IMG/VR virus record: IMGVR_UViG_3300035703_000332
Span: 1 to 29,826 of that record
Direction: 5' to 3' (one strand)
Length of the DNA: 29,826 nt
Origin: a virus
The position numbers and the translations under genes were made by a program. Of this stretch, positions 1 through 29,826 are shown piece after piece; the stretch's first letter is position 1, and the number at the start of each line of letters is the position of its first letter. The notes below the pieces were generated by a model that was given only the letters and a program-made list of their open reading frames with translations, ran no database searches and was not told the DNA's origin.

Positions 1-152
1 ACCGAGAGATCGTGGAAGTCGAGGGAGTCGCTCTTGCGCTCGGCGAGCGTCTCGATCTCGAGGATGTTCCGGGCGATCGCCTCGATCGCCTCGTCGCGCT
101 TCTTCGTGGCGCGGTTCGTCGTGCGGGTGGGCTTGCGTGCGTCGTTCTTCAT
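1..152 (-). CDS. Small phage protein, DUF6900-like, 3' end cut by window
   Basis: The minus strand reads from an ATG at 152 with a strong Shine-Dalgarno (AAAGGAGA, 158-165) six bases upstream. The reading frame stays open to the window edge, so only about 50 residues are visible. The protein begins MKNDARKPTRTTNRATKKRD and is followed by a helix with the pattern EAIEAIARNILEIETL and then a segment ending SDSLDFHDLS. The IETL...SLDFHD pattern recalls small accessory proteins of phages and plasmids carrying a DUF6900-type domain. That match is from memory and is tentative. It is divergent from the packaging genes, so it should belong to an early or accessory transcript that continues beyond the left edge. 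Function unknown. Confidence 0.7.
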   Translation of the reverse strand, partial: MKNDARKPTRTTNRATKKRDEAIEAIARNILEIETLAERKSDSLDFHDLS

Positions 153-298
153 CGCGTTCTCCTTTGTTGCACCTTGGCGGCGCGGTGCACATATGGCCAT
201 GGCTCTGGCGGAACATCAAGCCCGGCAGTGAGGAAAATCGCTGCATTTGCCTTGATTGCTGCTACGTCCGCGATGAACGCCAATGTTTCGATTCGTGC

Positions 299-317
299 GG
301 GGGGGGGGGGGGGGGGG
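299..317. repeat. Homopolymer run of 19 G
   Basis: An uninterrupted run of 19 G lies in the divergent intergenic region, ending 17 bases before the ATG at 335. It is by far the longest homopolymer in the window. Possible readings are a phase-variable tract, a promoter-spacing element, or a sequencing or assembly artefact such as a no-signal G run. The sequence left of the run differs in character from the right. The 153-298 stretch holds no gene I can support, apart from a signal-peptide-like reading frame starting at GTG 228 that runs into the tract. Confidence 0.95.
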
Positions 318-334
318 ACAAATTGAAAGATGAA

Positions 335-550
335 ATGCAAGATGCTGGCGCAAAGCGCCTGAGCCCCACTTCGCTCTCGGTTTCCGACGCGTCGCGCCTT
401 CTCACGCGCGCCGGAGGCGAGGCGGTCGGCGAGGAGATGATTGCTGCCGACATAGCAGACGGCGCGCCGACCAATCCGGACGGAACGATCAACGTCGTGC
501 ACTACGCGGCGTGGCTCGTGATGAAGAGCCGGGAGGCGCTCGGTGGCTGA
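335..550 (+). CDS. Small DNA-binding-like protein (candidate small terminase)
   Basis: Encodes 71 residues from ATG 335. A TTG at 323 in the same frame is an alternative, and neither start has a good ribosome site. The protein is predicted mostly helical, with a segment around residues 14-60 (SVSDASRLLTR, then EEMIAADIADGAP, then INVVHYAAWLV) that looks like a compact helix-turn-helix or winged-helix unit. The same architecture recurs at the N-terminus of the downstream terminase, where RYVAWLAVRR matches HYAAWLVMKS. Its stop (548-550) overlaps the GTG of the terminase at 543. Position directly before the large terminase suggests a small terminase or packaging-site recognition role. That is inference from context, and no named family was recognised. 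Confidence 0.7.
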   Translation: MQDAGAKRLSPTSLSVSDASRLLTRAGGEAVGEEMIAADIADGAPTNPDGTINVVHYAAWLVMKSREALGG

Positions 551-2867
551 GTCGCCACGCATCGATCCGCGGCGGATGCGTCCGGGCGAGCTCTGCCGAG
601 TGCTCAACTCGACTCCGCTCGGCGAGGTCATCAATGAGCGAGTGCTGCAGCGGCATCGAACGAGCGCCGGGTTGCGCATCGACGATGGCAGCGGACGAGG
701 CATCGACTTGTTTCGCTACGTCGCGTGGCTGGCTGTTCGCCGCGAGCGTGGCTCCCATGTCGCTGCGGCCACGCAGCCCGCGGAGGCGGTCCCGCCGCCC
801 GCCCTATCCGGCTACGACCTGCATCGCGAGCGGGCGCGCCAGCGCAACGCGCAGCTCTCGCTCTCCGGACGCGACATCGGCGAGATACCGCCGGTCATCG
901 ACCAGGATCGCAAAGCCGACTGCAGGTCGAGCTTCCGAACCTTCTGCGAGCGGTACTTCCCGCAGACCTTCCAGCTCGCATGGAGCGATGACCACCTGCG
1001 CGTCATCGGCCGCATCGAGAACGCCGTCCTCGAGGGCGGGCTCTTCGCGATGGCGATGCCCCGCGGCTCCGGCAAGACGAGCCTCTGCGAGATCGGCTGC
1101 CTCTGGTCGCTCGTGTACGGGCACCGGGAGTTCGTGGCGCTCATCGGCGCGGACGAGGAGCACGCCGCGAGCATGCTCGAGTCGATCAAGGCGGAGCTGG
1201 AGAACAACGATGCGTTGCTGGAGGACTTCCCGGAGGTGTGCTTCCCGATCCGTGCGCTCGAGGGAATCCACCAGCGTGCCGGCGGGCAGCTGCACATGGG
1301 CAGGCAGACGCACATTGGCTGGACCTCGAAGGAGATCGTCCTTCCATCGATCGCCGGGTCTCCCGCCTCCGGGTCCGTAGTGAGGGTTGCGGGGATCACC
1401 GGGCGCATCCGCGGCATGAAGCACAAGCGCCCCGACGGCGCGAGCATCCGGCCGTCGCTCGTCCTGATCGACGATCCTCAGACCGACGAGAGTGCGCGGA
1501 GCCCGTCGCAGGTCTCGGCGCGCGAGCGCATCCTCTCGGGCGCGATCCTCGGCCTTGCCGGTCCAGGGCGGAAGATCGCCGGGCTGATGACGCTGACCGT
1601 GGTCTCGCCCGGCGACCTGGCCGACCGCCTGCTCGACCTCGAGCGACATCCGCACTGGCACGGCGAGCGGACCAAGATGGTCTACGCGTTCCCGACGAAC
1701 GTGGTGCTGTGGGAGCAGTATGCATCGATGCGCAGGGAGGAGCTGCGCGATGGCGGGAACGGTTCCAAGGCAACGGCCTTCTACGGCGAGAACCGGGAGC
1801 AGATGGATGACGGCGCGACGGTGGCATGGCCGGCACGGTTCAACCACGACGAGCTCTCGGCGATCCAGCACGCGATGAACCTGCGCATCGACAACGAGCG
1901 CGCGTTCTTCGCCGAGTACCAGAACGAGCCCATGGCCGACGAGGTGTCGGCCGCGATGGAGGTGTCCGTCGACGAGGTGATGCTCCGGACGAACGGGCTG
2001 AAGCGTGGGATGGTGCCTGCGGACGCGACGCACCTGACCATGTTCGTCGACGTGCAGGGCAAGGCCCTGTACTGGCTGGTCTCGGCATGGAGGGATGACT
2101 TCGCCGGTTCGGTGGTCGATTACGGCACGTGGCCCGACCAGCGGTCGGCACACTTCACGCTGCGAGACATCCGGCGAACGCTCCAGGCGGCGGCGCCGAA
2201 GTCTGGCATCGAGGGCGCGATCCGAAACGGCCTCGAGAAGCTCTGCGAGGAGCAGCTCGACCGGGAGTTCGCGGTTGAGGGTGGTGGGCGCATGCGGGTG
2301 AGCCGGGCCCTCGTCGACGCCAGCTGGGGCTCGAGCACCGACGTCGTCTACGAGTTCTGCGCCCGCTCCAAGTTCGCCGCGGTGGTGTCCCCGTCGCACG
2401 GCCGCTACGTCGGCGCGTCGAGCGTGCAGTGGCATGAGTACCGAAAGAAGCGCGGCGAGCGGACCGGGCTCCACTGGCGCGTCCCTGTCTCGCGCGGGAA
2501 GCGCTCGGTTCGGCACGTGCTCTACGACACGAATTTCTGGAAGAGCTTCGTCCAGGCAAGGCTCTCGATGGCCGTCGGAGATCCGGGCGCGCTGTCGCTC
2601 TTCGATGCCGGCCGAGACGGGCACCGCATGTTTGCCGAGCACGTGACTTCGGAGACCAGGACGACCGTGACCGCGCGCGGCAAGACCGTCGACGAGTGGA
2701 GGCTTCGGTCGCCCGGCCTCGACAACCACTACCTCGACTGCATCGTCGGGTCGGCGGTGGCGGCATCGATGCTCGGTTCGGCGATCCCGAGCATCTCCGG
2801 GGAGCAGGAGGCGCCCGCTCGGAAGATGCGGCTCTCGGAGATGCAGCGTGCAAGGAGGAGACGATGA
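543..2867 (+). CDS. Phage terminase large subunit
   Basis: 774 residues from GTG 543. This is the ATP-driven motor and nuclease that cuts concatemeric phage DNA and pumps it into proheads. Residues 1-75 form an extra N-terminal domain resembling the preceding small protein. The ATPase domain follows: Walker A PRGSGKTSL near residues 173-181 and Walker B LVLIDD near 306-311, with a TDESARSPSQ stretch just after. The motif FFAEYQNEP ends the ATPase half. The C-terminal nuclease half opens with TMFVDVQGKALYW, which carries the first acidic residue expected of an RNase H-fold nuclease, and has LDNHYLDCIVGSA near the end. The overall pattern is closest to GpA-like terminases, although subfamily assignment needs a profile search. 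The last residues are basic (RARRRR). The stop overlaps the ATG of the zinc-ribbon gene. Confidence 0.95.
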   Translation: MAESPRIDPRRMRPGELCRVLNSTPLGEVINERVLQRHRTSAGLRIDDGSGRGIDLFRYVAWLAVRRERGSHVAAATQPAEAVPPPALSGYDLHRERARQRNAQLSLSGRDIGEIPPVIDQDRKADCRSSFRTFCERYFPQTFQLAWSDDHLRVIGRIENAVLEGGLFAMAMPRGSGKTSLCEIGCLWSLVYGHREFVALIGADEEHAASMLESIKAELENNDALLEDFPEVCFPIRALEGIHQRAGGQLHMGRQTHIGWTSKEIVLPSIAGSPASGSVVRVAGITGRIRGMKHKRPDGASIRPSLVLIDDPQTDESARSPSQVSARERILSGAILGLAGPGRKIAGLMTLTVVSPGDLADRLLDLERHPHWHGERTKMVYAFPTNVVLWEQYASMRREELRDGGNGSKATAFYGENREQMDDGATVAWPARFNHDELSAIQHAMNLRIDNERAFFAEYQNEPMADEVSAAMEVSVDEVMLRTNGLKRGMVPADATHLTMFVDVQGKALYWLVSAWRDDFAGSVVDYGTWPDQRSAHFTLRDIRRTLQAAAPKSGIEGAIRNGLEKLCEEQLDREFAVEGGGRMRVSRALVDASWGSSTDVVYEFCARSKFAAVVSPSHGRYVGASSVQWHEYRKKRGERTGLHWRVPVSRGKRSVRHVLYDTNFWKSFVQARLSMAVGDPGALSLFDAGRDGHRMFAEHVTSETRTTVTARGKTVDEWRLRSPGLDNHYLDCIVGSAVAASMLGSAIPSISGEQEAPARKMRLSEMQRARRRR

Positions 2868-3055
2868 CGGGCGGGAACGAGGCGCGCCAGCCTGTCGGAT
2901 TCGTCTGCCGGGGATGCGGGTGCGGCCATTTCGAGGTGGTGCGCACGGTCCGGCAGCAGGGCGGTCGGGTCAAGCGCGAGCGGCGGTGCCGCAACTGCGG
3001 CAGGCGGATGGCGACGGTCGAGACGCCGGTCGTGCCTCCGGCAGCGGAAAAGTGA
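2864..3055 (+). CDS. Small NrdR-like zinc-ribbon protein
   Basis: 63 residues from ATG 2864, overlapping the terminase stop (ATGA) and preceded by AAGGAGGAG, a strong ribosome site. The core has one cysteine pair in VCRGCGCGHFEVV and a second in RRCRNCGRRMATVE, separated by a charged strand (VRTVRQQGGRVKRE). This arrangement resembles the N-terminal zinc ribbon of NrdR-type regulators, without the ATP-cone. It probably binds one zinc ion and may contact nucleic acid. Being locked between terminase and portal genes, it may assist packaging or head assembly, but nothing in the sequence proves this. Confidence 0.85.
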   Translation: MTGGNEARQPVGFVCRGCGCGHFEVVRTVRQQGGRVKRERRCRNCGRRMATVETPVVPPAAEK

Positions 3056-3056
3056 C

Positions 3057-3338
3057 ATGGAAAGTGCTACCGGTAGCAAATCTTCGCCCCAGACATGGAA
3101 TCCGGGCGGATTTGCCCCGCTCTCGCGTGGGTACCGGATGGATGGGCTGCCTCCAGTCTCCGATCCCGACCGCCTCGCCCTCGAGGTCGGCTTGGTGCGT
3201 GCGGCGGATCGTGACGACGCAGTCCAGGTTGCGTGGGTCGCGCACCTCGAGGGTGCCGACCCACGCCTCGCGGTGAAGCGCTGGTGGATGTCGCTGCTAA
3301 GGCAGCGTGCGCGGGAACGGACGAACAGGGAATTCTGA
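3057..3338 (+). CDS. Unknown protein between terminase and portal
   Basis: 93 residues from ATG 3057, one base after the previous stop, with a weak purine-rich stretch (GGAAAAG) upstream. The N-terminal third is Pro/Gly/Ser-rich and probably flexible. From about residue 36 (VSDPDRLALEVGLVRAADRD) the chain becomes helical, ending in a basic tail (RWWMSLLRQRARERTNREF). The stop overlaps the ATG of the next gene (TGATG at 3336-3340). It uses the GC-rich codons of its neighbours and fills the only space between them, so I regard it as real. No family is recognised. Confidence 0.7.
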   Translation: MESATGSKSSPQTWNPGGFAPLSRGYRMDGLPPVSDPDRLALEVGLVRAADRDDAVQVAWVAHLEGADPRLAVKRWWMSLLRQRARERTNREF

Positions 3339-3553
3339 TGGCAGAGACGAACAAGTCCGCGACAGGGATCTCCGAAGCGATACGCGAAGTCGCGGCAGGG
3401 CCCGCATCGGCGTCGAACGATGCGGGCTCCATCACTCAGCAGAACCTCAAGGATCTGATCGAGGCGGAGAAGTTCCTTTCTTCGGCCGCTGCCTCCCGTC
3501 GCCGAGGCTTCGGAATCAAGGTCAGCAGGATCGTCCCGCCGGGCGCATGCTGA
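3338..3553 (+). CDS. gpW-like head-tail joining protein (candidate)
   Basis: 71 residues from ATG 3338. The size and the position immediately before the portal match lambda gpW and its relatives, small proteins that join the portal ring to the tail connector. The C-terminal half has the typical layout: a helix QQNLKDLIEAEKFLSSAAA, then a basic turn SRRRGFGIKVSRIV and a short PPGA tail. Gp W-type proteins likewise show a DLxxxIxxxE helix followed by RRRG. The N-terminal 30 residues are low-complexity. The stop TGA overlaps the portal start (TGATG). The family call rests on length, position and this short pattern. Confidence 0.65.
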   Translation: MAETNKSATGISEAIREVAAGPASASNDAGSITQQNLKDLIEAEKFLSSAAASRRRGFGIKVSRIVPPGAC

Positions 3554-4983
3554 TGGGATTCTTTGACTCCATCTTCGGTCGCCGCCGCGACCAGCGCCGC
3601 CCGGTGATGGTGCGCGCCAAGTACGACGCGGCCGCGGACAGCCCGGAGAACAGGCGCCACTGGGCGAACGCGGACGCGCTCTCCGCCGACGCGTCGCTTT
3701 CCGCATCCGTTCGCAAGCGTCTGCGTGAGCGTGCGCGCTACGAGGCAGCCAACAACAGCTACGCCCGCGGGATCATCCTCACGCTCTCGAACGACGTCGT
3801 GGGCACCGGCCCCCGGTTGCAGCTGCGTACGGAAGACGCTGAGCTGAACCGGCGGGTCGAGGACGCCTTCGATGCATGGGCGACGCACGTCAGGCTCGCC
3901 GACAAGCTTCGATGCATGCGCGCGGCGCGCGCAGAAAGCGGCGAGTGCTTCGCGGTGCTCGTTCAGAACAGCGCGCTTCCCGGGGAGATCAAGCTCGACC
4001 TGCGGCTCGTCGAGGCCGACCAGGTTGCTTCCCCGTCCGGGGCGCTCGTGGGCGACGGCACCGTGGACGGCATCGAGTTCGACCGCTTCGGGAACCCGGT
4101 CGCGTACCAGCTGCTGCGCGCCCATCCTGGAAGCGGCTCTTCCCTTGCGATGCAGGCCGACCGCGTTCCGGCGGCGAACGTCCTGCACTACTACCGCTCC
4201 GATCGCCCGGGACAGTCGCGTGGCATCCCGGACATCACTCCGGCGCTTCCGCTCTTCGCGCAGCTCCGCCGCTACACGCTGGCGGTCATCACGGCCGCCG
4301 AGACCGCAGCGAACATCGCAGGCACAATCGAGACCGACGCTCCTGCCGACGGTGCCGACCAGGTCGAGCCGCTCGACCTCGTGGAGCTCGACCGCAACAG
4401 CCTGCTGACCATGCCTGCTGGCTGGAAGATGAAGCAGGTCCAGGCCGAGCAGCCGACGACCACCTACGGCGACTTCAAGCGCGAGATCATCAACGAGATC
4501 GCCCGCTGCCTGAACATGCCGTTCAACGTCGCGGCCTGCAATTCGGCCTCATACAACTACTCGAGCGGACGTCTCGACCACCAGACGTACTACCGGTCGG
4601 TCCGGATCGACCAGCAGCACATGGCCGACACGGTGCTTGACCGCGTCCTCCGTGCGTGGCTGGACGAGGCGATCCTCGTGTCCGGATTGATCCCGCCTCA
4701 GATGCGAATGGCCGCATGGCCGCATGAGTGGTTCTGGCCCGGGCAGGAGCACGTCGATCCGGCGAAGGAAGCGAATGCGGCTCAGACCCGTCTCGAGACG
4801 CACACGACGACGCTGGCCGCTGAGTTCGCGAGGCAGGGGAAGGACTGGGAGGCCGAGCTTCGCCAGCGTTCGCGCGAGATCGCGCTGATGCGAGAGCTCG
4901 GGCTCCCGCTCTCCCAGCAGCAGCCTCAGCAGCAAAACGCCCCGGCGATTGCGCCGGATGGAGCAAACGATGAATCAGAGTGA
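3553..4983 (+). CDS. Portal protein (lambda gpB-like)
   Basis: 476 residues from ATG 3553, which overlaps the previous stop. An ATG two codons upstream at 3547 is equally possible, and neither has a clear ribosome site. This is the dodecameric ring at the unique head vertex through which DNA enters and leaves. It has the order expected of lambda-type portals: a basic N-terminus, RYEAANNSYARGIILTLSND (about residue 60-80), VGTGPRLQLRT, then AESGECFAVLV, LDLRLVEADQV, a VDGIEFDRFGNPVAYQLL strand pair, the RPGQSRGIPDITPAL loop, and YGDFKREIINEIARCLNMPF followed by NYSSGRLDHQTYYRSV. The last 60 residues become Gln/Ala-rich. Full length for the family and no defect seen. Confidence 0.95.
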   Translation: MGFFDSIFGRRRDQRRPVMVRAKYDAAADSPENRRHWANADALSADASLSASVRKRLRERARYEAANNSYARGIILTLSNDVVGTGPRLQLRTEDAELNRRVEDAFDAWATHVRLADKLRCMRAARAESGECFAVLVQNSALPGEIKLDLRLVEADQVASPSGALVGDGTVDGIEFDRFGNPVAYQLLRAHPGSGSSLAMQADRVPAANVLHYYRSDRPGQSRGIPDITPALPLFAQLRRYTLAVITAAETAANIAGTIETDAPADGADQVEPLDLVELDRNSLLTMPAGWKMKQVQAEQPTTTYGDFKREIINEIARCLNMPFNVAACNSASYNYSSGRLDHQTYYRSVRIDQQHMADTVLDRVLRAWLDEAILVSGLIPPQMRMAAWPHEWFWPGQEHVDPAKEANAAQTRLETHTTTLAAEFARQGKDWEAELRQRSREIALMRELGLPLSQQQPQQQNAPAIAPDGANDESE

Positions 4984-6946
4984 GCAGCCGAAGAGAATCC
5001 AGCTCAGCGCTGGCGTCGAGTTTTCCATTCCCCAGGAACCGGCACCGCTGGGGACGGACAGCGTCGTCGCCGCGGCCGGCGCGGGCACCGGCGAGGCGGC
5101 GAAGCTGAAGTCGTTCCGCATGGTCGCCTACACGGGCGGCGCGATGGACGTCGGATTCGGCCACCCCGTCGTCGTCGACCTTGCCGGCATGAAGGTCTCA
5201 TCGAAGCCACGCCCGATCCTGCTGCAGCACAACCCGATGCTGATCGTCGGCCACACGGAGTCGATCGATGTCAAGGGCTTGCACGACCACGCCGAGCTCC
5301 GCGTCTCGGGCGTGATCAGCGGCGCTGGTGACGCAGCGCAGTCGGTCATGGCCGCGGCGGCAAATGGATTTCCGTGGCAGGCATCGATCGGCGCCGCCAT
5401 CTCGAAGGTCGAGTTCGTCGACAAGGGCGACGCCGCCGAGGCGAACGGCCGCCGGTTCAAGGGTCCCGTCTACATCGCGCGAGCATCGCAGCTCGGCGAA
5501 GTCTCGTTCGTCGCGCTTGGAGCCGACGACAACACCAGTGCATCTGTGGCCGCAAGCGCGGCCGGAAATGAGGATTCGATCATGGCAGAATTGAAGGCTG
5601 AAGCGACCACGACCACGGCGCCGAGCGCGCCTGTCGTCGACGGGGCTGCGGTCACGGCGCAGATCCGCGCCGAGGCCGCTGCCGAGAGCGCCCGCATCGC
5701 GGGCATCCGCAAGGTCTGCGCCGGCAAGCACGGCGAGATCGAGGCGAAGGCCATCAGTGAGGGCTGGGACTCGACCCGGGCCGAGCTGGAGGTGCTGCGC
5801 GCAGAGCGACCCGTCATGGGCGCGCCCGCCGCGCACGTGAAGGATGCCGAGCTCGGGACCGAGGTCCTCGAGGCGGCGATCTGCATCTCCGGGCGCCTGC
5901 CCGGCGTGGAGAAGAGCTTCTCCGAGAAGTCGCTCGAGGCGGCCGAGAAGCGCTACCGCCGCGGGCTCGGCCTGCAGGAGCTCCTGCTCGAGGCAGCGTG
6001 GGCCAACGGCTACACCGGCCGGACCGTCCGCGGCAACGAGCGTGCAGTGCTCCAGGCCGCCTTCAGCAACATGGCGATCCCTGGCATCCTGTCCAGTGCC
6101 GCGAACAAGTTCGTGCTGTCTGGCTTCATGGCAGTCGAGAGCTCGTGGCGCGCCGTCGCCGCGATCCGGTCGGTGAGCGACTTCAAGGCCGCGCCTTCCT
6201 ACCGCCTCAACGGCGGCTTTGAGTACGACGAGGTCAGCCCTGCTGGCGAGCTGAAGCATGGCGAGGCGTCGGAGACGTCCTACACCAATCAGGCGAAGAC
6301 CTACGGAAAGATGTTCTCCGTGACTCGCCAGGACATCGTGAACGATGACATGGGCGCGCTCACCGCGCTTCCCATGCGCATCGGCCGCGGCGCGGCGATG
6401 AAGCTCAACAAGGTGTTCTGGAGCGCGTTCCTGAACAACTCGAGCTTCTTCACTGCCGGTCGCAACAACCTCGTCACCGGCGCCAACAGCGCGCTCGGCG
6501 TCGATGCCCTGACCGTCGCCGAGCAGAAGTTCCTCGACCAGACGGACCCGGACGGCAACCCGCTGGGCATCGCCCCCGCCGTGCTCCTGGTGCCCACCGC
6601 CCTGAACGCGAAGGCCGCGCAGCTGATGGCTTCCACCGAGCTGCGTCCCGCCTCGAGCGCGAAGGACGTGATCGCCAACCCGCACGCCGGGAAGTTCTCG
6701 GTGGTCTACAGCGCCTACCTGTCGAACGCCGCCCTCACCGGCAACTCGTCGACGGCGTGGTACCTGCTGGCCAACCCGACGGACATCGCGACGATCGAGG
6801 TCGCGTTCCTCAACGGCGTCGAGACCCCGACGGTCGAGACCGCGGACGCGGACTTCAACGTCCTCGGCATCCAGATGCGCGGCTACCACGACTTCGGCGT
6901 GGCGCTGCAGGAGTACCGCGCGGGCGTCAAGAACGCCGGCGCCTGA
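4970..6946 (+). CDS. Prohead protease-major capsid protein fusion
   Basis: 658 residues from ATG 4970, chosen because GGAG at 4961-4964 sits six bases upstream. An ATG at 4958 is in frame. Residues about 40-200 read as an HK97-type prohead protease: AYTGGAMDVG, then PILLQHNPMLIVGH with candidate catalytic His87, WQASIGA with candidate Ser139, and the closing LGEVSFVALGADDNTS. A helical, Ala/Glu-rich linker (about 205-290) may act as scaffold. From about residue 320 the chain reads as an HK97-fold capsid subunit: AAFSNMAIPGILSSAANK, FKAAPSYRLNG, YGKMFSVTRQDIVNDD, and a C-terminal FGVALQEYRAGVKNAGA. It should make the procapsid, with the protease cut off during maturation. No separate scaffold or protease gene exists nearby. 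Confidence 0.9.
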   Translation: MNQSEQPKRIQLSAGVEFSIPQEPAPLGTDSVVAAAGAGTGEAAKLKSFRMVAYTGGAMDVGFGHPVVVDLAGMKVSSKPRPILLQHNPMLIVGHTESIDVKGLHDHAELRVSGVISGAGDAAQSVMAAAANGFPWQASIGAAISKVEFVDKGDAAEANGRRFKGPVYIARASQLGEVSFVALGADDNTSASVAASAAGNEDSIMAELKAEATTTTAPSAPVVDGAAVTAQIRAEAAAESARIAGIRKVCAGKHGEIEAKAISEGWDSTRAELEVLRAERPVMGAPAAHVKDAELGTEVLEAAICISGRLPGVEKSFSEKSLEAAEKRYRRGLGLQELLLEAAWANGYTGRTVRGNERAVLQAAFSNMAIPGILSSAANKFVLSGFMAVESSWRAVAAIRSVSDFKAAPSYRLNGGFEYDEVSPAGELKHGEASETSYTNQAKTYGKMFSVTRQDIVNDDMGALTALPMRIGRGAAMKLNKVFWSAFLNNSSFFTAGRNNLVTGANSALGVDALTVAEQKFLDQTDPDGNPLGIAPAVLLVPTALNAKAAQLMASTELRPASSAKDVIANPHAGKFSVVYSAYLSNAALTGNSSTAWYLLANPTDIATIEVAFLNGVETPTVETADADFNVLGIQMRGYHDFGVALQEYRAGVKNAGA

Positions 6947-6964
6947 GTCAGTCAATGAGATCAC

Positions 6965-6990
6965 GGGGGCGGGCAGAGATGCCCGCCCCC
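6965..6990 (+). terminator. Strong hairpin after the capsid gene
   Basis: A perfect 10-bp GC stem (GGGGGCGGGC / GCCCGCCCCC) with a six-base AGAGAT loop sits 19 bases after the capsid stop and 25 bases before the next gene. No T run follows, so it is not a canonical intrinsic terminator. It may attenuate transcription or set the 3' end of a stable capsid mRNA, changing the ratio of capsid to downstream connector proteins. Confidence 0.6.
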
Positions 6991-7015
6991 TCAACCACGA
7001 AACGAGGAATCGAAC

Positions 7016-7348
7016 ATGGCAACTTTCGTTCAGGACGGCAAGACCATCGACTACACGCCTTCGGGCAGCAACGTCGACGCCGGTGGCGTCATCGTCATCG
7101 GCGAGCTCGTGGCCCTCGCGCCGCGCGCGATCAAGGACGGCGAGCTGGGTCAGCTCATCATCGAGGGCATCGTCTCCTTCCCCAAGGCGACGGGCGGCTC
7201 CACGGCGATCGCGATGGGCGCCAACGTGTACTGGGCTGGAGCGACCGGCGTGGCGACCACCACCGCGACCGGCAACAAGCTGATCGGCAAGTGCATGAAG
7301 GCTGCCGCCGACGGCGACGCGACCGTGCTCGTCAAGTTCAACCAGTGA
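7016..7348 (+). CDS. DUF2190-type capsid cement/decoration protein
   Basis: 110 residues from ATG 7016, with GAGGA about seven bases upstream. The sequence fits the DUF2190 family, small beta-rich proteins encoded directly after the capsid gene that bind the outer shell and stabilise it in place of lambda gpD. Diagnostic stretches are YTPSGSNVDAGGVIVIG (residues 14-30), IKDGELGQLIIEGIVSFPK, then MGANVYWAGATGVAT and KLIGKCMKAAADGDATVLVK at the C-terminus. Length is typical for the family. It is separated from the capsid gene by a strong hairpin, so expression may be set separately. Confidence 0.88.
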   Translation: MATFVQDGKTIDYTPSGSNVDAGGVIVIGELVALAPRAIKDGELGQLIIEGIVSFPKATGGSTAIAMGANVYWAGATGVATTTATGNKLIGKCMKAAADGDATVLVKFNQ

Positions 7349-7364
7349 TCCCGTGCAGGACCTG

Positions 7365-7736
7365 ATGGCCAAGGCGGCTGCCTTCATGGCGGACATGACC
7401 GACGCGCACATGTCGCGGCAGGTCATGTACCACCGTGGAGGCGACGCCGTCGAGCTCAGGGCGAGCGTCGGACGCACCGCCTTCGAGGTCGACGACGGCC
7501 ACGGCATCGTCAGGTTCGAGTCCAGGGACTACATCGTGCGTGCCGACTCGCTCGTCCTCTCCGCGGGAGTGACCCTCCCGCGGAGAGGCGACCGGATCAT
7601 CGAGCACGACCGCGACGGAGCGGCCACCGTCTATGAGGTGGTGAACCTCGCCGGCCAGCCGGAATGGCGCCCTTGCGACACGTCCCGCCGCCTGATCCGC
7701 ATCCACACGAAGCTCGTCACCAGCCCAGGGCAATGA
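7365..7736 (+). CDS. Head-tail connector / stopper-like protein
   Basis: 123 residues from ATG 7365, preferred because AGGA lies four bases upstream. A GTG at 7353 in frame lacks a ribosome site. The N-terminus is a short helix (MAKAAAFMADMTDAHMSR). The rest is beta-rich: VMYHRGGDAVELRASVGR, FESRDYIVRADSLVLSAGVTLPRRGDRIIEHD, and a C-terminal EWRPCDTSRRLIRIHTKLV. The RGDRI...YEV...W...RRLIRIHTK pattern and the position after the cement gene fit the small head-closure or stopper proteins that cap the portal. A 14-bp perfect hairpin (7556-7588) lies inside the coding sequence. The stop overlaps the next ATG. Exact family not certain. Confidence 0.72.
   Translation: MAKAAAFMADMTDAHMSRQVMYHRGGDAVELRASVGRTAFEVDDGHGIVRFESRDYIVRADSLVLSAGVTLPRRGDRIIEHDRDGAATVYEVVNLAGQPEWRPCDTSRRLIRIHTKLVTSPGQ
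7556..7588 (+). other. 14-bp perfect hairpin inside the connector gene
   Basis: Left arm CCTCTCCGCGGGAG (7556-7569), loop TGACC, right arm CTCCCGCGGAGAGG (7575-7588), with no mismatch. It lies in the middle of the connector coding sequence. The stem would be very stable in mRNA and could stall ribosomes or RNA polymerase, or protect a processed transcript end. No T run follows. Confidence 0.85.
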
Positions 7737-8047
7737 GCAACGATCCATCGAACAACAGCCCGCGCGCGCTCGGCAACATCCTCGGGATGGCGCAGCTTGC
7801 CGCGATCCTCCTGCAGGCTGCCGGGCTCGTCTGGCTCGGCGGCCGCTGGTCCGCGGAGATGACATCGACCGCGGAGCGCGTGCGAGACCTGCAGTCGATC
7901 GTGAGCGACCTGACGAAGAGCCAGGCGCAGGCCGCGATCATCGACGCCACGCAGTCGGCACGCATGGAGACGATCTACAAGCGGATCGACGAGATCGTCA
8001 CGAAGCTGGAGCGCTTCGACGCATCCGTCTCGAGGAAGCAGTCCTGA
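7733..8047 (+). CDS. Membrane-anchored coiled-coil protein, holin-like candidate
   Basis: 104 residues from ATG 7733, overlapping the previous stop, with AGGG four bases upstream. After a 12-residue hydrophilic leader there is one probable membrane span, LGMAQLAAILLQAAGLVWLG (about residues 14-33). The remainder (about 40-100) is a regular heptad-like coiled coil with repeated Asp/Glu/Lys/Arg and Ile/Leu (RVRDLQSIVSDLTKSQ, then TIYKRIDEIVTKLERFD). A short membrane anchor plus coiled coil is seen in XhlA-like lysis helpers and some holins, although XhlA has the reverse order. It sits among head-tail connector genes, which is unusual for a lysis gene. Function unproven. Confidence 0.75.
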   Translation: MSNDPSNNSPRALGNILGMAQLAAILLQAAGLVWLGGRWSAEMTSTAERVRDLQSIVSDLTKSQAQAAIIDATQSARMETIYKRIDEIVTKLERFDASVSRKQS

Positions 8048-8048
8048 G

Positions 8049-8486
8049 ATGGCGAGCGTGACCGCCATTGCCGACGGCCTGGTCGAGCAGCTTTCCGAGC
8101 TGGAGTTCGGCGAGGGCGTCGATCCGGTCGTCGTGCGCGCGTACTTCCCGAACCGGGACCGCGACCAGCTCGCCGCCCTGACGCTGACCGTGATGCCGCG
8201 CGGCATGGAAGTCGAGCTGATCGGCCGCCATAACGTCCTGCAGAAGGACGTAACGATCGACATCGGCGTCCAGCGCCAGATCGAGGCCGGGGACGAGGCG
8301 GCGATCGCCGCCGGCGTTTCCGTCGTCGAGGCGATCGCCGCGGCACTTCCTGGCACGGCACCGGACGGAGTCTCCGATGCCACGTGCATCGGAGTAGAGA
8401 TCGACCCCATGGTGTCGCAGGAACACGCCACCAACCTCAGGGTCTTCACCGGGATCGTGACCGCGAGATACCGAATGCACCAGTGA
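8049..8486 (+). CDS. Tail terminator / tail completion-like protein
   Basis: 145 residues from ATG 8049, one base after the previous stop. The mixed alpha-beta sequence begins with a helix (VTAIADGLVEQLSELEF), followed by strands VVVRAYFPNRD and LAALTLTVMPRGMEVELI, a charged strand KDVTIDIGVQRQI, a helix AGVSVVEAIAAAL, and a closing strand ATNLRVFTGIVTARYRMH. This layout and the slot just before the tail tube gene match tail terminator (lambda gpU) or tail completion proteins, which form the ring ending the tube at the head side. The call rests on order and fold pattern rather than a signature motif. Confidence 0.7.
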   Translation: MASVTAIADGLVEQLSELEFGEGVDPVVVRAYFPNRDRDQLAALTLTVMPRGMEVELIGRHNVLQKDVTIDIGVQRQIEAGDEAAIAAGVSVVEAIAAALPGTAPDGVSDATCIGVEIDPMVSQEHATNLRVFTGIVTARYRMHQ

Positions 8487-8505
8487 CCGGCGCAGCGCGC
8501 GCCGG
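8487..8505 (+). other. Intergenic 7-bp GC hairpin before tail tube gene
   Basis: CCGGCGC (8487-8493) pairs perfectly with GCGCCGG (8499-8505) across a five-base loop, starting at the base after the stop codon. With no T run it is more likely an attenuator or mRNA-end stabiliser for the highly expressed tube gene than a terminator. A strong AAGGAG ribosome site (8532-8537) follows in the same 62-base gap. Confidence 0.5.
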
Positions 8506-8548
8506 CATCCGCAAGAGCGGCTGACCGCCGCAAGGAGATTCAGGAACC

Positions 8549-8986
8549 ATGGCACTTCAGCTCGGAATGAACGCCGTCCTCAAGCACGGCACCGCGGGCG
8601 CAATTGCGAACACCGCGCTCGGCAAGGTAAAGAACGTCACCCTCAACCTCGAGACCGGCGAGGCCGACGTCACCACGCGCGGCAACAACGGCTGGAAGGC
8701 GACGGTGTCCACCCTCAAGGACGCGTCGATCGAGTTCGAGATGGTCTGGGACACGTCGGATGCCGGATTCACCGCCATCAAGAACGCCTACTTCGGCAAC
8801 AGCGCGATCGCGCTGCTGGCGCTCGACAAGGACGCCGCCGGAGGGCAGGGCCTCGACGCGGACTTCATGATCACGAATTTCACCCGCGAGGAGCCGCTCG
8901 ACGCCGCCATCACCGTGAAGGTGACCGCCAAGCCGACGCTCTCGACTCGCGCGCCGCAGTGGCACACCGTGTCCGGCGGCACCTGA
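8549..8986 (+). CDS. Major tail tube protein
   Basis: 145 residues from ATG 8549 with AAGGAG at 8532-8537. The beta-rich chain carries the usual tube-protein landmarks: KVKNVTLNLETGEADVTTRG (about residues 26-45), the NNGWKATVSTLKDASIEFEM stretch, and a C-terminal pair FMITNFTREEPLDAAITVKV and AKPTLST. The pattern of 'ltl..g.advttr...gw.......ldasiefem' is characteristic of tube proteins of non-contractile tails. It should polymerise into hexameric rings around the tape measure. It is followed, after 16 bases, by the tail assembly chaperone, the standard siphovirus order. Confidence 0.88.
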   Translation: MALQLGMNAVLKHGTAGAIANTALGKVKNVTLNLETGEADVTTRGNNGWKATVSTLKDASIEFEMVWDTSDAGFTAIKNAYFGNSAIALLALDKDAAGGQGLDADFMITNFTREEPLDAAITVKVTAKPTLSTRAPQWHTVSGGT

Positions 8987-9002
8987 GCGAGGCGCCTGAC
9001 TC

Positions 9003-9470
9003 ATGCAGACCTTCCGCGACAACGCAGGACGAAGCTGGACGGTGGCGATCGACGTCGCCACCGTCAAGCGCGTCCGTTCCATGATCGGCTTCGACCTGCT
9101 CTCGGTCCTCGACGGCAACGGCGTGGACAAGCTCGTCTCCGATCCAGTGCTGCTCGTCGACGTCGTCTACGCCGTCTGCCGACCGGATGCCGACAGGCTC
9201 GGCGTCACCGACGAGGACTTCGGGCGTGCGATGGCTGGCGACGCGATCGAGCTGGCGACCAAGGCGCTCCTGGAGGACCTCGTCTCTTTCTGCCCGAACC
9301 CGCGCGACAGGAAGAGAATGCAGAAAGTCGTCACCACCATGTGGAGCACGATGGAGAGAGCGCGGGACGTCGTGGAGCGGAAGCTGGACGAACGCCTGCA
9401 GGAGCTGTCGAATCGTTCTCTCAGCGAGCTTGGAAGCTCGTCTGGGAATGTGCCGGGATCGTCGGAGTAG
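9003..9470 (+). CDS. Tail assembly chaperone, G-type
   Basis: 155 residues from ATG 9003. Fits the lambda gpG role: a non-structural chaperone that coats the tape measure while the tube assembles. The sequence starts with a short beta region (FRDNAGRSWTVAIDVATVKR) and a helix that includes MIGFDLLSVLDG, followed by VLLVDVVYAVCRPDADRLGV and DEDFGRAMAGDAIELATKAL, then a long coiled helix MERARDVVERKLDERLQEL. Its last 20 residues are Ser/Gly-rich and do not resemble a folded end. In the -1 frame the conserved chaperone extension is read instead, which suggests a frameshifted GT product as in lambda. It probably ends at TAG 9468 when no shift occurs. Confidence 0.85.
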   Translation: MQTFRDNAGRSWTVAIDVATVKRVRSMIGFDLLSVLDGNGVDKLVSDPVLLVDVVYAVCRPDADRLGVTDEDFGRAMAGDAIELATKALLEDLVSFCPNPRDRKRMQKVVTTMWSTMERARDVVERKLDERLQELSNRSLSELGSSSGNVPGSSE

Positions 9471-9721
9471 ACCCGCACCCGTTCACGCTCAGGGAGCTTG
9501 CGGCGATGGCCAACGCCAGGATGCGCGAGCAATGGAACCACACCTCGGTGATGCTCGCCATGACGGCAAGCATCAACCGAGACGTGAAGCGACGGCCGGA
9601 GCCATTCACGGCAGCGGAGTTCAACCCCTACGAGTCGAGGCGCAAGACGATGCCGATCCCGGCAGACATCACGGTGCTCCGAGACGTCTTCGTGCGCCCG
9701 ACTCCAGGAGGAGGGAGCTGA
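9341..9721 (+). CDS. Tail assembly chaperone extension, T-type (-1 frame)
   Basis: Reading frame -1 relative to the G-type chaperone, open from before 9341 to TGA 9719-9721. The recognisable domain starts near 9425 with AWKLVWECAGIVGVDPHPFT and continues LRELAAMANARMREQWNHTS, VMLAMTASINRDVKRRPEPF and AEFNPYESR. The W...AGI.GvdP.pltlREL..Ma....eW.ht..lla...N..rd motif is typical of the T domain that recruits tube subunits. No ATG or GTG lies between the GTG at 9341 and that domain, and the GTG has no ribosome site, so the domain is most likely made as a fusion by ribosomal frameshifting within the 130-base overlap. No canonical slippery heptamer stands out, so the slip site is unresolved. Confidence 0.75.
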   Translation: MEHDGESAGRRGAEAGRTPAGAVESFSQRAWKLVWECAGIVGVDPHPFTLRELAAMANARMREQWNHTSVMLAMTASINRDVKRRPEPFTAAEFNPYESRRKTMPIPADITVLRDVFVRPTPGGGS

Positions 9722-10281
9722 TGCGCCTTGCGGCCGTCATTTCCGTGGCGATCATCTCTGGCGGATGCAGCGCCTCCGGACGCATCGCGGAGAACGCCAA
9801 CGAGGTGCGCAGGCTCGCCGAGTCGAGCCGTGGCCGGTTCGACGCCATCGGAACCGAGGCGCGGGCGCAGGCACCCGATCTCGTGTCCATTGCGCGCGAG
9901 GCCGATGGTGGCAGCTCAGAGCAGCAGGCGATCATCCTTGCAACGGCCGGGATCGTCGAGGCGCTTCCCGGCGTCGCCGACGTGACGCCGTGGTGGGCCA
10001 CGCTGATCGCGCGCGTCATGGTCGCGCTGGCCGTGGTCGGAGTCGCCGTCATCCTCTGGACGACCGGCATCGGATCGCTCGTGAAGCGCGCGCTCTGGAG
10101 CTTCGGCCTGCTGCTCCCGAAGAGCGCGGTCTCCGATGCCGACCTTGCCCGCTCGATGCTCGACCCGTCGCGGCCCGAAAGCGCGCGTGAGTACGTGGCC
10201 GCGCGGCGAGCGTCCGACAGCGCCTTCGCGGCCGCGTGGGAGAAGGCATCCAGGAAGCCACAGCAGGAGACGCGCACGTGA
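9721..10281 (+). CDS. Lipoprotein with internal membrane span, spanin-like
   Basis: 186 residues from ATG 9721, directly behind a GGAGGAGGGAG ribosome site and overlapping the previous stop. Residues 1-16 form a lipoprotein signal (hydrophobic stretch, then ISGGC with Cys16 as the lipidated residue). Residues 17-90 are helical and charged (GRIAENANEVRRLAESSRGR), fit for a periplasmic span. Residues about 91-117 (WWATLIARVMVALAVVGVAV and beyond) form a membrane helix, and about 65 residues follow. Lipid anchor plus inner-membrane helix in one chain is the architecture of unimolecular spanins, which fuse outer and inner membranes at lysis. The long C-terminal extension is unlike the T1 prototype, so it may instead be a tail-associated or exclusion protein. 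Confidence 0.75.
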   Translation: MRLAAVISVAIISGGCSASGRIAENANEVRRLAESSRGRFDAIGTEARAQAPDLVSIAREADGGSSEQQAIILATAGIVEALPGVADVTPWWATLIARVMVALAVVGVAVILWTTGIGSLVKRALWSFGLLLPKSAVSDADLARSMLDPSRPESAREYVAARRASDSAFAAAWEKASRKPQQETRT

Positions 10282-10628
10282 GCATCCGGCAGAACATCAC
10301 CATTGAGCAGGGCGCGACGTTCAAGCTCCCGGTGCTGTGGAAGGACACCAACGGAACCGCGTTCAACCTCACCGGCTACTCCGCCAGGATGCAGGTTCGT
10401 TCCACGCACGCTTCGGCCGGGACACTGCTCAACCTCACCTCGGCGGCCGGTGACATCGTCCTGGGCGGCGCCGAGTTCAACATCGTCGCGACGGCGTCTG
10501 CATCGGCGACCGCATCCCTTCCCGCGCCACACCTGGCCGTCTATGACCTGGAGCTCGTCTCTGCCGGAGGAGAGGTGTACCGGCTGCTCGAGGGCATGGC
10601 CCGGATCACCCCGGAGGTGACTCGTTGA
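10278..10628 (+). CDS. Baseplate/fibre-attachment-like beta protein
   Basis: 116 residues from GTG 10278 overlapping the previous stop (GTGA), with AGGAGA upstream. The chain follows a pattern common in phage tail regions and similar to the N-terminal domain of BppU-type baseplate proteins: QNITIEQGATFKLPVLWKD (residues 5-23), then NLTGYSARMQVRS, a loop, an LTSAAGDIVLGGAEFNIVA strand pair, ASLPAPHLAVYDLELVSAGG, and YRLLEGMARITPEVTR. Such modules usually sit at the head of fibre operons and anchor fibres to the tail. The next gene starts inside its stop codon (TTGA), so the two are translationally coupled. Confidence 0.72.
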   Translation: MSIRQNITIEQGATFKLPVLWKDTNGTAFNLTGYSARMQVRSTHASAGTLLNLTSAAGDIVLGGAEFNIVATASASATASLPAPHLAVYDLELVSAGGEVYRLLEGMARITPEVTR

Positions 10629-12178
10629 GCGACGGGATCGTCATCGTCGGCAACCCATCGCTCGGCGGGCCGGTGGTGATCGGTGGCGCCGGCGTTGCCG
10701 TCGGCGTCGGCGGCCCGATGACCGGTCCGCAGGGCCCGCCCGGCAGCACGATCAGCGGCGTCGAGAGCGTGAATGGCCGGACCGGGCAGGTGACCCTTGC
10801 GGCCTCGGACATCAAGGATGTCCCCGCAGCCAGGATGCTCGGACGCCGATCAGGTTCGTCCGGTGCCGCCGAGCCCATCGCCATGGGCCGTGGCCTCAAG
10901 ATCGACTCGACCGGGACGCTCGTCACCAGCGAGGTGGTCGTCGACACGGAGCGGTCGATCGTCGCTGGAACAGGGCTGGTCGGCGGCGGCGACCTGAGCG
11001 CCGATCGTTCGCTCGCCGTTGACTTTGCTCCCGGTGGAGTGGCCGTGGCCGACAAGGCTGTCCGGGCGGATGACCCTCGGCTGGCCGTGGCATCACGAGC
11101 CATCACCGCCGGGCTGGGGCTGACCGGCGGGGGAGACCTCACCACGAGCCGGACGCTGGCGGTCGACTTCGCGGCGAGCGGGGAGGCGTCGGACCTGAAG
11201 GCCGTGCGGGCCGACGACGCCCGCTTGGCGGTCTCTGGGCGCACCGTGGCCGCCGGGACCGGCCTTGTCGGCGGCGGCCAGCTGACGGGCAACGTGACGC
11301 TTTCCGTGGCCTTTGCGGCGCCGGGCGAGGTGTCTGCGGCGAAAGCCGTCCGGGCAGACGACGATCGCCTCGAGACCTGGGCAAACGCGAGCCCGACCAT
11401 TGCGTCGAACCTCTCCGGCATCCCGGCTGGAACGGTCCTGCCCGCTGGCGAGACGGCGATCGACATCCTGAACCGGCTCCTCTACCCGTATCAGCCGGTT
11501 GCATTCTCTTCGCTTGCCGCACCCGGTCTTGCCAGCCCGCTCGAGCTCGGGCAGACGGCGTCTGGAGCGGTCGCTCTCACATGGTCGACTTCCGGGCCAT
11601 CGGGGAACTTCACCCCCAACAGCGCCGTGATCACGTACGTCGGCCCGACCGGCAGCGGCACGCTTCTGACCGGCGTCTCGCCAACGGCGAATGCCGCGAC
11701 GCCGACGCTTCCGGCAATCGTCTCCACCAACCCGCGCAGCGGGAACACGCTGACGCTGACTCTCTCGGCGGCGCAGGCCCAGGGCGGCAACCCGTCCGCG
11801 TCGCTGACCCGCCGCTGGTGGTCGAAGATGTACTACGGCAAGTCGGCGAACGCGAACCTGCTGGTGCCGACGTTCGACACGCCGGGCACGGCGACGCCGA
11901 TGTTCCTCGAGACGACCGACGCGCAGGGGCCTTCGAACCTGTCGCTCTCCGTCCCGGCCGGTGGCGGCTGGTTCTACCTGTTCGTGCACGACTCATACGC
12001 GCTTTCGACCGCGGCCCCGTACTTCGGATTGAAGTACGGCGGCAACGCGCTCGCGCAGGACCCGGTCGTCACCGTGCAGCTCACCAACGCGCAGGGACAC
12101 GTCGCGACCTACAAGCGCTACAAGGCGAAGAACGTCCTCAACGACTCGATCGCGATCGTGGTGAACCCGACATCCTGA
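10625..12178 (+). CDS. Tail fibre protein with three 48-residue repeats
   Basis: 517 residues from TTG 10625, preceded by GGAGG (10612-10616) and overlapping the stop upstream. Residues 1-45 are Gly-rich with a short collagen-like GPQGPPG. A VNGRTGQVTLAASDI segment follows. Residues 110-253 hold three consecutive 48-residue repeats of the form AGtGLtGGGdLt..rtLaVdFA..Ge...KAVRADD.RLav, typical of triple-stranded fibre shafts. A short linker containing AGETAIDILNRLLYPY leads to a C-terminal domain of about 220 residues (FSSLAAPGLASPLELGQTAS; SLTRRWWSKMYYGKSANANL; GGGWFYLFVHDSY; then LTNAQGHVATYKRYKAKNVL), resembling a recurring phage fibre domain. It probably takes part in host binding. Confidence 0.85.
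   Translation: MSDGIVIVGNPSLGGPVVIGGAGVAVGVGGPMTGPQGPPGSTISGVESVNGRTGQVTLAASDIKDVPAARMLGRRSGSSGAAEPIAMGRGLKIDSTGTLVTSEVVVDTERSIVAGTGLVGGGDLSADRSLAVDFAPGGVAVADKAVRADDPRLAVASRAITAGLGLTGGGDLTTSRTLAVDFAASGEASDLKAVRADDARLAVSGRTVAAGTGLVGGGQLTGNVTLSVAFAAPGEVSAAKAVRADDDRLETWANASPTIASNLSGIPAGTVLPAGETAIDILNRLLYPYQPVAFSSLAAPGLASPLELGQTASGAVALTWSTSGPSGNFTPNSAVITYVGPTGSGTLLTGVSPTANAATPTLPAIVSTNPRSGNTLTLTLSAAQAQGGNPSASLTRRWWSKMYYGKSANANLLVPTFDTPGTATPMFLETTDAQGPSNLSLSVPAGGGWFYLFVHDSYALSTAAPYFGLKYGGNALAQDPVVTVQLTNAQGHVATYKRYKAKNVLNDSIAIVVNPTS
10952..11383 (+). repeat. Three tandem 144-bp (48-residue) repeats in fibre gene
   Basis: Units at 10952-11095, 11096-11239 and 11240-11383. At protein level, units 1 and 2 are closest, and unit 3 has diverged (GGGQLTGNVTLSVAFA in place of GGGDL...LAVDFA). 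The KAVRADD block is the same in all three. DNA identity is partial, so this is an old duplication rather than a recent one. Confidence 0.9.
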
Positions 12179-12180
12179 CC

Positions 12181-12552
12181 ATGCCAATCGAAGGAACAGT
12201 CCAGGTCTCAGGGATCATCGCGCCGTCCTCGACGGCCGACACCTATCCGGTGACCGACCCGCAGTATGGGCTCGGCGGGCTCCGAACCGTCGCGACGGTC
12301 AACGAGCGCAACGCAATCCCGACGGAGCGCAGGCAAGCAGGCATGATCGTGTACGTCTCGTCAGTCGGCGAGTGGTACGCGCTCGGTAACGATCTCTCCT
12401 CGTGGACCGCGTTCAATCCCGGAAGCTCGGGGCTCCCGATCGTCATCACGTCGCCGACGGAAGGCGACCTCCTTGTCTTCAAGTCGTCCAGCACCAAGTT
12501 CGAGAACTCGCCGAGAGATGAGGTGCTCGACATGGACGGCGGAAACTTCTGA
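12181..12552 (+). CDS. Small fibre-associated structural protein
   Basis: 123 residues from ATG 12181, two bases after the fibre stop. The sequence opens PIEGTVQVSGIIAPSSTADT and YPVTDPQYGLGGLRTVATVN, followed by ERNAIPTERRQAGMIVYVSS and GEWYALGNDLSSWTAF, a pattern repeated in many phage fibre regions where a head module is shared between fibres. It ends EVLDMDGGNF, the same type of ending as the next fibre (VTLDGGTF). It is likely a virion component attached to the fibres. No upstream ribosome site is obvious, suggesting coupling to the preceding gene. Confidence 0.75.
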   Translation: MPIEGTVQVSGIIAPSSTADTYPVTDPQYGLGGLRTVATVNERNAIPTERRQAGMIVYVSSVGEWYALGNDLSSWTAFNPGSSGLPIVITSPTEGDLLVFKSSSTKFENSPRDEVLDMDGGNF

Positions 12553-12564
12553 TCGCACCAACCA

Positions 12565-12580
12565 GCCGGACGCGTCCGGC
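12565..12580 (+). other. 16-bp perfect palindrome before fibre gene
   Basis: GCCGGACGCGTCCGGC lies in the 45-base gap between two fibre genes. It is fully self-complementary and could form a six-bp hairpin with a CGCG tetraloop in mRNA. No T run follows. A protein-binding operator or RNA-processing element are both possible. Confidence 0.5.
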
Positions 12581-12597
12581 AGAAAGCACCAGTCACC

Positions 12598-14121
12598 ATG
12601 GCAAACACCCTCCGCATCAAGCGTCGCGCATCCGGCTCGGTCGGTGCACCTCCGTCCCTCGTCAACGCCGAGCTTGCGTTCAACGAGATGGACGACACGC
12701 TCTACTACGGCAAGGGCAACTCCAGCGGCAATGCCACAAGCATCATCGCGATCGGCGGCGCCGGTTCGTTCGTGACCCTGTCGGGCACGTCGACCTTCTC
12801 CGGGACAAAGACGCTGGCGGGCGCGGTCGACTTCACTGGCACGGCCACGGCCGTGACGCAGGCGTCGAGCGACAACAGCACGAAGCTCGCGACGACCGCG
12901 TTCGTCAAGAGCCTCGGCCTCGGGTCCGGATCGGTCACGAGCGTCGGCTTGTCGCTGCCGAGCATTTTCTCCGTCTCCAACTCGCCTGTCACGGGCTCGG
13001 GCACCCTGACGGCTGCGCTTCAGTCGCAGACGGCCAACCATGTGTTCATCGCGCCGAACGGGTCCGCAGGCGCGCCGACTTTCCGTGCGCTGGCGGCGGC
13101 TGACATCCCGACGCTGACCTCTTCGTACATCAGCAACTTCGATACCCAGGTCCGAACGTCGCGCCTTGATCAGATGGCCGCTCCGACCGCGAGCGTGGCG
13201 ATGAACGGCCAGCGTCTCACCGGGCTGGCGGACCCGACCTCGGCTCAGGACGCTGCCACCCGTGCCTACGTCGACAGCGTGGCTCAGGGTCTCGACGTCA
13301 AGCCGAGTGTCCGCGCCGCGAGCACGGCCAACCTCACGCTTTCCGGCAACCCCGGAACCATCGATGGAGTGACTCTGTCCGATGGCGACACCATCCTGGT
13401 CAAGAACCAGAGCACGGCTTCTCAGAACGGTCTCTACCAAATCAGCTTCGCCGGCGCGTGGACGCGCGTCAAGGAGTGTGATTCTTGGACCGAGCATGTT
13501 GGCGCGTTCACCTTCGTCGAGTCCGGCACCACTCAGGCTGACACCGGATGGGTTTGCACTGCTGAACCGGGCGGAACGCTTGGGACCACGAGCATTGGTT
13601 TCACGCAGTTCAGCGGAGCTGGCCAGATCACCGCCGGAGATGGCATCAGCAAGAGCGGCAACACGCTTGCCGTATCGGCACACACCGGCATCGCGGTCAG
13701 CGCATCTGGCGTCGCCATCACTGGTCAGGCGCTCGCGCTGCACAACCTCGCCTCGAACGGCATCGTGGCGCGCACCGGCTCGGGCACCGTGGCCGCCCGG
13801 GCGGTCGCGGCGAGCGGAAGCGGCATCAGCGTGTCCAATGGCGACGGCGTCTCGGGCAACCCGACCGTCTCGCTCTCGTCGAGCATGGCGGCGATCGCTG
13901 GAGTGTCGGCTGCTGCAGACACGATCGCGTACTGGACGAGCGCGTCCGCTGCGGCTGCCGCCACGCTGACGACGTTCGGCCGGAGCCTGATCGACGACAT
14001 CGATGCCGCGGCTGCGCGCACCACGCTCGGGCTTGCGTCGATGGCGACCCAGGCAGCGAGCGCCGTCTCGATCACTGGTGGCAGCATCGACAACGTGACG
14101 CTCGACGGCGGCACCTTCTGA
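12598..14121 (+). CDS. Large tail fibre protein
   Basis: 507 residues from ATG 12598. The N-terminus MANTLRIKRRASGSVGAPPS followed by NAELAFNEMDDTLYYGKG is a classic fibre head module. The shaft is Ser/Thr/Ala/Gly-rich with familiar fibre phrases: TLSGTSTFSGTKTLAGAVDF, DNSTKLATTAFVKSL, GQRLTGLADPTSAQDAATRA, and GDTILVKNQSTASQNGLY with its G.W.R...CD.W.E...AFTFVE.GT..ADTGW continuation. Later shaft units (AGDGISKSGNTLAVSAHTGI) resemble the AGtGL units of the upstream fibre. It ends VTLDGGTF. It should trimerise and contribute to host recognition. No intramolecular chaperone domain is seen. Confidence 0.88.
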   Translation: MANTLRIKRRASGSVGAPPSLVNAELAFNEMDDTLYYGKGNSSGNATSIIAIGGAGSFVTLSGTSTFSGTKTLAGAVDFTGTATAVTQASSDNSTKLATTAFVKSLGLGSGSVTSVGLSLPSIFSVSNSPVTGSGTLTAALQSQTANHVFIAPNGSAGAPTFRALAAADIPTLTSSYISNFDTQVRTSRLDQMAAPTASVAMNGQRLTGLADPTSAQDAATRAYVDSVAQGLDVKPSVRAASTANLTLSGNPGTIDGVTLSDGDTILVKNQSTASQNGLYQISFAGAWTRVKECDSWTEHVGAFTFVESGTTQADTGWVCTAEPGGTLGTTSIGFTQFSGAGQITAGDGISKSGNTLAVSAHTGIAVSASGVAITGQALALHNLASNGIVARTGSGTVAARAVAASGSGISVSNGDGVSGNPTVSLSSSMAAIAGVSAAADTIAYWTSASAAAAATLTTFGRSLIDDIDAAAARTTLGLASMATQAASAVSITGGSIDNVTLDGGTF

Positions 14122-14135
14122 TCCCCTAGCTCCCC

Positions 14136-14741
14136 ATGGCCAACACCATCCGTCACAAGCGCAACAGCACCCCGGGGGCAACCCCGGGTGCTGGCACGCT
14201 CGTCACCGGCGAGCTGGCCATCAACACTGCAGACGGGAAGCTGTTCACCAAGAAGGAGAATGGGACGGTCGTCGAGATCGGTGCGGGTGGCGATGGCATC
14301 ACCTCGGTGGTTGGCACGTCCGGAGAGATCAACGTGTCCACGTCCGGCAGCACGGTGACCCTGTCGCTGCCGAACAACATCTCAGCCCGCGGGATGACGA
14401 CGGCCACGGGCCTGGCGTTCGATGCAGGCGCGGACCAGACCATCGACTTCTCGTTCGACGGAGGCGTTCCCCTCATCACCATCGACCACGTTTTCGGCGT
14501 CATGCAGGTCCGGACCGGAAGCGGGCTGGCATTCTTCGACGCTGACGAGTCTCACTACGTCGGGTTCATGGCGCCTTCTGCCATCACGCAGACCACGCTT
14601 TGGACCCTCCCGACCGCGGACGGTTCGGTCAACCAGGTCTTGACCACGAACGGAGCCGGTGCCCTGTCTTGGAGCACGCCGTCCGGATCTGGCGGTTCAG
14701 GCGTTCCGGATTTCGTGCTTTTTAACGCTGGGATCATCTAG
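14136..14741 (+). CDS. Short tail fibre protein
   Basis: 201 residues from ATG 14136. The start MANTIRHKRNSTPGATPGAG and LVTGELAINTADGKLFTKKE is a paralogue of the head module in the preceding fibre. The middle has beta-rich VGTSGEINVSTSGSTVTLSL, and the end runs LWTLPTADGSVNQVLTTNGA, WSTP and a Gly/Ser linker before VPDFVLFNAGII. The MANT-KR head shared with the neighbour implies both attach to the same site, or are alternative fibre components. The coding start holds an imperfect GC hairpin (14165-14193) over the repeated TPGATPGAG codons. Confidence 0.82.
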   Translation: MANTIRHKRNSTPGATPGAGTLVTGELAINTADGKLFTKKENGTVVEIGAGGDGITSVVGTSGEINVSTSGSTVTLSLPNNISARGMTTATGLAFDAGADQTIDFSFDGGVPLITIDHVFGVMQVRTGSGLAFFDADESHYVGFMAPSAITQTTLWTLPTADGSVNQVLTTNGAGALSWSTPSGSGGSGVPDFVLFNAGII

Positions 14742-14750
14742 GAATCAGAC

Positions 14751-15164
14751 ATGGCAACGACAGCCCAATACACGGCACAGCCGATCCTTGAGTACGCGCA
14801 GCTCACCACCGGTGACGCGTCTCGCACTGCCCCCACCAACATCGTGGAAATCTGCTCTGGCCCGAACGTGACTGCGGGCGTCGGCGTTGGCAAGCGCATC
14901 ACCCGCATCATTTGCCATGCCACGGGCAACAGCGCAAACGGCATGATCCGCTTTTGGCTTTCGCTCGACAGCGGAACGACCAAGCGCCTCATCCTTGAGA
15001 AGGCCAAGCCTTCCACCACGCCAAGCAGCGCCACTTCAGCAGCGAGGATCGAAGCCTCGGAGTTGGCAGGAATGATCCTGCCGGGAGGAACGGCCAACAA
15101 GTTGTACGCGACGATTCAGGACACCGAGACTTGGAACGTGATCGTGGAGTCGGCGCTGCTGTGA
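14751..15164 (+). CDS. Conserved phage virion-type protein, function unknown
   Basis: 137 residues from ATG 14751. Beta-rich protein with a pattern that recurs in fibre regions of many phages: ILEYAQLTTGDASRTAPTNI with VEICSGPN, then GKRITRIICHATGNSANGMI, RFWLSLDSGTTKRLILEKAK and ASELAGMILPGG, closing with KLYATIQDTETWNVIVESAL. Codons are noticeably less GC-biased at third positions than in the head genes, as in the two following genes. That hints at a separately acquired host-range module. The next gene starts inside its stop (GTGA). Confidence 0.72.
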   Translation: MATTAQYTAQPILEYAQLTTGDASRTAPTNIVEICSGPNVTAGVGVGKRITRIICHATGNSANGMIRFWLSLDSGTTKRLILEKAKPSTTPSSATSAARIEASELAGMILPGGTANKLYATIQDTETWNVIVESALL

Positions 15165-16156
15165 ACGAAGGCATCAACGGATTCCCGCGTGGGTGGATGA
15201 TCCGCGACGCTGCGGAGATGTTCACCATTGACGAATCCCGTGCCATCCTCAAGCAAGAGTTCAAGGTCGCGGGAACGTACAACAACATCACACCTCCCTA
15301 CGGCGCTGGCGGCGTCACCGTCTTGGCGTACGGCGGCGGCGGTGGCGGGCAAGGCGGTGGGTACCAAATCACGGGAACCGTCGCAAACGGAGGCGGGGGC
15401 GGGGGCGGTGGCGGTGTGGACTTGAAGTCCATGCGGCTGTCGTTCTGGCCTTCTTGGCTCGGGACGATCTACTTTCAGGTGATCGTCGGGGCAGGCGGAG
15501 CAGGTGGCGCATCGCGAACGAGCATCGGAAACCCACTCAATGGCTCAAGCGGAGGTACGTCCACTGTCAACCTGACGAACAGTGCGCGCTCTGTGCTGAC
15601 CCGCCTTGCGATTGCGGAAGGCGGAACCGGAGCATCCGGAACGGGTGGACAGCGCAACGGAATCGGTGGACGAATTCAACCGTGGGGGAGCAACCTTCGC
15701 TCGCAGGCTGGCGGCGGTGTTGCCGGATGGAGTTCCGGCGGCTTCCGATTCCCTGCCGCTTGGGGCGGCGTTGGCAACTTCGCACCATCCCACGCTTACA
15801 GCTGTGGAGGCGGCGGCTCCGGCGGCGTGGTTAATACGGACGGCACTTCAAAGCAGGCAGGCGGCGCTGGCGGATACGGCGCGTACTTCTTCGACAGCAT
15901 CTACCGCGCATCAGACGGAGGCACGGGCGAAGGCGCCGCTGCCGTGGAAGAAGAAATCATCTTTGGAGGCGTCGGCGGCAACGGCGGATATTCGGCGGGC
16001 ACTGCTGATGGGGCCGCGTTTGCAGGAGGGGCTGGCATCAGAGGTGGAGGTGGAGGTGGTGGTGGCGGTTGCGTCACTCCAGTGAACGGCGAGTTCAGCA
16101 GCGGTGCCGGCGGCGCAGGTGGTGCTGGTTACGTCATGCTCCTTTGGACTCCATGA
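15161..16156 (+). CDS. Glycine-rich adhesin-like tail tip protein
   Basis: 331 residues from GTG 15161, coupled to the previous gene. A 60-residue N-terminal segment (FPRGWMIRDAAEMFTIDES; LKQEFKVAGTYNNITPPYGA) leads into an extremely Gly-rich body with runs such as GGVTVLAYGGGGGGQGGG, a nine-Gly run after VAN, VIVGAGGAGGASRTSIG and IRGGGGGGGGGC near the C-terminus, ending GAGGAGGAGYVMLLW. Repeated Gly runs joined by variable loops are seen in T-even gp38-type adhesins, where polyglycine II helices display receptor-binding loops. That is an analogy of composition, not proven homology. The position at the end of the fibre block fits a receptor-binding tip. Confidence 0.8.
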   Translation: MNEGINGFPRGWMIRDAAEMFTIDESRAILKQEFKVAGTYNNITPPYGAGGVTVLAYGGGGGGQGGGYQITGTVANGGGGGGGGGVDLKSMRLSFWPSWLGTIYFQVIVGAGGAGGASRTSIGNPLNGSSGGTSTVNLTNSARSVLTRLAIAEGGTGASGTGGQRNGIGGRIQPWGSNLRSQAGGGVAGWSSGGFRFPAAWGGVGNFAPSHAYSCGGGGSGGVVNTDGTSKQAGGAGGYGAYFFDSIYRASDGGTGEGAAAVEEEIIFGGVGGNGGYSAGTADGAAFAGGAGIRGGGGGGGGGCVTPVNGEFSSGAGGAGGAGYVMLLWTP

Positions 16157-16157
16157 C

Positions 16158-16352
16158 ATGGAACGCTACGCGCTCATCCAAGAGGCAGACAACATCGTCC
16201 GCACCATCGTCGCGGTGCATCCCAGTCAGGCATGGCATTGCGATGACGATTGCTTCTACGTTCTTCTCAACGACGAAGAACAGTGCGACATGGGATGGAC
16301 TTTTGTCGCGGGCACGTCGCCCAGGTTCACGTTCACATCATCGGGTCAGTGA
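16158..16352 (+). CDS. Small conserved fibre-region protein
   Basis: 64 residues from ATG 16158, one base after the previous stop. The sequence MERYALIQEADNIVRTIVAV begins like a widespread class of short phage proteins (M.YA.i.....V.n.i) that end with a GW...F.p type motif. Here the end is MGWTFVAGTSPRFTFTSS. Such proteins lie beside fibre genes and may be fibre assembly factors. The evidence is pattern and location only. Confidence 0.68.
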   Translation: MERYALIQEADNIVRTIVAVHPSQAWHCDDDCFYVLLNDEEQCDMGWTFVAGTSPRFTFTSSGQ

Positions 16353-16368
16353 CCCTGAAGGAGCACTC

Positions 16369-16473
16369 ATGGAATCTCTGCTCGGCTCAATCTGGTTCGG
16401 CATCATGCTCTTCCTCGGCGGATATCTCCTGGGGCACGTGATGCCCATCAGCAAGTTCATCGCGCGCAAGTGA
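16369..16473 (+). CDS. 34-residue single-pass membrane peptide
   Basis: ATG 16369 with GAAGGAG seven bases upstream. The whole peptide is MESLLGSIWFGIMLFLGGYL followed by LGHVMPISKFIARK: a single hydrophobic helix of about 20 residues and a basic C-terminal tail. The size resembles the smallest holin-like or pinholin-like peptides, but there is no endolysin next to it. The GTG of the next gene overlaps its stop. I judge it real because of the clear ribosome site, tight spacing and coherent membrane topology. Confidence 0.65.
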   Translation: MESLLGSIWFGIMLFLGGYLLGHVMPISKFIARK

Positions 16474-17150
16474 TCGAGCTCAAGGTCAACGCCTTCAAGG
16501 ACATCTTCTTCGACCGCCCGGCCGTTGTCCGGGCGGTCGAAGACGCCAATCGGAAAGCCCTGTTCAAGGCGGCGATGACGGTCCGCAAGATCGCGCAGCG
16601 GTCCATGCGGTACCGAAAGTACGTGCCTGGCGGCCAAGGAGCAGCGCCCGGCAGGCCGCCGTTCGCAAGGCGCGGGCGCGGACCTGGCAGGGACGCGCTC
16701 GTCCGCAAGCTGCTCTACGGCGGATACGACACGTCGACCATGACGTCGGTCGCCGGTCCAGCCAAGGCCGATCGCGCCACTGGCGCGCCACGGAACCTCG
16801 AGTTCGGCGGACCGATCAGGACCAAGGACAGGCGGCGGCGACGCGTCGTCGGCGGCGGCGGCGAGGTCCGCGTCGTCTCCGGCTCGGTCTCGCTCGGTCG
16901 AGACCCGACTGGCCGGTTCAAGGGCGTCGGTTCGCGAGGCAAGGAGGTGCCGGGCGTTCCCGGGGTGCGCGTCGTCTACGCGAAGCTCAGGACGCAGGCC
17001 CAGGCCGACCGGGCGACGCGCATCAACGCCGAGATATACGGCGAGCCGAAGGTCCTGCAGATGGCGCCGCGCCCGTTCATGCGCCCGGCGCTCGAGAAGT
17101 ACGCGCCGGAAATGCCACAAGCGTGGGCTCGATCAGTCAACGGAGGATGA
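16470..17150 (+). CDS. HK97 gp10-like tail completion protein
   Basis: 226 residues from GTG 16470, overlapping the previous stop. The opening IELKVNAFKDIFFDRPAVVR has a helical part with ANRKALFKAAMTVRKIAQRS. It continues with a basic, Gly/Pro-rich loop (GGQGAAPGRPPFARRGRGPG), a short TMTSVAGPAKAD strand, and a C-terminal PRPFMRPALEKYAPEMPQAW. The G.pP..r.G.LR....y......s..VGP...pfmRPAle pattern is that of gp10-type head-tail or tail completion proteins. It is longer than the usual 120-150 residues. In most phages it lies before the tail tube gene, while here it lies just before the tape measure. A 15-bp perfect hairpin is embedded at 16507-16543. Confidence 0.75.
   Translation: MIELKVNAFKDIFFDRPAVVRAVEDANRKALFKAAMTVRKIAQRSMRYRKYVPGGQGAAPGRPPFARRGRGPGRDALVRKLLYGGYDTSTMTSVAGPAKADRATGAPRNLEFGGPIRTKDRRRRRVVGGGGEVRVVSGSVSLGRDPTGRFKGVGSRGKEVPGVPGVRVVYAKLRTQAQADRATRINAEIYGEPKVLQMAPRPFMRPALEKYAPEMPQAWARSVNGG
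16507..16543 (+). other. 15-bp perfect hairpin near start of gp10-like gene
   Basis: Left arm TCTTCGACCGCCCGG (16507-16521), seven-base loop CCGTTGT, right arm CCGGGCGGTCGAAGA (16529-16543), no mismatch. It begins 37 bases into the coding sequence. This is the longest perfect hairpin I found in the window. It lacks a T run. Confidence 0.85.
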
Positions 17151-17151
17151 C

Positions 17152-19752
17152 ATGGCCGGAAACGCATCTGGAATTCGTGCTGGAGGCGCCTATGTCGAGA
17201 TGAGCGCCAACGACAAGCTCACCGCGGCGCTCGACCGGGCGAAGAAACGGCTCCAGGAGTTCGGCGCGGCCGCCCAGGAGGTGGGCACGGGCATCCGCGA
17301 CGCCGGCCTGAAGATCGCTGCATTCGGCGCGGCGGCAGTCGGTGGCGCCGCCGCCGCCGTTGCCGCGTACACGAAGATCGCCGGGGACTTCGCCGACATC
17401 GCCGCGCAGACGGGCCTGTCGGTCGAGCTGCTTTCGGAGATGGAGACGGCGGTCAAGGATGCGGGCGGAACGGTGGAGGGGTTTGCCAAGTCGGCGGTGA
17501 AGATGCAGAAGGCGATCGTCGATGCTGCGAATGGCGGCAAGGAGGCAGGCGAGACGTTTGCAAGGCTCGGCATCTCGGTCTCAAAGCTGATGTCGATGAC
17601 CCCGGACCAGCAGTTCGTGGCGATCGCCGACGCAATCTCGAAGGTGCAGAATCCAAGCGAGCGATTGGCCATCGCGCTGTCCATCTTCGGGAAGTCGGCA
17701 GCTGCGCTGATGCCTGTCATGGCAGGAGGTGCCGCAGGCATCCAGCAGATGCGTGCCGAGGCGCAGCGTCTCGGGCTGTCGTTCACGACGCAGACGGCCG
17801 TTGCCGCCGATGCCCTCGGAACACAGATGGAGATCCTCAAGGACCAGACGCTTCGTGTCGCGGTCTCGATCGGCGATGTGCTCGCGCCGGCGGCCGCAGA
17901 GGTCGTCGCAATTCTGCAGGGAGCAGTCGGCGCCGTCATCCGGTGGATCAAGGAGAACAAGGATGCGGTGTTGGCAACGGTGGCATGGGGATCTGGGCTG
18001 CTTGCGGCTGGATCGGCAATTGCGGCAATTGGGGTGTCAATCAACCTCGCGGGAAGTGCCGTCAATGCGATGGCAAGGGCTGTGGGAACCGCTTCATCCG
18101 CCCTGTCTGTGATCGGTTCAGTTTCCGGAGCAGTCGCCGGGGCGTTTCGTGCGCTGTCCAGCGCCAGCGTCTTTGCCAGCGGTCTTGCGGCCTTTGCCGG
18201 AACGGCTCGTGCTGCGTGGGCAGGCATTCCCGGCATCGCAAGTCAATCCGCAAGCGCCGTTTCCAGCGCATGGAGTGCTGGCATGGCGGCTGCAGCAAGT
18301 TCGCAATCGACTCCACTCGAAGCCATCAAGGCTGGATGGGCAGCCTTGGCCGGATTCGGATCTTCGGTTGGCAGTGCCATTGCGGCCGGATGGACGGCGT
18401 CCTCCGCTGCTGCGGCAAATGTGTGGTCAAGAGCAAGTGCAATTGTCCTCGGGTCGTTTCGGGCAATTCCAGGGGTTGCGTCCTCTGCATTCGGTGCGAC
18501 GGTTTCGGCCGTCAAGACATCGGCCGCCGCGATTGGTTCGGCATGGAGTGTGGTGACAAAGACCGTCACGAACGGATCGGCAATTGCGACGGGCGCATGG
18601 AAGGCGGCAGTCGGTTCGTGGGCGGCAATATCGTCCCTGGGGTCGTCCTTGTGGGCGGCCGCGGCAGCCGTCAGTTCAGGCGCAATGACCGCCGCGGCAA
18701 GCATTTCAACGGCCGCATGGGGCGGTGTGACGGCAGCTGCCGCTGCTGCTTGGGCAGCCATCGGTGGACCAATCGGCGCCATCGCAATCGGAATCGCAGG
18801 GATCGGCGCGGCGATCTTCTATCTCGCAGATGGATTCTCCGTCATCGGAGACTTCGCGGGACAGGTCTTCGGAAACCTCGCCGACCAGGCGGTCGGGGCG
18901 GTCGAGGACATCAAGGGAGCCATCGGCGGGATCGGAGACGCCATGGCTGCCGGCAATCTCCAGCTGGCGGCGGAGATCCTGTGGGCCGGCCTCAAGGTCG
19001 TCTGGTACCGGGGAGTGACGGCGCTGCGCAACATGTGGACCGACTTCACGACCACAATGGCTGAGACGTTCACGGTCATCGAGTCATCGATCGCAGACGG
19101 ATTCTGGTCGATGCTCGAAGGCATCGCGTCCGGCATCCTCTCGGTGATCCAGCAGCTTGCGGAGCTGACCGGAATTGGTGCGGACGCGGCTGCGCAGTTC
19201 AAGTCAAACGTCGATGCATGGGCTTCCAACGGATCTTCCGAACGGCAGCGAGAGCTCAGTGACCGCATCGCCATGCTGGAGCAGCAGCGCGGTGCCGAGA
19301 AGGAGGCCAATGCCGCCGATCTCGAGGCGGCGAGGCAAGAGCTGGAGGCGCTCCGGCAGCAGGCAGCAGACGCCAGGAAGCAGGCCGACGAGGCAAAGAC
19401 GCCGGTCCTGCGGCCGATCCCGGAAACCGACCTGGCCATCGGCGCTGACCCCGCTCCTCCCAAGGATTCGAAGCCGCTGATCGACATCGATGCGCTGAAT
19501 GAGCTCCAGGACCGGCTCATCAACGAGCGCTCCACGCCGCTCAGCAAGAGGCTCGAGGATGCCTCCGCCGGAACGATGCAGGCTGAGTCAAAGATGCGCA
19601 GCATCGGAACGTTCAATGCCAGTTCCGCCATGGGGCTGGTCGGCCCATCCGTCGACATCCAGCGCAAGATCGCCGCGTCCACAGAAGCGATCAAGCTCAA
19701 CACCAAGAACATCTTTGATGCCGTCAAGGACAGCGGCGTCCGGTTTGCATGA
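17152..19752 (+). CDS. Tail tape measure protein
   Basis: 866 residues from ATG 17152, the longest protein here. It sets tail length and is injected ahead of the DNA. The N-terminal 300 residues show the usual features: SANDKLTAALDRAKKRLQEF coiled coil, hydrophobic AAFGAAAVGGAAAAVAAY, and then DFADIAAQTGLSVELLSEME, the family hallmark, with LGISVSKLMSM and FGKSAAALMPVMAGG. Residues about 300-545 are Ala/Ser/Gly-rich repeats punctuated by Trp. Two or three hydrophobic stretches near 540-560 and later could cross the membrane. The C-terminal third is a charged coiled coil (ELSDRIAMLEQQRGAEKEAN). Codon use in about 17940-18780 is clearly less GC-biased than in the flanks. Confidence 0.93.
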   Translation: MAGNASGIRAGGAYVEMSANDKLTAALDRAKKRLQEFGAAAQEVGTGIRDAGLKIAAFGAAAVGGAAAAVAAYTKIAGDFADIAAQTGLSVELLSEMETAVKDAGGTVEGFAKSAVKMQKAIVDAANGGKEAGETFARLGISVSKLMSMTPDQQFVAIADAISKVQNPSERLAIALSIFGKSAAALMPVMAGGAAGIQQMRAEAQRLGLSFTTQTAVAADALGTQMEILKDQTLRVAVSIGDVLAPAAAEVVAILQGAVGAVIRWIKENKDAVLATVAWGSGLLAAGSAIAAIGVSINLAGSAVNAMARAVGTASSALSVIGSVSGAVAGAFRALSSASVFASGLAAFAGTARAAWAGIPGIASQSASAVSSAWSAGMAAAASSQSTPLEAIKAGWAALAGFGSSVGSAIAAGWTASSAAAANVWSRASAIVLGSFRAIPGVASSAFGATVSAVKTSAAAIGSAWSVVTKTVTNGSAIATGAWKAAVGSWAAISSLGSSLWAAAAAVSSGAMTAAASISTAAWGGVTAAAAAAWAAIGGPIGAIAIGIAGIGAAIFYLADGFSVIGDFAGQVFGNLADQAVGAVEDIKGAIGGIGDAMAAGNLQLAAEILWAGLKVVWYRGVTALRNMWTDFTTTMAETFTVIESSIADGFWSMLEGIASGILSVIQQLAELTGIGADAAAQFKSNVDAWASNGSSERQRELSDRIAMLEQQRGAEKEANAADLEAARQELEALRQQAADARKQADEAKTPVLRPIPETDLAIGADPAPPKDSKPLIDIDALNELQDRLINERSTPLSKRLEDASAGTMQAESKMRSIGTFNASSAMGLVGPSVDIQRKIAASTEAIKLNTKNIFDAVKDSGVRFA

Positions 19753-20570
19753 CCATGAGCGCAACAGCAATCGAAATCCTCGACGGCGCAGAAGGCTCAA
19801 CGGGCGAGAACGCATCCGCGACGCTCAGGTTCTACGTCACCGCCACGGACGAATTCGAGGCGCTCAACGCCGCGGGAATCCCGGGCGCGTATGACGGCAT
19901 GCCTCGCCAGTCGAGGTCCTGGCAGCAGATCGGGTTCCAGCAGTACATCGTCACCGCGAAGTACGGGATGAACGAAGGGACGGCGGACGGCGAGGACCCG
20001 TCCGATCCCACGACCGCGCCGCAATCGTCGTACGAATTCAACACGAGCGGCGGCAGCGAGACCATGTTCGTGTCGCTGCAGAACAAGCAGAAGGTGCCCG
20101 TCGCCGGATCGACGGCGCCGGATTTCAAGGGCGGCATCAACGTCACCGACGATGGCCCGCAGGGCGTGGAGCGCACCGTCCCCGTCTTCAGCTTCAGCGA
20201 GACGCACTACAAGGCAGCCGGTTACGTGACGAATGCATACATTGCGACGCTGCAGTCGCTGACCGGCGCGGTGAACAGTGACTCCTTCCGTGGCTTCTCG
20301 GCGGGCGAAGTCCTATTTCTCGGTTGCCGTGGATCGAAGCAGGGCGTGAATGGCCTGTGGGAGATGTCCTACTCATTCGCCGTCAGCCCGAACGTCACCA
20401 ACGGAACGATCGGCGAGTTCACCGGCGTGAACAAGAAGGGCTGGGAGTATCTCTGGTTCCTCTTCGAGGACGTCGAGGACGCGACTGCCAAGAAGGTCGT
20501 CCGACGTCCGCGCGCCGCGTACGTCGAGCAGATTTACAAGACGGCGTCATTCTCAGGGCTCGGCATCTGA
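19749..20570 (+). CDS. Distal tail / baseplate-like protein
   Basis: 273 residues from ATG 19749 overlapping the tape measure stop. An ATG two codons later is possible. Beta-rich, with an N-terminal segment of the type ENASATLRFYVTATDEFEAL, then QQIGFQQYIVTAKYG, and a strongly patterned second half: SLTGAVNSDSFRGFSAGEVL, FLGCRGSKQGVNGLWEMSYS, FAVSPNVTNGTIGEFTGVNK, KGWEYLWFLFEDVED and VYVEQIY-like AAYVEQIYKTASFSGLGI. The second half matches, from memory, a conserved but functionally undefined family next to tape measures in planctomycete-type phages. Its place suggests a distal tail hub component. Confidence 0.75.
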   Translation: MTMSATAIEILDGAEGSTGENASATLRFYVTATDEFEALNAAGIPGAYDGMPRQSRSWQQIGFQQYIVTAKYGMNEGTADGEDPSDPTTAPQSSYEFNTSGGSETMFVSLQNKQKVPVAGSTAPDFKGGINVTDDGPQGVERTVPVFSFSETHYKAAGYVTNAYIATLQSLTGAVNSDSFRGFSAGEVLFLGCRGSKQGVNGLWEMSYSFAVSPNVTNGTIGEFTGVNKKGWEYLWFLFEDVEDATAKKVVRRPRAAYVEQIYKTASFSGLGI

Positions 20571-21427
20571 TGGCGGACTACCTGCGCAAGGTCAAGAAGG
20601 GCGAGCCGCTCAGCATCTCCGCAGAGGCCTGGAATCGCCTCATGGACATTGCCCGTGCCGACGGCACGGACCGGACGCTCGCGGGCGCGCGGCAGGAGGC
20701 ATCGAGGCGCGATCTCGACGTTGCGCTGGTCAAGAACACCACCTCGCGCGACCTGCCGCTCTGGGGCGGCATCACGCTCGGAGCTCCCGTCTTCCCGCCT
20801 GCAAGCGGCGACTCGCTGCCGCAGGACTTCGCCGAGCGGACCGTGCTGAATGGCGTCGAGCCAGCGGCCTGCCCGGCGCGCGGAGCGGTCCTGCTGCAGC
20901 CTCTTGCGCCGGGCGCGATCGGCAGGGCGGTGGTGTCCGGGATTCTCTGCTGCCGCGTGCGAGTCACGACCGAGGGCATGCGGCGCGCGGTCTTCGTTCC
21001 GTGGGAGGTGTCGTCGGAGTCGCTCTACCCGCTCGCCGATCATGCCGGGCCGCTCGAGCTGCTTTGGCTGGAGGCAGGGACAGGCCTGCGTTATGCGGTG
21101 GCGATGGTCGGAGGTTCTGACCGGCGGTTCCTGGCGGCCATTCAGTCGTCCGCGGCCATCTCGGGCTCGTCGAACAAGTGGAGCTACACGGTCAGGACGT
21201 GGACCTACGGCGGGTCGACGACCAGCGGTCGCCTGATCTCCAATGTTCGCAACCTTCGTGAGTTCGAAAACACCTCATCGATGGCAGACGGCAACAGCCT
21301 TACGAACCCGACCACGACGATCGGACCGGTGGTCGGAAAGGTCGAGGCCTGGACGGAGATCGACAGCTCAGGCAACTGCGTCACGTTGTTCGACCGGCCG
21401 AACCCAGTGACCGGGTGCGGCACATGA
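20570..21427 (+). CDS. Tail tip region structural protein
   Basis: 285 residues from ATG 20570, overlapping the previous stop (TGATG at 20568-20572). Begins MADYLRKVKKGEPLSISAEA and WNRLMDIARAD, a helix-rich attachment segment. The middle is beta-rich: VKNTTSRDLPLWGGITLGAP, VEPAACPARGAVLLQPLAPG and IGRAVVSGILCCRVRVTTEG. The C-terminal 90 residues are Ser/Thr/Gly-rich. The V.n.sg.dlp..g.l.l..p.f pattern with 'l.Gv.P....a..vl.epi..g.iGra.vsG' occurs in phage proteins encoded after the tape measure. Probably a baseplate or tail-tip part. Not assigned to a named family. Confidence 0.72.
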   Translation: MADYLRKVKKGEPLSISAEAWNRLMDIARADGTDRTLAGARQEASRRDLDVALVKNTTSRDLPLWGGITLGAPVFPPASGDSLPQDFAERTVLNGVEPAACPARGAVLLQPLAPGAIGRAVVSGILCCRVRVTTEGMRRAVFVPWEVSSESLYPLADHAGPLELLWLEAGTGLRYAVAMVGGSDRRFLAAIQSSAAISGSSNKWSYTVRTWTYGGSTTSGRLISNVRNLREFENTSSMADGNSLTNPTTTIGPVVGKVEAWTEIDSSGNCVTLFDRPNPVTGCGT

Positions 21428-22770
21428 TGCGACGCAGGTGCTGCTGCGGTACGGGCGCGAAGGTCAGGATCACCGAGCTCTACCAAGTGTGCGGCGTGGT
21501 TCGCCATGCTCGCTGGTATTCAGGGCCCTTCAACGCCACCGAACCGATCACGGACTGCGGGCCGGTTCCATCGGCACTCACCGCAGATCCGACTGCCTGC
21601 GGATGCGGTTGCTCTCGCACGGCACCGGAGCCGCCCTCGTCGGACTGCGAGGGCAACGGCGGCGCGATGGCGAAGTACAACCTGCAGCCGTTCGACATCA
21701 CGGTCCGCGAGGACTACATGGACTCGAGGACGGCGGATTTCGACTACGTCGACCAGACGTCCGTGACCGGAACGGGGAACTGGAGATGGCACGACGGCTC
21801 AAGCCTGATCGTCACCAACTTCACCTTCTCGTGGACCCAGGTCAGGAAGCGCTACAGGAACAATTCCCTGAAGTCACGGAACGTCAATTCGTCCGGGCCG
21901 AGCCCCGTCAACTGCTGCCAGTGCGTCGACGGGACATCGGGCGCCTCGCAGGACGTCCACTTTGCCGACCGCGGCACCTACCTCAGCGACATCGATGCGT
22001 TCGGTGTCTACGGCGCGTCGGCACAGTATTCGACATGGACGATCGAGATCGCGGGCGGCCTGGCAATCGTGCGCGACGGGGCCGGGACAATCATGTACCA
22101 GTGGTCGCTCTCGGCGCACACCATCGACAGCCTGCGTGCAGCGATCGACGCGACAGCGGAGCTCGTCGGCCGACGCATCGCGCTCAATGCCGGGACCAAT
22201 CTGCGGACCGCCGCCGCCACGTCGATCCCCGTTCAGGGGCCGAAGGCGGTCGGGCAGTCGACCGCCACCGAGGCAAAGGTTCGACTGCGCTCGGCTGGCG
22301 ATGAGCTCGAGGGCTTCCAGACCGTCGGCATGGCTTACTACCAGTACGGCAGCGACTTCACGCTGAGCGGAGTGCGCGAGCAGGAGTTCGCCGGTTCGAT
22401 CACCGACTTCAGGCGCGGCTTCGCGCTGGACCTGTCGCAGAGTTCGTATCCAGCAGATATTGGGCAGGGATATGTCGACTACGTCTTCACGGCCGGATCG
22501 TCGGCTCGTGAATGCCCGGCGGTATCTGGAACCACCTGCTTGGTGTCAGGTGGATGCTCCAACCTGTCGTTCGGGAACACAAGCGGCGGTTTCTACACGG
22601 GCTCCGTGCCGCTCTCAGGGAATGCGTCGGAGCAGGTCTTCTCCTGGGACAACGTGTTCCCGTCGGCTGCGGTCGCGCAGGGACTTGGCTGCACGAGGTA
22701 CGCGTGCACGTTCGTCTCCGAGTTCACCGCCTACATGGTGAAGCGCATGTTCGAGGTCGAGCGCCTGTGA
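21424..22770 (+). CDS. Cysteine-rich N-terminus, beta-rich tail tip protein
   Basis: 448 residues from ATG 21424 overlapping the upstream stop. An adjacent ATG 21427 is possible. The first 70 residues hold many cysteines (MRRRCCCGTGAK; VCGVV; DCGPV; TACGCGCSRT; SSDCEGN), and two later clusters contain NCCQCVDG and ARECPAVSGTTCLVSGGCSN. The rest is beta-rich and Ser/Thr/Gly-rich (TADFDYVDQTSVTGTGNWRW; LSGVREQEFAGSITDF; FGNTSGGFYTGSVPLSGNAS) with aromatic repeats typical of carbohydrate-facing virion proteins. Cysteine pairs may bind metal or form disulfides outside the cell. Probably a virion tail-tip protein. Function otherwise unknown. Confidence 0.72.
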   Translation: MMRRRCCCGTGAKVRITELYQVCGVVRHARWYSGPFNATEPITDCGPVPSALTADPTACGCGCSRTAPEPPSSDCEGNGGAMAKYNLQPFDITVREDYMDSRTADFDYVDQTSVTGTGNWRWHDGSSLIVTNFTFSWTQVRKRYRNNSLKSRNVNSSGPSPVNCCQCVDGTSGASQDVHFADRGTYLSDIDAFGVYGASAQYSTWTIEIAGGLAIVRDGAGTIMYQWSLSAHTIDSLRAAIDATAELVGRRIALNAGTNLRTAAATSIPVQGPKAVGQSTATEAKVRLRSAGDELEGFQTVGMAYYQYGSDFTLSGVREQEFAGSITDFRRGFALDLSQSSYPADIGQGYVDYVFTAGSSARECPAVSGTTCLVSGGCSNLSFGNTSGGFYTGSVPLSGNASEQVFSWDNVFPSAAVAQGLGCTRYACTFVSEFTAYMVKRMFEVERL

Positions 22771-23072
22771 AGCTGCGCTTGGTCTCGTCCCGCAAGGTTC
22801 AATTCTCGGTTGCCGGTTCGCGGAGTCCTGGCATCGTGGAGCAGGCTGCATCGTGGCTCCGATCCGAGGCAAGTCTCGTGCTGGAAGGCCCGCTCCCGGC
22901 GGATGCTGTCGAGGCGCGCCTTGCACAGTGCCGGTCGTGCGAGAAGCTCGAGGCGAGTCAGGCGCCGCAGGTTGGCTGGTGCAAGGCGTGCGGCTGCGGG
23001 AACAACGCCCGCGCCGAGCTCACCGTGAAGGCGACGATGCCAGCGGCCACGTGCCCGCTCGGACGATGGTGA
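22767..23072 (+). CDS. Rubredoxin-like zinc-binding phage protein
   Basis: 101 residues from GTG 22767, overlapping the stop upstream (GTGA). The last 50 residues form a zinc-ribbon or rubredoxin-like unit: CRSCEKLEAS, then GWCKACGCGNNARAELTVK, then TMPAATCPLGRW. That is two CxxC-type pairs plus one Cys-Pro. The C..C........GwC..CGCG....A.L..K..MP...CP...W form is a recurrent late-region phage protein. It ends the rightward structural operon; four bases later the opposite-strand gene ends, so transcripts converge here with no terminator that I can see. Confidence 0.75.
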   Translation: MKLRLVSSRKVQFSVAGSRSPGIVEQAASWLRSEASLVLEGPLPADAVEARLAQCRSCEKLEASQAPQVGWCKACGCGNNARAELTVKATMPAATCPLGRW

Positions 23073-23076
23073 ACGA

Positions 23077-23832
23077 TCAGCCTTCCACTTCCCGGATGTT
23101 CCGGATCATCGATCGCTTCAGATCGTCGTTGAACTCCATCCGGAAGAGGCTCTGGATCGACGAGTCCTTGACGGCGTGCGGCAAGACGAACGCCTCACCG
23201 GTGCGGGTTGCGACCGCGTTCCAGCGGCCGTCAGGCGTCTCCCGTGGTTGTGCGAGCCGCACCGACTTGACGTGCACTTCGCCGTCGATGAGCTCGTACT
23301 CGGCTCGCAGCCACAACCTGACCATGGTCACCTTGCTTCCGAACGGCGTGACCACCTTTTGCGACAGCTTGCACTCGTTGATCGTGATCCACACCCAGGT
23401 GCCGCTGTTTCTGCGCCGCTCCGCTTCTCTTCGTGAGCGTTCTTCCCTCTCGGCAGCTTGTCGCTGTTTCGTGGCTTCGCGCTCAGCAGATCGCTTCGCG
23501 TGCTGTTCCGCCTTTCTCTTCCTCTTCTCGATGTTCAGCAACTCTGCTCGTTCGACGTTGCGATTCCATGCATCCTTGAAGCTCTTCCAGCGATCGGCGA
23601 ACCATCCGAGCAGGATGTCGCGTTCGGCATGCTCGGGCGTCGGTGGCGTCGCGGCGGGAACTGGCCGGAACGCCAGGCCATTGGCCTTCGCGGCGGATCG
23701 CCACTGGTTTCCGTCGCGCGACAGGTCATCCGACGGAGAGAGGCGTCCGTCGGACGCCATCGCCTTGATCGTCGCCACGTCATGCGGGCCGCTTGTCGCG
23801 CCGCCGGGCTTCCTCACGTAGTAGCCGTTCAT
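23077..23832 (-). CDS. GYF_2 (DUF4339)-type protein with coiled coil, moron candidate
   Basis: 251 residues on the minus strand from ATG 23832 with GGAGG six bases upstream. Residues 1-55 match the GYF_2 pattern: YYVRKPGGATSGPHDVATIK, a DGRLSPSDDLSRDGNQWRSA turn, and AKANGL. A loop of about 30 residues (PVPAATPPTPEHAERD) leads to a long charged helix with Lys/Arg/Glu/Ala (LLNIEKRKRKAEQHAKRSAE; ATKQRQAAEREERSRREAER; about 93-140). The last 110 residues look like a compact beta domain (WVWITINECKLSQKVV; MVRLWLRAEYELIDGEVHVK; GEAFVLPHAVKDSS). GYF_2 modules occur in planctomycete membrane and secreted proteins. Strand reversal between tail and integrase genes suggests expression in the lysogen. 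Confidence 0.85.
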   Translation of the reverse strand: MNGYYVRKPGGATSGPHDVATIKAMASDGRLSPSDDLSRDGNQWRSAAKANGLAFRPVPAATPPTPEHAERDILLGWFADRWKSFKDAWNRNVERAELLNIEKRKRKAEQHAKRSAEREATKQRQAAEREERSRREAERRRNSGTWVWITINECKLSQKVVTPFGSKVTMVRLWLRAEYELIDGEVHVKSVRLAQPRETPDGRWNAVATRTGEAFVLPHAVKDSSIQSLFRMEFNDDLKRSMIRNIREVEG

Positions 23833-23922
23833 GTCGATCCTCCGGAGCAGGGGCCATCGACGAGACTAGCGTCGCCCGCGCAGATCACCTCGATAAATGT
23901 TTGCAATCGACAAGATTTACCC

Positions 23923-24144
23923 TTACAGTGGGGGCGGCTTCCGCTTCGTGGGACGCCCTCGTCGACGAGGCTTGGCAAGCGTCCGGACCTGGTCGTCGGA
24001 CCACAGAAACGTCCGTCCCGCGACGAGCGCGGGGCGAAGGCCGGCGGATTTCGCGCGCTGCAGGACGGCCTGCGTCGTGATCCCGAGCGCCAGCGCGACG
24101 TTTGATGTTGTCCTGAGTCCCCGCACGGGACGTTGGTATAGCAC
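23923..24144 (-). CDS. Excisionase-like helix-turn-helix protein
   Basis: 73 residues on the minus strand if started at GTG 24144, where GCGGAAAG lies just upstream. GTG 24126 or 24171 are alternatives. The core TTSNVALALGITTQAVLQRA, then KSAGLRPALVAGRTFLWSDD and QVRTLAKPRRRGRPTKRKP, is a MerR/excisionase-type winged helix: helix-turn-helix, a wing carrying G-R-T-F-L-W, then a basic tail. Its location 63 bases from the divergently transcribed integrase fits an excisionase (Xis/Cox) or small regulator of the integration genes. Which of these it is cannot be told from sequence. Confidence 0.7.
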   Translation of the reverse strand: MLYQRPVRGLRTTSNVALALGITTQAVLQRAKSAGLRPALVAGRTFLWSDDQVRTLAKPRRRGRPTKRKPPPL

Positions 24145-24207
24145 CTTTCCGCAGGTTGCGGATCGGGTCACGCACACGGACGTGCACAGTTCCGAGGAAC
24201 CCCGGGT

Positions 24208-25086
24208 TTGCACGAGTCCGTACCAGGATGGGTCGACCGGATGGTCGCGCTCGACTACGCGGAGCAGCACGTCGCGCACTGCCGACGGGCAGTCGAGATG
24301 CTCTACCTCGCCAGCGGCGCGACGCACCCGTCGGATATCACCGCCGACGAGCTCGAGCGATGGCTGGACGCGCAGCCGAGCCCGAAGACCGCGGCCAACC
24401 GACGCTCCTACGTCGGCGCCTACCTCGACTGGTGCATGGGCCGCGGCCTCGTCGAGCGCAACGTCGCCCGCGCCGTGCGCACGCGCAGGCCGCGGCCGGG
24501 GAAGGGCGCGGACCTCGTCCGTCAGGATCAGCTGAGCATGGTCGTTGCGCGCCTCGAACGGCAGCATGCGGAGTCTGGCGGCGACCGCAGGTGCACTGCG
24601 CTCTACCGCTCGCTTTGCTACCGATTCCTGTGGGCGACGATGATCCGCGTCTCGGAGCTGCACTCGATCACCTGGGAGGAGATCGACTTCGACGCGCGCA
24701 CGCTCCGCATGCGCATGGACAAGGCGCGCAGGGCGGACGCGATCCCGCTGTCGGACGATGCGATCGCGGTGCTGTGGCAGCTGCACGCAGGGCACGTGCC
24801 CATGCCGAGAAACCGTGGCGCAGGCATCACGTACGCGTTCCCGCTGAAGATCAGCGCACACACCCTGCATGCGGATTTCAAGGCGGTCGGCGTCGATGGG
24901 CGCGGCGCGTTCCATCGGCTCCGCAAGGGAGCGATCACCGCATGCATCGAGGCAGGCGTGCCGGTGCATCTGCTTGCCAAGCTGAGCCGCCACGCGAACG
25001 TCTCCGTGCTGGTGCAGAGTTACTACGTGGCCTCTGACCCGCTGCTGCGCGACGCGCAACGCGCGCTGCGGCTTGGGGTTGCGTGA
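24208..25086 (+). CDS. int: Tyrosine recombinase / phage integrase
   Basis: 292 residues from TTG 24208, preceded by GAGGAA at 24194-24199. Residues 1-95 are the SAM-like core-binding domain (PGWVDRMVALDYAEQHVAHC; ERWLDAQPSPKTAANRRSYV). The catalytic domain holds all the expected residues: Arg147 (MIRVSELHSI), Lys172 (RMDKARRADAIPL), the His236-x-x-Arg239 box (FHRLRKGAITA), His262 (LSRHANVSVL) and the nucleophile Tyr in QSYYV (Tyr272 or 273). The protein is short because it lacks an N-terminal arm-binding domain, so it may be of the simple XerC/XerD-like size class. A hairpin follows its stop and a tRNA-like attP candidate lies 130 bases downstream. Confidence 0.93.
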   Translation: MHESVPGWVDRMVALDYAEQHVAHCRRAVEMLYLASGATHPSDITADELERWLDAQPSPKTAANRRSYVGAYLDWCMGRGLVERNVARAVRTRRPRPGKGADLVRQDQLSMVVARLERQHAESGGDRRCTALYRSLCYRFLWATMIRVSELHSITWEEIDFDARTLRMRMDKARRADAIPLSDDAIAVLWQLHAGHVPMPRNRGAGITYAFPLKISAHTLHADFKAVGVDGRGAFHRLRKGAITACIEAGVPVHLLAKLSRHANVSVLVQSYYVASDPLLRDAQRALRLGVA

Positions 25087-25110
25087 GCGCGCCGCCGCCG
25101 GAGGCAAAGG

Positions 25111-25147
25111 GCGAGCGGGAGAAATTTCGAGAAAATCTCCCGCTTGC
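25111..25147 (+). terminator. Hairpin after integrase gene
   Basis: GCGAGCGGGAGA (25111-25122) pairs with TCTCCCGCTTGC (25136-25147) over 12 positions, 11 Watson-Crick and one G-U, around a 13-base A-rich loop. It begins 24 bases after the integrase stop. No T run follows, so it may be a weak terminator, an mRNA stabiliser, or an inverted repeat for recombinase or accessory proteins next to the attachment site. Confidence 0.6.
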
Positions 25148-25216
25148 GCCCACGCACGTCCGAAAGTCGGTAAACGTACGCGCCGCCAGCGCCGCTCACG
25201 CATCCAACGATGCGAA

Positions 25217-25239
25217 TGGAGCCGAGGGGAGTCGACCCC
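25217..25239 (-). other. Candidate attP core (tRNA-Ala or tmRNA 3' end)
   Basis: On the minus strand this 23-base stretch ends CGACTCCCCTCGGCTCCA, which reads as the T-loop 3' part, T-stem 3' strand, acceptor 3' strand (CGGCTCC) and discriminator A of a tRNA or tmRNA. The U at the position expected for U70 of the acceptor fits the G3-U70 wobble pair of tRNA-Ala and tmRNA. The opening GGGG lacks the second T of TTCGA, so the identity with the host gene probably begins at TCGA. There is no other tRNA-like structure around it, so it is a fragment, as expected for an integrase crossover core. Host gene type is inferred. Confidence 0.75.
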
Positions 25240-25252
25240 AAGGCACGAGTGG

Positions 25253-25274
25253 GCTGGCCAGTGAGAGGGCCAGC
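25253..25274 (+). promoter_or_regulatory. Hairpin covering ribosome site of small ORF
   Basis: GCTGGCC (25253-25259), loop AGTGAGAG, GGCCAGC (25268-25274). The loop and right arm include GAGAGGG, the only ribosome-site-like sequence for the ATG at 25277, so the stem could hide the site. A reverse-complement copy of its GGCCAGTGAG occurs at 25346-25355. Confidence 0.5.
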
Positions 25275-25276
25275 AC

Positions 25277-25627
25277 ATGCAGCCTAGCGATGCAGCACCG
25301 TCTGAAACCAGCACGCACGCCCGAGAACTGACCGGGAACGAGCCCCTCACTGGCCCCGGCGCGCCGCCGCTGCATTCGGCCGCCGGGGCTTCTTCATCCG
25401 GGCCGCCCCTGGCGCTCCTCGGGCAGGGCGACTTCACCACCGAGCTCCACGGCGACGAGCCATGGTTCCCATCGGCGGTCGCCGCCTGCGCGGCCGGGCT
25501 GGCCATCGTCGCGGCCGCCCTCCTCGCCAACCACGTCCATCCAAGGCCGGGCGCCGACGCTCCGCCGACCACGCCAGGACCGCTCAGCGGCGGTCCTGGC
25601 GTTTCCGTTTCCGCCAGCAACCACTGA
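25277..25627 (+). CDS. Small proline/glycine-rich single-span membrane protein, uncertain
   Basis: 116 residues from ATG 25277. The N-terminal 65 residues are Pro/Ser/Ala-rich and disordered. One hydrophobic stretch, AVAACAAGLAIVAAALLANHV (about residues 68-88; 20 of its 21 residues are hydrophobic or small), could span a membrane, and a Pro/Gly tail follows. The last 50 bases contain a strong terminator (25571-25604), which is odd for a coding region. The ORF fills the gap between attP and the recombination genes but has low-complexity composition, and no family is recognised. It may be a real lysogeny-associated membrane peptide or a fortuitous GC-rich reading frame. If it is not a gene, the stretch holds only the att-region hairpins and the terminator. 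Confidence 0.42.
   Translation: MQPSDAAPSETSTHARELTGNEPLTGPGAPPLHSAAGASSSGPPLALLGQGDFTTELHGDEPWFPSAVAACAAGLAIVAAALLANHVHPRPGADAPPTTPGPLSGGPGVSVSASNH
25571..25604 (+). terminator. Intrinsic-type terminator before the recombination operon
   Basis: A perfect 12-bp stem, ACGCCAGGACCG (25571-25582) with CGGTCCTGGCGT (25591-25602), and an eight-base loop, followed by TTTCCGTTT. This is the best terminator-like signal in the window. It would separate integration-region transcripts from the Sak4 operon starting at 25635. Confidence 0.75.
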
Positions 25628-25634
25628 GGCACCC

Positions 25635-26564
25635 ATGTTCAAGAAGGCAACCAAGAGCCAGTCACGACTCCGCGCGGCGCTGTTCGGCCCGAGCGGTTCA
25701 GGGAAGACGTTCACGGCCCTCCGCATCGCGACAGGGATCGGAGGCCGCATCGCGGTCATCGACACCGAGCGCTACAGCGCGGCGAAGTACGCCGACCGCT
25801 TCACCTTCGACAGCTGCGACCTCGCCGACCGGTCCATCACCGGCTATGTCGCGGCGATCACGGCCGCTGCGAACGCCGGCTACCAGGTGCTCGTCATCGA
25901 CTCCCTGAGCCACGGCTGGCAGGAGCTGATGGAACAGGTCGACAAGATCGCGAAGGCGAAGTACCGAGGCAATTCCTGGAGCGCATGGAGCGAGGCGACC
26001 CCACAGCAGCGGGCGCTCGTCGATGCGATCCTCCGGTACCCGGGGCACGTGCTCGCGACCATGCGGTCCAAGACCGAGTGGCAGACGACCAGCGACGCAG
26101 GCGGCAAGGCGCGCCCGGTTCGCGTCGGGCTTGCACCCGAGCAGGGCAAGGGCATTGAGTACGAGTTCGACCTGCTCATCGAGCTGAGCACCGAGCACGT
26201 CGCAAACGTCATCAAGGACCGCACCGGGCGCTACCAGGACAAGCTCATCGAGCTGCCAGGCGAGCCGTTCGGGCGCGAGCTGGCGGCATGGCTCTCCGAC
26301 GGCGAACCGGCCGCGCCGCTTCCCTACACGGACGTGTCGCCCGGGGACGCCGACGAGATCGACGCGGTCGGCGAAGAGCTCGCGCGGCTCCTCACGCAGA
26401 TGGGGCAGGCGGCGACGCTCGCCGCGGTCGTCGAGGCCAGCCGCAAGCGCGTCGGGGAGGACCGGTCGGCGATCGCCGCCGACCTCGGCAAGGCGCTGCG
26501 CGAGGCCAAGGCAAAGGTCGCTTCGGAAGTGGGCGCGACGGTCGCGCCCATGGACAGGTTCTGA
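25635..26564 (+). CDS. Sak4-type single-strand annealing/RecA-fold ATPase
   Basis: 309 residues from ATG 25635. An AAA/RecA-fold nucleotide-binding protein of the phage Sak4 class, which promotes single-strand annealing together with an SSB. Walker A GPSGSGKT (residues 18-25), an IAVIDTERYSA strand at about 38-48, Walker B YQVLVIDSLSHGW (about 83-95), and a conserved LATMRSKTEW segment that serves as the sensor strand. The region VRVGLAPEQGKGIEYEFDLL matches the usual G..PeqGkgieyEfD motif of this family. The C-terminal 90 residues form an extra Ala-rich helical domain ending PMDRF. It heads the operon with an SSB-like and a Gp157-like gene, which matches the usual cassette. Confidence 0.9.
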   Translation: MFKKATKSQSRLRAALFGPSGSGKTFTALRIATGIGGRIAVIDTERYSAAKYADRFTFDSCDLADRSITGYVAAITAAANAGYQVLVIDSLSHGWQELMEQVDKIAKAKYRGNSWSAWSEATPQQRALVDAILRYPGHVLATMRSKTEWQTTSDAGGKARPVRVGLAPEQGKGIEYEFDLLIELSTEHVANVIKDRTGRYQDKLIELPGEPFGRELAAWLSDGEPAAPLPYTDVSPGDADEIDAVGEELARLLTQMGQAATLAAVVEASRKRVGEDRSAIAADLGKALREAKAKVASEVGATVAPMDRF

Positions 26565-26582
26565 GATCCAAAGGAGATCCCA

Positions 26583-27053
26583 ATGTTCAAGTGGACGCAG
26601 ATGGAGGACGGCCCGGGCCCGCGCGAGCGCATCCCGGCGGGCAAGCACACGGTGAAGATCGTCGACGTGATCGGCGAGGGCCGCTCGGGGCCATTCATGT
26701 CGCGCGACGGGGCAAAGCAGGTCCTGCTGGTGATGCAGGACGCGCAGCAGCGCGAGGCGACCCAGATGCTCACGCTCAGCGAGAAGGCCGCATGGGTGGT
26801 CAGGGGGCTCGTCCAGGCGTGCACTCCGCCGTTCAACCTCGAGGCGATGGAGCGCGCGGGGATCGAGCTCGCGCACTTCGCCAACGTCGAGTGGGCCAAG
26901 CTGCAGCTCGTCAACCGCAGCGTCCCGATCGACCTTGAGTACGAGAAGGGCAACGACGGCAAGGAATATCCGCGCGTGCGCTTCCTGCGACCGGCCCCGG
27001 CCACGGACGCCGCGCCGGTCGCGGCCACCCCCGCCGAGCACATCCCGTTCTGA
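26583..27053 (+). CDS. SSB-like / DUF669-type protein
   Basis: 156 residues from ATG 26583, preceded by AAAGGAG. The N-terminal 70 residues are beta-rich with the OB-like run AGKHTVKIVDVIGEGRSGPF, MSRDGAKQVLLVMQDAQQRE and ATQMLTLSEKAAWVVRGLVQ, and the C-terminal third includes VPIDLEYEKGNDGKEYPRVR. It ends PAEHIPF, which matches the -IPF tip by which bacterial SSBs recruit partner proteins, although the acidic residues before it are few. Phage DUF669 proteins sit in the same cassette position and act as SSB-like partners of Sak-type annealases. Binding of single-stranded DNA is inferred. Confidence 0.78.
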   Translation: MFKWTQMEDGPGPRERIPAGKHTVKIVDVIGEGRSGPFMSRDGAKQVLLVMQDAQQREATQMLTLSEKAAWVVRGLVQACTPPFNLEAMERAGIELAHFANVEWAKLQLVNRSVPIDLEYEKGNDGKEYPRVRFLRPAPATDAAPVAATPAEHIPF

Positions 27054-27069
27054 ATCCGAGGAGGACACC

Positions 27070-27588
27070 ATGGCAACGCTGTACGAGATCACGGACGACA
27101 TGAAGGCCCTCGCCGAGCTCCTCGGCGAGGTGGACGGCGACATCAGCGACCCTCGGGTCGCGGCGGCGGTCGAGGAGTGGTTTGCCGAGACCGACCGGGA
27201 CTTCCGCAGGAAGGCGGACGGCTACGCGGCGTTCATCTTCGAGCTCGAGGCCCGGGCGAAGGCGCGCAAGGAGGAGGCCGACCGGCTGGCCCTGCGAGCG
27301 AAGGTCGACCGCGCCACGGCCGACTTCCTGCGCGAGCGGCTCAAGCGCACGATGCAGGAGCTGGGGATCAAGTCCGTCGAGACGGACCGCTTCAAGGTCG
27401 GCGTGCAGGGCAACGGCGGCCTCCAGCCGCTCGAGCTTGACATCGCCGACGCCAGGCAGCTCCCCGAGTGGGCGCAGGCCATCGAGGTGTCGGCGAACCG
27501 CGAGGCGATCCGCGCGCGGATCGACGCCGGCGAGGAGATCCCGTTCGCACGGCTGCTGCCGCGAGGCACGCGCCTTTCCATCCGCTGA
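27070..27588 (+). CDS. Siphovirus Gp157-like protein
   Basis: 172 residues from ATG 27070, with GAGGAGG about seven bases upstream. The sequence begins MATLYEITDDMKALAELLGE, followed by a segment with AAAVEEWFAETDRDFRRKAD, and a long coiled coil ELEARAKARKEEADRLALRA continuing to FLRERLKRTMQELGIKSVET. The C-terminal part VQGNGGLQPLELDIADARQL and RLLPRGTRLSIR is beta-rich. This arrangement is that of the Siphovirus Gp157 family (PF05565), found in phage replication and recombination modules and linked in some hosts to phage resistance. Length is typical. Exact molecular role unknown. Confidence 0.88.
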   Translation: MATLYEITDDMKALAELLGEVDGDISDPRVAAAVEEWFAETDRDFRRKADGYAAFIFELEARAKARKEEADRLALRAKVDRATADFLRERLKRTMQELGIKSVETDRFKVGVQGNGGLQPLELDIADARQLPEWAQAIEVSANREAIRARIDAGEEIPFARLLPRGTRLSIR

Positions 27589-27597
27589 GGAGGACAC

Positions 27598-28974
27598 ATG
27601 ATCGCACCGAAGGTTCACATGATCGAGATCGACCGGATCGAGCCGAGCGACAGCAATCCGCGCATGGCCGAATGCGAGCGCGAGGACGAGCTGCAGGCGC
27701 TTGCGGCCGACATGAAGGCGCACGGCCAGATCCAGCCGATCGGCGTGAAGGAAGTTCCCGGAAGCCAAGCAGAGCGGTTCCGGGTGGTGTTCGGTTCGCG
27801 GCGCCTGAAGGCGGCGCGGATCGCAGGGATGCTCTTCGTCTCCGCGGTGGTGCTGCCGCCGATGGCCGACGAGGTGGCGATCGCGGCCGCGGAGAACATC
27901 CACCGTCGGGCGATGAACCCGTACGAGGAGCTGCTTGCGGTCGAGATGGTCGCCAACCGGCGCTTCGATGGCCTGACCGGCGCCGAGCTTCACCGGGCGA
28001 TCGGCGAGGAGCTCGGCCGGAGCGCCTCCTGGGTGCGGGACCGGATCTTCCTCGGGCGGCTCTGCCCGGCTGCACGGGAGATGGTGATCGACGGCCGGCT
28101 TCCCATCGCGCACGCGCGCGAGCTGGCGAAGGTGGCCGACCACGAGCGCCAGGAGCGAATCCTCGGCTACGGCCCGCTCTCGCTCGAGGCGATGCGCGAC
28201 GAGTGCAATCGGGTCGGCCTTCCGCTGGCGCAGGTCCCGTGGGCGCTCGATGCCAAGGGCGTGGCCAGAAAGGTCCCGTGCACCACCTGCCCGAACTACT
28301 CGCCGAACGCCGAGGCGTCCGGTCTGTTCGAGCACGACGGCATGGAGGACCGGATCAAGGGAGAGCATTGCCTCGACCAGCGCTGCTACACGGCGAAGTA
28401 CCAGGCGGCGCAGAAGTCGCTCGAGGCGATCCGCGACGGCGCATCGGCCGAGTCGGCCCCGCGCTGGCTGCGCGCCGAGGTGGCCGCGCAGGCCGCCGAG
28501 CGGGCGCAGAAGCCAACGGCGAAGCCGAAGGCCCCGTCGAAGGACGAGGCAGAGGCGCTCCGCAGGCGGCAGGAGGAACGTGCCGCCGAGCTGGAGCGGG
28601 TTCGCAAGGCCGAGGAGGCCTTCGACCGGGCTTTCGACAAGGCGGTCCGGGCGCAGCCAGGCGTCGGCGCGATGCTGTTCCTGCTCGACATGTGCAAGCC
28701 GGCTTGGCTCAACGGCAAGCCGACCCGCGCGGGGAGCAGGCTCCTTTCGGCGGTGACGTCAGGCGTCACCACGGAGGCGCTCGATGCGCTGGCTGCAGAG
28801 GAGGCCGGTGGGTGGACACCTTCCTCGAGCCTGCGCGCGCTCGTCCGGCTGTCGCCGGGGTCAGAGGCCCGCGCGGCCATGCTGCAGGCGTTCGTGAAGG
28901 ATCTCGCGGGCCTTGGCGATCACCCAGGCGCACCGCCAGCGATCAGCACCGGCAAGAAGGGAGGCAAGCGATGA
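27598..28974 (+). CDS. ParB-like protein with four-cysteine cluster
   Basis: 458 residues from ATG 27598 with GAGGA seven bases upstream. Residues 1-110 form a ParB/Srx-type domain: IDRIEPSDSNPRM, LAADMKAHGQIQPIGVKE, and the GSRRLKAARIAGM box at 66-78 (in place of the typical GxRR), and AENIHRRAMNPYEE. A helix-turn-helix and linker follow (LGRSASWVRDRIFLGRLCP). Four cysteines at 228, 231, 258 and 263 (PCTTCPNY; HCLDQRCYTAKY) form a zinc-like cluster, as in PRTRC-type and phage ParB proteins. The rest is coiled coil and basic tail (KKGGKR). It may take part in partitioning of the phage genome as a plasmid, or in nuclease or regulatory action. It overlaps the next gene by four bases. Confidence 0.85.
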   Translation: MIAPKVHMIEIDRIEPSDSNPRMAECEREDELQALAADMKAHGQIQPIGVKEVPGSQAERFRVVFGSRRLKAARIAGMLFVSAVVLPPMADEVAIAAAENIHRRAMNPYEELLAVEMVANRRFDGLTGAELHRAIGEELGRSASWVRDRIFLGRLCPAAREMVIDGRLPIAHARELAKVADHERQERILGYGPLSLEAMRDECNRVGLPLAQVPWALDAKGVARKVPCTTCPNYSPNAEASGLFEHDGMEDRIKGEHCLDQRCYTAKYQAAQKSLEAIRDGASAESAPRWLRAEVAAQAAERAQKPTAKPKAPSKDEAEALRRRQEERAAELERVRKAEEAFDRAFDKAVRAQPGVGAMLFLLDMCKPAWLNGKPTRAGSRLLSAVTSGVTTEALDALAAEEAGGWTPSSSLRALVRLSPGSEARAAMLQAFVKDLAGLGDHPGAPPAISTGKKGGKR

Positions 28975-29826
28975 AGACCCAGAAGGTCCTGGTCGAGGCG
29001 ATCGAGTTCGACGGCAGCACGCAGGCGCGGGCCATGCTCTCCGACGAGGCGGTCGCGGACTACGCGCAGCTGATGGAGTCAGGAACGGAGCTGCCGCCGA
29101 TCGTCGTCTTCCACGACGGCTCCGCCTACTGGCTTGCGGACGGCTACCACCGCTACCACGCGGCGGCGAAGCTTGGCCAAAAGCTGATCCGAGCCGAGGT
29201 TCGCAAGGGGACGAAGGATGAGGCAGCGTGGTTTGCGGCGGGCGCCAACCTCCAGCATGGCCTTCGCCGCACCAACGCGGACAAGCGCCGCGCGGTCGAG
29301 ATGGCGCTGCGGCTTCGGCCGGAGTCATCGGACCGCGCGATCGCCGAGCACTGCGGGGTCAGCGACAAGACCGTCGCGGCGGCGCGAGGGAGCCCGACTG
29401 CGGAAATTCCGCAGTCATATCCGGACGTTGCAGGCGAGCGAGGCACGCCGACCGAGCGTGTCGGCCGAGACGGGCGCACGATCGACACCGCGAAGATCGG
29501 CCGAACGACTTTCGTGCCCCGCAAGGTGGAGCCCGAGCCGGTGCAGCCGCCGCGCCGGGGCGAGACTGCAAACGACGCAACCGGGCACCCGATCCCGGCC
29601 GCGATGGTCGAGCAATGGATGCGCGACAACCGGGCAGCGCTTGATTGGATGGCGGCCCTGCGCGCGTTCGCAAAGCCAGTCCAGGAAGGCCACGACGCGA
29701 GCCTTCCGCTCTTGCGCAGCCTCAACCGGAGCAAGTTCGACGCGATGGTCGACAGCCTCCGGCTCCAGCTCACGCAGATGGTCCGGCCCCACGCCGTCTG
29801 CCCCTACTGCGACGGGCGCGGGCAGG
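28971..29826 (+). CDS. Second ParB-like protein, cut by window end
   Basis: ATG 28971, overlapping the preceding stop (ATGA), with the frame open to the window edge (285 residues seen). The N-terminal part is a ParB-type domain: TELPPIVVFHDGSAYWLADG followed by YHRYHAAAKLGQKLI (the DG-HR-H-A box), then VRKGTKDEAAWFAAGANLQH and GLRRTNADKRRAVEMALRLR. DRAIAEHCGVSDKTVAAARG is a helix-turn-helix. The next 100 residues are Pro/Arg-rich and flexible, then a helical domain leads to the last visible bases, VCPYCDGRGQ, a half zinc site that must continue past the edge. It resembles ParB-like nuclease-domain proteins of actinobacterial and cyanobacterial mobile elements. Probably transcribed with the upstream ParB. 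Confidence 0.85.
   Translation, partial: MKTQKVLVEAIEFDGSTQARAMLSDEAVADYAQLMESGTELPPIVVFHDGSAYWLADGYHRYHAAAKLGQKLIRAEVRKGTKDEAAWFAAGANLQHGLRRTNADKRRAVEMALRLRPESSDRAIAEHCGVSDKTVAAARGSPTAEIPQSYPDVAGERGTPTERVGRDGRTIDTAKIGRTTFVPRKVEPEPVQPPRRGETANDATGHPIPAAMVEQWMRDNRAALDWMAALRAFAKPVQEGHDASLPLLRSLNRSKFDAMVDSLRLQLTQMVRPHAVCPYCDGRGQ

Follow-up and report, generated by a model that had tools for sequence, protein, structure and literature searches.

It is highly probable that the 19 bp at positions 25217-25235 (minus strand), which match the 3' end of tRNA-Ala and tmRNA genes exactly from T55 to A73, form the attP core of a temperate tailed phage that would integrate at a host tRNA-Ala or tmRNA gene. 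Confidence in the attP core is good because two independent scans, one with the 19-mer and one with the integrase, converge. The segment is invariant in 18 of the 18 phages with this integrase, including that of the window, i.e. the whole stretch of DNA analysed in this study, which is an entire IMG/VR record that comprises 29,826 bases and is classed as linear. For an uncultured phage lineage, this puts the likely point of insertion at a T-loop and names the enzyme, and the 19 bp offer an exact probe for hosts and prophages of the lineage.

The gene-end segment in the phage genome

The window has a G+C content of 0.667 and encodes a terminase, a portal protein, a head protease, a tail tape measure protein, an integrase, an AAA_24 recombination ATPase, Gp157 and a ParB-like protein. 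These genes identify it as a tailed phage with an integrase, which is most likely temperate. The site lies between the genes for packaging, head and tail of the phage and the recombination genes. For the terminase, portal, head and AAA genes, cultured relatives are distant only and spread over many phyla. A protein encoded at 23077-23832 on the minus strand has an N-terminal match to the GYF_2 domain, which is weak and falls under the cut-off.

Read on the minus strand, the sequence of 25217-25239 is GGGGTCGACTCCCCTCGGCTCCA, and that of the 19-mer (25217-25235) is TCGACTCCCCTCGGCTCCA. In tRNA numbering, TCGACT corresponds to T55-T60 of the T-loop, CCCCT to the 3' strand of the T-stem, CGGCTCC to the 3' acceptor strand with U70, and the final A to the discriminator A73. 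This position-by-position reading agrees with the preliminary description, which had recognised the order T-loop, T-stem, acceptor and discriminator and an apparent U70 on the minus strand of 25217-25239. Of that longer segment, only the 19 bp of 25217-25235 hold as an invariant block; 25236-25239 are phage-side bases that differ among relatives. Position T54 is a G in the window and a T in most relatives, and hence the T-arm of the window is imperfect. What looked like a one-base deletion in the T-loop of the window was ruled out, since T54 proved to be substituted when the sequences were aligned without gaps.

The segment had been described as lacking a surrounding tRNA fold. Consistent with this, ARAGORN found no tRNA or tmRNA anywhere in the window, and Rfam found none in the window at the gathering score, nor in a local relaxed scan. 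The 19-mer occurs only once in the window even with three mismatches allowed (0.03 occurrences expected), and therefore the window holds no second copy, as had been noticed earlier. The distance from the integrase stop (25086) to the 19-mer is 131 bp, close to the 130 bp given before.

Co-conservation with the integrase family

The 19-mer alone was scanned against 2.9 million IMG/VR viral contigs, which yielded 59 loci. At 17 of these 59 loci, an integrase 58-62% identical to that of the window lies beside the site, with an unchanged relative orientation. The second scan used the integrase alignment and profile alone, leaving the 19-mer aside, and is independent of the first. It returned 17 relatives on the identical 17 contigs, and all 17 keep the exact 19-mer, in support of the attP core proposed in the preliminary description. 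A short tRNA-end motif by itself thus sufficed to retrieve an integrase family from 2.9 million viral contigs.

In the relatives examined, the integrase stop is followed by the start of the site at a distance of 74-76 bp in the main group and of 94 bp in L010, compared to 131 bp in the window; in every case the integrase lies on one strand and the gene end reads on the other. When the window, L010 and L033, which represent three diverged lineages, were aligned on the site, the 19-bp core was 100% identical; the flanks were 27-32% identical beyond 20 bp upstream and 20-30% identical beyond 10 bp downstream. In ungapped comparison, the attP sites are variable 5' of T55 and constant from T55 to A73. 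The integrase is by far the best-conserved of the proteins compared among these phages; besides the integrase, two proteins of the window (20324-21424 and 21415-22767) match weakly, at 30-35%. This conservation pattern is that expected of an attP core tied to its own integrase.

Alternatively, the segment might play no part in integration and be what remains of a tRNA or tmRNA encoded by the phage, or a decoy of one. Genes for tRNA and tmRNA with the same 3' end do occur on viral contigs, and the upstream bases of L010 could pair with the acceptor strand to give a mini tRNA-like helix (L010:1177-1230, with GGAGTCG upstream of CGGCTCC). The Rfam models of mascRNA and tmRNA match there below threshold, and the tmRNA model likewise reaches only sub-threshold scores in L033. 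However, the mini-helix is not kept in the window and was therefore rejected as a general feature. Moreover, in 17 of 17 relatives the 19 bp accompany this one integrase family at an almost constant position, with the rest of the tRNA missing in all, which makes a remnant or decoy very unlikely. Even less credence can be given to a chance resemblance, or to a terminator-like hairpin 3' of the integrase gene. The GGGG...CCCC bases are able to fold into a short hairpin, with a second one behind it. Yet, all 19 positions are exact across integrases of only ~60% identity, non-pairing positions included, and 0.03 chance matches are expected in the window, even at three mismatches.

Among the integrase-bearing contigs, none has a complete tRNA or tmRNA gene at the site, and in the window phage genes flank the site; for these reasons all integrase-bearing contigs appear to be non-integrated. 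Together with the lack of a second copy in the window, this upholds the earlier view that the sequence is probably the free phage form. Against the attP reading stand the imperfect T-arm of the window and two negative results: an attL/attR pair, i.e. an integrated copy, was found in none of the collections searched, and no host gene of a cellular genome was matched.

The integrase, a candidate excisionase and a predicted mechanism

The integrase gene (24208-25086, plus strand, with a TTG start) encodes a tyrosine recombinase of 292 aa, which matches Pfam PF00589 (E=8.5e-18) and the PHROG 1 integrase (E=5.1e-29). The catalytic residues R147, H236-x-x-R239, H262 and Y272/Y273 are invariant in the integrase alignment, and the TTG start aligns with GTG codons in the relatives. 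The AlphaFold model has a mean pLDDT of 71.6, with the C-terminal 30 residues poorly modelled. In this model, the predicted protein is composed of a helical core-binding domain, formed by the first helices, and a catalytic domain, without an N-terminal arm-binding domain. Foldseek matches of the model include XerA, Tn1549 Int, Brujita Int, lambda Int and Cre. The integrase profile retrieved no relatives from the GTDB genome collection, and no relative was detected among GenBank phages and PLSDB plasmids.

Upstream of the integrase, and divergent from it, lies the gene of a small HTH (MerR/HTH_17-like) protein of 67 aa (23923-24126, minus strand). It is conserved beside the integrase, and L010, L033 and the main group have homologues in the equivalent position; the HTH_17 matches of these relatives are weak, and the family assignment falls under the Pfam cut-offs. 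The protein is a candidate excisionase, which would act as the directionality factor.

The T-loop forms the centre of an imperfect 9-bp inverted repeat, which reads GCCTTGGGG-TCGACT-CCCCTCGGC in the window, with TCGACT as 6-bp spacer. One half is the host-like core arm GCCGAGGGG (25221-25229, plus strand), which comprises the 3' strand of the T-stem and the acceptor; the other half is the phage-specific core arm CCCCAAGGC (25236-25244, plus strand), which is variable between lineages. At this spacer and with the same centre, the arms match at 7 of 9 positions in the window, 6 of 9 in L010, 7 of 9 in L033 and 8 of 9 in L028, and the 6-bp spacing gives the best or joint-best dyad in these four attP variants. 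Random arms reach at least 7 matches in 0.6% of cases at a fixed spacing and in ~8% over all spacings tried, and hence the dyad is not individually rare. Its symmetry is suggestive of core sites at which an integrase would bind. We infer two such sites, one on either side of a predicted strand-exchange region of ~6 bp that lies in the T-loop. This overlap region, TCGACT, would occupy 25230-25235 (minus strand); judged by the symmetry its length is 6 bp, with 4-8 bp possible.

Our analysis established the sequence of the segment, its occurrence as a single copy, its unvarying link to the integrase family and its match to gene 3' ends. Integration might proceed as follows. The two arms of the imperfect inverted repeat around the T-loop sequence would be bound by the tyrosine integrase, and strand exchange would take place within TCGACT between attP and the T-loop of the host tRNA-Ala or tmRNA gene. 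The phage would thereby insert into the host gene. Because attP carries the gene 3' end from T55 to A73, insertion would restore an intact host gene, beside the integrase end of the prophage and presumably ~130 bp from the integrase 3' end. The displaced 3' fragment would remain at the opposite end of the prophage, which would carry the DNA right of 25240.

A more far-reaching idea, which we regard as doubtful, is that the divergent HTH protein, the arm-less integrase and the 19-bp T-loop core constitute a compact stand-alone integration unit. Such a unit would move between otherwise unrelated high-GC phages, with a minimal attP devoid of arm sites, and would always target the T-loop of the same gene, which is regenerated.

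Candidate target genes and comparison with known systems

The preliminary description had left tRNA-Ala and tmRNA as alternatives and advised a search for complete genes sharing the segment. Complete genes of both kinds that terminate precisely with the 19-mer were indeed present, although on viral contigs rather than in the actual host. ARAGORN called complete tRNA-Ala genes in L002, L029 and L040, complete tmRNA genes in L003, L015, L017, L034, L036, L038, L041, L042, L048 and L052, and permuted (two-piece) tmRNAs in L020, L044 and L049, all on viral contigs. Because both kinds share this identical end, the sequence does not decide between them. The expectation that the host target could be named from the segment hence held for the gene class (Ala tRNA or tmRNA). 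It did not hold for the gene and the host, since the 19-mer is common to both genes, and neither an exact match to the 23-mer TCGACTCCCCTCGGCTCCATTCG (core plus TTCG) nor a relative of the integrase was found in the GTDB genomes. The bases after TCCA are TTC in the window and the main group and CTA in L010, and CCA in none of the three integrase lineages. An attP would be expected to carry CCA if the gene encoded it, and therefore the sequence suggests a target gene without encoded CCA.

A tmRNA gene (ssrA) is a plausible target, just short of probable, and would leave the attP mechanism unchanged. Among the 59 viral loci, the complete genes ending in the 19-mer are ~13 tmRNA genes, permuted ones included, versus 3 tRNA-Ala genes. 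Moreover, the one-piece tmRNAs of the viral loci lack an encoded CCA, like all attP cores of the integrase family. The E. coli prophage CP4-57, with integrase intA, sits close behind smpB, and ssrA figures as a known island target in passages of the literature (PMC3146451, PMC4383910). However, the tmRNA genes with the 19-mer sit on viral contigs and not in a host, and tRNA-Ala genes share the identical end, that of L029 without CCA. A tRNA-Ala gene, with the same attP mechanism, is likewise a credible target that stops a little below probable. Alanine identity fits U70 and A73, the 19-mer also terminates complete tRNA-Ala genes, and other phages of the 19-mer scan (L035, L055 and the L024 group) have a longer tRNA-Ala 3' match that includes CCA. 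In contrast, the window and its relatives show neither a match to the variable-loop side of tRNA-Ala (GGTCAGGGG) nor CCA.

Two groups of viral loci deserve separate mention. A second phage group (L008, L024, L027, L035, L047, L050, L055 and L056) carries a longer tRNA-Ala-like segment, GTCAGGGGTTCGACTCCCCTCGGCTCCACCA; possibly, these segments are attP sites used by a different integrase family whose target is a tRNA-Ala gene that encodes CCA. The viral contigs L003, L015, L036, L038, L048 and L052 carry a complete tmRNA gene with the tag ANESLMAVAA, beside tRNA genes.

The principle of a gene-end attP is already well known and belongs to ordinary temperate-phage biology. Integration at tRNA and tmRNA genes, with the gene regenerated by the attP fragment, is the standard mode of tyrosine integrases (PMC4383910). 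The system of the window resembles the Islander class of tRNA/tmRNA-gene attP sites of temperate phages and genomic islands, T-loop sublocation (PMC4383910), in its tyrosine integrase and its int-adjacent attP with a regenerating 3' gene part. It differs in being known only from the non-integrated form, with no host gene seen, and in an integrase family without a detected relative in the GTDB, GenBank phage and plasmid collections searched. In E. coli CP4-57/IntA at ssrA, the integrase likewise lies beside the tmRNA gene 3' end, but it is another integrase, and the core of the window ends at A73, without CCA. The ssrA gene of E. coli encodes CCA.

The integrase of mycobacteriophage Brujita (PDB 5vfz) is described as a simple integrase without an arm-binding domain. 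It is similar to the integrase of the window in size and two-domain layout, and is a Foldseek match at 22% identity, yet with a score no better than that of XerA. The attP of the Brujita/BPs type lies inside the repressor gene; no recognisable repressor overlaps 25217-25239, where small unrecognised ORFs are possible. Compared to lambda-type integrases, the integrase of the window (292 aa) is predicted by its model to be missing the N-terminal arm-binding domain. Its best fold and sequence matches in the PDB are XerA/XerC-like recombinases (PDB 5hxy, 4a8e). However, Xer acts at dif sites, whereas the site in the window is a tRNA or tmRNA gene end.
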